64,000 nt of DNA from an uncultured Granulosicoccaceae bacterium (GTDB lineage: Bacteria > Pseudomonadota > Gammaproteobacteria > Granulosicoccales > Granulosicoccaceae). Below the pieces are notes generated by a model. The model was not told the origin of the DNA. It did not search any database and saw only the letters and a list, made by a program, of their open reading frames with translations. Of this stretch, positions 1-64,000 are shown piece by piece. Every line of letters starts with the position of its first letter. The stretch's first letter is position 1. The position numbers and the translations under genes are program-made. The stretch spans positions 1 through 64,000 of the forward strand of contig CALAJN010000014.1 in assembly GCA_937922675.1 (NCBI GenBank), in the 5' to 3' direction.

Positions 1-229
1 AGCTGCCGCTCTTGCAGGCCCTGCTTCTGCTATCACCTCTTCGGGCAACCTTCTCCAGGATGTCAACTCCGCGGTACGCGGCGATGGCAACATCACCGCG
101 ATGGTACGTGGCGACACCGTGACACTGATCGGCAACGCCAATGGCGTCGACAGTGCAGCCGCCGAGCGAGTAGCCGAATCATTCCCGAGCGTCGACAAGG
201 TCATAAATCTGGTCAACGTACGCAGTTGA
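1..229 (+). CDS. BON-domain protein, C-terminal part (5' end outside window)
   Basis: Frame 2 is open from the window edge to a TGA at 227-229 and gives about 75 residues. The first residues (AAALAGPASA) look like the end of a signal peptide. The rest has the pattern of a BON domain (OsmY-like), with alternating polar and hydrophobic strands, a TVTLIGNANGVDSAAAERVA segment and the ending VDKVINLVNVRS. BON proteins are periplasmic or envelope-associated and are thought to bind membranes or help against osmotic stress. Only the end of the gene is present, so the total length and start cannot be judged. A hairpin terminator follows within 65 bases. Confidence 0.65.
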   Translation, partial: AAALAGPASAITSSGNLLQDVNSAVRGDGNITAMVRGDTVTLIGNANGVDSAAAERVAESFPSVDKVINLVNVRS

Positions 230-291
230 TAATCAATCCTTCATAACGCTACCCGGCCGCAACCGTCGCGGCCTGCCAGCAGCTAGCGAAT

Positions 292-333
292 GCCGTCAGT
301 GCCGGGGGACAACTTCGGCGCTGGCGGCTTTTT
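292..333 (+). terminator. Rho-independent terminator after the BON gene
   Basis: A 13-bp stem (GCCGTCAGTGCCG pairing with CGGCGCTGGCGGC, two G-U pairs) is followed directly by TTTTT. It reads as a terminator for the plus-strand gene ending at 229. No T-run lies on the other side, so it probably does not serve spoT, which arrives from the right and ends at 384. Confidence 0.8.
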
Positions 334-383
334 CGTTTTTACGGGCAATGCGCTGGGTGCAGTAGGCACCGTCAGCACACGGC

Positions 384-2606
384 TCAGCTTTCGCGCGCGA
401 CCGACCTCACCACTGTGAGATTTCTCAGACGTCTGACGATACGCGCAAGTTGCCGACGATCATCCACCGCGAGCACAAAACGAATGGTGATGTTGTCATC
501 TCCGGCGTTATTGAAATCCATATTCTCGATATTGACATTCATCACCGACACTGTCGATGTCACTCGCGCCAAGGCGCCAGGGCGGTTGGCAAGATGGACC
601 ATCAATACAACTTCGTAGTGGCCAGCGGTCTCAGTCGCCCACTCCACTGCCACTCGTTCACGTGGGCGTCGGCGAAATCGACGTACGTTGCGACACCCTG
701 AACGATGCACCGCCACCCCTTGGCCGGCATTGAGAAACCCCGTGATGCTGTCGCCCGGAATCGGCCGACAACATTTAGACAGGTGCAAGGTGGAGTCGTC
801 GGGTGAGGTTATTTGCACCGGAGCACTTTCTCGACCGGCCATACTGCCCAGTGCCTCGTCACCGTTTCGCTCCCGCACCAGGCTCTCGGCGACGGCACTT
901 GGCAAATGCAGGCCCAGCCCCATCTCCGTATACAAGGCATCGACGTCACTCAGCCGATATTCAGCCAACACCGCGTCAATAGAACCACTCGGCACGCTCT
1001 CCAAGGACATATCGTAGCGACTGAGTGCACGTCGCAACAAACGCTCGCCAAACCCGACAGCCTGCTGCTGGTCAAGTTCGCGAAGGTGGTGCCTGATAGA
1101 GGTACGCGCCTTGGCGGTTGTGACCGAGTTCAGCCACATCGGGCTAGGAGCAACCTGACTTCCGGTGATGATTTCAACCACCTGTCCGGATTCCAAGGGC
1201 TCCGACAGTGAGGCCAGACGATGATCCACCTTCGCCGACACGCAGGAGTTACCGATGTCCGAATGTACGGCATAGGCAAAATCCACAGGCGTTGCTCCCC
1301 TCGGCAATTGAACGATACGCCCCTTGGGTGTGAACACATATATCTCACCGGGAAATAGATCGATCTTGACATTCTCGACGAAGTCCAGCGGATCCATTGA
1401 ACGGTCTTGCAGGTCAACCAGGCCACTAAGCCATCGAGGGGTAACGACCTCACCGCTCTTGTAGGCCCAATGCGCAGCTACACCAGACTCAGCAATATTG
1501 TCCATCTCACGCGTGCGGATCTGTACCTCAACCGGCAGACCACCCAAGCTGTCGTTTACGACTGTGTGCAGGGATCGATAACCGTTGGCCTTGGGCACCG
1601 CGATGTAGTCTTTGAAGCGCTGAAATATCGGCGCGTATTGCTGGTGCACCACACCCAAGGATTGATAACAGTCCTCAACTGAGCCAACAACAATACGTAA
1701 ACCGAACATGTCAAAAATGCGCTGGAACGGCAGCTGCTTGCTGAGCATTTTCTTGTACAGACCATAGAGGTGCTTCTCACGTCCGAGCACAGTGCTCTCT
1801 ATACCCTGCTCCTGTAGCGCCGTTTCGATACGGGCAGTAACCTTGGCAACAGCGGCCTCGCGATGCCTGTGCGCATGGGCAACGGTCGCCGCAAGAATGC
1901 GCGCCCGCATTGGGTAGCAGGCATGAAAACTGAGGTCTTCCAGCTCATTCTTGATGGCGAACATGCCGAGTCGCGCCGCAATCGGTGCGTAGATATCCAG
2001 CGTCTCGCGCCCGATACGCTGCTGCTTGTCGGGCCTCAATGCGCCGATGGTACGCATGTTGTGCAGCCGATCCGAGAGCTTGATCAGGATAACCCTGATG
2101 TCGGTAACCATTGCCAAAAGCATCTTTCGAAAACTCTCAGCCTGAAGCTCCTGTTTACTACGAAATGCAACTCCGGTTAATTTGCTGACACCATCGACCA
2201 TGTGCGCCACTTCCTGGCCAAACATGTCTTCAAGGCGCTTGCGCTCTATATGGGTGTCTTCAAGCACATCGTGTAACAAGGCCGCCATCGCACTGTGATG
2301 GTCCAGCCCCAAATTCACCACGATTTCGGCGACCGCGATCGGATGGTGTATGTAGGCCTCACCGGATGAGCGAACAACACCATCGTGTGCAGCCCGAGCG
2401 ACCCCAAAGGCTCGTCCAACTTCATCAACCTCGGCCACGCTAAAGCGCGTGAGCAGCAAGGCCTCCAGTCGCTCCCAAGCCGCCGTTACCGCCAGGTCCT
2501 CGGCTGAAGAAGGATGCGATTCAGCTGCAGGCGGCTCCGCCGCCGTATTGGAGCCGAGCCCTGCAGGAGGTGTCTGCTCATGATCTGTCTCGCCGAGTAT
2601 CCCCAT
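384..2606 (-). CDS. spoT: Bifunctional (p)ppGpp synthetase/hydrolase SpoT (RelA/SpoT family)
   Basis: This 740-residue protein makes and degrades the stringent-response alarmone (p)ppGpp. The N-terminal HD hydrolase domain carries the HDxxED motif (LLHDVLEDT, His112-Asp113). The synthetase domain follows, with RFKDYIA (330-336), GYRSLHT and EVQIRT. Next come a TGS domain (FPGEIYVFTPKGRIVQLPRG) and a C-terminal ACT domain (ANRPGALARVTSTVSVMNVN). RxKD rather than ExDD is the signature of bifunctional enzymes, and both active sites look intact. The first 40 residues are a low-complexity Ala/Pro/Ser/Glu extension, so translation could begin a little downstream. It follows gmk and rpoZ on the same strand, the normal gammaproteobacterial order. 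Confidence 0.95.
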   Translation of the reverse strand: MGILGETDHEQTPPAGLGSNTAAEPPAAESHPSSAEDLAVTAAWERLEALLLTRFSVAEVDEVGRAFGVARAAHDGVVRSSGEAYIHHPIAVAEIVVNLGLDHHSAMAALLHDVLEDTHIERKRLEDMFGQEVAHMVDGVSKLTGVAFRSKQELQAESFRKMLLAMVTDIRVILIKLSDRLHNMRTIGALRPDKQQRIGRETLDIYAPIAARLGMFAIKNELEDLSFHACYPMRARILAATVAHAHRHREAAVAKVTARIETALQEQGIESTVLGREKHLYGLYKKMLSKQLPFQRIFDMFGLRIVVGSVEDCYQSLGVVHQQYAPIFQRFKDYIAVPKANGYRSLHTVVNDSLGGLPVEVQIRTREMDNIAESGVAAHWAYKSGEVVTPRWLSGLVDLQDRSMDPLDFVENVKIDLFPGEIYVFTPKGRIVQLPRGATPVDFAYAVHSDIGNSCVSAKVDHRLASLSEPLESGQVVEIITGSQVAPSPMWLNSVTTAKARTSIRHHLRELDQQQAVGFGERLLRRALSRYDMSLESVPSGSIDAVLAEYRLSDVDALYTEMGLGLHLPSAVAESLVRERNGDEALGSMAGRESAPVQITSPDDSTLHLSKCCRPIPGDSITGFLNAGQGVAVHRSGCRNVRRFRRRPRERVAVEWATETAGHYEVVLMVHLANRPGALARVTSTVSVMNVNIENMDFNNAGDDNITIRFVLAVDDRRQLARIVRRLRNLTVVRSVARES

Positions 2607-2731
2607 CTCAGGGCACCCGCCTCGACCGCGTCGCTACTGCGACTTCGGAGGCATTGTCGTACCAACCCCCACTAGAACCGCGGCAGGGAGGATAGGTTAT
2701 TAGTGTACTGCCGACAGCACTGCCGCGGCAG

Positions 2732-2995
2732 TCAGAACTCGTCCCGCAGACCCTTTTCATAGGCAACGGGCTCTACCGGCGTCGGAGGCGGCGGCGGCGT
2801 TTCCTTGAGGATATCCTCTCCGATCAGCCCATCCGCTATCTCTCGCAGCGCTATGACGGTCGGTTTGTCGTTGTCGGCCGGCAGCATGGGCTCAGCGCCC
2901 ATCGAAATGTTGCGGGCCCGCTTTGATGCGATCAGAACAAGATCGAAGCGGTTTCCCACTTGAGAAAGACTGTCTTCGACGGTAACTCGGGCCAT
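2732..2995 (-). CDS. rpoZ: DNA-directed RNA polymerase subunit omega
   Basis: The 87-residue protein begins [20 protein letters not shown], the standard opening of omega, and contains the conserved [13 protein letters not shown] and [15 protein letters not shown] segments. Omega binds the C-terminal region of the beta-prime subunit, helps RNA polymerase assemble and contributes to a ppGpp site. The C-terminal tail has a proline run ([13 protein letters not shown]), a common variable feature. It lies between gmk (123 bases upstream) and spoT (125 bases downstream), so alarmone synthesis and one of its polymerase targets are encoded side by side. A 14-bp palindrome (2719-2732) overlaps the stop. 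Confidence 0.95.
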
Positions 2996-3118
2996 GCTCG
3001 ATCTCTATATACTCCGGTGAACCCTTGAGTATAGGGGTATGCGACACCAAATACCATACCAAATTTCGCGCCAGCGTCCCGTCCAGCCGTACACGAACCA
3101 CTGGTGGGACAAGCAGGA

Positions 3119-3751
3119 TCAGTTTGTGAGGCTGGTTATGAGTCCAGCATGGCGCAGAGCCTGTCGCGCCTTGGTAACCCGATGAGCAAGAATCACCCCC
3201 TGCAGCTCGGCCAGGGCCTCGTCGAAATTGTCATTGATGATCAGGTAGTCTGCTCGGTGGTACTCCTTCATCTCGACCACCGCCTCCTGGGTACGCCGCT
3301 CAATCACGTCGTCACTGTCTTGACCACGTCCCCGCAATCGCTCTATCAGGGTCGCTCGAGATGGTGGCAGAATAAAGATCGAAACCACATCCTCGAGCTT
3401 CTTGCGCACTTGTTTGGCACCCTGCCAGTCGATTTCGAGAATGACGTCCTGACCGTCCCTCAAACACTGCTGGACAGAATCCACACTGGTGCCATAGTAA
3501 TTTCCAAAAACCTCGGCGTACTCGAGAAAGCGATCCTCGTGGATCATCTTCTCGAACGTGTCTCGATCGGTGAAGTGGTAGTGAACACCCTCAACCTCAC
3601 CTGCACGCGCCGGGCGTGTCGTGTGCGACACGGACACCGCCAGATCATCAAGATTTTCAATCGCCTGTCGTACCAAGCTGGTTTTCCCGGCACCCGACGG
3701 GGCCGAAACGATGAACATCTGCGCAGAAGCGGCTTGCATGGCGAGCAACAA
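3119..3751 (-). CDS. gmk: Guanylate kinase
   Basis: The enzyme phosphorylates GMP to GDP with ATP in the cytoplasm. The product of 210 residues has the P-loop SAPSGAGKT near residue 16-24, the GMP-binding SVSHTTRPARAGEVEGVHY segment, and the EIDWQGAKQVRKK and IFILPPS stretches typical of Gmk. Length fits the family (about 207). Several in-frame ATG codons lie at the start (residues 1, 5 and 12). The start at residue 5 or 12 would match other Gmk proteins better, so the first residues are uncertain. It is the first gene of the gmk-rpoZ-spoT block and is divergent from the glycosyltransferase at 3766, leaving only 14 bases between the two reading frames. Confidence 0.95.
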   Translation of the reverse strand: MLLAMQAASAQMFIVSAPSGAGKTSLVRQAIENLDDLAVSVSHTTRPARAGEVEGVHYHFTDRDTFEKMIHEDRFLEYAEVFGNYYGTSVDSVQQCLRDGQDVILEIDWQGAKQVRKKLEDVVSIFILPPSRATLIERLRGRGQDSDDVIERRTQEAVVEMKEYHRADYLIINDNFDEALAELQGVILAHRVTKARQALRHAGLITSLTN

Positions 3752-3765
3752 GGCAACGGTGTGCC

Positions 3766-4827
3766 ATGAATCATAGCCGCTCGGCGACGGCTCGCCAGCA
3801 AGCGCCCCTGGTCAGCGTGCTGCTTCCCATCCGCGGCGGGCGCTCAACCACTGCAGCTGCGGTTACCAGCATCCTGTCACAGAGCTTGGGTGACTTCGAG
3901 CTCGTGCTGATAGGCCATGAAAACAATCGATCAGCAACGACAGAGCTACCAGACGATCCGAGAATCAGGCGGATCGCACGCCAGAGCGAGGGCATCGTTG
4001 GCGCACTCAACACAGGTCTCGCTGCAGCTCGCGGCTCGATCATCGCTCGCATGGACGATGACGACATTGCCTACCCCGACCGACTCGCCATACAACTCGA
4101 GCTGATGAACCACCTGCCAGAACGAGCCTTGATAGGCGCTCGCGTGCGCATGATCGATAGCAACGACGATACACAGGGTATCGCCGGTGGCAGTGAACGC
4201 TATGCAACGTGGCTAAATGGGCTAACCGATCAGGACTCGCTACATCAATCCGTGTTCATCGAGAATCCCCTGCCTCACCCTACCTGGCTCGCCCCACGCA
4301 GCGTATTCGTGGAACTTGGTGGCTACCGCCAAGGCGACTTCCCCGAGGATCACGACTTTGTTCTGCGCGCCGCACGCGCCGGCATCACCTTGGCAAAGCC
4401 AAAGCCGGTATTGCTTGACTGGCGAGATCACGAAGACAGACTTACGCGCACTGATCCACGCTACAAGCGCGAAGCCTTCATTGAAATGAAAGCAGACGCC
4501 TTGGTTCATCCAGGCTTCGGGTTTGGCCTGGGCCAGGCCTGTGATCGAGGTGTCTGGATCGCGGGCGTTGGACGCAGCGCCAGACGCTGGTGCGATGCAT
4601 TACTCTCACGCGATGTCGCCGTCCGCGGCTTCGTGGATCTTGCAGGGCCCAGAATGCGCAACAGTAAACGTCACCGGCCGGTCGTGGACTACGATGGGCT
4701 TATTGCGCAGCGCGGTGAAGATCTCTTGCTCGGCGCAATTACCCGTCCTGAAGCGCGCGAAATACTCACCACCTGGGCAACGTCAGCAGGCCTTCGTCCC
4801 ATGCACGACTATGTGCTTGCAGATTGA
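3766..4827 (+). CDS. Family 2 glycosyltransferase with extra C-terminal Rossmann-like domain
   Basis: Residues about 14-215 form a GT2 (GT-A fold) domain: SVLLPIRGG opening, RMDDDD at 95-100 as the DxD metal/nucleotide-sugar motif, and PEDHDFVLR as the later acidic motif. It should transfer a sugar from a nucleotide-sugar to an envelope or exopolysaccharide acceptor, but no acceptor can be named. From about residue 262 there is a second region starting GVWIAGVGRSARRW and continuing to VRGFVDL, which looks like a small Rossmann nucleotide-binding unit of the PglD type. There is no clear ribosome site. The gene stands alone between divergent gmk and a convergent MATE gene that it overlaps by 19 bases. 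Confidence 0.8.
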   Translation: MNHSRSATARQQAPLVSVLLPIRGGRSTTAAAVTSILSQSLGDFELVLIGHENNRSATTELPDDPRIRRIARQSEGIVGALNTGLAAARGSIIARMDDDDIAYPDRLAIQLELMNHLPERALIGARVRMIDSNDDTQGIAGGSERYATWLNGLTDQDSLHQSVFIENPLPHPTWLAPRSVFVELGGYRQGDFPEDHDFVLRAARAGITLAKPKPVLLDWRDHEDRLTRTDPRYKREAFIEMKADALVHPGFGFGLGQACDRGVWIAGVGRSARRWCDALLSRDVAVRGFVDLAGPRMRNSKRHRPVVDYDGLIAQRGEDLLLGAITRPEAREILTTWATSAGLRPMHDYVLAD

Positions 4828-6173
4828 CTGTTGCTCAAGCGATGCCTCCAGCGATCACCGTGTACACGCCAATGCAAAGGAATCGCTTTCAAGCCCTCAT
4901 CCAGCAGCACGATGAAGAACACCCAGAACACGGATAGCTCCAGCATGACCACTCCAATAGCTGTCACAGGCACCAGAAACACCCACTGCGATACGAGGTT
5001 GACATAGAACGCAAACTTGCCGTCACCACCCGCTCTGAGCACATGACCGCACAAGGTATTCGAGGAGCGGATCAGTGGGAGGACCAAAAACAGCGGCAGC
5101 AACTGCCGAAGCATGACTATCGTTTCATCTTGAAGAGCGGGGTAGGTGATGTTGAGCATACCGATGGACAGGCCGTAAAGACCAGCAAGCGCAATGGATG
5201 CGCAGGTCAGCACACGCCAACTATGCGAGATGAACTGGGCGATCTCGGTGTCTGCGCCCTTGCCAATCATCTGCCCAACCAGTATGCCGGTCGCCTGAGC
5301 CCACGGCGTCACCAACTGCGCTCCGAAACGCGTCCAGGTGATGACCAACGTCATGGCAGCAAAGCCAAGAACGCCAAGCCGGGCATAGATCAACAGACAC
5401 ACGTTGGTGGCGAGCATGATGCAGATCAATGAGCCCGCTACTGGCAAGGCTTGATCCAGATAGTCTCTCAGACTCCGGGCAAAGCTGCGCACAGTCCACG
5501 ATGGCCAGCGTGTGAATTCCAGCTGCAGCCTGTACACCACCCGAAACAAAAGCCCTACACGCAACCAGACAGCTACCGCGCTACCCGTGGCCGCACCAAT
5601 CACCCCCAGCGCAGGAAAGCCCCAAAGGCCTTTCACCAGAGCAATGCTCAGCACGATATTGATCGGTGCTTCTATCAGCGTACTGACAAAGGTTGCACGG
5701 CTTTTGCCGATCGCATAAAGAGTGACTGTCATGTGTTGTGACAACGCCATACCGAGCAAGGCGACAGCAAACACGAGCAGATAGTGAAAGGCCACATCAG
5801 CAACGCCTTGCGCCGAGGCAAGCGCTGCCAACATCGGCTGACCACCTAGCAGTATGGCAAGTACCGCCGACGATACCACCACACACCCGACCAACAATCC
5901 TGTCCAGAATTGCCACCGCATTCCCTCTGGATCACCAGCTCCGTGACCTTGCGCCAGCAGGATTTGTGTGCCGTTACACAGGGCAAACAGCACGCCGATT
6001 ACAAGACTCGCAACAGCCGAGGCAAGCCCCATCGAGGCTAGTGCATGCTCTCCTAGTGGCGCAACAACCAAGGTGTCAATCAGAACCACCGCTTGCACCA
6101 GAAGACCATTGACCGCGATCGGCCAGGCAAGCCCCAGAATTCTGCGATTACCCCAGGCTTGCGTTGTACTCAC
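4809..6173 (-). CDS. MATE-family efflux transporter
   Basis: A 454-residue inner-membrane protein with about twelve hydrophobic segments. The opening (ILGLAWPIAVNGLLVQAVVLIDTLVV) and repeated two-bundle layout are those of NorM/DinF-type MATE exporters, which expel organic cations or other small molecules using Na+ or H+ gradients. The substrate cannot be predicted. It begins 23 bases after the PL15 lyase stop on the same strand and may be the last gene of the alginate-type operon. Its stop lies inside the end of the convergent glycosyltransferase gene. Confidence 0.85.
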   Translation of the reverse strand: MSTTQAWGNRRILGLAWPIAVNGLLVQAVVLIDTLVVAPLGEHALASMGLASAVASLVIGVLFALCNGTQILLAQGHGAGDPEGMRWQFWTGLLVGCVVVSSAVLAILLGGQPMLAALASAQGVADVAFHYLLVFAVALLGMALSQHMTVTLYAIGKSRATFVSTLIEAPINIVLSIALVKGLWGFPALGVIGAATGSAVAVWLRVGLLFRVVYRLQLEFTRWPSWTVRSFARSLRDYLDQALPVAGSLICIMLATNVCLLIYARLGVLGFAAMTLVITWTRFGAQLVTPWAQATGILVGQMIGKGADTEIAQFISHSWRVLTCASIALAGLYGLSIGMLNITYPALQDETIVMLRQLLPLFLVLPLIRSSNTLCGHVLRAGGDGKFAFYVNLVSQWVFLVPVTAIGVVMLELSVFWVFFIVLLDEGLKAIPLHWRVHGDRWRHRLSNSQSAST

Positions 6174-6196
6174 TGCCCAGGCAATGTCAACAAGCC

Positions 6197-8518
6197 TCAG
6201 GCTTTGGCAAGTTTCTGTACCGTGATCTTGAACGATTGCTCGTCCTTGTCCGTGAAATAAAGGTCACAGTCGTAGCCCTGATCATCCAGAAAATGAAACA
6301 CACGACGCGGCTCTTGAACCGGATAGGGAACGATCAAGGTCGCAATACGGTGACGCCTGGCCTTTGGAAACTGCATGTGAAGGCAGGTACTGACATCCAG
6401 GCCGTCATAGTCCTTGGGGTCAACATCCGGGAAACCTGTGACTTGCTCCATGACGGGGGCTCCCGCCTCGGACCACACCAGCTGACCATAAAACCCCGCG
6501 CGCGCGCCCGTGTACCGAAAGGAGTTGGTTCCGAGCTTCATCGGCGCATGCGTGTGCAGTAGCCAATCAATATCCACCTCTTCATCGGCATCGACTGAGT
6601 CAATCACCACAAAATAGTGTTCGTGCACACAGTAGATCTCCCTGAGCACCGACGTTACCGCGGGGGTCAAGGTTTGGTAAGCCGCCGTCGCATCGCCACG
6701 CAAGTAGATATGGTCTGCATGTTTTTCGGCAGTCTGGATCAGACCGGTAGAGCGCATCGCAATCGACTTGTCCTTGCCTGCATACTGGCCTTCGCCGTTG
6801 ATCAGAATGGCATTTTTTGAGCGAGTCTGACGACGCCAGCCTTGATGCATGGAGCTGTTGAAGGCCACGTAATAGCCGGACTGAATCGCCAGATCTTCGC
6901 CAAAGCCTGACATCACAAAGGCATTCTGGTCTCCATGGCTGTGACTGATGGAGCCGTAAGGGCTGGACTTGAAGATCAACTGCAAGTGTGAATCCGGATC
7001 GTCATAGTGGTACTGGATCGCTACCCATCCTACTCCGCGAAACCAACGCAGCGTGTCGATATCACGCGGCGGTACAGACTCTACCGGCGTGTAATCATAG
7101 CGATACACCATGTCGTCAAACACAAGATCCCACCATCCCCAGTTGTAAAACGCCATTTGCGTACCAGGGTCGTTGCGCACTATTTCCTCGAAGTACCACT
7201 GATAGGCAGAATTACCCGTAACACCGGCAAGCTGGCGCACGTTGTAAGCAATTTTCAGACACGGCAGATCACCCATTGTTGAATCATCGCCAAAGGTACC
7301 TCGACGAGTATCAGGTGCTTTCGTATAAAGTGGAAAATCGCCGGTACGCTTGAAAAATGGTCTTGAATACAAGTCCAGCCCCGTGGCACTCTTTAGTAGA
7401 TTGGCCGCATCGATCAGATAGGCCATACCCGTCATCCAATAGTGAGGGCCCTCGGCCCATCCGCCATCTGAATCTCCCCAAGGCGAATACAGGGTCCACA
7501 GAAACTCGACTGAAAAATCCAGCCACTCACGGGCCTCTGGAACCTCATCAAGCAAGGCAAGCGCGCACGGCAGAATGACGCTCGACACGGACCGGACCGC
7601 ATGACTATCGTAGGGAAACAGCTGGATCGTCGCATGCCGCATGGCGTGGTCGGCCACATCTTTCGTGCGTGCCACCAATGCCGCGCGTACAAGTTCGCGC
7701 TCATCTGTTGAAAGTTGGTCGTACAGCCAGTCATAACCCCAGGCCAGCGCCAGTGCCACGCGATAAGCCCACTCATCGGTATAGGCTCGTGAGGTAGTGC
7801 CCGCTGGATTCCAGGTGGCAGCTTCCAGCAGCCACGCCTTGGCGCTCGCGGTCAGATCGCTGTCTTTGAGTACGAGGCCGGCGACCGCTTGATGACGAAT
7901 CGCATAGAGCAACTCCTGGCAATCAATATAGGTCTGACGCCAGACAGGCGGTGTGCGCTGATTGTTTGGATAGGGTGCAGGCTCCGTCATGACATCGCGG
8001 CTTTGCCATGGCATCACCGAACGTTCCATGAACACGTCCCACCCGCAGAATGTGGGGTCGGATTTCAGTGAAGCACGAAAGCCCTTGATCGCCTCTTCGT
8101 TCAACCACAGTCGTGGGTGCGAAGCGGACATCGCTTCATAGCGATGCTCTCGTGCAGGCAACGAGGTGTCAGGCAAATCCTCACCGACGGTAAATGCTCG
8201 CGTCTTGCTCCACGCTGTCTGCGGTGCCTGCTGTTCTACAGACCACTCGGCATAACACCAAAACCATTTGCCCGATGGCAACACGGTGTCTGGTGTAAAG
8301 AAATTACAGTCTAGATTGGTGTATTCACGCGTATCGGATCCTCTGAACCGCTCATCGCTTGACACCCTCAGTACGTAGCGCGCGCCCTCGTCAATGACGG
8401 GCAGCCAGCTGAAACGTGGCGGGTTCTCGGTAAGCACATCATCTGCTTCCGGGGCATACCGTACAGTCAGCCGGCCGGCAGGGGGCTCTTCCAGAAAATG
8501 CGCAGCGGCAGCAGACAT
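6197..8518 (-). CDS. PL15-type exolytic alginate/oligouronate lyase (heparinase II/III-like)
   Basis: The 773-residue protein has an N-terminal beta-sandwich, an alpha/alpha-barrel middle and a C-terminal heparinase II/III-like sheet (SISHSHGDQNAF). Length and spacing agree with the exotype alginate lyase Atu3025 of Agrobacterium (PL15) as I remember it. Arg194, His306, Arg309, Tyr360 and His526 here each sit exactly five residues before that enzyme's Arg199, His311, Arg314, Tyr365 and His531. It should release unsaturated monouronates from chain ends by beta-elimination. There is no signal peptide, so it acts in the cytoplasm on imported chains, as in the Sphingomonas A1 alginate system. It follows the binding-protein gene by 66 bases, which contain a perfect palindrome. 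Confidence 0.8.
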   Translation of the reverse strand: MSAAAAHFLEEPPAGRLTVRYAPEADDVLTENPPRFSWLPVIDEGARYVLRVSSDERFRGSDTREYTNLDCNFFTPDTVLPSGKWFWCYAEWSVEQQAPQTAWSKTRAFTVGEDLPDTSLPAREHRYEAMSASHPRLWLNEEAIKGFRASLKSDPTFCGWDVFMERSVMPWQSRDVMTEPAPYPNNQRTPPVWRQTYIDCQELLYAIRHQAVAGLVLKDSDLTASAKAWLLEAATWNPAGTTSRAYTDEWAYRVALALAWGYDWLYDQLSTDERELVRAALVARTKDVADHAMRHATIQLFPYDSHAVRSVSSVILPCALALLDEVPEAREWLDFSVEFLWTLYSPWGDSDGGWAEGPHYWMTGMAYLIDAANLLKSATGLDLYSRPFFKRTGDFPLYTKAPDTRRGTFGDDSTMGDLPCLKIAYNVRQLAGVTGNSAYQWYFEEIVRNDPGTQMAFYNWGWWDLVFDDMVYRYDYTPVESVPPRDIDTLRWFRGVGWVAIQYHYDDPDSHLQLIFKSSPYGSISHSHGDQNAFVMSGFGEDLAIQSGYYVAFNSSMHQGWRRQTRSKNAILINGEGQYAGKDKSIAMRSTGLIQTAEKHADHIYLRGDATAAYQTLTPAVTSVLREIYCVHEHYFVVIDSVDADEEVDIDWLLHTHAPMKLGTNSFRYTGARAGFYGQLVWSEAGAPVMEQVTGFPDVDPKDYDGLDVSTCLHMQFPKARRHRIATLIVPYPVQEPRRVFHFLDDQGYDCDLYFTDKDEQSFKITVQKLAKA

Positions 8519-8547
8519 CAGGTATTTACTCAGAGTGGAGTGTGAAG

Positions 8548-8573
8548 TCGCTCGCCCATGAATGGGCGAGCGA
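8548..8573. repeat. Perfect 12-bp inverted repeat between binding-protein and lyase genes
   Basis: TCGCTCGCCCAT, two bases, then ATGGGCGAGCGA form a GC-rich hairpin in the 66-base gap between the solute-binding-protein stop and the lyase start. No T-run follows on the transcribed strand, so a simple terminator is unlikely. Such intercistronic hairpins after binding-protein genes often protect the upstream message and give the binding protein a higher level than the genes downstream. That role here is inference. Confidence 0.7.
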
Positions 8574-8584
8574 GCGTTCTACTA

Positions 8585-10159
8585 TCAGTCGTACTGTCGT
8601 TCGTACGCTGAATTCATGACGTCGAGAACGTCCTGCAAACCCATACCGTCAAGCGTTGCCATATAGGCATCCCAATCTTCCATGACGTCTCCGGTACCTA
8701 GCACCCAGGCTTGCTGGCGCTCGAGCATGTAGTCACGAATGGACGGCCATGATCGGTCATAGACCTTTTGCTCATCAGCGGTAAAGGCGACTCCGAGAAA
8801 CTGGTCTATCAGGTAATCACCCTCGTCGTACAGTGCAATACCTTCCAGCGCGTACTTGTTGGACCACTGCTTCTCGTAGTTATAGTCCTGGAAAAAACCA
8901 CGCGCTTGTAGTTGTGCACCGACTCCCCAAAGTTGCGCATTGACCGGCTCATCACTGTTGAGCACAGCGTCTGTGAAAATGGGCTCACCGTCGACCATGG
9001 TGTATTGCTCACCCTCGGCTCCAAAATTGGCCAATCGACGGCCCTTTTCGGTGAACCAGAAGTCAAAATACTTGATGGTCTCTACCGGGTGCTCATTGGT
9101 ATGACCAATGGCCCAGCCATCAGGCTTGATAGGAATGCGGCGGTGCTCTTCCATACGCACACCCGATACTGAAGCAGGTGGTGCAAAAGCCTTGAATTCA
9201 AACCCTTCAATGGAGTCTGACAGACGGTTGTAGCCCGAAGTGGAGGCAAACCAGTCGTGGGTCATGCCACCCAGGTTCTCTGACAGCAGATACTCTCGTG
9301 CAGATGATCCACGCGTAAAGACCTCAGCGTCTACCAGTCCTTCCTCATACCAGCGAGCGAGGTTGGAAATACCGTCACGGTAGCCTTCTCCGGCATAGGG
9401 ATGCTCGATCTTGCCATCTACCACCATAAAGTCATGGTAGGTATCAGAACCTGATGAACGACCGTCCCACAGCGTGACAAGACGAATGAGCTCCGGCCAC
9501 TGACGTGCAAAGTACGGTACCTCGTCTGCTTGACCGTTGCCATTTGGATCCTGCGTCTTGAAGGCACGCAGCACTTCTTCTACTTCTTCAACTGTCTCGG
9601 GCACTTCAAGGCCCAGCGTGTCAAGCCAGTCATAACGAATAAAGTAGGCACGACCGTATTTGCCGTCAGGCAGATACGGGACGTAGTACATATTCCCATC
9701 CGCGGCCGATATCGCCGAGGCAATCTCCGGGCGCTCATCCAGAAAGGCCTTGAGATTGGGCGCGTGCTCGTCGATCAATTCATTGAGCGGCAAGAATGCA
9801 CCTTCTGGACCGTACTGGTTGACAAAATCCTTGAGACGGCTGGAGCCAACGATGTCCGGGATATTGCCCGAAGCAAGCATCAGGTTCAGCGCCTCGGTCT
9901 TGCCTGAATTCTCGTCAGTACGCATGTTGGCACCAACCGTATCGTTCTTCAGGCTGATACCCGTCAGTGCACTGGCTTCCTTTTCAACAGGCCAGTCCTC
10001 GTCATACACCGGATAACGTGCATGGTTCATCTGGATAGTAAGCTCCAGCGGCTCGTCGACAATACGCAGACTATCGTCAGCAACCGCGGACACACCTAGC
10101 GTCAGCGAGCCAATCGCTGTGCCCGTCAGCAACGCCGCCAATGGGGTCAATCTGTTCAT
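8585..10159 (-). CDS. AlgQ-type alginate/oligouronate-binding protein of an ABC importer
   Basis: A periplasmic solute-binding protein of 524 residues. The start at 10159 is chosen because AGGAGG lies six bases upstream and a normal signal peptide (MNRLTPLAALLTGTAIGSLT, cleavage after AVA at 27) follows. The frame is open 38 codons further, but that extension has no signal-like features. It closely resembles AlgQ1/AlgQ2 of Sphingomonas A1: EGAFLPLNELIDEHAPNLKA, YFIRYDWLD, GGMTHDWFAST, and the calcium-binding loop DPNGNGQADE at 204-213. It should capture acidic polysaccharide chains for the two permeases encoded just upstream. Alternative related ligands such as other uronides (LplA family) remain possible. 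Confidence 0.85.
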   Translation of the reverse strand: MNRLTPLAALLTGTAIGSLTLGVSAVADDSLRIVDEPLELTIQMNHARYPVYDEDWPVEKEASALTGISLKNDTVGANMRTDENSGKTEALNLMLASGNIPDIVGSSRLKDFVNQYGPEGAFLPLNELIDEHAPNLKAFLDERPEIASAISAADGNMYYVPYLPDGKYGRAYFIRYDWLDTLGLEVPETVEEVEEVLRAFKTQDPNGNGQADEVPYFARQWPELIRLVTLWDGRSSGSDTYHDFMVVDGKIEHPYAGEGYRDGISNLARWYEEGLVDAEVFTRGSSAREYLLSENLGGMTHDWFASTSGYNRLSDSIEGFEFKAFAPPASVSGVRMEEHRRIPIKPDGWAIGHTNEHPVETIKYFDFWFTEKGRRLANFGAEGEQYTMVDGEPIFTDAVLNSDEPVNAQLWGVGAQLQARGFFQDYNYEKQWSNKYALEGIALYDEGDYLIDQFLGVAFTADEQKVYDRSWPSIRDYMLERQQAWVLGTGDVMEDWDAYMATLDGMGLQDVLDVMNSAYERQYD

Positions 10160-10185
10160 GAATTTCCTCCTGTGGGTTTTACAAG

Positions 10186-11067
10186 TCACTCTTTTACTCC
10201 GCCGAGAAGAATGCCCTTCTCGAAGTACTTCTGCATCAACGGGTACACAATCAGAACCGGGATGATCGAACACACGATAATGGCCGCCGATACCGTCTCA
10301 AACGAATAGGCAGCGTTAAACAGAGTTGCTCCAAACTCCTGGTCATCCGAGAGGTTGGATATGGTGTGCCTCAAGAACACCTGCAATGGAATCTTGTCTT
10401 CATCCTGAAGCAGCACCATCGCCCAGAAAAAGCCGTTCCAGCGAGACACGATACAAAACAAGGCGATGGTTGCAATGGCTGGCTTGGACAGGGGTATGTA
10501 CACTTTCCAGAGCACCTGAAACTCATTGGCCCCATCCATGCGCGCGGCCTCTTCGAAGGACTGCGGCACGCTTTCAAAGAAGTTGCGCAGCAGGATGATG
10601 TTGAAGCCGTTGACCGCAAAACCGATGATGATGCCGAAGTAGCTATCCAGCAGACCCAGGTCCCGCATGTTCAGGAAGAACGGGATGAGACCCGCGTTGA
10701 ACCACATGGTAAAAGCCACCGTGAGGTTCCAGAAGCGCCTGCCAAACAACTGCGGCCGTGACAGTGCGTATGCACCCGGGATGATCAGCAGCAGACTCAT
10801 CAACGTGCCACCGATGGTGTAGATAAACGTATTCTTGTAGGAAATCCAGAACTGAGGGTCCGACAATACGTACTGATAGGCCTCAATCGTGAAGCTGACA
10901 GGCGTCAGCAACACCTTTCCCGCACGCGCCTCAAAGCCCGAACTCAGCGATAGCGCGGCAATATAGATAAACGGGTACAAGGTCGAGATAGCGAACATCC
11001 CGATCAGTACCATGTTGGCGATGACAAAGAGCTTGTCGCCACGCGAGTAGAGATTCATATTGGTCAT
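10186..11067 (-). CDS. ABC transporter permease, AlgM2/LplC-type
   Basis: A 293-residue inner-membrane permease with six predicted membrane segments and the EAA loop that contacts the ATPase (FEEAARMDGANEFQVLWKVY, Gly at 179). It belongs to the CUT1 carbohydrate importer group. Its length equals that of AlgM2 as I recall it. It pairs with the AlgM1-type permease (13 bases upstream) to form the channel served by the AlgQ-type binding protein and the AlgS-type ATPase. The binding-protein start follows 26 bases after its stop. Confidence 0.85.
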   Translation of the reverse strand: MTNMNLYSRGDKLFVIANMVLIGMFAISTLYPFIYIAALSLSSGFEARAGKVLLTPVSFTIEAYQYVLSDPQFWISYKNTFIYTIGGTLMSLLLIIPGAYALSRPQLFGRRFWNLTVAFTMWFNAGLIPFFLNMRDLGLLDSYFGIIIGFAVNGFNIILLRNFFESVPQSFEEAARMDGANEFQVLWKVYIPLSKPAIATIALFCIVSRWNGFFWAMVLLQDEDKIPLQVFLRHTISNLSDDQEFGATLFNAAYSFETVSAAIIVCSIIPVLIVYPLMQKYFEKGILLGGVKE

Positions 11068-11079
11068 GAGTGCCCTCCC

Positions 11080-12003
11080 CTACCACAACGACGTGCGCGA
11101 ATAGCGCTTGCTGAGAGAGTTGGCTGTCATCACCAGAACGAAAGCCACTACCGCGTTGAACAGTCCAGCCGCGGCGGCAAAGTCATACTGGCCGGCCTGG
11201 ATCCCCTGACGGTAGATAAATGTGTTGACCACATCCGCGGTCTCATAGGTGGCTGGTTGGTAGAGCAGGATGATCATCTCGAAACTGACTTCAAGCACAT
11301 TGCCAATACGGATGATCAGCATGATGATGATCGTGGTCATGATCGAGGGAATCGTGACTTTCCACATCATCTGCCAACGCGACGCTCCGTCGATAACAGC
11401 ACTTTCATAGAGCGTGGGTGATACGCCAGCGATAGCTGCCAGATAAACGATGGACTGAAAGCCCGCTTCCTGCCAGATCCCTGTACCAATGAAAATTGGC
11501 CTGAACCATTCAGGCTTGGTGAGAAAGTAAATGGGCTCCAAACCAAACCAGCCAATGACCGTGTTAACCACGCCAGCCGAAGGAGAAAAGGCCGTTATCA
11601 CAATACCGGCAATGATCACCGATGAAATGAAATGCGGCAGGTAGACAATGGTCTGTGCCGATTTCTTGAATGTCTGGTTCAGCACTTCGTTGAACATCAA
11701 CGCCAACAGAATGGGCACCGGAAACCCAATCAACAGCGAATAGAAACTGATGATCACAGTATTTCTGAGCGCCCTTATGAATTGGTCATTACCAAACAGG
11801 GTTTCAAAATGCTCAAAGCCTATCCAAGGGCTTGCTGCTACACCGCGGAAGATCGAGTAGTCCTTGAAGGCCACCTGCAAGCCGTACATCGGCTTGTAGA
11901 GAAAAACCACCAGCCACACAATGGTCGGCAGCAACATCACGTACAGCTGCCACTCGCGTCGCAGGTGTTTCCAGATACGTTGTGTGCGAGTGAGGGAACT
12001 CAT
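11080..12003 (-). CDS. ABC transporter permease, AlgM1/LplB-type
   Basis: A 307-residue permease with an N-terminal cytoplasmic basic stretch (RTQRIWKHLRREW), a first membrane helix (LYVMLLPTIVWLVVFLYKPM) and the EAA motif LYESAVIDGASRWQMMWKV around 199-217. LplB/AlgM1 proteins form one half of the membrane channel in importers for complex acidic sugars. The gene lies between the ATPase gene (6 bases upstream) and the AlgM2-type gene, all on the minus strand, so the four transport genes form one transcription unit. Confidence 0.85.
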   Translation of the reverse strand: MSSLTRTQRIWKHLRREWQLYVMLLPTIVWLVVFLYKPMYGLQVAFKDYSIFRGVAASPWIGFEHFETLFGNDQFIRALRNTVIISFYSLLIGFPVPILLALMFNEVLNQTFKKSAQTIVYLPHFISSVIIAGIVITAFSPSAGVVNTVIGWFGLEPIYFLTKPEWFRPIFIGTGIWQEAGFQSIVYLAAIAGVSPTLYESAVIDGASRWQMMWKVTIPSIMTTIIIMLIIRIGNVLEVSFEMIILLYQPATYETADVVNTFIYRQGIQAGQYDFAAAAGLFNAVVAFVLVMTANSLSKRYSRTSLW

Positions 12004-12009
12004 GTCTGT

Positions 12010-13119
12010 CTAGTCACCCACGCTTGAGAACAGAGATCGACCATCCTCTTCGTCAAACACCTTGACGCGTTCGCGATTGATACGGATCTTGCGCAACTCG
12101 GAAAGATGCGCAATATCACCATAGGTCTCGGTCTTGATCACAAAAGGGTGCTCACCGACCTTTGCGTGTATTAGCGCCTCTGACCCAAGTGGCTCAATCA
12201 AATCGACATCTATGGGTACGCTATCGCTTGTGTCTGTGCCTTCAAGCAGCACATCTTCAGGTCGAATGCCAACCACTACGCGTCGCCCTTCGGAATCCGC
12301 CGACCCTTCGAATCTCGGCAACACGATACGTGCACCGTCGTCAAGCGTGGCCACGGGTCCTTCAGCCTCGTTTGCAAGCGTTGCTCCCAGCTGATTCATC
12401 GGTGGAGAACCGATAAAACTTGCAACAAATCGGTTCGCAGGGTTCATGAACAACTCCATTGGCGTACCGATCTGTTCGATTCGCCCCTCACTCATGACCA
12501 CGATGCGATCTGCCAGAGTCATCGCCTCAACCTGATCATGGGTAACATAAACACTGGTCACACCGAGTCGTGCATGCAAACGTTTGATCTCCGCACGCAT
12601 CTGGGTTCTGAGCTGCGCATCAAGATTGGATAGCGGCTCGTCAAACAGGAATACCTTTGGGTTGCGCACAATCGCTCGCCCCATGGCGACACGTTGGCGC
12701 TGCCCACCGGATAGATCAGCAGGCTTTCTGTCGAGGTAGCTGGTCAAGCCAAGAATGCCCGCCACCTCGTTGACCGAGCGTTCAATTTCAACTTTTGGCA
12801 CGCGACGAATGCGCAAACCAAATGCAATGTTCTCTGCCACATCCAGATGTGGATAAAGCGCATAGTTCTGAAACACCATCGCCACGTCCCGATCCTTGGG
12901 GGCCACTTCATTGACCTCGCGGCCAGCGATGTCAATCGTGCCATCGGAGATCTCTTCCAGCCCGGCTATCATGCGCAGCGTCGTTGACTTGCCACACCCG
13001 GAGGGACCGACCAGCACCACAAACTCTTGCTCGGCAACATGCAGATCAATACCGTGGACTACATCGATGTCGCCATAGCGCTTGACGACCTTGTTCAACA
13101 CGACACCTGACATGCTCAA
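12010..13119 (-). CDS. ABC transporter ATP-binding protein, AlgS/MsmK/UgpC-type
   Basis: The 369-residue ATPase carries Walker A GPSGCGKST (38-46), signature LSGGQRQR, Walker B VFLFDEPLSNLD, the switch histidine in VYVTHDQVEAM, and a C-terminal TOBE/MalK-type regulatory domain. It powers the AlgM1/AlgM2-type permease pair. The start is either TTG at 13119, overlapping the GntR stop as TTGA, or ATG at 13113, which has the same frame. Either way it is translationally coupled to the regulator gene. Such ATPases can be shared by several sugar importers, so it may serve others as well. Confidence 0.9.
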   Translation of the reverse strand: MSMSGVVLNKVVKRYGDIDVVHGIDLHVAEQEFVVLVGPSGCGKSTTLRMIAGLEEISDGTIDIAGREVNEVAPKDRDVAMVFQNYALYPHLDVAENIAFGLRIRRVPKVEIERSVNEVAGILGLTSYLDRKPADLSGGQRQRVAMGRAIVRNPKVFLFDEPLSNLDAQLRTQMRAEIKRLHARLGVTSVYVTHDQVEAMTLADRIVVMSEGRIEQIGTPMELFMNPANRFVASFIGSPPMNQLGATLANEAEGPVATLDDGARIVLPRFEGSADSEGRRVVVGIRPEDVLLEGTDTSDSVPIDVDLIEPLGSEALIHAKVGEHPFVIKTETYGDIAHLSELRKIRINRERVKVFDEEDGRSLFSSVGD

Positions 13120-13898
13120 AGCATCCCTTGGGGCAAGGAGCCTTGCGACTCGATGAAACGAAGTAGTTCCGGATCGGACGAAAGCTGAGCAATCTCACCT
13201 TCGAGCGAGCCAATATGTGCGACCAGAGCCGCTTCGGCTGCGTCGGCATCAGCACAATGGATCGCGTCCACGATGCGATGGTGGTCAGCTAGCACCTTGG
13301 CGTGCCGACGAATGCGACGACGACGCTTCAAGTGGCGCATCCGATTGACCTCGACCTGACTACGCGTCAGCAGATCCCAGGCACCGGGTACCCCGGCAAT
13401 CTGGAAAAAAACCTTGTGAAGCTTCTGATCGAGCTGAAAGAAGCGTGCGTCATCCACGGCCTCCATAGCCTGCTGCTGCTCTTCAAGAATAGAGTCAAGA
13501 TCCACACCGTTCAGTGAATCGCCATGACGTAGAGCGGCACGCCGCACCGCCCCGATCTCCAATTGCAGGCGCGTGAAACAACCCTCTACAAAGCTTGCGA
13601 TGCGGATCGGTGTGACATAGGTGCCACTCTTCGGTATGACACGCACGAGCCCGGCATCCTCGAGACGAATCAGCGCCTCGCGCACGGGTGTCTTGCTGGC
13701 GCCCAGAGATTCTGATATCTCCTTCTCGGAGAGCCGCTGTCCGGGTACGAGCTGAATGCTCACAATCAGATCGCGTAGCAGACGATATATCTGAGGCGCG
13801 AGCATCTCATCATCACTCAGGGCCACATCATCGAGCAGCCCCGGCACAGAACCGGCACGATCAAGGGTGATTGGCGATGAAGGAGAGGTGGTTAACAC
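13116..13898 (-). CDS. GntR-family transcriptional regulator (FadR/FCD type)
   Basis: The 260-residue regulator has a winged-helix DNA-binding region at about 58-100 (RLSEKEISESLGASKTPVRE, then LEDAGLVRVIPKSGTYV), followed by an all-helical FCD effector domain. FCD regulators of this group often sense uronates or their breakdown acids. As first gene of the alginate-type operon it probably represses its own promoter. The start is GTG at 13898 with no clear ribosome site, and the message leader would be very short (about 14 bases) if the promoter proposed at 13919-13953 is used. Confidence 0.9.
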   Translation of the reverse strand: MLTTSPSSPITLDRAGSVPGLLDDVALSDDEMLAPQIYRLLRDLIVSIQLVPGQRLSEKEISESLGASKTPVREALIRLEDAGLVRVIPKSGTYVTPIRIASFVEGCFTRLQLEIGAVRRAALRHGDSLNGVDLDSILEEQQQAMEAVDDARFFQLDQKLHKVFFQIAGVPGAWDLLTRSQVEVNRMRHLKRRRRIRRHAKVLADHHRIVDAIHCADADAAEAALVAHIGSLEGEIAQLSSDPELLRFIESQGSLPQGML

Positions 13899-13918
13899 AG
13901 TAGCGCGAACAAATATGC

Positions 13919-13953
13919 TTGATAGCGGATCTGGTATATCAGAACAACTACCA
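13919..13953 (-). promoter_or_regulatory. Candidate promoter with UxuR/ExuR-like operator for the alginate-type operon
   Basis: On the minus strand TTGTTC and TATCAA are separated by 17 bases, a plausible sigma-70 promoter for the GntR-led operon. Inside the spacer, CTGGTATATCAG (13931-13942) is a near-palindrome close to TTGGTATACCAA, the consensus known for the GntR/FCD regulators UxuR and ExuR. A regulator bound there would block the promoter. The match is by eye and the assignment is inference. Confidence 0.5.
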
Positions 13954-14099
13954 TACTACACTTTTTGGCACAGGACCTTGGCCAATTTACGTATCTCGCT
14001 CATGAGAAGGAACAGGCGCCAGGAGCCCCGAGCTGCTCGATCAGAGCCGTGTGACCGTCTCCCTCCTGTGCCGACCCGCAGAAGCGCACTGTCGCCCAG

Positions 14100-15212
14100 C
14101 TACAAAAGCGGTGTCAAAGCGACACCCAGGCCCAGTCGCTGCTGATGTTGTTGATAGTCAATCAGTGAGTCACCGTAACCGTTGAAGTAGTTGACCAATC
14201 CTCGGAATTTCCCATACAGCGGAAACGTCCAGCTCAGATCGATCGCACCCTTGCCCGTTGCCGGGTTACCTCTTGCCAGCGCTGAGTACTCGTTGCTTCC
14301 GGAGCGCATGCTCATCCGCAGATCGCCATGCCCCATGAAATCGAGGATGTCCGGATTGTCGTCGCCATTTGCGTCCAGCGGGGTATCCTTTTCCGATTCA
14401 GGAAGGCGGTACCAGGGCCGTATTTGCATTAGAAAATCACCGCGCTCATATATCAGTCCGGTGTAGACGCGATTCCAACTTCTAGACAGCCCTTGATACT
14501 GACCATTGGATTCGTGCTCAAAACCCACTAGCCAGGCGGTGCTGCCCCCAAACGGCCCCCACAAGAGCGGCTTCAGATAGAAGATTTCAGGCTGGTAGTT
14601 TGTCTCGCGAAACGGGCTGGACAGATCATCAGAATACAATTGCCACCACGCCTTGAGCGTGATCGCCACTGACAGCGCATCGTCTTTCAACAACACGTCA
14701 GATTCATTCAACTGGGTCTTGAGGCTGATCTGGAACTTGACCTCTACATGCTCAAACCCGGATTCGTTTTCAAGCCCCGCATCCTGGTAAACCGTCTCAT
14801 TGATGCGATTCGTGTACGCCAGCGGCAGGATGAAATTGGGTTTGTGCGCCGTTATCACGTAGGGATCGAACACCGTCTCACGCTCACGGATCACGCGCTC
14901 GGTCAATGCGCCAGGCGCTTGCTCAGCCTGACTCGTCTCTGGCTCATTGGTACTCGCATCCGGGAGATCAGGAAAAGCATCAACACGTTCCCGCTCGGTT
15001 TCTACGGCCTCGACGATTTCCTCGCGTAACTCATCGGGCACGACAGGCGTTTCGCTGATGACCTTCGAGACTGCACAGGCCTGCATGAGCACAGCAACGG
15101 CAGGGCCCAACAGCAGAAAAGCGCCTTGTTGGCCGAATATCAGCCGAAAAGACGGCCATTCAAGACCGCTTTTCAGGGGCTTTTGGGGTCGGACGTCAAC
15201 AACTTCAATCAC
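14100..15212 (-). CDS. pldA: Outer-membrane phospholipase A (OMPLA)
   Basis: The C-terminal two thirds form a beta-barrel with the OMPLA active site: HESNG with His233 and Ser235, and SRSWNR with Asn247. The His-Ser and Ser-Asn spacings (2 and 12) match the catalytic His142/Ser144/Asn156 of E. coli. It hydrolyses phospholipids that reach the outer leaflet of the outer membrane. Residues about 50-115 form an acidic, proline-rich linker not found in E. coli. The start given is the farthest GTG, which lies inside an inverted repeat. The true start may be a TTG, GTG or ATG near codons 35-43, before the AVAVLMQACAV hydrophobic stretch. It follows sucD by 24 bases and may share its transcript. Confidence 0.85.
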   Translation of the reverse strand: MIEVVDVRPQKPLKSGLEWPSFRLIFGQQGAFLLLGPAVAVLMQACAVSKVISETPVVPDELREEIVEAVETERERVDAFPDLPDASTNEPETSQAEQAPGALTERVIRERETVFDPYVITAHKPNFILPLAYTNRINETVYQDAGLENESGFEHVEVKFQISLKTQLNESDVLLKDDALSVAITLKAWWQLYSDDLSSPFRETNYQPEIFYLKPLLWGPFGGSTAWLVGFEHESNGQYQGLSRSWNRVYTGLIYERGDFLMQIRPWYRLPESEKDTPLDANGDDNPDILDFMGHGDLRMSMRSGSNEYSALARGNPATGKGAIDLSWTFPLYGKFRGLVNYFNGYGDSLIDYQQHQQRLGLGVALTPLL

Positions 15213-15231
15213 TTACCGAGGTCCGACCCCA
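15184..15231. repeat. Inverted repeat with 11-bp perfect arms (REP/RAYT-like) between sucD and pldA
   Basis: TGGGGTCGGAC and GTCCGACCCCA flank 26 bases. It lies five bases beyond the sucD stop and covers the farthest upstream start of pldA. The GGGTCGGAC-type arm resembles short palindromic elements that are spread through proteobacterial genomes together with REP-associated tyrosine transposases. No second copy is seen in this window. It could also act as a transcription-ending or message-stabilising hairpin. Confidence 0.65.
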
Positions 15232-15236
15232 TGGTA

Positions 15237-16109
15237 CTACCAGCCGGTGGCTTCTTTGACGGCGAGACCGAGCTCCGCGGGTGAGCGGGTGATGGTCACG
15301 CCGGCGGCGCCGAGGGCTGCGAACTTGTCGTCTGCGGTGCCTTTGCCGCCGGCGATGATCGCCCCAGCGTGCCCCATACGCTTGCCAGGAGGCGCGGTCA
15401 CACCGGCGATGTAAGCTGCGACGGGCTTCTTGACATTGGAGGCGATGAACTCAGCCGCTTCTTCCTCAGCGGTGCCCCCAATTTCACCGACCATCAGGAT
15501 AGCTTCGGTCTGTGGGTCGTCGGCAAAGAGCGCTAGTGCGTCGATAAATGAGGTGCCCGGGATAGGGTCACCACCGATACCAATACAGGTGCTTTGTCCA
15601 TAACCCAGATCAGAGGTTTGCTTGACGCACTCGTAGGTGAGCGTTCCAGAGCGCGACACGATGCCGACCTTGCCGGCATTGTGGATAGCTCCTGGCATGA
15701 TGCCGATTTTGCACTCTCCAGGAGTAATGACACCAGGACAGTTCGGCCCTACAAGCCGTACGCCATTTTGCTCGACAGCAATACGCGCCTCGAGCATATC
15801 CAGAGTGGGAATGCCTTCGGTGATGCATACGATGAGTTCAACACCGCTTTCTGCTGCCTCGATGATCGAATCCTTGCAAAAAGGGGCGGGCACGTAGATG
15901 ACCGTGGCATCAGCGCCGGTTTCGTCTACCGCGTTTCTCACCGTATTGAAAACTGGCAAGTCAAGGTGCTTGCTGCCGCCTTTGCCGGGCGTTACTCCAC
16001 CGACCATCTGCGTGCCATAGGCAATCGCCTGCTCGGTGTGAAAAGTGCCCTGACTACCCGTGATGCCCTGACAGATTACCTTGGTGTTCTTGTTGATCAG
16101 TACGCTCAT
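15237..16109 (-). CDS. sucD: Succinyl-CoA synthetase alpha subunit
   Basis: The 290-residue subunit binds CoA and carries the phosphohistidine used in succinyl-CoA + NDP + Pi to succinate + NTP + CoA. The N-terminal CoA domain ([20 protein letters not shown]), [20 protein letters not shown] and the catalytic segment [14 protein letters not shown] are present. It starts with ATG at 16109, overlapping the end of sucC by four bases, so the two subunits are translationally coupled. Length matches E. coli SucD (289). Confidence 0.97.
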
Positions 16110-17287
16110 GCGCTTGCTCCTGAAGCCTTTGCCACCGTCGCGACAATTTTCTCCGCCGCATCGCCAAGATCGCTGGCTGATTGCAAGGCCAGATCACTGT
16201 CATCAAGTAGCTTGCGACCTTCAGCCGCCATCGTTCCCTCAAGTCGCACTACCACGGGGATATCGATCCCCACTTCGGCAACCGCGGCCATGACGCCATC
16301 AGCGATCAAATCACAACGTACAATCCCGCCGAAGATATTGACCAGAATGCCCTTGACGTCGGGATCAGAGAGGATGATCTTCAGTGCCTCAGCCACCCGC
16401 TCCTTGGTGGCACCACCCCCTACATCCAGAAAATTTGCCGGCTGCCCACCCTTCAGTTTGATGATGTCCATGGTAGCCATTGCAAGTCCGGCTCCATTGA
16501 CCATACAACCGATGTTGCCTTCAAGCGCCACGTAGTTAAGATCCCATTCGGACGCACGCAATTCACGCTCATCTTCCTGACTCTTGTCACGAAGCGCCTC
16601 AAGATCCGCATGTCGATAGAGCGCGTTACCGTCGATGTTGATCTTGCCATCCAGGCAGATCAGATCGCCTGAGCCTGTGACCACAAGAGGATTGATTTCG
16701 ACCAGTGCCAGATCTTTTTCAACAAACAACTTGCAGAGGCCGCCGAGTAGTTGGCTGAACTGCTTGATCTGAGCGCCTTTCAAGCCGAGCCCGAAGGCAA
16801 GCTCGCGGCACTGATAGGGCATAACACCCACCAGAGGATTGAGTTCAGCCTTGAGAATTTTCTCCGGTGTTTCATGCGCAACCGTCTCGATCTCCATACC
16901 GCCCTCAGTTGACGCCATGACCACAACGCGTTGAGTCGCGCGGTCGATGACCATACCGAGATACATCTCATTGGCGATGTCACAGGTTTCCTCCACCAGA
17001 ACCGTATTGACAGGTTGGCCCTTGGCATCGGTTTGAAACGTGACAAGCTGGGTGCCGAGCATGGACTCTGCATATTCCTCAGCCTCTTTGGGTGTATCCA
17101 CGAGCTTGACGCCACCCGCCTTACCACGACCACCGGCGTGAACTTGCGCCTTGACCACAACGCGATCTGTAGACAGGGCTTGCGCCGCCTCTCGCGCTTC
17201 AGCGGGGGTGTTGGCTATGCGACTGGTGGGCACAGGCATGCCGTATTCGGCGAAGAGTGCCTTCGCCTGGTATTCGTGCAGATTCAT
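16106..17287 (-). CDS. sucC: Succinyl-CoA synthetase beta subunit
   Basis: The ATP-grasp subunit begins [20 protein letters not shown], the standard SucC opening, at 17287. The frame is open ten codons further, but those residues are not part of the family. The product of 393 residues includes [20 protein letters not shown] for nucleotide binding, the EINPLVV segment and [13 protein letters not shown]. It pairs with SucD, whose gene overlaps its end. lpdA lies 92 bases upstream on the same strand, so sucC and sucD are probably co-transcribed with the rest of the 2-oxoglutarate dehydrogenase genes. Confidence 0.97.
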
Positions 17288-17379
17288 ATCTGGTCTCTGG
17301 TAGTGATCTTTATGCAAACGTGCTGAGTCGCATAGCTAGCCTCTGAGCAGCGCAGGCCATGCTAGGGACAAGGCCGGCT

Positions 17380-18945
<1,566 letters not shown>

Positions 18946-18959
18946 CTAACAAGAGAAAC

Positions 18960-19814
18960 TCATGCCGCCTGGCGTTGCTCTGCGCTCTCGGCCGCGATGC
19001 CCCCAATGAGTTGCTGAAGCTCGTCGACATCACTCTCCTTCAGGCCCAGTATCGAGAGTTCTGGTAGCGCTTCAAGCGTCAGGCTGGAGTCAGGAAAATC
19101 GCTGACACCGTGAATAGCACACGCTTTGTCCATCAACCTCACGATAGCCAGAACAAGGTCGTCATCACCAATGGATTCGTCTGCCTGTCGCTGAATCACA
19201 TCTCGGTATGAGTCCGGTAGACCCCATGCTTCCAGCAGGTCGGCGCCATGACTGCAATAAAGCTCGGCCAATGTCAGGTCAACAAGCATGTCTTCAATAC
19301 CTTGATCATCCTCCTTGGCGAGCACCTCGATGATACGCAGCAGCGACAACTTGCCAACGTCGTGCAGCAACCCGGCCACGAAAGCCTCGTCGGCCAGAGC
19401 CCGCTGACCCACCCTGATAGCCGTCCAGCGAGCAGCAACCGATACCGCTGATGCATGCTGCCAAAGGGTGACTAGACGAGATCGGAACAGCACTCCTGAG
19501 GCGCTGTACAGACGCTGTTGACTGATAGAGAACACAATTGCGGCAATCTGACGAACACCAAGGCGCACAGCAGCGTCCTGAAGGCCGCGCACTTCTCCAA
19601 ACCCACCAAACAGACTGGAATTAGCCAGTCGCAGCACCTCGGACACCAGTGCCGTGTCCTGCTCAAGAATTTGGCAGAGGCCGTCAATATCGAGACGATT
19701 CTCATGCACCTCTCGATGCACCTGCATCGCGACTCCGTCGAACACCGGCAGCTCGACGTCACCACGCGCCAGCCGGTCTTGTATGCGCTCGATCAAACTT
19801 ACAGGCTGGTTCAT
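18960..19814 (-). CDS. HDOD-domain signalling protein
   Basis: The 284-residue cytoplasmic protein is essentially one HDOD domain: ELPVFDGVAMQVHREV, then LEQDTALVSEVLRLANSSLF, AAVRLGVRQIAAIVFSIS and the FVAGLLHDVGKL segment. HDOD proteins are non-catalytic or degenerate relatives of HD hydrolases that act in stress, competence, motility or cyclic-dinucleotide networks. The partner cannot be predicted. It sits inside the suc block, between the TauE-like permease and lpdA, all on one strand. The 157 bases upstream contain several short palindromes. Confidence 0.85.
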   Translation of the reverse strand: MNQPVSLIERIQDRLARGDVELPVFDGVAMQVHREVHENRLDIDGLCQILEQDTALVSEVLRLANSSLFGGFGEVRGLQDAAVRLGVRQIAAIVFSISQQRLYSASGVLFRSRLVTLWQHASAVSVAARWTAIRVGQRALADEAFVAGLLHDVGKLSLLRIIEVLAKEDDQGIEDMLVDLTLAELYCSHGADLLEAWGLPDSYRDVIQRQADESIGDDDLVLAIVRLMDKACAIHGVSDFPDSSLTLEALPELSILGLKESDVDELQQLIGGIAAESAEQRQAA

Positions 19815-19897
19815 TCAGGTTCCGTTAATGTCTGCTACAGACCGCTGAGCAACAGGGCCACCTCTGCTAGCGGGCTTGAATCCAGGCGCTTAACACC

Positions 19898-19977
19898 AGG
19901 TCTGGTTAACCAGGTTATGTAACCTGTAGCTATCCAGTCCAGGTATCGAGCAAAGCCAACGTGAACACACGTTCACG
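19898..19977. repeat. Cluster of short palindromes upstream of the HDOD gene
   Basis: Three perfect palindromes lie close together: CTGGTTAACCAG (around 19902), CAGGTTATGTAACCTG (around 19911) and CGTGAACACACGTTCACG (19960-19977, overlapping the stop of the TauE-like gene). The last could form a terminator-like hairpin for the permease gene, although the following T content is low. The first two look like operator half-sites in the promoter region of the HDOD gene. Function is not known. Confidence 0.4.
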
Positions 19978-20719
19978 CCATCATGCTGCGCCTCACGAGA
20001 TTCAAGCCCATCAACAGGAAAAACACCAACACTGTTTTACGAAACGCCGACCCGGACAATCGTTCGTGCAATTTCTCGCCCAGCATGTAACCCAGCAGGG
20101 CCGGAATCACCAGCATCAGGCCAAGACTCGCTTCCCTTGTCGTCAACAGTTCGTTCACGCCATAACTGATAGCCAGAATGGTACTCCCAAGAAACAACAG
20201 CACCCCGGTTGTTCCTACAAAGGCCTCTTTGTCGAGACGCAAGGCGCTGAGATAGATCACAAGCGGTGGTGCCCATACCCCTGAAATCCCGCCCAACAAC
20301 CCACAGACAAGCCCAGTCAACACCTGCGCCCCGCGGTCAAACCGCTCCGGCAAGGCCGGCCATTCTCGCCAAAGGCTGGTAGCGGCAAACAAGCTGATCG
20401 AAAGCCCGAGGATCAGGGTGATCACAGGGGTGGACATTCGACTTGCGCCGAAAGCCGCAAGCCCTATGCCGATCAGCATGACGGCAGCCAGGAGCTTGAA
20501 GCGCTTTAGAGTTACAACAATGTCTGCGGCTCGCCAGCACTGCCAGGCGTTAAGCACAACCATCGGGACTATCACCAAGGCAATTGCCAATCGGGTATCG
20601 CCACTCGCCTGGGCAAAGAGGGTGATGGCCGCGGTAGGCAGGCCAATGCCGATTGTTCCCTTGACGAATCCGGCCGCCACGTAGGCAGCGATCGCTACAG
20701 CGATCAGCTCAAGATTCAC
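19973..20719 (-). CDS. TauE/SafE-family membrane permease
   Basis: A 248-residue inner-membrane protein with about eight hydrophobic segments. GFVKGTIGIGLPTAAITLFA near the N-terminus and GGISGVWAPPLVIYLSA in the second half are the two inverted-repeat signatures of the TauE/SafE family (PF01925), whose members move sulfite, sulfoacetate or other organic anions. The substrate is unknown. It lies between sucB (70 bases upstream) and the HDOD gene, an unusual insertion in a TCA-cycle operon. Confidence 0.85.
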   Translation of the reverse strand: MNLELIAVAIAAYVAAGFVKGTIGIGLPTAAITLFAQASGDTRLAIALVIVPMVVLNAWQCWRAADIVVTLKRFKLLAAVMLIGIGLAAFGASRMSTPVITLILGLSISLFAATSLWREWPALPERFDRGAQVLTGLVCGLLGGISGVWAPPLVIYLSALRLDKEAFVGTTGVLLFLGSTILAISYGVNELLTTREASLGLMLVIPALLGYMLGEKLHERLSGSAFRKTVLVFFLLMGLNLVRRSMMA

Positions 20720-20740
20720 GAAGCAGGCAGGGACACCGCG

Positions 20741-20770
20741 GGCCGCCCAACACCATCACGAAGGGCGGCC
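20741..20770. repeat. Hairpin between sucB and the TauE-like gene
   Basis: GGCCGCCC and GGGCGGCC pair perfectly across 14 bases, 20 bases past the sucB stop. No T-run follows, so it may slow or partly end transcription after sucB, or protect the sucAB message, rather than act as a full terminator. Confidence 0.5.
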
Positions 20771-20789
20771 GGAGGCATGCCGCCAGCGA

Positions 20790-22028
20790 TCAAAGATCGA
20801 AAACGATCCGTGCTGGATCTTCAACCAACTCCTTGATGGTCTTGAGAAAACCAACAGCACCCTTGCCATCGACAATACGATGGTCGTATGACAACGCTAC
20901 GTACATCATGGGTCGTATGACCACCTCGCCATTCAGAGCTATCGGACGATCCTGAGTTGCGTGCATACCAAGGATTGCGCTCTGCGGCGGATTGAGAATT
21001 GGCGTTGACAGCAAGGATCCGAACACGCCACCGTTGGACACGGTGAACGTGCCCCCCGTCATTTCTTCAATGGCCAACTTGCCGTCTCGCGCCTTGGCTG
21101 CGTAATCCGCAATCGACTTCTCAATATCGGCAAGGCCCATAAACTCGGTGTTGCGAACGACCGGAACAACCAATCCACGCTCGCTGGATACGGCAACGCC
21201 AATATCGCAATAGCCGTGGTAAACAACATCATCGCCATCAATTGATGCATTGATGTCCGGATAACGCTTGAGCGCCTCTGTCGCAGCTTTCAGGAATATC
21301 GACATGAAACCGAGCTTGATGCCGTGCGACTTCTCGAAGCGGTCCTTGTATTCGCTACGCAGCGCGATGAAATGCGACATATCGACCTCGTTGAAGGTCG
21401 TCAGCATCGCGGTGGTTTGAGTCGCTGACAGCAAACGCTCGGCAATACGCGCGCGAAGCCGCGTCATGGGCACACGACGCTCGGTACGCTCTCCGGCGGC
21501 ACCACCGCCGATCGGCGCAACACTGCCTGCAGCCGATGACGAGGCAGGTGCAACCGGGGGGGCGGCCTGTGACACGGCCTGCGGAGCTGCGACCGCACCT
21601 GCAGCTACGTGCTTCTCAATGTCTTCCTTGGAGATACGACCGTTCCTGCCACTCCCTTTGACGTCACCGGCACTCAGCCCATGCTCATCAAGCAAACGAC
21701 GAACACTCGGGCTGGTCTGACCGTCACCGCTATCTTCACTTGCGGAAACAGTCGCGGCCGCGGCAGCCGGCTGCGCGGCGGCAGCGCCGGTACCGGCCTC
21801 TATTGTGCCAATGACCTGATGGGCTTGTACGGTTGCGCCCTCGTCCTCGACAATCGAGCCGATCACACCGTCCTCGGCTGCAGGTACTTCGAGGACGACC
21901 TTGTCGGTCTCCACTTCGACGAGCACCTCGTCGCGACTGACGGCATCGCCGACCTTCTTGTGCCAGGTGACGATCGTGGCGTCAGCAATGGACTCTGGAA
22001 GTGTGGGTACCTTGATCTCGCTTGTCAT
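20790..22028 (-). CDS. sucB: Dihydrolipoyllysine succinyltransferase (E2 of 2-oxoglutarate dehydrogenase)
   Basis: The 412-residue E2 has an N-terminal lipoyl domain with the lipoylated lysine in [13 protein letters not shown] (Lys43), an Ala/Pro-rich linker, an E3/E1-binding domain ([20 protein letters not shown], then [12 protein letters not shown]), a second Ala/Pro linker and the catalytic acyltransferase domain ending with [13 protein letters not shown] (His-Asp active site). It transfers the succinyl group to CoA and forms the core of the complex. It follows sucA by 32 bases. Confidence 0.97.
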
Positions 22029-22060
22029 CGGGCGATGGTCTTTTTGGACGGCAGGGATAA

Positions 22061-24925
22061 TTAAAGGGACTGACTGTTGGAGACTAGTCCAAGTGCTTCC
22101 TGGACCAGCTGTTTCTGTTCAGCCAGATGCTGACTCATGTAACCGGTCGCGGGCGACGCAGAAGGCACGCGACCAACAAACTCGACATCCTTCACTGCGG
22201 CCGGCAAGACACGTTCGATGCGATGTCGGTTGGAGCGCCACGACCCTTGATTACGTGGCTCTTCCTGACACCAAACTATGGAAGTGGCTGCGGGATAACG
22301 CGCAATCGTTGCGGTTATATCCTCATAGGGGAAGGGGTACAGCTGCTCAAGTCTGGCGATAGCAACGTTCTCAATACCAGCTTCGCGACGGGCCTCCAGC
22401 AGGTCGTAATACACCTTGCCTGCACAGAAAACCAGACGATCTACCTTGTCAGCAGCAATGCTGTCTATCTCATCGATGACGGGTTGAAAGTGCCCGTCTG
22501 ACAGGTCCTCAAGCGTTGATGTTGCCAGGCGATGCCGCAACAAGCTCTTGGGCGTCATGACGATCAGTGGCCTGCGCATCGGGCGCGTCATCTGACGGCG
22601 CAGCATGTGGTAGCACTGTGCAGGTGTTGAAGGCATCAACACGCACATGTTGTCCTCGGCACACAATTGCAAAAACCGCTCAAGACGCGCGGATGAGTGC
22701 TCTGGCCCCTGCCCTTCATAGCCATGTGGCAGCAACATGGTCAAGCCACACAGACGACCCCATTTGGTTTCGCCCGAGCTGATGAACTGATCGATGACCA
22801 CCTGTGCACCGTTGACAAAATCGCCAAATTGCGCCTCCCACAACACAAGAGTGTTCGGATCAGCCGTGGCGTAACCGTACTCAAACGCCAACACCGCCTC
22901 TTCTGACAATACCGAATCGATGACCAGAAAATTGCCATCGGCAACTTCTCGCAGCGGCACATGCGCGCCCGGCTGCGTCTGGTTATGCAGGACTGCATGC
23001 CTGTGCGCAAACGTACCGCGTCCGGAATCCTGACCGGAGAGACGTACGTCGTAGCCCTCGTGCAAGAGCGTGGCGTACGAGAGAGTTTCGGCAAAACCCC
23101 AGTCAATGGGCAAGGCTCCAGCCGACATCTTGCGGCGATCTTCGACAATCTTGTTGACCCGAGAGTGCAAGGCCAGCCCGTCGGGCAACGTGTTGAGACG
23201 GGTAGCGAGCTCTTGCAGCGTCGCAAGAGGCACGTGCGAGTCGTAGTCCACACGCCAGTCAGTCTCTGTGTACTTGCTCCAGTCCACTTGCAACTCGGGA
23301 GCTTCGCCAAGGCCTTCCAGAATATCGGGCGCTACTGTTTCACCTGCATCAAGCGCCGAGCGGTAGTCATCTACCATTTGTTGCGGTACATCGGCGTCGA
23401 TGACGCCGTCGTCAACGAGCTTGTCTGCATACAGTTTGCGTGTGGTGGGGATGGCCTTGATTGTCTTGTACATGAAGGGCTGAGTAACCGACGGCTCGTC
23501 GGTCTCGTTGTGCCCGTGGCGGCGATAACAGACCATGTCGATGACCACATCCTTTTTGAAGGTCATTCGAAAATCCAGCGCCAGCTGAGTCACGAAAAAT
23601 ACCGCCTCCGGATCATCGCCATTCACATGGAAAATCGGCGCGTTGATCATCTTTGCCACGTCCGAGGCGTACAGGGTGGAACGCGCATCAGCTGCGTTGC
23701 TGGTCGTAAATCCAATCTGATTGTTAACAATGATGTGCACGGTCCCCTTGGTAGAGAATCCGCGCGAGTCCGCCATGTTGAATGTCTCCATGACCACACC
23801 CTGACCGGCAAAAGCAGCATCACCGTGTATCGCTATCGGAATCACCAGATCACCGGCCTGGTCTCCATAACGATCCTGCCGAGATCTAACCGAGCCCTCG
23901 ACCACCGGTGAGACAATTTCCAGATGCGAAGGATTGAACGCCATCGAGAGGTGCATGTGACCGCTCGGTGTCTTGATATCGGAGCTGAAGCCCTGGTGGT
24001 ATTTGACATCACCGGATGACAGCGCGGGGTCATGCTTGCCTTCAAACTCCTCAAACAGCTCTGCCGGGTTCTTTCCAAGAATATTGACCAACACGTTCAG
24101 GCGGCCTCGATGCGCCATGCCAATCACCATGTCCCGCACGCCCGCGTTACCCGCGCGGCGAACGATTTCACTCATCATCACTATCAGACTCTCACCACCT
24201 TCGAGTGAAAAACGTTTTTGCCCCACATATCGAGAACCGAGATGACGCTCCATACTCTCAGCGGCGGTAACACGCTCGAGAATCCACTTCCGGGTGGTGG
24301 GCTCGAGCGACGGCGCAGAAGCCACGCTCTCAATGCGCTGTTGCAACCAATCCTTCTGCGGGGTGTAGTCGATATACATGAACTCGTACCCGATAGAACC
24401 GCAGTAGCAACGCTCAAGGTGGGAGATGATGTCGCGTAGTGGGGCCGCGTCGATACCCTCCAGCGACGGTGTCTGGAAGACGGTGTCAAGGTCAGCCTCG
24501 GACAGATCATTCTCGTGCAAGCGCACCTCACGGACCGCAGCCTCGTTCACCTTGCCCAAGGGGTCGGTACTGGCCAACTGGTGGCCGCGCACACGATAGG
24601 CGTTGATCAAGCGACTGACCTGAACGTGCTTGAGATCCGCTGTAGCGCCACCGCTACTCGCCTGCATACCACCGACAGGCACGCTCCCTGTCAGTACACG
24701 AAACTGCTCGCGCACGACCGAATGCGGCATATCACGCACGTTTTCTGCAACCAGCGGCAAAGCCTGGAAGTAGGCTCGCCAACTCTCATCTACCGAGTTG
24801 GGGTCGGCAAGATACTGCTCGTACTGGGTTTCCAGCCACGGCGAATTAGCACCGCCAAGAGCCGATGAGCTCTGGAATTCGTCCATAGAGGGCGCCGGAA
24901 CAGCGTCTTCAGGTTTGGCACTCAT
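22061..24925 (-). CDS. sucA: 2-oxoglutarate dehydrogenase E1 component
   Basis: The 954-residue thiamine-diphosphate enzyme decarboxylates 2-oxoglutarate in the TCA cycle. The N-terminal segment ([20 protein letters not shown]) binds E2. The core contains [33 protein letters not shown] and the TPP/metal region [16 protein letters not shown]. The C-terminal part has the transketolase-like pyrimidine and acetyl-CoA-site regions ([20 protein letters not shown]). Length is close to that of E. coli SucA (933). It leads the sucAB pair, 125 bases after the isocitrate dehydrogenase-like gene. Confidence 0.97.
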
Positions 24926-25050
24926 ACGATCTGTATTGCCATGTGTCGTGGCGGATGGGGTCGTTGCATCACACTACTCACCAGCAGCTAGCGGCAGCAG
25001 TGATACGGACGCCGAGCTTCAGGCATCGGTCCGCATTTCCACTCTTGCAA

Positions 25051-26094
25051 TCAGGAGGGCAGATGCGCTGGAATCTCATCGATTACCACACGTGTGAATT
25101 CATCGGTGTTCAGCTTGCCGCCCAGATCCCGCGTGCTCCGCCCCTGCTCTATGGCACCAAGCAAAGCCAGGCGCAAGGCGTGGCCGAGGTCGTATCGACC
25201 CACGTGATCCAGCAGCATGCCAAAGGAGAGTAGTACTGCTGACGGGTTTGCGAGGTTCTTGCCAGCAATATCCGGTGCAGTCCCGCCTGCTGGATCGAAC
25301 ATCGCCACATCAATCTCGTTGTTTTCGTCGAACGAGTAGTTGCCACTGGAACCTGTTCCGAGGCTGCCAACCAGGCCTGAGGCCATGTCAGAAAGAAAAT
25401 CACCGTATTCGTTCAAAACCAGCACCACTTCATACGACGAAGGGTCGATGATGATCTTTGCCAGCAGTGCATCGAACAGCTCTACGTGGTGCTGGACATC
25501 CTGGTAGTCCTTGTGAACCTCGGCAACCACCTCTTCGAACAAACCATCAGTTACTCGCTGAATGGTGTGTTTTGACGAGGAGGTCATTGAATAGTGGCTA
25601 TCTCCGTAGGTCAGTCCCTTTTTGCGTGCCAGATCAAAGGCAAACTTTGCCGCCTGCATGCAGGGTTTTCGCTCCACCATGCGCAATGAAACCGCGGCGT
25701 CCTTACCGATCAGTTGTCCCGGGTCATCGTAGGTACCACCGGTTGCAATGCGCACGATGTGCAGATTCACATCTTCCTTGAAATTGGAGTGAATCCCCTT
25801 GATGGAAATTGCCGGGCGATAGATCACTGAAAACCCCAGCCGTCGTCGAATGAGCGCGTTGGGGCTCCGCAAGCGCGTCACGGTCGGATATTTGACAGCG
25901 AGTTTGGTGCGCCGCATCGAGGTCTCGGCCTCGTCGATCACGTCATCGCCACGCGCTTCGCGGTTTTCGAGGCTCCAGTCCACGGGTAGGAACGTGAAAT
26001 TGGCAGGCAGGGAATCTGCAACCGCGTGCACCGACTCGGCGAGTTCTGGTCCAATACCGTCGCCGAGGAGTTCGGTGATTTCGATCGTGCTCAC
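25051..26094 (-). CDS. Isocitrate/isopropylmalate dehydrogenase-family protein, divergent
   Basis: The protein of about 347 residues has the family fold: GDGIGPELAESV at the start, SPNALIRRRLGF for substrate binding, the LNEYGDFLSDMASGLVGSLG metal-site region and PAGGTAPDIAGKNLANPSA near the cofactor. Several key positions differ from ordinary NAD/NADP isocitrate dehydrogenases. RENTEG is replaced by RIATGG, NLYGD by NEYGD, and the His of HGSAPD by Gly. Substrate is therefore uncertain. The GTG at 26094 has GGAG at a good distance; an ATG four codons upstream (26106) is the alternative. It lies directly before sucA, suggesting a role near 2-oxoglutarate. Confidence 0.75.
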   Translation of the reverse strand: MSTIEITELLGDGIGPELAESVHAVADSLPANFTFLPVDWSLENREARGDDVIDEAETSMRRTKLAVKYPTVTRLRSPNALIRRRLGFSVIYRPAISIKGIHSNFKEDVNLHIVRIATGGTYDDPGQLIGKDAAVSLRMVERKPCMQAAKFAFDLARKKGLTYGDSHYSMTSSSKHTIQRVTDGLFEEVVAEVHKDYQDVQHHVELFDALLAKIIIDPSSYEVVLVLNEYGDFLSDMASGLVGSLGTGSSGNYSFDENNEIDVAMFDPAGGTAPDIAGKNLANPSAVLLSFGMLLDHVGRYDLGHALRLALLGAIEQGRSTRDLGGKLNTDEFTRVVIDEIPAHLPS

Positions 26095-26285
26095 ATACCG
26101 CTCCATTGCTCACAGTCAAGGGCCATAGGTATGGCACACCTTTACTGTCAAAGACAGGTTAGGCGCACCCACCCTTCACGGGACCCGACACACCGCCGTG
26201 AAAGATACACCAAACGCAGCACAAGCCAAACTTACGGGTGTTCACAAGGGCCTGACGCATTATCACGGATGACGGCGTGAACGGC

Positions 26286-26726
26286 TCAGCTCCATGAGTC
26301 CGGAGCGTCATCTGTCGCGGGCAATTGGCGCACCTCATCCGGGTCAGCATCAAATCGCTCCGGATTTGCCCAGTAACGAGCGTTCAGCCAATCGGGAGGT
26401 GACTTGTATTCCGCCAGACGATATTCGTGCAATACGTGCTGCTGACACCCCTCAACACAGCTGAAAAGACGCCGAAAACCAAAGGCAAAAAATACCTCGG
26501 CCGGCACACGCTGCTCCGCAGTGTCATCGATCTGCCAAACGAAGAGTCCCCCGGGGAACTCACGGCAGGCCTGCCCGAGCTGGCGAGAGAGAGCGCCACC
26601 GGCCTTGGCATTGACCAGCTCAAGCAGATGCCCACCATCAGCTACATGCCGGGCCACACGTTCAGCCACTGGCTCTGATGTGTCAGCCATCGGCGTGAGC
26701 GCTGTCTCAGTCGTGCGATCGGGCAT
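26286..26726 (-). CDS. Conserved protein, possibly DUF6231 family
   Basis: From the ATG at 26726 the product has 146 residues (a second ATG at 26690 is possible). The frame is open farther, but that part lies within the upstream DUF1244 gene. Seen features are HVADGGHLLELVNAKAGGAL, GGLFVWQIDDTAEQRVPAEV and FFAFGFRRLFSCVEGCQQHV, then HEYRLAEYKSPPDWLNARYW near the end. I associate this ending and the DUF1244 neighbour with the DUF6231 family of Pseudomonas-like bacteria, without certainty. There are no membrane segments. The start overlaps the end of the DUF1244 gene by about 20 bases, so the two are probably coupled. Confidence 0.6.
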   Translation of the reverse strand: MPDRTTETALTPMADTSEPVAERVARHVADGGHLLELVNAKAGGALSRQLGQACREFPGGLFVWQIDDTAEQRVPAEVFFAFGFRRLFSCVEGCQQHVLHEYRLAEYKSPPDWLNARYWANPERFDADPDEVRQLPATDDAPDSWS

Positions 26727-27045
26727 AAGCTGCAGACTGTTCAGGCGTCGCCTCAAGCTGATACCTGGCCTTCCAGTCAGCGTAGGGCATACCGTACACA
26801 CGCTCGCGTGCATCTTCGTACTCGATTGCCAACCCGTCTTCGCGCGCCGCGGCTACATAGTATTTGGACAGGCAGTTGCGACAAAAACCTGCCAGATTCA
26901 TCAAATCGATGTTCTGCACATCACTACGCTCCGCCAAATGCGCAACGAGCGTGCGAAACGCAGCTGCCTCGAGTTCGGTTTTCTGCGCAGCGTTCAGTGC
27001 CTCTATCGCAACTGGCTTCAATTCTTCATTAGATGAGTCAGACAT
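26707..27045 (-). CDS. DUF1244-family protein
   Basis: The 112-residue protein contains the family hallmark FRTLVAHLAERSDVQNIDLM followed by NLAGFCRNCLSKYY. The two cysteines of FCRNC are conserved in the family. DUF1244 proteins are small helical proteins with no known function. The start at 27045 (MSDSSNEE) is preceded by GAGAAAAAAGAA; an open extension of 24 codons upstream is not family-like. It is divergent from the DUF3301 gene at 27138. Confidence 0.85.
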   Translation of the reverse strand: MSDSSNEELKPVAIEALNAAQKTELEAAAFRTLVAHLAERSDVQNIDLMNLAGFCRNCLSKYYVAAAREDGLAIEYEDARERVYGMPYADWKARYQLEATPEQSAAYARSHD

Positions 27046-27137
27046 TTCTTTTTTCTCACAATTGTTACTCTTGGCTGCGATTATGTACGAGTTGCCCCAG
27101 GATTCAGCCACGCACACCCAGAGTTGATCAAGACTCC

Positions 27138-27485
27138 ATGTCAGGCAACTTTTTTTTCAGTCTGTTGATGTTGGCAGCGCCACTAGCGGCACTGGCCTTC
27201 TGGTGGTACGGAGCGCGCGCCCGCGAGCAAGCAATCGAGCACGCTCGACTGGCATGCCGTCGCAATAGCGTGCAGTTTCTCGATCAAACCGTCGCTCTTC
27301 AGAACATTGCTCCTGCACGCGCCAGCGGCGGCTCATTTCGTCTGAAACGCACATTCGTGTTCGAGTTTACTGACCATGACGCCTACAGAGACCGCGCACG
27401 AGTGGTGATGCAGGGACAGAAGCTCGTCCGTGTTCATTTTCCGTGGCGGCGTGACGAACACGGCGCCCGAATTTTTGAGCACTAG
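27138..27485 (+). CDS. DUF3301-family membrane-anchored protein
   Basis: A 115-residue protein with one N-terminal membrane helix (LLMLAAPLAALAFWWYGARA) and a basic cytoplasmic or periplasmic domain: QAIEHARLACRRNSVQFLDQ, VALQNIAPARASGGSFRLKR, then FVFEFTDHDAYRDRARVVMQ. This is the pattern of DUF3301, a family without known function in gammaproteobacteria. The start at 27138 is the only one giving this family N-terminus. A run of eight T in codons 5-7 could slip and change the frame near the start. Confidence 0.8.
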   Translation: MSGNFFFSLLMLAAPLAALAFWWYGARAREQAIEHARLACRRNSVQFLDQTVALQNIAPARASGGSFRLKRTFVFEFTDHDAYRDRARVVMQGQKLVRVHFPWRRDEHGARIFEH

Positions 27486-27580
27486 GGGGTCGACCGGGCG
27501 AGCCTCAGCGTCTCGATCGCCGTACGTTCGGGGGCGCCAACAGGCAATACCTGCCTCCGATCGACTAGACTTTAGGTGCC

Positions 27581-28111
27581 ATGAACACAGCCTCAGACCG
27601 ATTACCACCCGCTGATGCGGCCTGCCCCTGCGGCAACGCCCTTGCCTATGGTGAATGTTGTGGGCGCTGGTTTGATGCTGACGACCGACCCGACGATGTT
27701 GTAACCCTCATGCGGGCGAGGTACACAGCCCACGTAGTGGGCGCGATCGACTTCATCGTGGCAACCCACCATCCTGCCACCCGCAACGAGGTTGACGAAA
27801 GTGCGACCGCTCGATGGGCAGCCGAGTCAGATTGGCTCGGGCTCGAGATACGCTCCAGCGAAGAGGGTGGGCCTGACGACGATAACGGCAAGGTGGAATT
27901 TGTTGCGCGCTACCGCGATGCCAATCGTCGTCGCCACACTCACCATGAGCGCGCTCTGTTCGAGCGATATCACGGTCAGTGGTACTTTCGAGATGCAGAA
28001 GTACCGGAAGTGACTCAGATAAGACGTGACGTCAGCAAGCAGGGGCGCAATGATCCCTGCGCTTGCGGCAGCGGCAAGAAATTCAAGAAGTGCTGCGGCG
28101 TAGCCGCGTGA
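27581..28111 (+). CDS. ychJ: YchJ-family SEC-C motif protein
   Basis: The 176-residue protein has a metal-binding SEC-C motif at each end: [16 protein letters not shown] near residue 11 and [17 protein letters not shown] at the C-terminus. Between them lies the NTF2-like YchJ core ([10 protein letters not shown] style segment [20 protein letters not shown] and the [20 protein letters not shown] stretch). YchJ proteins bind zinc. Their role is not established. It follows the DUF3301 gene by 95 bases and precedes fadD by 87. Confidence 0.88.
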
Positions 28112-28198
28112 AGCGCTCAGCTACCGGCCTGATCGCCGGTTGACGCAAGGTTGTGTAAAACCGCTTTTCAGGCGGCTGACCCGGGAGGAGCAAAGACG

Positions 28199-29896
28199 AT
28201 GAACGACAACACCCAGACCGATGCGGGCAAAGCAGCGCAGAAGCCCTGGCTAGCGTCCTATCCGGAGGGGGTTCCGGAGTTCATCGATATCGGCACCTAC
28301 CAGTCGGTGTGCGAAATCTTCGATGAATCGGCGCGTCGCTTTGCCGATCGCCCGGCGTTCAAGAATTTTGGCAAAACGCTGACTTACGGCGAGCTGGAGG
28401 AACACGTCGCGGCTTTTGCTGCCTGGTGTCGGCATGAGGCAGGCTTGAACAAGGGTGACCGGATCGCTGTAATGATGCCGAACCTGTTGCAGTACCCGGT
28501 GGTGGTCTTCGGAGCCCTGCGAGCAGGCCTTGTTGTGGTCAACACCAACCCGCTCTACACCGAGCGAGAACTCGAGCACCAATTGTCTGACTCAGGCGCC
28601 ACAGCTATCGTCGTTGCCGAAGCCTTTGCCCACACAGTACAGGGGGTCATAGAGCGCACTGCCGTACAGACCGTCGTCGTCAGCGCGTTCGGAGACATGC
28701 TTGGCTTCCCCAAGTCGCTGCTGGTCAATCTGGTTGTGCGGCATGTAAAGAAACTGGTCCCTGCCTGGAACATACCGGGCTGTGTGAAATTGCGTGATGC
28801 ACTCAGCCAGGGAGCGTCCCTGCCTGCCACAGCCTCGCAACCTGGTCGTGACGACATTGCATTTCTTCAGTACACAGGCGGCACAACCGGAGTGGCCAAG
28901 GGCGCCATGCTGACCCACGGCAACATGACCGCAAACGTCTTGCAGGCACATGCCTGGATCATCAGTGAGCTCGAGGAAGGCAAGGAAGTTATCGTCACGG
29001 CCCTACCGCTGTACCACATCTTTGCGCTGACGGCGAACTGTCTGACCTTCATGCGACTTGGCGCCTTGAATCTGTTGATCACCAACCCGCGTGACCTGCC
29101 CGCCTTTGTCAAGGACTTGTCCAAGACACCGTTCAGCGTCTTCACCGGCGTCAATACCTTGTTCAACGCGCTGCTTGCCCGTGAAGACTTTCAGGCACTC
29201 GATTTTTCCACGCTGAAAGTCACATTGGGTGGCGGGATGGCTGTGCAAGAGGCTGTTGCCAATCGCTGGAAGGAAGTGACTGGTGTGACTCTGATTGAAG
29301 CCTATGGCCTGACAGAAACCAGCCCGGCAGCCTGCATGAATCCAATGAATCTGGGCGAATTCAATCACTCCATAGGTCTGCCGATTTCGTCAACCGAGGC
29401 CTCCGTTCGAGACCCTGACAACCAGCCTTTGCCCAATGGTGAGCCTGGAGAGCTTTGCATTCGCGGCCCGCAGGTCATGGCAGGCTACTGGCAGCGCCCT
29501 GAAGCCACGGCGGCCACCATCGACGCGGACGGGTGGTTGCATACCGGGGACATCGCGACCCTGTCCGACACAGGCTATGTAAAGATCGTTGACCGGTTGA
29601 AGGACATGATTCTGGTGTCTGGTTTCAATGTCTATCCCAATGAGATCGAAGGCGTCATTGCCGCCATGCCAGAGGTGCTGGAAGTGGGTGCCATCGGGGT
29701 GCAGGACGATCACTCGGGTGAGGTGGTCAAGGTGGTCATTGTCAAACAGGATCCGTCGCTGACCGAAGAACAGATACACGCACACTGCAAGGAAAACCTG
29801 ACCGGCTACAAACGCCCCAAGATGATCCAGTTTGTTGACGAAATCCCGAAGACCAACGTTGGCAAGATACTGCGACGCGAGCTGCGTGAGCTGTAG
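28199..29896 (+). CDS. fadD: Long-chain fatty-acid-CoA ligase
   Basis: A 565-residue AMP-forming ligase that activates long-chain fatty acids to acyl-CoA for beta-oxidation or lipid synthesis. The AMP-binding motif YTGGTTGVAKGAML, the AYGLTETSPAACMNP segment, the FadD motif DGWLHTGDIATL and the C-terminal catalytic lysine in KTNVGKILRREL are present. The ATG at 28199 is chosen for its GGGAGGAG ribosome site eight bases upstream. The frame is open 16 codons more without one. A short inverted repeat (ACCGGC/GCCGGT, 28123-28140) separates it from ychJ. Confidence 0.95.
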   Translation: MNDNTQTDAGKAAQKPWLASYPEGVPEFIDIGTYQSVCEIFDESARRFADRPAFKNFGKTLTYGELEEHVAAFAAWCRHEAGLNKGDRIAVMMPNLLQYPVVVFGALRAGLVVVNTNPLYTERELEHQLSDSGATAIVVAEAFAHTVQGVIERTAVQTVVVSAFGDMLGFPKSLLVNLVVRHVKKLVPAWNIPGCVKLRDALSQGASLPATASQPGRDDIAFLQYTGGTTGVAKGAMLTHGNMTANVLQAHAWIISELEEGKEVIVTALPLYHIFALTANCLTFMRLGALNLLITNPRDLPAFVKDLSKTPFSVFTGVNTLFNALLAREDFQALDFSTLKVTLGGGMAVQEAVANRWKEVTGVTLIEAYGLTETSPAACMNPMNLGEFNHSIGLPISSTEASVRDPDNQPLPNGEPGELCIRGPQVMAGYWQRPEATAATIDADGWLHTGDIATLSDTGYVKIVDRLKDMILVSGFNVYPNEIEGVIAAMPEVLEVGAIGVQDDHSGEVVKVVIVKQDPSLTEEQIHAHCKENLTGYKRPKMIQFVDEIPKTNVGKILRRELREL

Positions 29897-29918
29897 TCAG
29901 TCGGCAGGACCTGGCCGG

Positions 29919-30797
29919 TCATACTTGGTCGACAACGACAGGGGTATCAGTGCAACTACCCCATTCCGACCAGGAGCCGTCGTACAAGGCGTGTCGTGAG
30001 TGCCCGATACATTCAAGTGCCAGCAGTGCAATCGCCGCAGTAACCCCGGACCCGCAGCTGGCGATGACAAGATCATCTTCATTGATACCTGCTTGTGTGA
30101 ACCGCCTGACCAAGGCCTCATTGCCGATCAGGTGACCCTTATCGAGTAGCTCAGTGAATGGGAGATTGATTGCCCCCGGCATGTGACCTGAGCGCAGCCC
30201 CGCGCGCGGCTCGGCGACACGGCCAGAAAATCGATCCGCGGCGCGAACGTCCAGCACGCGCGCCGTGCCATCAGCCAAGTGCTGCGCTACAGCGTGACGG
30301 TCTGCCGTAGAACCCTCGCTTGGCGCAGCCTGAAACTGCCCTGCTGACGGCACTTCAGGTGCGCCCGTCGCCAGTGCGCCGCCGGCCTGAATCCACGCCG
30401 GCAAGCCACCGTTGAGCACACATACCCGTGATGCCCCCATCGATCGCAAGTTCCAGGCAACGCGCGGTGCCGAAAACAAACCAAGGGTATCGTAGACGAC
30501 GATTTCATCGTCATTGGATAGACCCAGTTGTTGCATGTGCCGAGAAAACTCGCGGGGTGAAGCGAGGGTATGCGGTAAACCGCTGGCGCTATCTGCGATG
30601 GTATCAATATCAAAGTGCACCGCCCCGGGGAGTCTGCGCTCCAGATACTCCAAGCGACTATCACGCGACTGGAAAGGTAGATGCCAGCTGGCATCAACGT
30701 ATTTCACTGTCCGCGTCGTGAACTCAGCCTGTAGCTCTACAGCGGTTATGAGCAGAGCGCTGCGCGCCCCGCCTTCCGGCGATTGTGAGTGGGGCAT
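29919..30797 (-). CDS. sseA: 3-mercaptopyruvate sulfurtransferase
   Basis: A 292-residue protein of two rhodanese domains. The C-terminal one holds the active cysteine in SCGSGVTAA (Cys248). CGSG(V/T)TA is the mercaptopyruvate-type loop, as opposed to CRxGxT of thiosulfate enzymes. It moves sulfur from 3-mercaptopyruvate to acceptors such as thiols or cyanide in the cytoplasm. The N-terminal rhodanese domain (VKYVDASWHLP, HIDTIAD-like HFDIDTIADSASGLPH) is inactive, as usual. It is convergent with fadD, 22 bases apart. Its upstream region carries a run of 12 identical bases. Confidence 0.9.
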   Translation of the reverse strand: MPHSQSPEGGARSALLITAVELQAEFTTRTVKYVDASWHLPFQSRDSRLEYLERRLPGAVHFDIDTIADSASGLPHTLASPREFSRHMQQLGLSNDDEIVVYDTLGLFSAPRVAWNLRSMGASRVCVLNGGLPAWIQAGGALATGAPEVPSAGQFQAAPSEGSTADRHAVAQHLADGTARVLDVRAADRFSGRVAEPRAGLRSGHMPGAINLPFTELLDKGHLIGNEALVRRFTQAGINEDDLVIASCGSGVTAAIALLALECIGHSRHALYDGSWSEWGSCTDTPVVVDQV

Positions 30798-30846
30798 TTG
30801 TTACGCGTAGACGTGTGGATAAAGTTTCAGGGGGAATCACCCGATC

Positions 30847-30858
30847 GGGGGGGGGGGG
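30847..30858. repeat. Homopolymer of 12 G upstream of sseA
   Basis: Twelve consecutive G on the plus strand (C on the sseA-coding strand) lie 50-61 bases before the sseA start. Tracts of this length are prone to slippage during replication and occur in the promoters of phase-variable genes in other bacteria. A sequencing or assembly error is also possible at such a tract. Confidence 0.9.
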
Positions 30859-30913
30859 TGTAACGGGGCATTGGCCAACCGGGCCCGACGATTCTGACGC
30901 GGGCCTGATCGCC

Positions 30914-31354
30914 TCAGTCATTGTCATCACCGCCCAAGGCTGCCCGTATCTGCGTCGGCAGGGCTGCGGATCGACCAGTGGCATGATCTACCCAAACCAC
31001 ACGCGAATGCCCGCGCGTATACAACTGCCCATCAATGCCGATCGTGTATGAGGTGACGAAAGAGCTGCGGCCCGGTGAATGACCACCCATCCGAACATCC
31101 AGCACAGACGGGTAGACCACCGGCGTCAGGAATTCGGCATGTGCATCAACTATGACCATGCCGAAGTTCTGGCCGCCAAGGCTCCCAAAGCCCGCACTCT
31201 CAAACCACGCTATCCGAGTCTGCTCGAAGTAGCGAAAGTAGATCGTGTTGTTGACGTGCCCGAGCGCATCCATATCACCCCAACGCACTTGCATGGACTC
31301 CCGATGCAGCTGAACACCTTCAGGGTCGAGATCGCTTTCACCCACTGTTTTCAT
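30914..31354 (-). CDS. Acyl-CoA thioesterase (4HBT/YbgC-like hot-dog family)
   Basis: A 146-residue single hot-dog protein. VRWGDMDALGHVNNTIYFRY contains the catalytic Asp and the HVNN turn of 4-hydroxybenzoyl-CoA thioesterase relatives, followed by FEQTRIAWFESAGF. It hydrolyses an acyl-CoA to free acid and CoA. The acyl group is unknown. It lies upstream of sseA on the same strand (116 bases) and downstream of csrA (99 bases), with fadD nearby, which is compatible with a role in acyl-CoA turnover. Confidence 0.85.
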   Translation of the reverse strand: MKTVGESDLDPEGVQLHRESMQVRWGDMDALGHVNNTIYFRYFEQTRIAWFESAGFGSLGGQNFGMVIVDAHAEFLTPVVYPSVLDVRMGGHSPGRSSFVTSYTIGIDGQLYTRGHSRVVWVDHATGRSAALPTQIRAALGGDDND

Positions 31355-31453
31355 CCCGCACGAGTTTAACGGGAAGTCAGAAGCCTGCCCGAGATCAGCA
31401 TGCGTTCAGTGTAGTCCCATTCGGCATTCCCAGCCGCTACCGTCTCCGGGAGC

Positions 31454-31651
31454 TCAGGCTGCGCGCTTGAACCCGTCGGAGTCGGCTTTGTTTTCGTCAG
31501 GTCGCTCTTCGAGCTCGGACCGCAGGATCTTTACACCGCGCGGTGCGTCAACTCCGATCTTTACTCGGTTCCCTTCGATTTCGAACACCGAAATAGTGAT
31601 GTCCGAACCAATGCGGATATGTTCATCCGCCTTTCGCGTCAAAATAAGCAT
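31454..31651 (-). CDS. csrA: Carbon storage regulator CsrA (RsmA)
   Basis: A 65-residue RNA-binding protein that starts MLILTRKADEHIRIGSDITI and contains VKIGVDAPRGVKILRSEL, including the C-terminal arginine of the RNA-contact surface. CsrA dimers bind GGA in hairpin loops, often at ribosome sites, and control motility, biofilm and central metabolism. The ATG at 31651 gives the family N-terminus, but no Shine-Dalgarno sequence sits at the normal distance (GGAG is 17 bases away). The frame stays open for 40 further codons. Possible targets in this window are the flagellin leaders at 46204-46299 and 47321-47417. Confidence 0.95.
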   Translation of the reverse strand: MLILTRKADEHIRIGSDITISVFEIEGNRVKIGVDAPRGVKILRSELEERPDENKADSDGFKRAA

Positions 31652-32023
31652 TGCTTGTAGTATTGCTCCGTCAGGTAGGGCATCAGCCACGCCGTGCCAA
31701 ACCAGTGAACGACCGCCCAAGTCATTCACTGAGCGGCTAACGGTGATATACATACCGGTGCCCAAACTCACGTATCTGTTATCACGCCATAAAACAGTCG
31801 CTCACTGCCGAGGATACTGCCTGGGCTTGATGTAACACTGCATGTAACTTCCGCGATACATCAGTTAACATCGAATGTTACATGCGGACTGATGCATTGC
31901 TAACCAACCACCCCTACAAAAGTAAGTGACGGCACACAAGGGGTTCACGAGTGCCAAACCGTCGTTCAACGGTAACGAGTAACAAGGAATAACCCGTAAG
32001 GGTCGACTCATTCTTGCAGGCCA
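31652..32023. other. Intergenic region between csrA and the membrane-anchored gene, with TGTAAC repeats
   Basis: About 370 bases hold no convincing gene. The csrA promoter must lie here. On the side of the plus-strand gene is a cluster of related half-sites: TGTAAC at 31831 and 31843, GTTAACA at 31864 and GTTACA at 31877. GCATGTAAC (31840-31848) and GTTACATGC (31877-31885) form a perfect 9-bp inverted repeat, and TAACAT/ATGTTA a smaller one inside it. This looks like an operator region. Confidence 0.55.
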
Positions 32024-33292
32024 ATGGACCCTGACCATCAAAAAGCACATAGAGCGACTCCCACCATGACTGACACGATAGAAGCCGCGACAGCTACCTC
32101 AGACGATCGCTTGAAGGAAGACGTTATTCAGGTGCTTGAATCTATCCTGGCCGACGCTCGCTTTGCCTCCGCCCCGCAGATGTCAGCGTTTCTAAATTAC
32201 GTAGTACGTAAAACGCTCGCGGGCGAGGCGGAACGCATCAAGGCCTACACCGTTGGTGTGGATGCTCTGGGCAAACCAGAAACCTTCGATCCCCAGAATG
32301 ATCCTTCTGTAAGAGTCCTGGCAAAGCGCCTGCGCACCTTCCTCGACGAGTACAACCTGCGGACCGCAACAGCACCTCTGTACATCGAGATCAGACCGGG
32401 ATCCTACAGGCCACTGTTTTTGACTCGTCCGGAACACGGGGTTACGAAAACAGAGGCGCAAGTGGTGGGCTCAACGAATACTGAGTTGCCGATGTCAACC
32501 AAGGGTAGTGCGATAGAGCATTCGTTTGAATGCAGCGCTACAACCCACTCCAAAACTGCTCATGCATCCAATGATCCAGCTGTGTCGAAACACAGTCGAG
32601 AGGCTGACATATCATCAGCAGTAGACAATATTCAGCCATCCCCTCTCGCACTTTCCGACGCAGCCCCATCAACAAGCCGACGTGTCTGGAGTGTACGTTC
32701 GTTGACTCTGGCTGTTGTAGCGGCTGGCCTGATCCTGGCGCTGTCCCAAGTCGGAAACCTCGGCTCTGAGCCCACGGAGACGCTGACCGCGTCTCTCGGC
32801 AGCTCTGTCAGGTCCCCAGCTGACGTCGATGCCGGGCAGCTAGGCGCAGCGCTACCCATGCCTCGCCCGACACGCCCCCAAATCGAGGTGCTCGGTTTCC
32901 ATACCGACCAGGCAGCGCTTGACGCACAGATTGCAACACTACTCAGCAGCGCCGTGCTGAAAGCCGGAGAGTTGGACGTATTGCGAGGCAGTGGGGACTC
33001 ACAAACGATTCAGGGATGGCCTGAGCGGTATATATTGTCATTGCACACGGTGCCAATGAACGAGCAAAGTGTCAGTCTTGAGGTACAGCTGGTGAATGCC
33101 AGTGACAAGCGTCTCACTCATGCGTCATCAATACGCCTCTCTACCACTGAGGAGGGATACCTCGATGCCACTGCAGTTGAGACCATCAATACGTTTGCTA
33201 ACTCCCTCTCACACGAAGATGGCCCGCTGCTCAGTGATTACATCAAACACTACGCAGCAGACACCGTCGAGACTTATGCAGCCGGACAATAA
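32024..33292 (+). CDS. Membrane-anchored protein of unknown function with putative regulatory N-terminal domain
   Basis: I do not recognise a named function. Residues about 30-120 (VIQVLESILADARFASAPQM, FLNYVVRKTLAGEAERIKAY, then FDPQNDPSVRVLAKRLRTFL) match a domain I know from the N-termini of adenylate-cyclase-like and TPR proteins, thought to be regulatory. A Ser/Thr-rich linker, one membrane helix (SLTLAVVAAGLILALSQVG) and a C-terminal alpha/beta domain of about 150 residues follow. The N-terminal domain would thus be cytoplasmic and the C-terminal one periplasmic. Starts at 32024 or 32066 are both possible; neither has a strong ribosome site. The gene lies between csrA and the flagellar genes and may belong to either circuit. 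Confidence 0.65.
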   Translation: MDPDHQKAHRATPTMTDTIEAATATSDDRLKEDVIQVLESILADARFASAPQMSAFLNYVVRKTLAGEAERIKAYTVGVDALGKPETFDPQNDPSVRVLAKRLRTFLDEYNLRTATAPLYIEIRPGSYRPLFLTRPEHGVTKTEAQVVGSTNTELPMSTKGSAIEHSFECSATTHSKTAHASNDPAVSKHSREADISSAVDNIQPSPLALSDAAPSTSRRVWSVRSLTLAVVAAGLILALSQVGNLGSEPTETLTASLGSSVRSPADVDAGQLGAALPMPRPTRPQIEVLGFHTDQAALDAQIATLLSSAVLKAGELDVLRGSGDSQTIQGWPERYILSLHTVPMNEQSVSLEVQLVNASDKRLTHASSIRLSTTEEGYLDATAVETINTFANSLSHEDGPLLSDYIKHYAADTVETYAAGQ

Positions 33293-33383
33293 GGTTGGCT
33301 TAAGTCCAGCGAACTTCCACCTGCTGCAAACTACTGTCAACAACCAGATTGGCACTCATAAGCGCGAGTTGCCCAAGACACAT

Positions 33384-33800
33384 TTACACGTGACCAAAGG
33401 AACGCGCCTCTCGTCGCTCAGCTAGATCACCTTTTGCATCGTAGAGAGTGACATCGTCAAACGACAGGGTGGTGCGCAGCAACACCATGGCTGACCGTGC
33501 ACCCTCTGCTGCGGTTCTCGCAAATACCCCGTTACGAGTATTCAGCGAGCGACACTCCTCCAGTTTTTCGAGTAAGCGTGCAGCTGCAGGATCGTCTTTT
33601 TTCGCGAGCAACGGAGCAAGCCGTTGAGTCAGGCGGTTCAGATCTTCGACAAGCTCTGTCTTGTACGTTGTTATCTCTGCCAGCTCGTCTGTGCGCCGCT
33701 CGCGCATCAAACTTAGCTCACTCTCAAGCACGTCTTGCAGACGCTCCAGCAACTGCAGAGCCTTATCCGCTTCTTCAGGGGCTGTTTTCAGATTGTGCAT
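33384..33800 (-). CDS. flgN: FlgN-type flagellar export chaperone
   Basis: The 138-residue protein is almost entirely helical, with a heptad-like N-terminal half (EEADKALQLLERLQDVLESE, then LSLMRERRTDELAEITTYKT) and the LNTRNGVFARTAAEGARSAM segment typical of FlgN. FlgN escorts the hook-associated proteins FlgK and FlgL to the export gate. It follows flgA by 47 bases on the same strand, with GGAG eight bases before the start. In most gammaproteobacteria flgM lies between flgA and flgN. Here there is no room for it. Confidence 0.85.
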   Translation of the reverse strand: MHNLKTAPEEADKALQLLERLQDVLESELSLMRERRTDELAEITTYKTELVEDLNRLTQRLAPLLAKKDDPAAARLLEKLEECRSLNTRNGVFARTAAEGARSAMVLLRTTLSFDDVTLYDAKGDLAERREARSFGHV

Positions 33801-33847
33801 ACCATGTCTCCGGTTGTTGACGTGTTGACTGCCCGTACGAACAGCCC

Positions 33848-34648
33848 CTACTGCGATACTTCGACCAGGTCCTGATCAGCGACCAAAGCCTCGATGGTTC
33901 GGCCAGACGAGAGACTGCGTACACGTACGCGATCCCCCATCGCGCCACCATCGAGAGCAACGCCTGAAGCCTCAACGGCCAAGCCGGAGCCGATGCGACG
34001 AATTCGCACCTGTGCGTTGCGACCGACCAGTTCCCGAGGCTTGAGCAGACGATCACCCAGTGGCTCACCTGCTGAGGCGGATCGCGTGAACGCTTGACCC
34101 ATACGCAATTCAGGTTGCTCGATCAAACTGCCGACTCGACGGTGGGGTGACATACCACGGCCGAGTGTCATCTTCTGCTTGGTCAACAGATCACGAGTCA
34201 GTAGCTCATCTCGCTTCACATCGCGTGACAGCACCCAGATCTGTGCTTCAAGACTGATCTCAGCCATAAGGTGCAGGCGCCACGGCTTGTCACTATCACA
34301 GCGCACGACGATAGTCGCCCGTCCGATCACGGCACTTCCCGGAGCTGCCTGCGCATCCAGCTCAAGCGGGCACTCGGCCAGGCGCAACCGAGGGTCGGGC
34401 TGTCGCACCTCTACCGATAGCCCTGGACTATCAGCGTGCGCCCGACGCACATACGCCTCCGCAGCTGCCACTATCGATGCGATGGCTTGATGTTCGGGTG
34501 CGGCATCTGTATCGGCAACATCAGCCGTCTGTGCCGAAGCAACACTGAGCCAGGCACTTGTCGCCACGACAACTCCAATGGCGAGTTTTCTGTACTGCTC
34601 CAGTGCATGCCTTGTTGCGCACACCGTCGATGAAGAGCGTTGTTTCAT
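33848..34648 (-). CDS. flgA: Flagellar P-ring assembly chaperone FlgA
   Basis: A 266-residue periplasmic protein with a signal peptide (hydrophobic LAIGVVVATSAWLSVASA before QTAD), a middle domain with LRLAECPLELDAQ and a C-terminal SAF-type domain (RDVKRDELLTRDLLTKQKM and GRNAQVRIRRIGSGLAVEAS). FlgA helps FlgI assemble the P ring. The long N-terminus has several alternative starts, but the ATG at 34648 retains a basic n-region. It leads the flgA-flgN pair and is divergent from the lipoprotein gene and the flgB operon. Confidence 0.9.
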   Translation of the reverse strand: MKQRSSSTVCATRHALEQYRKLAIGVVVATSAWLSVASAQTADVADTDAAPEHQAIASIVAAAEAYVRRAHADSPGLSVEVRQPDPRLRLAECPLELDAQAAPGSAVIGRATIVVRCDSDKPWRLHLMAEISLEAQIWVLSRDVKRDELLTRDLLTKQKMTLGRGMSPHRRVGSLIEQPELRMGQAFTRSASAGEPLGDRLLKPRELVGRNAQVRIRRIGSGLAVEASGVALDGGAMGDRVRVRSLSSGRTIEALVADQDLVEVSQ

Positions 34649-34794
34649 GGCTCATACAGGCGCAACAATTGATCCGCCGACCGTCACAGCGACGACTTGA
34701 TAGCGCAAGTAACTGTTAGCTACGTGTGAACTCATTCACCTTATTGATACCGGGCCGCCAACTGGTTCAGGAAAACAATTGGAGACAGTTCACA

Positions 34795-35796
34795 GTGAAC
34801 GCAATCGCACGATTTCGATTGGCGTCCCGGGCCGCGATCCCCATGGTCGCACTCAGCCTTGTAGCCTGTACGGAAACAATCCGGGAAGTCCCCGCCACTC
34901 GCGCAACTGATGACGGCACGACACGGCTAGCTACGTTTGATGAAGATGCCCTGAGTGTTACCGCAGGTGTAGAGGGCCTTGCAGGCGCTGCAGTCGACTG
35001 TGAGGGCATCATTCCCTGTCGCTGGATAAGTGGCGACGGTGGCCTCATGGTCACAGCGACCCGCGTAGAGAACTCCGGCGCCATTGGCGGCCTTGAGGTG
35101 GACTACCAGGTCGACGCTACGCGCAGCGCGTCGGTATCACTGGGCGGCTCGTCCACCGCAACAGATGTCAGTGGAGCGATCCTTGTTCCTATTGCTCGTG
35201 AACTCGATGACACGCGCGGGGATACTCCGATCGATATTGCAGTGGCGCGCGGTGTCAACGGTAGTGTCGGCTACGACGAGGCAGCCACACTGTCGCTTGC
35301 ACGCTGGAGCGTCTCCTTGATGGACAGTGGCTTTGCGCGTGATGCCGTGTTCCTTGACTTACCCGTTGGTCGCGCAGACTCCGAACCCGGCGACTGCCAA
35401 TTCACCCTGCCTTGCACCTGGACCAGTGCTGATGGTCTTGCCACTGTCACGCTTACGGTTGCAGGTGGACTGGTCGGTGAATCTCGCTTGTCGGCAGGAT
35501 TTGAAATAGTGACTGCAACCGATCTGATGTTAGCGCTCGACGGTACAGCTGCCATCGGCACAGACGGCACACGCTTTCAGAGTCGATCAATGACTCTAGG
35601 TACCAGTTCCCACTACCAACTGGTCAAGGCAGAAACCATTGAAGGCTTGTCAATGGGCGCTCACGTCGACTTTCTACGCGTAGCTGAACACCCTTCGACG
35701 CTCAAGGAGTTGACACTGGACTTGTATCGCGACGAACCGGTGCCCCGCTGGGACATCCGCTTTGTAGATGTCCCCCTGGGTGCGAGCACCAACTAA
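34795..35796 (+). CDS. Unknown lipoprotein with a duplicated DC-PC-W module
   Basis: I do not recognise the family. The GTG at 34795 is chosen because GGAG lies ten bases upstream and a textbook lipoprotein signal follows (MNAIARFRLASR, then AAIPMVALSLVAC with the lipidated Cys at 25). The frame is open 23 codons farther without such a signal. Two similar segments occur in the mature 309 residues: DCEGIIPCRWISGDG with about 30 following residues, and DCQFTLPCTWTSADG with a matching beta-rich run. Each has two cysteines that could pair. The rest looks like beta strands. It sits between flgA (divergent) and flgB (same direction, 113 bases), so a link to the flagellar envelope rings is possible but unproven. 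Confidence 0.8.
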   Translation: MNAIARFRLASRAAIPMVALSLVACTETIREVPATRATDDGTTRLATFDEDALSVTAGVEGLAGAAVDCEGIIPCRWISGDGGLMVTATRVENSGAIGGLEVDYQVDATRSASVSLGGSSTATDVSGAILVPIARELDDTRGDTPIDIAVARGVNGSVGYDEAATLSLARWSVSLMDSGFARDAVFLDLPVGRADSEPGDCQFTLPCTWTSADGLATVTLTVAGGLVGESRLSAGFEIVTATDLMLALDGTAAIGTDGTRFQSRSMTLGTSSHYQLVKAETIEGLSMGAHVDFLRVAEHPSTLKELTLDLYRDEPVPRWDIRFVDVPLGASTN

Positions 35797-35817
35797 CAGT
35801 GTCATGCCACGTAATGG

Positions 35818-35845
35818 CTTATGCGAAAGGCCATCCGGCCGACAG
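35818..35845 (+). promoter_or_regulatory. Candidate FliA (sigma-28) promoter before flgB
   Basis: CTTAT and GCCGACAG are placed with CT 20 bases before GCCGA, the spacing of the sigma-28 consensus CTAAA-N15-GCCGATAA. The -10 differs at one core base (GCCGAC). It lies 65 bases before the flgB start and is weaker than the flagellin promoters. Confidence 0.35.
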
Positions 35846-35909
35846 AGCACTCAGGACGTGATGTCGCTCACAGCAAACGCTTCTGCGCCCTGAACACCAC
35901 ACAATTCTC

Positions 35910-36308
35910 ATGAATATAGATTCCTATTTAGCCCCTCATGCCGATGCCCTTCGCCTTCGTGCCAAGCGTACCGAAATGATCGCAACCAACATCGCTAATA
36001 GCGATACACCTGGATACAAGGCGCGTGATCTGGCATTTGGTGACACGCTTGCTGATGCACGCAACGCATCTTCGCTTCCAGCACTGGCGATGGCAACGTC
36101 GTCGCATCAGCATTTGCGAGCTAGCCGTCTTGGCCCAGGGGCACGTGTCATGTTTCGCCAACCCGAACAGGCATCACTCGATGGCAACACGGTCGAGAAG
36201 CACCTCGAACAGGCGCGATTTGCTGAGAATTCGGTTCGGTATCAAGCCAGCCTGCAATTCGCCAAACGGCGAGTTGACTCACTAATCCGCTCACTACGCG
36301 GCGAATAA
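35910..36308 (+). CDS. flgB: Flagellar proximal rod protein FlgB
   Basis: A 132-residue rod protein with the N-terminal heptad region common to axial proteins (RAKRTEMIATNIANSDTPGY) and a C-terminal helix (VRYQASLQFAKRRVDSLIRS). It is exported by the flagellar type III system and forms the base of the rod. It opens the long flg operon. There is no obvious Shine-Dalgarno sequence in front of the ATG, which is unusual for this locus. Confidence 0.93.
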   Translation: MNIDSYLAPHADALRLRAKRTEMIATNIANSDTPGYKARDLAFGDTLADARNASSLPALAMATSSHQHLRASRLGPGARVMFRQPEQASLDGNTVEKHLEQARFAENSVRYQASLQFAKRRVDSLIRSLRGE

Positions 36309-36325
36309 TCCAAGGAGCACTACTC

Positions 36326-36721
36326 ATGGATCTTTCTGTTTTTGATATCGCTGGCAGCGCGATGCGTGCACAGAGTCTGCGCTTGAACACGACTGCCAGC
36401 AATCTGGCAAATGCAAGCTCGATTGCCGGCTCTGCCGAAGAGGCTTATCGATCCCGACATCCAGTGTTTGCAGCAGCGCTGCATGATGCTGTGGGAAGTG
36501 TACGCACACTGGGTGTGATTGAAAACCAACGCCCGGGTGAAGTTCGCTATGAACCTGGCCACCCAATGGCCGACGATGACGGCTACATCTACGCGTCAAA
36601 CGTCGACACCATTGAAGAGATGACCAACATGATGTCGGCATCTCAGAGTTACCAGAGCAACGTCGAGCTATTGAACACAGCAAGACAACTAATGCTGCAA
36701 ACACTGAAACTCGGCGAATGA
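36326..36721 (+). CDS. flgC: Flagellar proximal rod protein FlgC
   Basis: The 131-residue protein begins MDLSVFDIAGSAMRAQSLRL with NTTASNLANASSIAG, the axial-protein signature. It ends with YIYASNVDTIEEMTNMMSAS and a C-terminal helix, as FlgC proteins do. It follows flgB by 17 bases with AAGGAG before the start, and its stop overlaps the flgD start (ATGA). Confidence 0.95.
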   Translation: MDLSVFDIAGSAMRAQSLRLNTTASNLANASSIAGSAEEAYRSRHPVFAAALHDAVGSVRTLGVIENQRPGEVRYEPGHPMADDDGYIYASNVDTIEEMTNMMSASQSYQSNVELLNTARQLMLQTLKLGE

Positions 36722-37452
36722 GCACTTTTACCAACACCATTCCAGACGCTCTGAGTGGGTACAGCGCACAAGCAAGACAGACAGAAACCCAGACCGACAA
36801 CGATCTTGGTGAAGATGCCTTTCTGACCTTGATGCTTGCACAGCTAAAGCACCAGGACCCTATGCAACCGATGGAAAACGGAGAGTTTCTCAGCCAGATG
36901 GCAGAGTTCTCGACGGTTAGCGGTATCGAGGACATGAACGCTTCACTAGAAAACCTGACAGCGTCTTATGGCGCTAACCGAACATTGGAAGCTGCAAGCC
37001 TGGTGGGACGGGAGGTGATCATTGAAGACAATCTGCTCAGTTTTCAGGGCAATAGCGAAGGGGTCAACGGGCGCTTCACTCTGGACCACTCCTCTGGAGA
37101 CGTAGCGCTTGATGTGCACGACGTCGACGGGGCACTGGTTCGTCGCCAGGCCCTCGGACAATTTGACGGAGGGGAACACTCCTTTTCGTGGGATGGACGC
37201 AGCGACAATGGCGAGATTTCACCGCAGGGAGAATACATAGCATCCATTAGCGCCGATAACGGTCTGGGTGAGCGCTATTCGGTGCCGGTACATGTGGCAC
37301 GAGTTGTCGATTCGGTTGAATTCGGAGACGGCGGAAGCGTTGTTCTCAACACCTTGTCGGGAGAGCCCATTGGGCTTGATGAAGTACGCCAGATACGAGA
37401 TATGCGCACGACACCCAATAATAATTCCACTACAGAGGAGACACGACTATGA
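36718..37452 (+). CDS. flgD: Flagellar hook cap / scaffolding protein FlgD
   Basis: A 244-residue protein that caps the growing hook. The N-terminal export region contains the conserved EDAFLTLMLAQLKHQDPMQP and MENGEFLSQMAEFSTVSGIE. The C-terminal part has the FlgD Ig-like/Tudor domains (FSWDGRSDNGEISPQGEYIA). Its start overlaps the flgC stop and its stop overlaps the flgE start, each as ATGA. Confidence 0.95.
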   Translation: MSTFTNTIPDALSGYSAQARQTETQTDNDLGEDAFLTLMLAQLKHQDPMQPMENGEFLSQMAEFSTVSGIEDMNASLENLTASYGANRTLEAASLVGREVIIEDNLLSFQGNSEGVNGRFTLDHSSGDVALDVHDVDGALVRRQALGQFDGGEHSFSWDGRSDNGEISPQGEYIASISADNGLGERYSVPVHVARVVDSVEFGDGGSVVLNTLSGEPIGLDEVRQIRDMRTTPNNNSTTEETRL

Positions 37453-38672
37453 GTTTCGAGATCGCTTTAACCGGCCTGAATGCCGCCTCGACAGAGCTCG
37501 AGGTCATTTCAAACAACATCGCGAACAACGCGACTACAGGATTCAAGCGCACTCGGGCTGACTTCGCTGATGTTTATGCCTCCAGCTCTCTGGGTAGCGC
37601 AAACAATGCGGTTGGCCAGGGCGTACGCGTTGGCTCCTTGCGCCAGGAATTTACTCAGGGCGACGTCAGGTTCACACAGAACAATCTTGATCTTGCCGTA
37701 GACGGAACAGGGATGTTCGAGCTCAATGACAACGGCAATGTCGTATACACACGTGCAGGTGCATTCAACCTGGACAGAGAAGGTTTCATAGTCAATCCGC
37801 AAGGACACAGACTCACTGGTTACAGTGTCGATGCTGACAACGAGATCGTTCCCATAACAGGTGACTTGCAGGTTGACTTTGCAGACATCGAGCCTCGAGA
37901 AAGTGACGATCTTGAGTTCGTGCTGAATCTGGACAGCCGCGATGAGATCCTTCCACCCTTCGATCCAAACGTACGCTCTACCTACAACTACACCACCTCG
38001 ACAACTGTGTACGACGCTCTCGGCTCTGCACAGATAGCAACACTCTACTTGCACAAAGACACCCCAACGTCCTGGTCCTCCTTCCTGTTTGTGGACGGCG
38101 TTGAAGTGACTCAGCCGGGAGGCGAAGAGATGACGTTTGATGGGTCTGGCAAATTGACTGCCGTGAACGGAGACCCACAAGGCATGTTCACAACCAGCCT
38201 GTTCAATCCCGCATCGGGTGCTACTGCCATGGATATGACGGTGAACCTTGCAGAAGTTACTCACTTTGAGGCTCTATCAGGTGTCAATCAGATAGTGCAG
38301 GACGGCTATGCCTCAGGACGCCTAGAGGACTTTGATATAGACGCTTCAGGCGTTGTATTTGGCCGTTACTCAAATGGACAAGCCAAAACAATGGGACAGA
38401 TTACACTCACCGAATTCCCGAACGAAGAGGGTCTTCAGCAACTCGGCAACAGCTCCTGGGCCGAGACCTTCACCTCGGGAGAGCCCGCCACCGGCGCCCC
38501 CGGAAGCGCAAGTCTGGGACTTGTCCAGGCGGGCGCACTGGAGAATTCCAATGTTGACATTACCCAGGAACTGGTGGCGATGATTGGTGCTCAGCGCAGC
38601 TTCCAGGCGAATGCTCAGGTCATCAGTACTGGTGACACACTGACCCAGACCGTCATCAACATTCGACGCTGA
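37449..38672 (+). CDS. flgE: Flagellar hook protein FlgE
   Basis: The 407-residue hook subunit begins MSFEIALTGLNAASTELEVI with NNIANNATTGFKRTRADF, has LDLAVDGTGMFELND after the first coiled region, and ends with ENSNVDITQELVAMIGAQRS followed by FQANAQVISTGDTLTQTV. These are the N- and C-terminal axial regions of hook proteins. The centre carries the surface domains. Length matches E. coli FlgE (402). It is translationally coupled to flgD. Confidence 0.95.
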   Translation: MSFEIALTGLNAASTELEVISNNIANNATTGFKRTRADFADVYASSSLGSANNAVGQGVRVGSLRQEFTQGDVRFTQNNLDLAVDGTGMFELNDNGNVVYTRAGAFNLDREGFIVNPQGHRLTGYSVDADNEIVPITGDLQVDFADIEPRESDDLEFVLNLDSRDEILPPFDPNVRSTYNYTTSTTVYDALGSAQIATLYLHKDTPTSWSSFLFVDGVEVTQPGGEEMTFDGSGKLTAVNGDPQGMFTTSLFNPASGATAMDMTVNLAEVTHFEALSGVNQIVQDGYASGRLEDFDIDASGVVFGRYSNGQAKTMGQITLTEFPNEEGLQQLGNSSWAETFTSGEPATGAPGSASLGLVQAGALENSNVDITQELVAMIGAQRSFQANAQVISTGDTLTQTVINIRR

Positions 38673-38680
38673 TACAGATC

Positions 38681-39415
38681 ATGGACGGGATGGTATATCT
38701 CGCTATGTCAGGTGCAAGGCAGGTCATGCACCGACAGGCAATCAACAGTCACAATCTGGCAAACGTCGATACCACAGGATTTCGGCGTGCGCTGGATGGC
38801 TTCGAGGCTATGCCCATGTACGGACCCGGTCACCCTGGGCGTGTACAGGTGCAGGATCGATCGCAAGGTGCAGACATGGCGCAAGGCGGTATTCGCACCA
38901 CGGGAGATCCTCTGAACATCGCACTACAAGGCCCGGGTTTTATTGCCGTTCAGGATGTTGATGGCAATGAGGCCTGGACTCGCAATGGCGATCTCAGCAT
39001 AGGACCGAACGGTCTGTTGCAAACCAGCGCCGGTCAGCCCGTTATGGGCAATGCCGGCCCTATCACCCTCACCGCCTTTGAAGAACTGGATATAGCCGAG
39101 GACGGCACGATCACGGTTAGGCCACTCGGTGAGAGTGCTGCGGGGCTTGCCATCATTGATCGCATAAAACTGGTCAACCCTGACCCTGAAACGCTTGAAA
39201 GAAACGAACGTGGGTTGTTCACCAGTGAGGTAGAAGCCGTGGCAGATGCTGCAGTTACGGTTCAGAGCGGTGCACTCGAAACCAGCAATGTCAACACCGT
39301 GGAGTCATTGGTCACGATGATTGAGTTGGCAAGACAATTTGAGACACAAGTGAAGTTGATGCAGACGGCAGAAGATACCGACACGGCAGCGGCTCGTCTG
39401 CTCACTTCAACCTAA
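38681..39415 (+). CDS. flgF: Flagellar proximal rod protein FlgF
   Basis: A 244-residue rod protein. [20 protein letters not shown] and [19 protein letters not shown] open it, [19 protein letters not shown] follows, and [20 protein letters not shown] closes it. FlgF sits between the FlgB/C base and the FlgG distal rod. It begins eight bases after flgE and is followed by flgG, the normal order. Confidence 0.95.
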
Positions 39416-39437
39416 TCAAGAATCGGAAGATAAAGCG

Positions 39438-40223
39438 ATGAACGGTGCACTCTGGACAGCCAAAACAGGCCTTGATGCGCAGCAGACGCGTATGCAGGTC
39501 ATTTCCAACAACCTGGCCAACACCAACACGACCGGCTTCAAGCGCGATCGGGCCGTGTTTCAGGATTTGATTTATCAAAACGTTCGCCAGTCCGGCGCTC
39601 AATCCTCTCAGGACACCCAGTTGCCCTCTGGTCTATCAGTCGGTACCGGTGTGCGCGTGGTATCTACTGAGAAACTGTTCACTCAGGGAAACCTGACACA
39701 AACAGGAGATCCGCTGGACATCGCCGTACAAGGTCGTGGGTTTTTTGAAGTACTGACGCCTGATGGCAACCTCGCCTACACCCGAGATGGCTCTTTTCAG
39801 GTCGATGCTCAGGGCCAGGTGGTCAATGCGTCTGGCTTTGTCTTGCAACCAGGTATCACTGTACCGGCCAATGCATCGTCAGTCACTATTGGTCTCGACG
39901 GCACCGTCACCGCTGCCATAGCTGGCAACAGCACACCAATATCGCTCGGCACCATTGGCCTTAGTGACTTCGTCAATCAGGCCGGTTTGCAGGCTCTGGG
40001 TGGAAACCTCTACGCTGAAACTGCGGCCAGTGGCGCGCCTCTACAGGGCAACGCAAATACCAATGGCATGGGCAGCCTCATTCAAGGCTCTGTCGAGACA
40101 TCCAATGTCAATGTAGTCGAAGAACTGGTCAGTATGATCGAGACCCAGCGTGCCTATGAGATCAGCTCCAAGGCTATATCGACGACTGATGGCATGCTGC
40201 AGTACGTGAACAACAACCTCTGA
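39438..40223 (+). CDS. flgG: Flagellar distal rod protein FlgG
   Basis: The 261-residue protein starts [20 protein letters not shown] with [19 protein letters not shown] and has the FlgG-specific [16 protein letters not shown] loop. [20 protein letters not shown] and the C-terminal [20 protein letters not shown] complete the axial pattern. It forms the distal rod inside the P and L rings. Its TGA overlaps the flgH start as TGATG. Confidence 0.96.
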
Positions 40224-40930
40224 TGAGTATCCTTGCGCTGAAAGCCGGTCTCATCGGATCGAGGATCATGGCGGCGGCAATCGCCATCGGGTTGTGTGGG
40301 TGTGCGAGCACCACCAAGGAAGACCTGGCAGCGCGCACCTACGATCCACCCGACCCCGCTTATTCCATGGCACCAGAGCCAAGGGACGGCGGCATCTATC
40401 AAGCCGCCAGCAATCGCTTCTTTTTCGAAGACATGCGCGCGCGGCGAATCGGCGACGTCATCAATGTCATTCTGGATGAGCAGACAGATGCAACCAAGTC
40501 AGCGTCCAGCAACGCGGGGCGTGACACCAGCATCAATCTACCCAACCCCACACTGTTCGGTGGTGCACTGACTGCCAAAGGGCGCAACATCCTTCAAGTT
40601 GAAGCAGAAGCGGGCTCCAGTTTTTCAGGCTCTGGCGATAGCAGCCAGAGTAACCGCCTGACGGGCAGTGTTGCTGTGACCGTACACGAGGTGCTGCCAA
40701 ACGGCACACTGCGTATTCGCGGTGAGAAGGTGTTAACGCTCAACCACGGTACCGAAACTGTTCGTGTGTCTGGTCTGGTACGCACCGCTGACATTGACCC
40801 GAGCAACACCGTGCAGTCTTCACGACTTGCTGATGCAGATATTTCCTATCGCGGAACCGGTGCAATTGCAGACAGCAGCCGCCCCGGCTGGTTGACCAGG
40901 GTATTCACCAGTGCCCTCTGGCCCTTTTAA
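40223..40930 (+). CDS. flgH: Flagellar L-ring lipoprotein FlgH
   Basis: A 235-residue outer-membrane lipoprotein. The signal [15 protein letters not shown] carries a lipobox ending in Cys, and the mature part has the FlgH segments [40 protein letters not shown] and [20 protein letters not shown]. It forms the bushing of the rod in the outer membrane. It overlaps flgG by one base and is followed by flgI after 13 bases. Confidence 0.94.
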
Positions 40931-40943
40931 GAGTCATAACGAC

Positions 40944-42065
40944 ATGAATTCCGGACTGATCCGACTACTCTCTCAGTGTGCCGCCTTGATACTTGTGCTG
41001 CTATCAATGCCAGCACAGGCGGAGCGCATCAAGGACATCGCCACGGTGGCGGGTGTACGCGACAATCCCCTGCTCGGCTATGGTCTTGTTGTTGGCCTTG
41101 ACGGCACGGGGGATTCTGTCGCGCAATCAGCATTTACCGAGCAAAGCTTGCGCAGCATGCTCACTCAATATGGCGTGACGGTCCCACCCAATGTGACCTT
41201 GAACCCAAAGAACGTAGCGGCGGTAACACTGTCTGCCGTACTGCCGCCATTTGCAAAGCCTGGGCAGCGCATTGATGTCACAGCCTCATCTCTTGGCAAT
41301 GCCAAGTCGCTTCGTGGTGGCACTCTGTTGATGTCGCCCCTGCGTGGAGCCGATGGCGAGGTCTATGCCATTGCACAGGGCAATTTGGTTGTTGGCGGGC
41401 TTGGCGTCTCCGGTGCCGATGGCTCTACCTTGGCCATCAACATTCCAAGCGTCGGTCGCGTACCCCTTGGCGCCAGTGTCGAGCGCTCAGTACCGACACC
41501 CTTCGCCGACACGGACCACATCATATTCAATCTCAGCGAGCCTGACTTCACCACGGCCAGACGACTCGTTGATGCTATCAACGATGCTTTTGGAAGTCCG
41601 GTAGCTGAAGCGATGGACGCGGTATCCGTGTCTGTCATTGCACCCAAAGGGGTCTCTGAACGAGTCTCTTTCGTCGGCTACTTGCAGGAGCTGGAAGTCC
41701 TGCCAGGCGAAGGAGCCGCCAAAGTCATTGTCAATTCAAGAACCGGAACCATCGTGATAGGCAGTCATGTGACCGTCGGGCCAGCTGCGGTTACACACGG
41801 CAGCCTGGTGGTCCGGATTACCGAAAACCCAGGTGTTGTACAACCGGATCCATTTGCCAATGGTGAGACTGCGATCGTTGAAGACACTGAGATTGATGTC
41901 GAGCAACAAGGGGATGGGCGCATGTTCGAGCTGGGACGCGGCACTACCTTGTCCGACATTGTGCAAGCGATCAATGAGGTCGGTGCAGCACCGGGTGACC
42001 TGGTGGCGATTCTTGAGGCACTGAAACAGGCGGGTGCGCTACGAGCGCAGCTGATTGTGATCTAG
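40944..42065 (+). CDS. flgI: Flagellar P-ring protein FlgI
   Basis: A 373-residue periplasmic protein. The ATG at 40944 follows the flgH stop and gives a signal peptide ([20 protein letters not shown], cleavage at AQA). The frame is open eleven codons more into flgH, without a signal. [30 protein letters not shown] and the C-terminal [20 protein letters not shown] are FlgI hallmarks. It forms the ring in the peptidoglycan layer with help from FlgA. Confidence 0.95.
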
Positions 42066-42086
42066 GACTCTTGAGGAGAACCCCTC

Positions 42087-43061
42087 ATGGACAATCTTGC
42101 ATTGACAGCAACAGTCGGGCGCCTGCAGGCGCGTGATCTGTCCGCGTCAGGTAGCACGACTGTTATCTCCAGTGGAGAGCAATCAGACGAAGCACTGGAG
42201 GCTGCACGTGCATTCGAGCAGATGATGGTGCGCAACCTGCTGAAATCCATGCGTACCGCGGCCCGCGGGACAGAGAGTGGAGATGCAGCATCCAACGCTC
42301 GTGGTATGTATGAGGAGCGTATGGACGAGGCGATGGCAGGCTTTATCAGTGACTCTGGTGGACTGGGCCTGGCGGATCATATCGCTCGATCGCTTGGACC
42401 GGAGACGAACACTGACTCCAGGCCTCTGGCGGGACTTCCGGCAAGACCGACAGTGGATCGGGTGGAGGGTTTGAGTGCCGCTGATCTAGTGCGCCTCAAG
42501 GAGCTGGTCAAAAAATCAGATATCACCGAGGCGCGCAAACCCACCGGCGCTGTTTTTGCCAGTCGCAATGAGGCATTCACCAGCCACTCGACATCGCAAG
42601 ACGAGTTTATAGATCCTCTTTTAGCTCACGCGACACGAGCTGCCGAGCGTCTGGGTACCAGTGCCGATGCGGTACTGGCTGTGGCAGCCCTTGAAACCGG
42701 CTGGGGCCGATTTCCACTTCGTGACGCCAATGGTCAAGATTCTCATAACTTGTTCGGTATCAAAGAGTCTTCATCGGCGGTCGGCACACTTGAGCATGCC
42801 ACCACTGAATACATCAACGGACGGCCGCAGTCACAACGCGAGTCCTTTGCACGCTTTAGCAGCCCCGCTCACGCAGTCGATGCTTTCGCAGACTTTGTGC
42901 TGGAGAACCCTCGTTACGCTCCCGCTTTGGAGCAGGCCAGTGATCCAGAGGCATTTTTGCGTGGTTTGCACGCGGCGGGATATGCCACCGATCCAGCCTA
43001 CGGTGACAAGGCGGTATCCACCCTTCACCGGGTGCAATCGCTCAGAGAGGCTCAGCGGTGA
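42087..43061 (+). CDS. flgJ: Rod-assembly protein and peptidoglycan hydrolase FlgJ
   Basis: A 324-residue two-domain protein. The N-terminal rod-cap region contains ARAFEQMMVRNLLKSMRTAA and YEERMDEAMAGFISDSGGLG. The C-terminal half, after a linker, is a glucosaminidase domain (DEFIDPLLAHATRAAERLG, AVAALETGWGRFPLRDANG, HNLFGIKESSS). The Glu in ALETGWG is the catalytic acid position. It caps the rod and opens the cell wall. Its TGA overlaps the flgK start as GTGA. Confidence 0.95.
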   Translation: MDNLALTATVGRLQARDLSASGSTTVISSGEQSDEALEAARAFEQMMVRNLLKSMRTAARGTESGDAASNARGMYEERMDEAMAGFISDSGGLGLADHIARSLGPETNTDSRPLAGLPARPTVDRVEGLSAADLVRLKELVKKSDITEARKPTGAVFASRNEAFTSHSTSQDEFIDPLLAHATRAAERLGTSADAVLAVAALETGWGRFPLRDANGQDSHNLFGIKESSSAVGTLEHATTEYINGRPQSQRESFARFSSPAHAVDAFADFVLENPRYAPALEQASDPEAFLRGLHAAGYATDPAYGDKAVSTLHRVQSLREAQR

Positions 43062-44944
43062 GCAGCGTACTCAACAACGCCACGACCGGGCTGCTGGCAT
43101 TTCAGCGAGCGATCGCTACTACCTCGCAGAACATAGCGAACGCCAACACCGAGGGGTACTCACGCCAGAGAATCGATCTGGACTCGATTTCACCGTCGGC
43201 GCACTATGCCGGTGCTGTCGGGCGCGGCGTCCGTGTCGACAACGTGGAGCGACTGCACAACGAGTTCTCCACACAACGTGTCATAGAGAGCAGCAGCGCC
43301 TACACCGCTGAGGACACTCATCTCAACCTTGCCAGCCGTATAGATGCTCTGGTTGCCGACGAAGCCCTCGGCTTGTCACCTGCGATGAGCGAATTTGACG
43401 CAGCACTTCAAGACGCTGCGGCCAATCCCTCATCAGCAGCAGTCAGGGAGGTATTACTCGGATCAGGTCAAGCCTTGGCGGATCGCTTTTCATCCATGCA
43501 GATCGAACTCTCCAGCACACGCAACGAAGTTGCGCAGCGCATGGATTCGGACATCAATGAGGTCAATGAACTGGCTCTGAGCGTTGCGGACCTCAATCGG
43601 CGTATCACCCTACTTGGCACCCAAGGCGGAACCAATGAAATAGAAGATCAACGTGATTTACTGATCGGTCGAATCGCAGATCTCATTGACGTCAAGACAG
43701 TCAGTCAAGACAACGGTGCAGTCAACCTTGCCATTGGCAATGGTCAATGGCTGGTTACCGACTCGATGACACGAGAGATGCGCATAGTGTCGGATGCTAC
43801 CGAGCCCAGTGGTCAGGCCTTGCAGATCGGTGGTGGTGATCTGTGGGAAAACCTGGACGACAATGTGACCACCGGCGGATCGATAGGTGGCTATCTCGCC
43901 TTTGCCCGAGACACACTCTCACCCACAGAGCAACGCCTTGGCCGGTTGGCACGCGTAGTTGCAGAAGGAATTAATGAAACTCACCGCTCCGGCATAAAGC
44001 CTGACGGGACAACTGGTCAGGACTGGTTTGACGTTCCAGGTCCGCTGGTCATTGAATCACCAGACAACACATCCAGTGCATCACTGAGTATCACAATAGA
44101 TGACAACAGCGCCCTGCAGGCATCGGACTACGAAGTCAGACACAGCGCAGGCAATCTCTATGTAACGCGGCGCTCGGATGGCGAGACCTTTGACGGAGCC
44201 GCCCCTCTATCAATTGATGGCTTGATCATCGCGCTTGATGGCACACCCGCCGATGGAGACACTTTTATCGTGTCGGCCAATGGAGCTGTTGCTACGGGTA
44301 TGAGTCAACGATTGACCGACCCCATGGATATCGCTCTGGCGCGTCGCCTTGGCGTGGATATCGGACTTGAAAACCCCGGGCGGGCCACGATCGAACAGCC
44401 GAGTGTCACCGACGTACTGCACCCGGGTCTGGACAGTTCTGTAGAGATTGTATTCACCGCTGATGACACCTATGACGTGATTGATTCAGTTAGCGGTACG
44501 GCACTGGCAAGCAACATGAGCTTTACCAGTGGTGAAGCAATTGCCTACAACGGGTGGCAAACACGTATTTCGGGTATCCCACAGCTCGGCGACAGCTTCA
44601 CGATCTCGCCTGGCGACACACCGTCCACCGACAACGGCAACGCACTGGCTCTGAGCGATCTGCAAGATGCACTGTCGATCAACGGAACCAGAACATCGGT
44701 AGACGAATACGCCTCACTCGTCTCCTATGTGGGTGGCTCTACCCGACAACTTGACACGCGCGCACAGGGGCTATCAACGCTACTGGCTGAGGCTCAGGAT
44801 CGGCGGGATGCCTTGTCCGGAGTTAGCCTGGACGAAGAAGCCGTTGACTTGAGTCGATTCACCCAGGCCTATCAGGCCTCAGCACAAGTTGTCGCCACAG
44901 CAGACACCTTGTTCCAGAACCTGCTCGCGGTGGTTTCCCGATGA
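43058..44944 (+). CDS. flgK: Hook-associated protein 1 FlgK
   Basis: The 628-residue junction protein starts at a GTG overlapping the flgJ stop. SVLNNATTGLLAFQRAIATT and NIANANTEGYSRQRIDL are its N-terminal axial motif. SRFTQAYQASAQVVATADTL closes it. The central part contains two copies of a beta module (ending ALDGTPADGDTFIVS and ISGIPQLGDSFTISPG) that recurs in FlgL. It links hook to filament and is escorted by FlgN. Its stop overlaps the flgL start. Confidence 0.95.
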   Translation: MSSVLNNATTGLLAFQRAIATTSQNIANANTEGYSRQRIDLDSISPSAHYAGAVGRGVRVDNVERLHNEFSTQRVIESSSAYTAEDTHLNLASRIDALVADEALGLSPAMSEFDAALQDAAANPSSAAVREVLLGSGQALADRFSSMQIELSSTRNEVAQRMDSDINEVNELALSVADLNRRITLLGTQGGTNEIEDQRDLLIGRIADLIDVKTVSQDNGAVNLAIGNGQWLVTDSMTREMRIVSDATEPSGQALQIGGGDLWENLDDNVTTGGSIGGYLAFARDTLSPTEQRLGRLARVVAEGINETHRSGIKPDGTTGQDWFDVPGPLVIESPDNTSSASLSITIDDNSALQASDYEVRHSAGNLYVTRRSDGETFDGAAPLSIDGLIIALDGTPADGDTFIVSANGAVATGMSQRLTDPMDIALARRLGVDIGLENPGRATIEQPSVTDVLHPGLDSSVEIVFTADDTYDVIDSVSGTALASNMSFTSGEAIAYNGWQTRISGIPQLGDSFTISPGDTPSTDNGNALALSDLQDALSINGTRTSVDEYASLVSYVGGSTRQLDTRAQGLSTLLAEAQDRRDALSGVSLDEEAVDLSRFTQAYQASAQVVATADTLFQNLLAVVSR

Positions 44945-46143
44945 GTTTAAGAATCACAGATACCGGGCTTAACCGTCAGATGCTGGCGGACCTTCAACGT
45001 ACCCAGAGCACTATCGCCGAGACCCAGCTGCAAATCGGCAGCGGCTCCCGAATCAACAAGCCCTCTGATGATCCGGGCGCTATCGCGCGACTTGTCGATA
45101 TTGAATCTACCCAGAGCAGACTGGATCAGTACACACGCAATGCCGATGCCGCAGAGAGTCGCCTCGTGCTTGAAGAGACCGCCATGGCATCCGCTATCGA
45201 GACGCTTTCCCGGTTGCGTGAGCTCGCAGTGCAAGCCAACAACGACACGATGGATGACGCAGGACGAACTGCCATCGCGACAGAGATCACCGAACGTCTG
45301 GGGGAGCTCTATGAGGCGGCCAATGCTCGGGATGCCGCTGGTGAGTACTTGTTTGCAGGCACCCAAGGTAGCGTCCGGCCCTTCTCGCCGGGCAACCTCA
45401 ATGCCTGGAACGGTAATGAAGTCCCCCGCGAGCTGCCAATCACCTTGAATCGCACCGTAAAATCCGGCGACTTTGGGGCCGACGCCTTCTTGCGTGTCCC
45501 CGCGGGCAATGGCACCTTTGCCGTCAGCTCGAATCCGGGCAATACCGGCTCAGGAGTGATTGACGCGGGTAGCCTCAACGATAGCGCAAGTTTCACAGCG
45601 CACGACTACGAGATCCTGTTCACAACAGCCAATACCTACGATGTCGTTGATCTTGATACCGGCACTACCGTAATAGCAGGCGCGACCTACACCGCCGAGG
45701 AATCGATCATATTCGATGGTATCGACACATATATAAAAGGTGTACCCGCAGCGGGAGACAGCTTTCAGATAGTCAGCGGTGAACAAAAAGATATTTTCAG
45801 CGCCACCAGTAGCTTTATAGATGCCCTGAACCAACCCTTTACCAATGCGACAGAGCGTGCAAGCACTCGTCAGCTCATTGACAATGCCCTCAGCAGCTTC
45901 AATCAATCACTCGAGAGCCTCAGCACGGTACGTTCGAGAATTGGCGCACGTTTACAGATCATTGAAACCAGTCGAAACGAGAATGATGCGGTCAACATTC
46001 AGCTTGCGCATACCCGATCTGACCTTCAGGACACCGATATAACAGAGGCAGTGGTGCGCCTGGAAAATCAATCCACTACTCTGGAATTGTTATACAAGTC
46101 CTTTGAACGCGTCGATTCGCTCTCGTTGTTCGATTACTTGTGA
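44941..46143 (+). CDS. flgL: Hook-associated protein 3 FlgL
   Basis: A 400-residue flagellin-like junction protein. LRITDTGLNRQMLADLQRTQ, LQIGSGSRINKPSDDPGAIA and a C-terminal VVRLENQSTTLELLYKSFER mark the two terminal helical regions. The middle carries one copy of the beta module also found in FlgK (YEILFTTANTYDVVD to KGVPAAGDSFQIVSG). It ends the flg operon proper, followed by a flagellin promoter region. Confidence 0.95.
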   Translation: MSLRITDTGLNRQMLADLQRTQSTIAETQLQIGSGSRINKPSDDPGAIARLVDIESTQSRLDQYTRNADAAESRLVLEETAMASAIETLSRLRELAVQANNDTMDDAGRTAIATEITERLGELYEAANARDAAGEYLFAGTQGSVRPFSPGNLNAWNGNEVPRELPITLNRTVKSGDFGADAFLRVPAGNGTFAVSSNPGNTGSGVIDAGSLNDSASFTAHDYEILFTTANTYDVVDLDTGTTVIAGATYTAEESIIFDGIDTYIKGVPAAGDSFQIVSGEQKDIFSATSSFIDALNQPFTNATERASTRQLIDNALSSFNQSLESLSTVRSRIGARLQIIETSRNENDAVNIQLAHTRSDLQDTDITEAVVRLENQSTTLELLYKSFERVDSLSLFDYL

Positions 46144-46170
46144 TGAATTGTGAGGGATAAAGAGACAGGC

Positions 46171-46202
46171 TTCACTCGCGGAATATTTTAGAACGCCGAT
46201 AG
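46171..46202 (+). promoter_or_regulatory. FliA (sigma-28) promoter of the first flagellin gene
   Basis: GCCGATAG (46195-46202) is a near-perfect sigma-28 -10. The -35 region reads TTCACTCG (46171-46178), with CT exactly 20 bases before the -10, as in the consensus CTAAA-N15-GCCGATAA, but with CG instead of AAA. The same TTCACTCG-N16-GCCGATAG arrangement precedes the second flagellin gene, which supports its use. Confidence 0.75.
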
Positions 46203-46203
46203 C

Positions 46204-46299
46204 TCGATGGTCTGTGTGACAACCTTGGAGAGGGTTGGCACTTGAGGAGCAAGGCACGCAGACCATCGAAAGAAGGGAACCACAACATCCGTGGGGAAC
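46204..46299 (+). promoter_or_regulatory. Structured flagellin mRNA leader with AGGA-loop hairpin (putative CsrA target)
   Basis: A 15-bp stem with one G-U pair joins TCGATGGTCTGTGTG (46204-46218) to CACGCAGACCATCGA (46255-46269). Inside it are CAACC-TTGGAGAG-GGTTG (46220-46237) and CTTG-AGGAG-CAAG (46241-46253), both with GGA in the loop, the form CsrA prefers. Two further GGA sites follow, one in AAGGGAACC and one in the ribosome site GTGGGGAAC. The AGGA hairpin and the two later motifs recur in the second flagellin leader. Confidence 0.6.
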
Positions 46300-46304
46300 T
46301 CAAA

Positions 46305-47126
46305 ATGGCACAGACCATCAACACCAACGTGAATACGTTGGTCGCTCAGAGGAACTTGAATAGTTCTCAGGGCGCAGTATCAACAGCTATCGAAAGACTG
46401 TCATCCGGCTTACGTGTTAACAGCGCAAAGGATGACGCTGCAGGCCTTGCAATCGCTGAGCGTATGGATGCACAGGTGCGCGGCATGACCGTTGCCACAC
46501 GTAACGCCAACGATGGCATCTCTCTCGCTCAAACGGCTGAAGGCGGTTTGAACGAAGCAAGTAACATGATGCAACGTATGCGTGAGCTTGCAGTACAGTC
46601 GGCGAACGCGACCAATACAGCCGCAGACCGTGCAAACCTGGATGCAGAATTCCAGCAGCTCGGCGAAGAAATCGGCCGATCCACCGGCGTTACCCAGTTC
46701 AATGGACTCAATGTTCTGGCAGGTGATGCAGGTGACTTTGTTTTTCAGGTCGGCGCCAACGGTGGTGAAACACTTACGATCTCTACTGTCGATATAGGGG
46801 GCGATGCCGATGTAGCAGCCGTTACCGGTACCGACATCACCGATGCAACCAACGCAACAGCGGCGATTGACCTCATTGACACTGCAATCGATACGATTAC
46901 CACCGAACGCGCCAAGTACGGTGCGGTTCAAAGTCGATTCGAGAGCACGATCAACAATCTGCAGGTCGGTATCGAGACACAGACTGCAGCTCGAGGCCGG
47001 ATTGTAGATGCTGACTTCGCTGTGGAAACAGCCGCCATGACACGCGCTCAGATCCTCCAGCAAGCAGGTACTGCTATGGTGTCGCAGGCAAACTCTGCGC
47101 CACAATCAGTGCTGTCCTTGCTATAA
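46305..47126 (+). CDS. fliC: Flagellin (first copy)
   Basis: A short flagellin of 273 residues starting MAQTINTNVNTLVAQRNLNS. The N-terminal D0/D1 region has RLSSGLRVNSAKDDAAGLAI and NDGISLAQTAEGGLNEASNM, the C-terminal D0 region QILQQAGTAMVSQANSAPQS. The variable domain is only about 80 residues, so the filament surface is minimal. The ATG at 46305 is preceded by GGGGA eight bases away. The frame is open 21 codons upstream, but these cover the leader hairpin. It is about 300 bases from a close paralogue. Confidence 0.96.
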   Translation: MAQTINTNVNTLVAQRNLNSSQGAVSTAIERLSSGLRVNSAKDDAAGLAIAERMDAQVRGMTVATRNANDGISLAQTAEGGLNEASNMMQRMRELAVQSANATNTAADRANLDAEFQQLGEEIGRSTGVTQFNGLNVLAGDAGDFVFQVGANGGETLTISTVDIGGDADVAAVTGTDITDATNATAAIDLIDTAIDTITTERAKYGAVQSRFESTINNLQVGIETQTAARGRIVDADFAVETAAMTRAQILQQAGTAMVSQANSAPQSVLSLL

Positions 47127-47288
47127 GTGCCGTGGCTATCTCGGGGGCGCTCGGAGTCAAGGACTTCGGGCAGCTCCCGCCCTTAATCACCATCAAAAAG
47201 AACATCCGGCCATTCTGTTGAACGGTTCCGCAAAAGATGTCGACAAGGTTCTATCAGTGTCGCAAATCAATATCATAGGTTGACCTGG
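47127..47288. other. Region between the two flagellin genes, upstream of the second promoter
   Basis: I see no gene here. A small hairpin (CGGG-CAGCT-CCCG, about 47167-47179) lies some 40 bases past the first flagellin stop without a T-run, so termination between the flagellin genes is not clearly encoded. Confidence 0.4.
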
Positions 47289-47320
47289 TTCACTCGTGAA
47301 AGTTGAATTGCCGCCGATAG
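47289..47320 (+). promoter_or_regulatory. FliA (sigma-28) promoter of the second flagellin gene
   Basis: TTCACTCG (47289-47296), 16 bases, then GCCGATAG (47313-47320) repeat the arrangement in front of the first flagellin gene exactly, while the spacer sequences differ. Conservation of only the two boxes indicates selection for sigma-factor binding. Confidence 0.75.
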
Positions 47321-47417
47321 CTCGAATATCTGTGCAACGGCTCACCTTTGGGCTGTACTTGAGGAACAAGGCGCACACGACATCGCAAGCAGGGAACCAT
47401 TGACTACCGTGGGGAAC
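47321..47417 (+). promoter_or_regulatory. Second flagellin mRNA leader with conserved AGGA-loop hairpin
   Basis: CTTG-AGGAA-CAAG (47358-47370) keeps the stem and AGGA loop of the first leader and changes only the last loop base. An outer stem is partly kept (TGTGC at 47331-47335 with GCACA at 47373-47377, plus CGA/TCG). CAGGGAACC and CCGTGGGGAAC recur before the start. The spacing to the ATG is similar. A shared post-transcriptional regulator such as CsrA is the likely reader. Confidence 0.6.
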
Positions 47418-47425
47418 CTTTCAGA

Positions 47426-48250
47426 ATGGCACAGACCATCAATACCAACGTTAATTCGTTGGTTGCACAACGCAACCTGGCTAGAAACCAGGTTGATATC
47501 GCGACCTCTATAAACCGACTGTCCTCCGGCTTGCGCGTCAACAGCGCCAAGGACGATGCCGCTGGCCTCGCTATTGCCGAGCGAATGGACGCTCAAGTGC
47601 GTGGCATGAACGTCGCAATGCGCAATGCCAACGACGGCATCTCGCTTGCGCAAACCGCAGAATCCGGCTTGAATGAGGCCGGCAACATGCTGCAACGGAT
47701 GCGAGAACTCGCTGTTCAGTCTGCCAACGGCACCAACAGTGCAGCCGACAGGGCCAATCTCGATGCCGAATATCAAGCACTGGATGACGAGATCGTTCGT
47801 ATCGCCAACGTCACGCAGTTCAACGGCGTCAACATTCTTCAGGGTGGAGCTGGAACCTTTTCCTTTCAGGTAGGTGCCAACTCAGGAGAAACTCTGGATA
47901 TCACTACCATCGACATGACAACAGATCCAATCACAGGCACATTGAACACCAGTGCCGTGGATACAGATGTCAATGCTGTCGCTGCCCTTGATGCAATTGA
48001 CGCAGCTATTGATCTGGTAACAACAGAGCGTGCTAAATATGGTGCATCTCAATCACGTTTCGAAAGCACCATAAACAATCTGCAGATGGGTGTTGAATCT
48101 CAAGCAGCAGCTCGTGGCCGAATCGTTGATGCAGATTTTGCTATCGAAACAGCTGCAATGACACGCGCACAGATCCTTCAGCAGGCCGGTAGTGCGATGG
48201 TTTCTCAAGCAAACCAGGCACCGCAGAGCGTTCTGTCTCTGTTGGGTTAA
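47426..48250 (+). CDS. fliC: Flagellin (second copy)
   Basis: A 274-residue flagellin, MAQTINTNVNSLVAQRNLAR at the start and MVSQANQAPQSVLSLLG at the end. It is nearly the same as the first copy in the D0/D1 regions and differs in the short central domain (AVDTDVNAVAALDAIDAAID versus TNATAAIDLIDTAIDTI). The pair is a tandem duplication in which promoter and leader elements were kept. The filament may mix both or one may dominate. Confidence 0.96.
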   Translation: MAQTINTNVNSLVAQRNLARNQVDIATSINRLSSGLRVNSAKDDAAGLAIAERMDAQVRGMNVAMRNANDGISLAQTAESGLNEAGNMLQRMRELAVQSANGTNSAADRANLDAEYQALDDEIVRIANVTQFNGVNILQGGAGTFSFQVGANSGETLDITTIDMTTDPITGTLNTSAVDTDVNAVAALDAIDAAIDLVTTERAKYGASQSRFESTINNLQMGVESQAAARGRIVDADFAIETAAMTRAQILQQAGSAMVSQANQAPQSVLSLLG

Positions 48251-48266
48251 TCACCATGACGGTTCC

Positions 48267-48304
48267 GGAAGCGCCCGGGCGAGAATCTACCCCGGGCAGC
48301 TTCC
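48267..48304 (+). other. Strong hairpin between the second flagellin gene and fliD
   Basis: GGAAGCGCCCGGG pairs with CCCGGGCAGCTTCC with a single bulged A. It lies 16 bases after the flagellin stop and 24 before fliD. It has no T-run. It could reduce read-through from the highly expressed flagellin gene or stabilise the flagellin message. Confidence 0.55.
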
Positions 48305-48327
48305 ACCGACATGACTAGAGGCCTTAT

Positions 48328-49611
48328 ATGATTACAGCAGCAGGAACTGGCTCCGGAATCGACGTCGAGTCCATCATCACTCAGCTGATGGAGATCGAGA
48401 GCGCACCACAGGTGGCTCTTGAAGCTGAGCGTGAAGAGCTCGGCGTCGAGCTCAGTGCCTACGGCAGTATCAGAAGTGCCTTGACGGAACTCAACTCCAT
48501 CAGTACAACCCTGGGCGACAGAACGACCTTTGGCCCCTTCGTGGCCACCACCTCGGATGAGGAGGTGATGACGGCGACGGCCAACGGTACAGCATCTGCC
48601 GAGGCACATGATATCGAGGTATTGTCACTAGCCACAGCTCATCGCCTGGCCTCTGGTCCTGTAGCCTCAGCCGACGCAAACGTGGACGCTGGTACCTACT
48701 CGTTTACAGCGAGTGGCGAGTCTTTTTCTTTTGATCTCGCCTCTGGAAGCTCGCTAACCGACCTTCGTGATGCAATCAATGATTCTGAAGACAATCCAGG
48801 GGTAGTCGCCAGCATCCTGAACGTAGCTGATGGCAGCCGCCTGGTCCTGACAGCGCTGAACACTGGTGTTGAAAACACGATCACCGTAAATCCTCCCGGC
48901 ACCGCTCTCTTGTCGGGGTTTACAGAGATGAGCGCTGCCGCCGATGCACAGCTGATCGTTGACGGCTTTGATGTCAGCAGCGCCTCAAACACGGTCACTG
49001 ATGTCATTCAAGGCATCACCCTGGAACTGGCCGACGTTGGCGAGGCCAGTCTATCGACTGCACGAGACAGCGAGAGTCTCGGCGAAAGTCTGGATGCACT
49101 TGTCGCCAACTACAACACCCTACGCTCTGGCCTCGATGGCCTCAGCACAGGAACACTGCAGGGGGACAGCCTTCCTCGAGATATAGAATCCCGTCTGCGC
49201 AGCTTGTTTTCTCAACCGATAACACTCAGTGATGGTACTGAGGCTTCAGCTCTCGACCTTGGTCTGACTTTTGATCGATTTGGTGTTTTGAGCATCGATC
49301 AAACACGTATGTCAGAGGCACAGGACACAGACCTTGAGCGCTTTGTCGATGCCTTCTCACAAACCGACACCGGCTTTGCAGCCAGACTCGGAGATGTCGT
49401 TGACGCCTTCACCGAAGCGGAAGGCATTATCGACGGTCGCGAAGAGAGCATCACGAGTCGACAAGGTCGAATTGATGATCGCATTGACCTTTTCGAGTAC
49501 CGCCTCGGGCTCGTTGAGACACGCTACCGCAATCAGTTCACTGCGATGGATACCGCCATCGCCCTGTTGAACTCCAGCAGCTCACAACTATTTGGCGCGC
49601 TACAAGGCTAA
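48328..49611 (+). CDS. fliD: Flagellar filament cap protein FliD
   Basis: A 427-residue cap protein. It begins MITAAGTGSGIDVESIITQL with MEIESAPQVALEAEREEL, contains LVLTALNTGVENTITV and LIVDGFDVSSASNTVTDVIQ with GITLELADVGEASL, and ends in a helix with YRNQFTAMDTAIALLNSSSS. The fold is that of FliD/HAP2. FliT-type chaperones bind its C-terminus, and such a gene follows. Its TAA overlaps the fliS start. Confidence 0.94.
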   Translation: MITAAGTGSGIDVESIITQLMEIESAPQVALEAEREELGVELSAYGSIRSALTELNSISTTLGDRTTFGPFVATTSDEEVMTATANGTASAEAHDIEVLSLATAHRLASGPVASADANVDAGTYSFTASGESFSFDLASGSSLTDLRDAINDSEDNPGVVASILNVADGSRLVLTALNTGVENTITVNPPGTALLSGFTEMSAAADAQLIVDGFDVSSASNTVTDVIQGITLELADVGEASLSTARDSESLGESLDALVANYNTLRSGLDGLSTGTLQGDSLPRDIESRLRSLFSQPITLSDGTEASALDLGLTFDRFGVLSIDQTRMSEAQDTDLERFVDAFSQTDTGFAARLGDVVDAFTEAEGIIDGREESITSRQGRIDDRIDLFEYRLGLVETRYRNQFTAMDTAIALLNSSSSQLFGALQG

Positions 49612-50006
49612 TGATGAACGGACTATCAGATTACCAGGACAACCGTCGCAAAGGCCTTGTCGAAGGCGCCAGCCCGCACACGTTGACGCTCCTGCTGTTT
49701 GACGGAGCGCTTTCGCGTTTGAAGGTTGCTCGCACCTTGACCAAACTCGAGGATATGGGAGCAAGGCACACTTGTCTGGACCGCACACTTGCCATCGTTC
49801 ATGAGCTACAGGGATCCTTGAGAGATCCGGACACCAATCCCCTGGCCGGCCAACTCTTCAGTCTCTACATGTTCGTGTGCGATCAAATTCTGAAAGCAGA
49901 CAGAACCCGTGACAATGAGCCACTCAAGAGCGCCATCGAGGTACTCGAAGAGCTGCGCTCAGGATGGGTGGCGATGGAGCTCGAACCTGTTGCTCAAGTA
50001 GCATGA
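49611..50006 (+). CDS. fliS: Flagellin export chaperone FliS
   Basis: The 131-residue helical protein contains YQDNRRKGLVEGASPHTLTL with LLFDGALSRLKVARTL, the FliS signature, and LFSLYMFVCDQILKADRTRD near the end. FliS holds flagellin monomers before export. The start ATG overlaps the fliD stop (TAATGATG, a second ATG one codon later), and the stop overlaps the next gene as ATGA. Confidence 0.92.
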   Translation: MMNGLSDYQDNRRKGLVEGASPHTLTLLLFDGALSRLKVARTLTKLEDMGARHTCLDRTLAIVHELQGSLRDPDTNPLAGQLFSLYMFVCDQILKADRTRDNEPLKSAIEVLEELRSGWVAMELEPVAQVA

Positions 50007-50329
50007 ACGGCGGTATGAACACTGCTACCGAAACGGCCCTTGCTCTGTCTGAATTGACAGAGTCAATGCTCAAGGCTGCCAATAGCGCTGATTGGGCTTT
50101 GGTCACTGATCTGGACCGACAGCGACTGGAGACACTTGAGGCGTTCAAGCGCCAGAAAATAGACAACACGGTAGACAAGGAAGTCATCGGCAGGCTCAGG
50201 CTACTCGATGAGCGACTCCGTAGCACGGCTTGCACTGCGCGCGATGATGTCGCCGACAAGCTGCGTAGTCTACGCCAGCAAGATTCGGCACGCGATGCTT
50301 ATCGTACTCACGCAGCAAACGGAAGCTGA
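50003..50329 (+). CDS. fliT: FliT-like flagellar chaperone
   Basis: The 108-residue product starts at an ATG overlapping the fliS stop. It is helical with ALALSELTESMLKAANSADW and LVTDLDRQRLETLEAFKRQK, resembling the N-terminal helices of FliT, and ends in a basic helix (VADKLRSLRQQDSARDAYRT). FliT binds FliD and, in enterics, the FlhDC regulator. Similarity is by position and general pattern. I am not certain at sequence level. Confidence 0.7.
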   Translation: MNGGMNTATETALALSELTESMLKAANSADWALVTDLDRQRLETLEAFKRQKIDNTVDKEVIGRLRLLDERLRSTACTARDDVADKLRSLRQQDSARDAYRTHAANGS

Positions 50330-50332
50330 ACC

Positions 50333-50659
50333 ATGCTCAACGCCAACGCAACGCACGCCGAGTCGTCAACTACAGATACCGATGGTGCACCGATGTTCAT
50401 GCCGGAGGATCTGGTTGCGGGCCTGGTGCCGGCTTTTCAGGACTCGATCAGTGGTGAGACTCACCTGGCGCGTCACAACAACGGCGAAATTGCACAGTTA
50501 CACACCTTCACGCTCCTGCCCGACGCGTGGATAGCGGAGCGTGATGCGAAGGGAAATGCTATTGCCCTGTACCCGACAATAGTCGCTGGCTACTGGCAAT
50601 GTGCACGCTTTGTATCTGTCGAAGAACTGCTGGTTCAGACCTGGAAGGGCTTGAGCTAG
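50333..50659 (+). CDS. Unknown 108-residue protein at the end of the fliDST operon
   Basis: I do not recognise it. It starts three bases after the fliT-like stop, with GGAAG at a suitable distance. The sequence has no membrane segment or signal. FMPEDLVAGLVPAFQDSISG is followed by HLARHNNGEIAQLHTFTLLP, DAWIAERDAKGNAIALYPTI and YWQCARFVSVEELLVQTWKG, a mixed alpha/beta pattern. The tight packing and lack of an overlapping gene support that it is real. It converges with pomB two bases later. A flagellar assembly or regulatory role is suggested only by position. Confidence 0.65.
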   Translation: MLNANATHAESSTTDTDGAPMFMPEDLVAGLVPAFQDSISGETHLARHNNGEIAQLHTFTLLPDAWIAERDAKGNAIALYPTIVAGYWQCARFVSVEELLVQTWKGLS

Positions 50660-50661
50660 CT

Positions 50662-51480
50662 CTAGTAGCCGTCTATCCCGTAACCGATCTGAATTTCCAC
50701 GCGTCGGTTGCGCGCTCGATTCTCAGGAGAATCGTTTGGCACCAACGGTCTCGTGTCAGCATAGGCGCGGATCTCGATCTGATCAGGATTAGCAAGCCTT
50801 GCTTCGGCCAACTCATGCACTACAGAGGCAGCACGCGCCGAAGACAATACCCAGTTCGACGGATAGACCGGCGTGCTGATGGGCACATCATCGCTATGAC
50901 CTGACACAACGACCTTCGCGTTGACATCGCTCAGCACCTCAGCGAGTGTCTCAAGCACGGGTATGAAGCCAGGCTGTATATCTGCTGTACCCGAAGGAAA
51001 CGCATCATCTTCCTTGACTCTGACCAGAACGCCATAGTCGTAGGGAATGAACTCAAGCGTCTCATTGTTGATCTCATCCTTGAGTCCTTCACGGACACGC
51101 TCTATCAGGGCCTCGATTTCAGCGGGGGTCACAGGTACAGGCATAGCCGGCTCAGGGCGGCTAATTGGCTTGGTGTCATCATGTGTCTGCTGACGCACGG
51201 ACTTGATAATCGAGGGATCTGGCCTGCCGGGGCTGAATTCCTTTTTGATAATACTCTCCGCCTTGGGAATCTGGTCCGCTTTGATATCACGCTGCACACC
51301 AAAGGCAAATTTCATCGATCCGGCTACCTGTTTGTACTTCTGCAGGTCCATTTCAGAAAACGACAGCAGTAGTACAAAAAAGCACATCAACAGACTCATC
51401 AAGTCTGCAAACGTCGCCATCCATGCAGGCGCGCCCTCTTCGACTTCCTCTTCGGGCGGGCCGTCGTCCTGGTCACTCAT
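50662..51480 (-). CDS. pomB: Flagellar stator protein PomB/MotB
   Basis: A 272-residue inner-membrane protein with one N-terminal helix (WMATFADLMSLLMCFFVLLL) containing the ion-carrying aspartate (Asp26), then a plug/linker and a C-terminal OmpA-like peptidoglycan-binding domain (GHSDDVPISTPVYPSNWVLS, then RAYADTRPLVPNDSPENRAR). The FADLMSLLMCFFVLLLSFSE stretch is of the sodium-type PomB. It anchors the stator to the cell wall. It follows pomA by five bases and is the last gene of the minus-strand flagellar run. Confidence 0.92.
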   Translation of the reverse strand: MSDQDDGPPEEEVEEGAPAWMATFADLMSLLMCFFVLLLSFSEMDLQKYKQVAGSMKFAFGVQRDIKADQIPKAESIIKKEFSPGRPDPSIIKSVRQQTHDDTKPISRPEPAMPVPVTPAEIEALIERVREGLKDEINNETLEFIPYDYGVLVRVKEDDAFPSGTADIQPGFIPVLETLAEVLSDVNAKVVVSGHSDDVPISTPVYPSNWVLSSARAASVVHELAEARLANPDQIEIRAYADTRPLVPNDSPENRARNRRVEIQIGYGIDGY

Positions 51481-51485
51481 GGTGA

Positions 51486-52250
51486 CTAGGCGTCCTTCAT
51501 GGCAGCTTCGCGCTGATTCTCAGGCAAATAGGTCGTCAGCAGTTGACGAAGCACCCGTGGGTTCACCCCTTCCTGAATGCCAGACACCGACTCCAAAGCA
51601 AGTAGCTTGTTCAGTCGCTCAGTCTCACTGATCGCTTTTAGCTTGGCCGCAATCGGTAGCGCAATGGCATTAGCGATCACTGCACCGTAGAGAGTGGTTA
51701 AAAGAGCAACCGCCATAGCCGGTCCGATTGACTTGGGATCATCCATATTGGCAAGCATCTGTACCAGACCGATCAGGGTGCCAATCATGCCCATGGCAGG
51801 TGATGCCTCAGCAATGGACTTGAACATACGGATACCCATCATCTGGCGTTCAAGCTCCAGATTGATGTCCTTTGACAGCATGCGACTGACGATCTCGGTT
51901 GGGTGCCCGTCGATACAGAGTTTTACGCCGCTATCAAGAAACGCATCGCTGACTTCTTTTCCCTCCAGCGCAAGGATGCCTTCCTTACGCGCAACATCTG
52001 CAAGCTCAATCGCTTCTTCAATGAGTTTCTCAGGCGGCGTGGAGCTATGCATGAACGCTCGAATGCCAACCTTGAACGAACCGAGGAACTGTCCGAGTGA
52101 GATCTGAGCCAGTGTCACCATCATGGTGCCACCGATAACGACTGTGAGACTGGGTATGTTGACAAAGGTGCTCACGCTACCACCGAGAAATATCGATGAC
52201 GCGATAACCCCGAGACCGCCAATCAATCCAAGTAGTGTTGCGATATCCAT
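51486..52250 (-). CDS. pomA: Flagellar stator protein PomA/MotA
   Basis: A 254-residue membrane protein with four helices. MDIATLLGLIGGLGVIASSI is close to the opening of Vibrio PomA, and MGIRMFKSIAEASPAMGMIG with TLIGLVQMLANMDDPKSIGP and the VALLTTLYGAVIANAIALPI helix form the channel wall. With PomB it should form a sodium-driven stator pentamer-dimer. The gene starts four bases after flhF, an unusual neighbour for it. Confidence 0.93.
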   Translation of the reverse strand: MDIATLLGLIGGLGVIASSIFLGGSVSTFVNIPSLTVVIGGTMMVTLAQISLGQFLGSFKVGIRAFMHSSTPPEKLIEEAIELADVARKEGILALEGKEVSDAFLDSGVKLCIDGHPTEIVSRMLSKDINLELERQMMGIRMFKSIAEASPAMGMIGTLIGLVQMLANMDDPKSIGPAMAVALLTTLYGAVIANAIALPIAAKLKAISETERLNKLLALESVSGIQEGVNPRVLRQLLTTYLPENQREAAMKDA

Positions 52251-52254
52251 GACG

Positions 52255-53862
52255 TCAGCCTATTTCTGCGTCAGCAGTGGCATCCAGACGCATACCATTA
52301 GCATCAGGCAGATTGCACGACACATCCTGGCGTGTAGGACGCATGAGGTTAAGTTGACAAATTTCATCGGCGCTGGCAGTGAACCTGCGTGCCGTTGCCA
52401 TTGCAGTAGCTACCAGAATCGATGCGTCAGCACGCTGCAAGGACACCGCTGTGTCTGCAGAATCTGACCAGTAGGCAATCGGCACGTGTTGTCGAATCAG
52501 CGGGGCAAAACAGGACCCAAGCCGAGCAGCACTGTCCAGTTGAGTCAAGATGAGATTGCTCACACCGTTCTCGCGGTGCAGGCCAGCCTGAGCCTCCAAG
52601 GAACAAGCCTGCATCGTCGCTGACAACACCAGCAAATGACGCAGCTTGCGCGAATCGTCAGCGGCAAGCGCTGGCAATGAAAATGCCTCTGGGTGATCCA
52701 ATGGCATGTGGTCAACAAGCACCAGAGACTTGTTGGCGAATGCGCCGACAAGATTGGCCAGCTCACGTGAGTCACGCGCTTGTACAACAGGAACACCAAG
52801 ATGGCCACCGTGAAACTGAAGTGATTCGAACGCAACGCCGCCACGTGTATCAGCAGAAATCAGCACGAGAGAATCTGCCCCGTTGAGTTCGATCTGTCGA
52901 CGAGCCAGCTTGAGCAACGAGGTGGTCTTGCCACTACCGGCGGGGCCTGACACGACGGTAACGCCAGGCTCCGTCGTGCTGTTGTCTATACCAATTGGCA
53001 AACTGGCCGCCAGCAGCGAGAGCGATTGACGAATAGCGGTTTCGGTGGTGTCGTTTGGGCCGAGCCTTTCCACCAGACGTACAGCGAGCTCTGCGCCAAT
53101 GCCAATCTTCAACAGTTGCTCGATGTGTGCATTTTTCAAGGGCTCAAGCTCACCCCAGAGATTGGCCTCAAGCCGCTGCAGGCGTTGTTCAATGCGCCCG
53201 ATGGCAGCAAACTGCTCTGCTCCTGTATCAGCCTCTTGAGGTGTGTCCGCCGATACCGAGGCATCCACCTCTTGAGACGGTTTGACATCGCGCTTACCAC
53301 CATCGGTCTGCGTGTTATGGCCTCTCGACTGACTGTCGATGCTCACCAGAGTCTCCAGCTGCGGCGCAAGATCATCGTCTACCGTGACGCGTACCGTGGA
53401 TTTTTCCGATAAGGGCTCAACAACTGACTCGACGGTGGCCTGCACTACAGCGCCAGCAGCGCAGGCGGATTCGGTTGTGGGTACATCCACCGCAGTCTTT
53501 TCAGTAGCAGGAGCCTCCTCGGCCTCAACTGAGCTTTCACCTGGGGTCACATTTGGAAAAACAGCGGAGGACACAACAGCTGAGGCGGGCTCAGCTGAGC
53601 TCGGTTCAACGACGACGGGTTCAACGCCAGTGGAGTCATCGACAGCGGGCTTCGCGGCGGCGGGCTGTTCACGCAGTGCATCTACCGCATCATCAAGCAC
53701 AGCAGATGCGAGAGTGTCGTCGTCTATATAACCTGTGGCGATCATCTCCACATGATCATCGACTTGTCGATTGGACAGGATTACCGCGTCATCGCCAAAG
53801 GCTCGACGAATAGCATCCAAGGCCAAAGGTGCGCTGTCTGCCTGAAATCGTCTCAGTTGCAT
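52255..53862 (-). CDS. flhF: FlhF-like SRP-family protein with degenerate GTPase motifs
   Basis: The 535-residue protein starts like FlhF (MQLRRFQADSAPLALDAIRR with FGDDAVILSNRQVDDHVEMI), has a long acidic Ala/Val/Glu/Ser linker to about residue 200 and a C-terminal NG-type domain. The P-loop GPAGSGKTTSLLKLA is intact. The other motifs are not: DxxRIGAxEQL reads DTRGGVAFESL, the G3 DTAG reads DHMP (LVDHMPLDHPEA), and TKLD reads TQLD. FlhF recruits the first flagellar parts to the pole, and its GTPase is needed for dimer formation. GTP turnover by this protein is doubtful. No flhG follows. It lies directly before pomA and after flhA. Confidence 0.85.
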   Translation of the reverse strand: MQLRRFQADSAPLALDAIRRAFGDDAVILSNRQVDDHVEMIATGYIDDDTLASAVLDDAVDALREQPAAAKPAVDDSTGVEPVVVEPSSAEPASAVVSSAVFPNVTPGESSVEAEEAPATEKTAVDVPTTESACAAGAVVQATVESVVEPLSEKSTVRVTVDDDLAPQLETLVSIDSQSRGHNTQTDGGKRDVKPSQEVDASVSADTPQEADTGAEQFAAIGRIEQRLQRLEANLWGELEPLKNAHIEQLLKIGIGAELAVRLVERLGPNDTTETAIRQSLSLLAASLPIGIDNSTTEPGVTVVSGPAGSGKTTSLLKLARRQIELNGADSLVLISADTRGGVAFESLQFHGGHLGVPVVQARDSRELANLVGAFANKSLVLVDHMPLDHPEAFSLPALAADDSRKLRHLLVLSATMQACSLEAQAGLHRENGVSNLILTQLDSAARLGSCFAPLIRQHVPIAYWSDSADTAVSLQRADASILVATAMATARRFTASADEICQLNLMRPTRQDVSCNLPDANGMRLDATADAEIG

Positions 53863-53888
53863 CGTCGTTTCTGATCCTTATTCAAGAG

Positions 53889-55961
53889 TCAAGCGAGCGC
53901 TGGTGCATCACCGCCGATATTGGCAATGACTTTCAGGCGCTTGGTTTCGGCTATTTCGTTGTAGGCCAGCACTTTGAGTAGTGGCACGGTTTGACGAATC
54001 AGTGCCGCCAATGGGGGCCTGAGTGCAGGGTTGACGAGCAACACCGCGGGTTCGCCATTGACGTCCTGACGCCTGACACTGTCTGCCAGGGATTCATGCA
54101 GACGCTCGGCAAGGCCAGGCTCGATACCAAGGCCGCCTGAGCCACCGGTTTCGACTGACTTCAGGCACAGCTGCTCGAGTTCAGCGTCCAGGGTGATGAC
54201 AGGCAAAGTCTCTGAGAAGCCGTTGAGCTCGGATGTGATCAGACGGCGCAGCGCAACCCGCACAGCTGCTGTCAACTCAACCACATCGGTTGTGTTGGCG
54301 CCCCTTTCTGCAAGGGTTTCAGCAATGGTGCGCAGGTCACGCAGGGGGATACCTTCCTCAAGCAGGTTCTGCATCACCTTGACTACGACTGGCAGGGCCA
54401 GAGACTTCGGCACGAGATCCTCCACTAAACGGGGTGCGCTCTTCGCCAGCACATCGAGTAGCTCCTGCACCTCCTGGTGACCGAGCAAGCTACCCGCGTG
54501 CTGTTGAACTAGCTTTGAGAGGTGAGTCGCGATTACCGTGCCTGCGTCGACCACCGTGTAACCTGTTGCACGGGCCCGCTCGGCCATGCCAGGCTCAATC
54601 CAGACAGCCTCCATACCGTAGGCCGGGTCGTTGGTGGCGATACCCGGCAGACTGCCGAGCCCAAGGCCACCCATGGCGAGCTCGCGGTCGGGGTAGATAT
54701 CAGCCTCACCCTCGACGACACCGAGTATCTTGATACGGTAACGCGTCGGCTCGAGGTCAAGATTGTCGCGAATGTGCACCGGCGCCACCAGAAAGCCGAG
54801 TTGCTCTGTGAGCTTCCTGCGCACCGCGCGTATCCGATCCGGCAGTTTTCCACCGCGATTGGTATCCACCAAGGCGATAAGGCCGTATCCCACTTCCAGA
54901 TCCAACATGCCAGTGGGTACAACGTCCGACCACTCAAGCTCTCGAGTCTTGGCGTCCTCAGGTGCTACCTCGGGCTCGCTGTCATCCGCAGCATCGGCCG
55001 TTGTCGTGCGCTTCCAGGCAAAAATCGCAAGACCCGCTCCCAGTGTCAAAAACACCAGGTTGGGCATGCCGGGTATCAGACCCAGCGCCAACACCACACC
55101 CGCAGTCACACTCAAGGCCCGACGGTCATCAAACAACTGGGCAGAGATCTCGTGCGACATATCCTCGGTGGCCGACACTCTGGTGACGATAACCGCAGTT
55201 CCCATGGACAACAACAAGGAGGGGATCTGTGCTACCAGACCATCACCAATGGTCAACAACGTGTAGTTGTGTACCGCGGTATCAAAGCTCAATCCATGTT
55301 GCCCCATGCCAATGGCAAACCCGCCGGCAATGTTGATAAACAGAACCAGCAAGCCCGCTATCGCATCCCCTTTGACAAACTTGCTCGCACCGTCCATCGA
55401 GCCGTAGAAATCCGCTTCTCGAGCGATGTCAGCCCGGCGTTCTCCAGCCGCTTTTTGATCCAGAAGACCCGCATTCAAGTCGGCGTCTATGGCCATCTGC
55501 TTACCCGGCATGGCATCGAGCACAAATCGCGCACTGACCTCAGACACGCGCCCGGCACCTTTGGTGACAACAACAAAGTTGATGATTACCAAAATGGCGA
55601 AGACAACCAGACCAACCGCATAGTTGCCACCGACAACAAAATCGCCAAAGGACTCGATAACAGCTCCCGCAGACGCAGTCCCTGTATGTCCTTCAAGCAA
55701 GACAATCCGGGTTGAGGCGACGTTTAGTGACAGACGCATCATGGTTGCGCCAAGCAGAACGGTAGGAAAGGCGGAGAACTCCAGCGGACGCGGCGTGTAC
55801 ACCGTCATCAGCAGCACTATCAAGGACAGAGCAATATTGAACGTGAACAGAAAATCCAGACCCAGCGGTGGCACTGGTAAAACCATCATCACCAGCATGA
55901 GCAGGATCAGCAGAGGCGTACCCAGGCCTGCGGTCCTCAACTCATCAAACAAGGATTTCAT
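53889..55961 (-). CDS. flhA: Flagellar export gate protein FlhA
   Basis: A 690-residue protein with about eight N-terminal membrane helices (LLILLMLVMMVLPVPPLGLD, FNIALSLIVLLMTVYTPRPL) and a large cytoplasmic domain (FLVAPVHIRDNLDLEPTRYR, GVEIAT-like region, VLTHLSE-like TVIATHLSKLVQQHAGSLLG). The conserved FHIPEP-region equivalent lies in EVSARFVLDAMPGKQMAIDA with DLNAGLL. It forms the nonameric ring that receives chaperone-substrate complexes. Its start overlaps the flhB stop by four bases. Confidence 0.96.
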   Translation of the reverse strand: MKSLFDELRTAGLGTPLLILLMLVMMVLPVPPLGLDFLFTFNIALSLIVLLMTVYTPRPLEFSAFPTVLLGATMMRLSLNVASTRIVLLEGHTGTASAGAVIESFGDFVVGGNYAVGLVVFAILVIINFVVVTKGAGRVSEVSARFVLDAMPGKQMAIDADLNAGLLDQKAAGERRADIAREADFYGSMDGASKFVKGDAIAGLLVLFINIAGGFAIGMGQHGLSFDTAVHNYTLLTIGDGLVAQIPSLLLSMGTAVIVTRVSATEDMSHEISAQLFDDRRALSVTAGVVLALGLIPGMPNLVFLTLGAGLAIFAWKRTTTADAADDSEPEVAPEDAKTRELEWSDVVPTGMLDLEVGYGLIALVDTNRGGKLPDRIRAVRRKLTEQLGFLVAPVHIRDNLDLEPTRYRIKILGVVEGEADIYPDRELAMGGLGLGSLPGIATNDPAYGMEAVWIEPGMAERARATGYTVVDAGTVIATHLSKLVQQHAGSLLGHQEVQELLDVLAKSAPRLVEDLVPKSLALPVVVKVMQNLLEEGIPLRDLRTIAETLAERGANTTDVVELTAAVRVALRRLITSELNGFSETLPVITLDAELEQLCLKSVETGGSGGLGIEPGLAERLHESLADSVRRQDVNGEPAVLLVNPALRPPLAALIRQTVPLLKVLAYNEIAETKRLKVIANIGGDAPALA

Positions 55962-57067
55962 CGCTTGCTACCTCTAGTGTCGGCTGAGCCAGGTCTGTTC
56001 AGGTGCCGACGTGCCCCGTTGAACAATGTTGCGAGAATCTCCGCAACGGCCACATACAGTTCTGTAGGAATGCTGTGCCCCACTTCCACATTTGCATGCA
56101 GGTTTCGGGCTAATGGTGGATCCCTGTGGATGGGTACACGCGATTCTGTTGCGATCACACGAATACGCATCGCTAGATGATCAACTCCCTTGGCAACAAC
56201 TACCGGCGCGTCATCTTCAGGGCCGTATCTCAGAGCAACCGCATAGTGCGTCGGGTTGACAATGATCACATCCGCTGACGGAACATCGAGCAACATGCGT
56301 CTTTGTGACACCGCCTGCTGCAGGCTACGAATCTTGGCCTTGACCTCCGGATTACCGGACATCTCCTTGTTCTCTTCCTTGACTTCCTGCAAGGACATGC
56401 GCAGCTTTTTCGCATGTTGCAGTTTCTGCCAGGGAACATCTCCGGCAGCAACAAGAATGAGGACAACAGTCATGGCCAACATCAGCTCCAGCAACAAGCT
56501 GAAGGTCTCACGCAAGGCAAAGCCCAACGGCATACGACCCAACGCTATGTAATCGGCAACACGGGTGCTGAACATGATCCAGCCAACAAATCCAAGAAAT
56601 ATGACTTTTGCCAGGCCTTTGACCAACTCACCCAGTCCTTGTGGCCCCAGGACACGCGCCATACCCTTGATGGGATTGAGCCGGGTGAAGTCCGGAGCAA
56701 CTCCTTTCTTGCTGAAGATCCAACCGCCAAACAATGGCGTTGAGGCGATCATGACAACGAACATCAGCGCCAGAAAGGGAGCGATGATGATCAGAGATTC
56801 CATCAACAGATCGAGCAAGGCATTGACCAAGGCACTCTCGGAAAGATCTCGGCCGGGTTCAATAGTCCAGGTGCGAACTGCAACGCGGCCAAAGGCATCA
56901 AACATCGCAGGTGCGAAAACGACCATGCCACCAATCGCTGCCAACATGCCAAGCGCGGTACCCAGTTCACGCGAGCGCGGTACATCACCCTTCTGGCGCG
57001 CATCATCAAGACGTTTGGCCGTCGCCTCCTGTGTGCGTTCCTGAGCGCTATCGCCACCGGCTGCCAT
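55958..57067 (-). CDS. flhB: Flagellar export switch protein FlhB
   Basis: A 369-residue protein with four membrane helices and a cytoplasmic domain with the autocleavage site NPTH (VIIVNPTHYAVALRY). Cleavage between Asn and Pro switches export from hook to filament proteins, together with FliK. The N-terminal QERTQEATAKRLDDARQKGD stretch is typical. It lies between fliR (1 base) and flhA (overlap). Confidence 0.96.
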   Translation of the reverse strand: MAAGGDSAQERTQEATAKRLDDARQKGDVPRSRELGTALGMLAAIGGMVVFAPAMFDAFGRVAVRTWTIEPGRDLSESALVNALLDLLMESLIIIAPFLALMFVVMIASTPLFGGWIFSKKGVAPDFTRLNPIKGMARVLGPQGLGELVKGLAKVIFLGFVGWIMFSTRVADYIALGRMPLGFALRETFSLLLELMLAMTVVLILVAAGDVPWQKLQHAKKLRMSLQEVKEENKEMSGNPEVKAKIRSLQQAVSQRRMLLDVPSADVIIVNPTHYAVALRYGPEDDAPVVVAKGVDHLAMRIRVIATESRVPIHRDPPLARNLHANVEVGHSIPTELYVAVAEILATLFNGARRHLNRPGSADTRGSKR

Positions 57068-57068
57068 G

Positions 57069-57854
57069 TCAGGGCTCCAACACCGCGCGTATGTCAGGCA
57101 TCATGTCTTCCAGCAAACGCTCAAAGGTTTCACCGAAACCGCCAAGTGTCAGCAGAATCGCCAGGAAGCCTACGGTCATTGTGACGGGGAAACCGACGGA
57201 GAACAAATTCAGCTGGGGCGCAGAACGTGTCATCACACCCATAGCGAGGTTTGCCGCAAGCATGGCTGCAAGCGCGGGCAAGGCAATCGCAAGAGCGCCT
57301 TTGAATACCATCGCACTCCAGTTCGCAAGAGCCCACATCGAATCTGTTGCCAATGGCTGCCCTACTGGTAGCCACACAAAGCTATCGACAACCAGTCCAA
57401 GCACCGCATGGTGCGCATCAAGAGCGAGAAACAACAGGGTCGCTACAAGCAGATAGAATTGACTGACGGTGGGTACCTGTATCCCGTTGGCCGGATCATT
57501 CATCAAGGCAAAACCAAGACCCATTGTTACCGCGATACTCTCGCCGGCGACCAGCACTGCGTTGAACACCATCAGTACCATGAGGCCGGTAGCGACACCG
57601 ATGATGATCTGCTGCAAACTCACCACCATCGCCTCCGCTGACAATGCCGGTAGAACAGGCATAGCCGCTGTATCGAGCACAGGCAGTACGAGAATCGTGA
57701 TAGCCAGCGCAAGTGCAACTCGGATGCGTACTGGCACCTCCGAGCCACCCAATACAGGCATCACTGCAAACACAGCAGAGATGCGAAAAAACGGCCACAG
57801 AAAGCTCGCGAGAGCCGCACCGATCTGATCTGCATTTAAGACAAGAGGCGACAT
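57069..57854 (-). CDS. fliR: Flagellar export gate protein FliR
   Basis: A 261-residue membrane protein with about six hydrophobic segments, including FLWPFFRISAVFAVMPVLGG, QQIIIGVATGLMVLMVFNAV and APQLNLFSVGFPVTMTVGFL. These match FliR, which joins FliP and FliQ in the export pore. It is seven bases from fliQ. Confidence 0.94.
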   Translation of the reverse strand: MSPLVLNADQIGAALASFLWPFFRISAVFAVMPVLGGSEVPVRIRVALALAITILVLPVLDTAAMPVLPALSAEAMVVSLQQIIIGVATGLMVLMVFNAVLVAGESIAVTMGLGFALMNDPANGIQVPTVSQFYLLVATLLFLALDAHHAVLGLVVDSFVWLPVGQPLATDSMWALANWSAMVFKGALAIALPALAAMLAANLAMGVMTRSAPQLNLFSVGFPVTMTVGFLAILLTLGGFGETFERLLEDMMPDIRAVLEP

Positions 57855-57861
57855 CGCGTTC

Positions 57862-58137
57862 CTAAGACCCGATCGATCTTGGTATCACTTCGACAATCAT
57901 TAACCTTGTGTAGTCGAGCAAGGTCGACAACATCCACGGTGCTGTTGCCAACAAGGCAACAAACATCGCCAACAGTTTTGGTATGAAGCTCAACGTTTGC
58001 TCGTTGATCTGGGTTGCTGCCTGAAACAAACCAACAAGCAGACCTGTGGCAAGAGCTGCCAACAACATCGGGGCGGACAGTAAAACTGTCACACCCAGTG
58101 CGTCGCGCCCTATGGTGAGTACCGTATCGGGTGTCAT
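57862..58137 (-). CDS. fliQ: Flagellar export gate protein FliQ
   Basis: The 91-residue protein has two membrane helices (VTVLLSAPMLLAALATGLLV and LAMFVALLATAPWMLSTLLD) joined by GLFQAATQINEQTLSFIPKL, the classic FliQ loop. It is part of the FliPQR pore. The gene sits three bases after fliP. Confidence 0.95.
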   Translation of the reverse strand: MTPDTVLTIGRDALGVTVLLSAPMLLAALATGLLVGLFQAATQINEQTLSFIPKLLAMFVALLATAPWMLSTLLDYTRLMIVEVIPRSIGS

Positions 58138-58140
58138 GGT

Positions 58141-58917
58141 CTAGATCTCGAAACTACCGGCAAGTGATCCCAACACCAGATTCCAGCCATCAACCAATAC
58201 AAACAGCATCAACTTGAACGGTAGCGAGACAATTAATGGAGACAACATCATCATCCCCATCGACATCAATACACTGGCCACTACCAGGTCGATTATCAGA
58301 AAAGGTACAAACAGAAGAAATCCAATCTGGAAAGCCGTCTTGAGTTCACTGGTGACAAATGAGGGCACCAGCACCCAGAACGACACGTCTTCGGGTCCAT
58401 TGACATCGGAGGCTCGCGACATGGACAGGAACAATTCCAGATCAGCTGAGCGTGTCTGCCCCAGCATGAAGGTGCGCAGGGGCTCAGACGCTGCCGCCAG
58501 AGCGGTACCCGCATCCATCTCCTCTGCCAGATACGGCTCAACGGCCGTCACATACACCTCGGTAAATACTGGCTGCATGATGAAGATGGTCAAAAAGAGA
58601 GCTAGTCCGATCAGCACCTGATTTGATGGCGTCTGCGCGGTTCCAAGCGCGGTACGCAAGATGCCAAGCACTATCGCTATCCGGGTAAACGAGGTCATCA
58701 ACAAGACCATGGCTGGCAGCAGGGTCAGCAGGGTCATCAAGGCCAGTGCCTGCAGACTCAGACTCCATGTCTGAGCACCATCAGGGCCGGTCTGTATGTT
58801 GATCGCCTCAAGCCCTGCCTGCGCACCAGCGACACTGGACGCCAGCAAGGTCAATAGGCCCACAACCAGCGCAAGACAATGGCGCCTGTACGCGCACCGG
58901 AGCCATTGCATGTTCAC
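58141..58917 (-). CDS. fliP: Flagellar export gate protein FliP
   Basis: A 258-residue protein with a cleaved signal peptide ([20 protein letters not shown]) and four membrane helices. [40 protein letters not shown] and [20 protein letters not shown] with [20 protein letters not shown] are strict FliP motifs. It starts at GTG 58917 overlapping the fliO stop (GTGA), or at the ATG two codons later. Confidence 0.95.
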
Positions 58918-59345
58918 TTGACCCCCTGTCGCTTGACCGCAGCGACGAGCCGGCGTGCAAATTCGCCTGCATCCATGCTTGTGGCAGTGTCATCAGTCAT
59001 GAGTGGCGAATCAAGGACATGTACGCGCTCAATCCGCGATGGCGTGACGCCCAGCATCAATTGCTCATGACCTGTGGACACAACGATTAGCCGTTCACGA
59101 TGACCCAGTGGCAGTGTTGCAACCACCTTCAGGCTTCCAACTCCACCGCTGCGCGCCTGTTGCAGTCCAGACATCATTTTTGCGCATACCCAGAACACGA
59201 GCAGCACAAGCACCAAAGCTCCAGCAAGCTTGGCGAGTGTCTGCAAGGGACTAGCAGCGAGGCTGCTTCCGGTATCTGCCCACACAGGAGCGGATACCAG
59301 TGTGGCAAGGGCAACAATGCCCATGGTTTGAATTTTCAGTGCCAT
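58914..59345 (-). CDS. fliO: Flagellar biosynthesis protein FliO
   Basis: The 143-residue protein starts at ATG 59345 ([20 protein letters not shown]), giving a signal-like helix, then a second membrane helix ([20 protein letters not shown]) and a cytoplasmic domain with [20 protein letters not shown] and [18 protein letters not shown]. FliO helps assemble the FliP ring. The frame is open 29 codons farther upstream without family features. Confidence 0.88.
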
Positions 59346-59473
59346 ACCTTGTTCCCTCGAATCGGCCGGTCGCCTCTGGCGTCCGCTTCTACTACTGTTC
59401 GTACAGATCGTTCTGCTCAGGGTTTTGCACACATACCTTGCGTGTCCCTTGCTACTACGTGCTTATGCTGTAT

Positions 59474-59980
59474 TCACGCAACCTTATTGAGTCGCTCACT
59501 TGGACTGATGACATCAGTCAAACGAATACCGAATCGCTCACCGACGACAACGGCCTCCCCGTGTGCGACCAAGGTGCCATTGACCAATACGTCCATCGGC
59601 TCATCGGTCATGCGTTGCAACTCGACAATCGAGCCCTTTCCAAGACTCAACAACTCACCGATCGTCAATCGCGTGCGGCCAATCTCCATCGACAGATTCA
59701 CGGGAATGTCGAGAATCATGTCGATGTCGGTAGGCAGCGCTGTCGTACGCTCTACCGGGGGAGACAAGATGGGTGAAGCAGAGTCTCTGCGCACCTTCTC
59801 GACCGGAGCTTCAGCTACCGCATCCGCAACTGCTTCACCAACCTGTGCGGTATCGCCTGCGGCCTCAGCATCGGTGGCCTCAACCTCAGGTGTATTTTCA
59901 CTCCCGGCTTCAGCGGCTTCTTGAGTTTGCGCATCAGTCGGGTCCTCTTCCGGTACTCGAGCTGCACTTTCCTGATTCAT
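59474..59980 (-). CDS. fliN: Flagellar motor switch protein FliN
   Basis: The 168-residue product starts at ATG 59980, overlapping the fliM stop (ATGA). An ATG nine codons upstream lies inside fliM and is less likely. Residues about 90-168 form the SpoA domain: ILDIPVNLSMEIGRTRLTIG, ELLSLGKGSIVELQRMTDEP and HGEAVVVGERFGIRLTDVIS. The preceding 80 residues are a long acidic Ala/Glu-rich extension. FliN builds the bottom of the C ring and docks the FliH/FliI export complex. A 128-base gap separates it from fliO. Confidence 0.93.
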   Translation of the reverse strand: MNQESAARVPEEDPTDAQTQEAAEAGSENTPEVEATDAEAAGDTAQVGEAVADAVAEAPVEKVRRDSASPILSPPVERTTALPTDIDMILDIPVNLSMEIGRTRLTIGELLSLGKGSIVELQRMTDEPMDVLVNGTLVAHGEAVVVGERFGIRLTDVISPSERLNKVA

Positions 59981-60873
59981 GGCTGGTCGCGCTCCGGTAG
60001 ATGCCATCGAGACAGACTTGCCGACACTCGGCCGTTGGTCTGTCCTACACGCGCATCAAACAAGGGTTTCGCTCCGGTACGAAAAGACACGGTCTCCACA
60101 TCACGTAGGGGTATGAAATCCCCCACCTTCAGTGCCCTAACCTGACGTAATGACAAGCGTGTCTCGGCGAGCACACCACGGACCTCCAGATCACAATCGA
60201 GAAGACCTTCCCGCAAACCAGCCTCAAAAAGTTGATCACGCACCGGTAAGCTGACATCGACGCTGGACAGTCTTTCAGAGAACGGTTCCAGCATGCCTGC
60301 TGCATAAATCAGATGACACATCGTCTCGCAACGACCGATGTTCATCTTCATGCCGCAGTCGACGATGATCTCGCTGGGTTTGCGTTCACCGAGCTGCTCG
60401 GGCTTGCTACAGCGAATAAATTCCGGACTGATCTGCTCAAGGTCTGTCCAGATGTTTTTCAATGAGCCGCACAAGGCATCAATCAGCAGTTCCAGCGCGC
60501 GACGCTCGGTTCGTGAAAGCTCGAGGACCGGCGCATCATCGGCACGCTCGGTCACTTCTCCGATACCGCCAAACCAGACATCAACTAGCGCTGGCACCAG
60601 TGTCGGTGGAACACAGAAGAGAGCCACTCCAGGTAGAGGAGCCAGCGAGAGCTCACAGATCAAGGCATCGGAGTCGAGCAACTCATGAAGTTCTGACTGG
60701 TGAATACGTTGCGACTCAAGTGCTTCACCTGTGGCCACAAAACGAAACCGTGTACCAAGTTCCTCCATCACACCTGCGACGAGCTTGCGATTCATCGACT
60801 CGAAGATTGGCCAGTCGTTGGACAGTCGATGGTCCGGACGGGCAAAATCGTATATGGCAGCGGACTGTGTCAT
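59977..60873 (-). CDS. fliM: Flagellar motor switch protein FliM without the usual N-terminal CheY-binding peptide
   Basis: The 298-residue protein has the middle CheC-like domain (YDFARPDHRLSNDWPIFESM, VWFGGIGEVTE) and the C-terminal SpoA domain (VRALKVGDFIPLRDVETVSF). In ordinary FliM about 40 residues with an LSQxEIDALL peptide, the CheY-P site, come before the YDF segment. Here YDF is at residue 8. The ATG at 60873 is the only start: reading upstream in frame to fliL gives no ATG, GTG or TTG near. The gene begins 25 bases after fliL and overlaps fliN. How CheY would signal to this switch is unclear. Confidence 0.92.
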   Translation of the reverse strand: MTQSAAIYDFARPDHRLSNDWPIFESMNRKLVAGVMEELGTRFRFVATGEALESQRIHQSELHELLDSDALICELSLAPLPGVALFCVPPTLVPALVDVWFGGIGEVTERADDAPVLELSRTERRALELLIDALCGSLKNIWTDLEQISPEFIRCSKPEQLGERKPSEIIVDCGMKMNIGRCETMCHLIYAAGMLEPFSERLSSVDVSLPVRDQLFEAGLREGLLDCDLEVRGVLAETRLSLRQVRALKVGDFIPLRDVETVSFRTGAKPLFDARVGQTNGRVSASLSRWHLPERDQP

Positions 60874-60898
60874 GTCGATACTCTCGAGCGATTCTCCG

Positions 60899-61456
60899 TC
60901 ACTGAACGACGAATCGCGTCAGAAACACATCCTTGATGCGCTCAGCGCCGTAACGTGTCGAGACGATGTCATCGATGATTGCTTTGGCCTGGTTTCGCAA
61001 TGCAATCTTTCCCTGTGCTGTTTGCAGGACAGCCGGACTCTGTTCAGAGAACATGGTCAATAGCTCGTTTCTCAGTTGCGGGTCATGCTCCAACATGGCT
61101 TCATGGCTACCCTCGTCATAGGTAGCGACAGTCAGCTCTGTCATGAGAAATGCTGCCCGTCCGGAAGAGTTTGAGCCGATATTGACGACAAACTCAGGCT
61201 GCATGGAGTAGTAGAAAACTTTCAGCGGCCCCTTGGGCAACGCAGCAGCGGCTTCAATGTCAACCAGTGGCGGCAACTCATCCTCAGTGCCCACTCCTTC
61301 CTCGCCTTCAGCAACAGGCTCTTCCTTGCCGCCGACAAGAAACATCGTTGCACCTACAGAGACACCCACCAACAACAATGCACCGACGCCGATGATCAGC
61401 ATCTTCTTCATTGATGACTTACCGCCTTCAGTTGCTTCTTCTTCTTTGTCGCTCAT
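60899..61456 (-). CDS. fliL: Flagellar basal-body protein FliL
   Basis: A 185-residue inner-membrane protein with a short cytoplasmic N-terminus, one helix (MLIIGVGALLLVGVSVGATM) and a periplasmic domain with FVVNIGSNSSGRAAFLMTEL and the closing RIKDVFLTRFVVQ. FliL surrounds the stator and affects torque. It follows fliK by 31 bases and precedes fliM by 25. Confidence 0.93.
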   Translation of the reverse strand: MSDKEEEATEGGKSSMKKMLIIGVGALLLVGVSVGATMFLVGGKEEPVAEGEEGVGTEDELPPLVDIEAAAALPKGPLKVFYYSMQPEFVVNIGSNSSGRAAFLMTELTVATYDEGSHEAMLEHDPQLRNELLTMFSEQSPAVLQTAQGKIALRNQAKAIIDDIVSTRYGAERIKDVFLTRFVVQ

Positions 61457-61487
61457 GAATCTCTTTACCTGACAAGCCCATTTGGTC

Positions 61488-63443
61488 CTACACCCAGGCG
61501 TCGATCAGCCCTTGTCCTCCAAACTCATCGCGTTGCTCGGCACGTGCAGAGCTCGCGACAACATCGCGTTCTGTTGTTTCGCCACCATCCGACTCTTCCC
61601 CGGTCGTCCACTGGCCTCCAGTGAATGCCGCACTACCCGCGTCTGTGTGTTCACCACCACTTGCGGTAGACACATCGACATGTACTGTCTCGTGACCCTG
61701 CGATGCCAGCTGCTCTCGCAGGCGCGGCACCATCGCGTCAATCAATTCCCGCGAGGCCATCTGGCTTGCAACAATCGACACACTCACCGAATCACCCTCC
61801 ATGGCAACATGGATGCTCAACGGACCAAGGCCCGCAGGCGATACGTTGACGCGCGCGTCCCGAATGTCCCCGTCGACCATCCATCGAACATTGGCCGCCA
61901 TGCCTTCAGCTGCGACGTCGCCGGTCAAACCCACCGTGCGCGGTGCAACCGATGAGGCCTGAGCGGAGTCAATGTTCGACAGGAGAGGAGCAGCACCTTC
62001 GATGCCGCGCTCAGGCACGAGATACGGGTTCCACGGCCGAGTAACATCCATCTGCAGGGGCGATGCATCGGCGACGGATACAGCGGCTCCAGTAACCAGC
62101 CTCTGACCGTCCAGACCTGAAGTGGCGTCAGCGGCTGACGATTCGCCGCTGCTATTGATGGCCGTTGCAGGAGCTACAGCAGGCGCTGCAACAGCACCTG
62201 TCGCGCCGTTTGAGACAACACCGAGGCCGGCTACGCGATCAATGTCGCCCTCTTGAAGCGCAGCAGGATCAGCCTCGACTGACCCATCCAACGGAGCCTC
62301 AGCCGCGCCCAATGAGAGGCTCGGATGAACCCCATCTACAGGCTTTGTGCGCGCACTGGACGCGGGGGTTACATCAGAGGTTACTTGCCCGGCAACAGCC
62401 ATCGCAGCGGCGGCTGCTATCGGTGCTGAAGATGCGCGAGATGGACTTGGATCAATACCAGCGCCAGAAACACCACTATCGCTTGTGCCCATCGTCGACA
62501 CGCTGACGGACTCTGTTGGGCCCAGGCTACGCAAACGGTCATTGCGTGATGGCACGGGAGACTCGCCAGTATTTTGAGCATTCGATGCCGGCAGGCCAGT
62601 AGCGTCTTCTCTCGCGTAGGCACTCGCACCCGGCCGCTCTGCTCCTCTGGTCACAGACTCGCCGGCGACAAGGTCTGCGCCTGGGTTCTCGCCTGGGTTC
62701 TCGCCTGGATTCTCGCCTGAGTTCTCACCTGGGTTCTCGCTTCGGTTCTCGCCTGCGTTCAAGCCTGGGCCTGAAGTAGAGCTAGCGTTGGTCGCTGCGG
62801 CGGCATTCGACGGATCACGCGAGAATCTTGCGGCACTATCGTGTCCGAACCTGTCATCGCTCGTCTCGGTATCTGACTGCACAACAGCGCGGCCCAGTTG
62901 TTCATGGGTCTCACTCCCGGCCCCCACGGATTCGCCACTCACAGCTTGCGTGCCCGGCAGGAGCTCGCCTGGCTCAGCCTTTGATGACTCAGCTGCCGCA
63001 GGGTTGCTTTCGTTTTCGTCTGGCAGCAGTGGATCGGGTGTCTCGCGAGTCATTTCATCGTGATCGCTTGCACCCTGAAGCGCCTGTTCGGATAGCACGT
63101 CCTCCGCTGTGTCTGCGGATCCCTGCAGCCTCAGCTCATCGCCCCTTGTCGCCTCAACAAGATTTGAGCTCCGATCGGCAGCTGTAACAGCGGCTTCTCG
63201 AGCGGCCTGTTCGGCGGACGTGTCTGCTTCTGAGCCCGTGTTTTGTTTGCGCGCCTGCTCTAGTTGAACTTCAAAGCTTGCACCCGCCACAGACGAATCT
63301 GCCGCTACCAACCCGTCGTCAAGCGCTGTGCTTCCAGCCGCCGTGGTTGACCCCGTGGCGGGTCCCGCAGCCGACACACTGACTGACGCGTTGGCGTTGA
63401 GCAGACTGACTACCGACGCTTGCTGTTGAGAGACTGCAACCAT
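61488..63443 (-). CDS. fliK: Flagellar hook-length control protein FliK
   Basis: The 651-residue secreted ruler starts at ATG 63443, which overlaps the fliJ stop (TAATG). The frame is open five codons farther. About 500 residues are low-complexity Ala/Ser/Glu/Gly sequence that includes a GENP repeat. The conserved C-terminal domain lies near 540-610: VSPAGLGPLSIHVAMEGDSV with SVSIVASQMASRELIDAMVP and RLREQLASQGHETVHVDV. The domain binds FlhB and triggers the substrate switch. The protein is long for the family, which may relate to hook length. Confidence 0.9.
   Translation of the reverse strand: MVAVSQQQASVVSLLNANASVSVSAAGPATGSTTAAGSTALDDGLVAADSSVAGASFEVQLEQARKQNTGSEADTSAEQAAREAAVTAADRSSNLVEATRGDELRLQGSADTAEDVLSEQALQGASDHDEMTRETPDPLLPDENESNPAAAESSKAEPGELLPGTQAVSGESVGAGSETHEQLGRAVVQSDTETSDDRFGHDSAARFSRDPSNAAAATNASSTSGPGLNAGENRSENPGENSGENPGENPGENPGADLVAGESVTRGAERPGASAYAREDATGLPASNAQNTGESPVPSRNDRLRSLGPTESVSVSTMGTSDSGVSGAGIDPSPSRASSAPIAAAAAMAVAGQVTSDVTPASSARTKPVDGVHPSLSLGAAEAPLDGSVEADPAALQEGDIDRVAGLGVVSNGATGAVAAPAVAPATAINSSGESSAADATSGLDGQRLVTGAAVSVADASPLQMDVTRPWNPYLVPERGIEGAAPLLSNIDSAQASSVAPRTVGLTGDVAAEGMAANVRWMVDGDIRDARVNVSPAGLGPLSIHVAMEGDSVSVSIVASQMASRELIDAMVPRLREQLASQGHETVHVDVSTASGGEHTDAGSAAFTGGQWTTGEESDGGETTERDVVASSARAEQRDEFGGQGLIDAWV
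62679..62762. repeat. Tandem 12-bp repeat (about seven units) inside fliK
   Basis: The unit GCCTGGGTTCTC on the plus strand occurs about seven times in a row with substitutions (first two copies identical). On the coding strand it gives a run of G-E-N-P-like units. Copy-number change would keep the frame and alter FliK length by four residues per unit. Confidence 0.9.
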
Positions 63444-63868
63444 TACAGCCCCCTGCAATGTGCTGGCGCGCTGATCGGGTCAATCAGATAGTCACGACGA
63501 CGCTGCTCACGTTGTTCCTGCTCGTTGGCACGCCGCTCAAGCATCTTGATTGATTCGCACTTGAGCAGAGCGGCGCGCAGACCAAGCTCGATGTGTGAGC
63601 GCTGCTCACGTACAGTCGCAATATGCTCGTCAACCGAGTCAAAACGCTCAACAAGACTTGCACTAAAACGCAAGCGTTGTTCGAGCATGGCGACACTCGT
63701 ATCGTCGCCCGCAGGTCGTCGGTAGCCCGCAGCGAGCATACCAAGCTCTCCGCGACGCAGCTCAAGCGCTTGCACATCAGCGTCGTGCTTGAGCAATCTG
63801 TGTCGCTGTTGTGTGGCACCCAGTTCTGCCACTTTCCTCAATGCCGCCATTCTCTGCGTTTTCATCAC
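63443..63868 (-). CDS. fliJ: Flagellar export protein FliJ
   Basis: A 141-residue, highly helical, basic protein. MKTQRMAALRKVAELGATQQ starts it, followed by coiled-coil LRGELGMLAAGYRRPAGDD-like and RRANEQEQREQRRRDYLIDP segments, as in FliJ. FliJ works with the FliI ATPase and FlhA in export. GGGAGG lies eight to nine bases before the start. fliI is not directly upstream: the last 132 bases of the window hold stops and a promoter-like region instead. Confidence 0.85.
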   Translation of the reverse strand: MMKTQRMAALRKVAELGATQQRHRLLKHDADVQALELRRGELGMLAAGYRRPAGDDTSVAMLEQRLRFSASLVERFDSVDEHIATVREQRSHIELGLRAALLKCESIKMLERRANEQEQREQRRRDYLIDPISAPAHCRGL

Positions 63869-63897
63869 GAGAGCCTCCCGTTGTGGGTTTGTTCACG

Positions 63898-63925
63898 TAA
63901 TCGGCAGATGTGAGACAGGATCGAG
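63898..63925 (-). promoter_or_regulatory. Candidate FliA-type promoter of the fliJ-led operon
   Basis: On the minus strand CTCG (63922-63925) and GCCGATTA (63898-63905) are spaced by 16 bases, the same arrangement as the flagellin promoters. The transcript would start about 20 bases before fliJ. Confidence 0.5.
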
Positions 63926-63930
63926 ATTCT

Positions 63931-63954
63931 GATGCGTAATCAGTGTTACGCATC
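63931..63954. repeat. 9-bp inverted repeat upstream of fliJ
   Basis: GATGCGTAA and TTACGCATC are separated by six bases, and a further TTACGCG half-site follows at 63959. It lies just upstream of the proposed promoter, where an activator or repressor could bind. It could equally be the end of a transcript arriving from outside the window. Confidence 0.5.
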
Positions 63955-64000
63955 GGGGTTACGCGCCTGGTGTAGTGCGACTAACCCGTGTAAGCAAACC

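Follow-up and report, generated by a model that had tools for sequence, protein, structure and literature searches.

An FlhF ortholog with lost GTPase motifs across the genus Granulosicoccus

In other bacteria FlhF acts as an on/off GTPase switch that, together with FlhG, sets the number and the place of polar flagella. The need for GTP hydrolysis by FlhF has been debated from point mutants, and the results conflict between species. In Shewanella FlhF interacts with FliG through its FliG-interaction domain (FID) and with HubP through its NG domain (PMC11236974), the latter contact being GTP-independent (PMC12713375). In Vibrio alginolyticus the exchanges T306A, D439A, T436M and E440K abolish flagella and K437A reduces flagellation; the G380A mutant retains flagella and shows increased polarity, and R334A abolishes GTPase activity while flagella stay normal (PMC6092412). 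GTPase activity is also lost in R251G of Pseudomonas aeruginosa (PMC6092412). Here, we describe an FlhF from an uncultured bacterium of the marine family Granulosicoccaceae, encoded in a contig stretch of 64,000 nucleotides (the window), in which several of these positions are naturally altered.

The flhF reading frame is open throughout and lies between flhA and pomA (Table 1). The NCBIfam FlhF models match its product with E-values of 2e-39 to 6e-38 and Pfam SRP54 does so at E 8e-16, while the score against the TIGR03499 equivalog model (131.5 bits, E 5.9e-38) stays below the cut-off of 174.15 bits. We modelled the protein with AlphaFold2 on the basis of a 45-row alignment, and alignment, model and fold comparison agree on an architecture of FID, linker and SRP-type NG domain. 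The pLDDT of the NG domain is mostly above 90, falling to about 75 in the loop after G3 (residues 391-410). The best match among solved structures is FlhF of Shewanella putrefaciens (8r9r; Z 26.9 over 249 residues, 3.0 A, VIA-align), and Bacillus subtilis FlhF (2px3) also superimposes well on the model. The flhA-flhF order of the window recurs in the loci of the genus that were read. By position, architecture and fold the window protein is an FlhF ortholog, although it lacks the catalytic features of the family. A second flhF, sought in the rest of the window genome, was not found; the strong SRP-GTPases there are FtsY, Ffh and the window FlhF only. The FID has a lower column entropy in the genus than in the outgroups and is predicted, by analogy with the Shewanella system, to bind FliG (PMC11236974).

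Table 1. Coordinates of flhF, its domains and motifs, and the adjoining genes in the window
Feature	Position	Strand	Remarks
flhA	53889..55961	-	TIGR01398 820 bits, above cut-off
flhF	52255..53862	-	535 aa, SRP-type NG domain, lost G3/G4/G5; ORF call, profile matches, fold
FliG-interaction domain (FID), residues 1-45	53728..53862	-	beta-alpha-beta-beta, pLDDT mostly 94-97
Low-complexity disordered linker, residues 65-202	53256..53670	-	pLDDT mostly <55; high dN
NG domain, residues 240-493	52384..53145	-	VIA-align Z 26.9 to FlhF 8r9r, 23.9 to 2px3
G1 P-loop GPAGSGKTT, residues 306-314, intact	52921..52947	-	canonical row GPTGVGKTT
G2/catalytic box ADTRGGVAFESL, residues 337-348	52819..52854	-	Arg341 -> Gly, catalytic Gln (of EQL) -> Ser
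G3 LVDHMP, residues 382-387	52702..52719	-	Asp384 kept, Gly -> Pro387; canonical LIDTAG
G4 LTQLDS, residues 439-444	52531..52548	-	Thr/Asp kept, Lys -> Gln, Glu -> Ser; canonical LTKLDE
G5 SDSADTAVSL, residues 466-475, lost	52438..52467	-	canonical SDGQxVPEDL (SDGQRVPEDL in canonical row)
flhF/pomA junction, 4 nt	52251..52254	-	fipA (DUF2802) sits here in relatives
pomA stator gene	51486..52250	-	PomA model 337.8 bits; MotA_ExbB
pomB stator gene	50662..51480	-	MotB family 317 bits, above cut-off

From a complete G1-G5 set the window protein has kept G1, while the G3 Gly, the G4 Lys, the G5 GQ and the catalytic Arg and Gln are gone. The initial annotation, made from the sequence alone, had read the P-loop as intact, DTAG as replaced by DHMP, TKLD as replaced by TQLD and the arginine of the DxxRIGAxEQL box as missing. 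Motif reading and alignment bear out each of these points, the box being ADTRGGVAFESL in the window and TDNYRIGAHEHL in the canonical row; the loss of G5 (GQxVPxD) had been overlooked. The 45-row alignment, the AlphaFold2 model and the fold comparison to 8r9r rule out that the motifs are shifted rather than lost. A sequencing error or a pseudogene private to this genome is likewise ruled out, since relatives throughout the clade share the loss and the window gene has an open frame.

The clade-wide view comes from a census of 13 full-length FlhF proteins of the genus Granulosicoccus against 77 outgroup FlhF. A scan of contigs with the window protein alone gave no relative, because its sequence is too diverged, and an alignment-based scan succeeded; the named relatives identify the genus as Granulosicoccus. 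Most outgroup loci were located via FID peptides (seven via a TIGR03499 search), and hence the census of NG motifs is unbiased by that search pattern. The G3 Gly, the G4 Lys, the Glu that follows it and the G5 Gly are each found in none of the 13 genus proteins and in all 77 of the outgroup; the G5 Gln occurs in 2/13, both without the Gly, against 77/77. Motif loss in the genus is not chance (0/13 vs 77/77). The P-loop residues G306, G311, K312 and T313, the next Lys and the Asp of both G3 and G4 occur in every protein of both sets, and the G4 Thr in all 13 and in 74 of the 77 (Ser in the others). Twelve of the 13 genus rows keep the catalytic Arg, Gly occurring in the window only, and the position of the catalytic Gln is E or S across the whole genus. 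The replacements are themselves regular: D-H stands in G3 in 11/13 rows, T-[NH]-LD in G4 in 12/13, and D384, T440 and D443 are invariant. With V. alginolyticus numbering placed by motif spacing and not read from a Vibrio row, the equivalents of G299, G304, K305, T306, K311, D377, T436 and D439 are kept in 13/13, and the window protein has lost both G380 and R334 (the latter to Gly) and is changed at K437 and E440.

Elsewhere in the family the picture is graded. Two genomes of one genus (g6) retain DSAG/DCAG and TKLD/TKTD; in two others (g4 and g5) G3 reads DTPA, DTSA, DTEA, DQSS or DTPS and G4 is mixed; one genome outside the family has DTGS in G3. Thus, the erosion is partly family-wide and complete in the genus of the window. 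The partly degenerate GTPase motifs at loci L010 (G044), L023 (G030), L182-L184 and L197, from other genera of the family and one other family, are possibly intermediate steps.

Close genus pairs have dN/dS values of 0.028-0.050 in the NG domain and 0.015-0.053 in the FID; these values cover genus pairs other than the window lineage, where dS is saturated and no relative is near enough. The NG domain of the genus is under strong purifying selection. The genus stem measures 0.82 changes per site for FlhF-NG and 0.25 for FlhA+FlhB+FliP; within the genus the FlhF-NG/core distance ratio is 1.2-2.0, with the window at 1.26-1.52 and thus no faster than its relatives. This history looks like a burst on the stem followed by renewed constraint, not decay.

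Downstream of flhF the profile matches confirm pomA and pomB as the next genes, as had been read before. The gene order of the genus is flhA-flhF-fipA-pomA-pomB followed by a PilZ protein gene, and fipA has this place in G014 and G023, among others. Hence pomAB beside flhF is the genus order minus fipA and not a sign of rearrangement, and since both genes normally follow flhF-fipA, their place is uninformative about flhG. PF10975 (fipA) has no match in the window genome (G000) nor in G005 and is present in most flagellate relatives. FipA has been described in all species that use FlhF/FlhG for polar flagella (PMC11236974), so that its absence here is another departure. The tree gives weak support for the order in which the window, G005 and the remaining members branched, and one fipA loss is therefore indistinguishable from two. 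A FimV/HubP landmark is encoded in the genome (FimV core, TIGR03505 above cut-off, G000:C7:36784-37002). Some further features of the flagellar region were observed. The PilZ-domain gene, located 3' of pomB in relatives (L127 12014-12610, L128 2599-3174), was not found there in the window (50660-52255). A small conserved gene (108 aa) at 50333-50659 (+), after fliT, has no Pfam or NCBIfam match and also adjoins flagellar genes at L127 (12889-13194), L128 (2255-2575) and L130 (12977-13294). Two adjacent flagellin genes lie at 46242-47126 and 47426-48250 (+) of the window, and the G023 locus (L127) has three that begin with the same MAQTINTNV sequence.

The initial annotation had further proposed that FlhF has no FlhG partner, and this part did not stand. 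A search of the window genome with a profile built from six canonical FlhG sequences found one FlhG homologue on a contig other than that of flhF (G000:C9:226577-227398, also listed as 226547-227446 = L162 9548-10447; 230.8 bits, E 2.3e-68), flanked by a FleQ-domain sigma54 activator and a FliA-type sigma factor. Absence of flhG from the genome is thereby ruled out. The sole other match above threshold was a MinD-type protein (76 bits). Among the ParA-fold matches, L040 and L041 (G000:C4) are by eye BchL- and BchX-like ATPases, which suggests aerobic anoxygenic phototrophy, a trait reportedly found in kelp Granulosicoccus. The N-terminal activating helix DQAxxLR is absent from every family FlhG that was read. 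The FlhG of the window genome reads KGGVGTS at Walker A and DAGFAQGGVA in the Walker A' region, and thus the ATP-binding Lys of KGGxGK[ST], a motif that serves ATP-dependent dimerisation, is lost. The FlhG of the other flagellate members read has KGG[VI]GKS, which confines the loss among the flagellate members read to the window genome; the non-flagellate G002, G003, G009 and G021 have lost the Lys too. About 20 family genomes, some of them incomplete assemblies, carry FlhG without flagellar FlhA, and FlhG may therefore serve a non-flagellar use there, for which partnership with FleQ would be the obvious candidate. In G015, G016, G019-G023, G057, G061 and G068, FlhA-like matches of 400-610 bits lie well below the FlhA cut-off; these may belong to non-flagellar type III secretion systems, as their export gates. 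In Pseudomonas, FleN has no DQAxxLR either and coexists with an FlhF that has GTPase activity (PMC12713375), and hence helix loss by itself is not decisive.

How might such an FlhF work? On the sequence evidence we think it reasonably probable that the protein is a hydrolysis-dead, probably nucleotide-binding scaffold linking FliG with a polar landmark and lacking an off switch. FlhF in the flagellar operon would have become a pseudo-GTPase on the stem of its genus. Its FID would still recruit FliG and, via FliG, FliF, its NG domain would still dock on a landmark such as FimV/HubP, and nascent basal bodies would be tethered to a site in this way. Nucleotide is probably still held via the P-loop, the G3 Asp and the G4 Thr/Asp, possibly as a structural ligand. 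Hydrolysis and switching off would be precluded by loss of the DxxG Gly, the G4 Lys/Glu, the G5 GQ and the catalytic Gln, in the window species also of the Arg, and by an FlhG that has no activating helix. The remaining role of FlhG would most likely be transcriptional (FleQ/FliA), in the window species presumably without normal ATP binding. Without an off switch, each site would be expected to bear several flagella (tufts). For Granulosicoccus antarcticus, another species than that of the window, motility by "numerous tufts of flagella" has been reported (PMC9238374), which would be consistent with this loss. The earlier proposal of nucleotide binding without cycling, or of a scaffold, is the best-supported reading and is strengthened by the genus-wide loss, by the purifying selection and by the kept residues, among them those whose mutation abolishes flagellation in V. 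alginolyticus (PMC6092412). Against the scaffold, motif loss is no proof of hydrolysis loss, and the missing fipA weakens the polar-docking step. The main objection is that K437 and E440, at which exchanges reduce or abolish flagellation in Vibrio, are changed here, and compensation must therefore exist. A stronger version for the window species, with FlhF and FlhG both catalytically dead, FipA gone and a complete-looking flagellar cluster kept, would have placement rely on a static scaffold free of any nucleotide cycle and flagellar number on FleQ/FliA transcription only; this we put forward tentatively, as possible.

The same data can be read in other ways. An active NTPase with re-invented motifs, in which Asn, His or Gln stands in for the G4 Lys and a conserved DHTLP-like loop for DTAG, possibly with changed nucleotide specificity, would explain why the replacements are conserved and D384, T440 and D443 invariant, and most genus members do keep the catalytic Arg. 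However, the DxxG Gly, the catalytic Gln, the G5 GQ and the activating Gln helix of FlhG are all absent together, in the window the Arg too, and we regard such an enzyme as unlikely. Quite improbable, in our judgement, is a decaying remnant, its switch useless and its gene drifting to loss. The extra damage in this genome (R341G, FlhG without the Walker A Lys, no fipA match) would fit, as would relative G003, which has a similarly degenerate FlhG and no flagellar FlhA; but the 535-aa frame is intact between its neighbours, the FlhF-NG/core ratio lies within the genus range, and the FID, like the P-loop, G3 Asp and G4 Thr/Asp, has been conserved. As for an FlhF operating without any FlhG in the genome, flhG is indeed not beside flhF, yet the fleQ-flhG-fliA cluster refutes this notion and leaves it next to no probability.

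A motif-dead FlhF conserved across a genus is a natural version of the hydrolysis-mutant experiment. If flagella are still placed, FlhF is essentially a tether, and GTPase and FlhG would form a means of counting that is dispensable in some lineages, tufts replacing one flagellum. A literature search, mostly without subscription papers, returned no mention of FlhF together with Granulosicoccus and no naturally GTPase-dead FlhF. The FlhF of Granulosicoccus offers a good natural test of the purpose of GTP hydrolysis in this family.

The window FlhF shares with those of S. putrefaciens, V. alginolyticus and P. aeruginosa the FID, linker and NG fold, the position after flhA, the P-loop, the G3 Asp and the G4 Thr/Asp. 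It differs from them in having no G3 Gly, G4 Lys/Glu, G5 GQ and catalytic Gln, in the window species also no catalytic Arg, and in scoring below the TIGR03499 cut-off. With B. subtilis FlhF (2px0/2px3/3syn) the NG fold is held in common (Z 23.9). That protein is a GTP-bound homodimer stimulated by the DQAxxLR helix of FlhG, whereas the catalytic elements are absent here. The FlhG of the window species and Pseudomonas FleN/FlhG are alike MinD-type proteins without this helix (PMC12713375). In the window species, however, KGGVGTS and DAGFAQGGVA replace KGGVGKT and DADLGLANVD, and flhG lies with fleQ and fliA, distant from flhF. Further parallels are the laboratory mutants G380A and R334A of V. 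alginolyticus and R251G of P. aeruginosa, which are altered at the same positions as the window FlhF, R251G being the same change as Arg341 to Gly. In contrast to these mutants, the changes in Granulosicoccus are natural and combined, and their G3/G4/G5 part is conserved across the genus.
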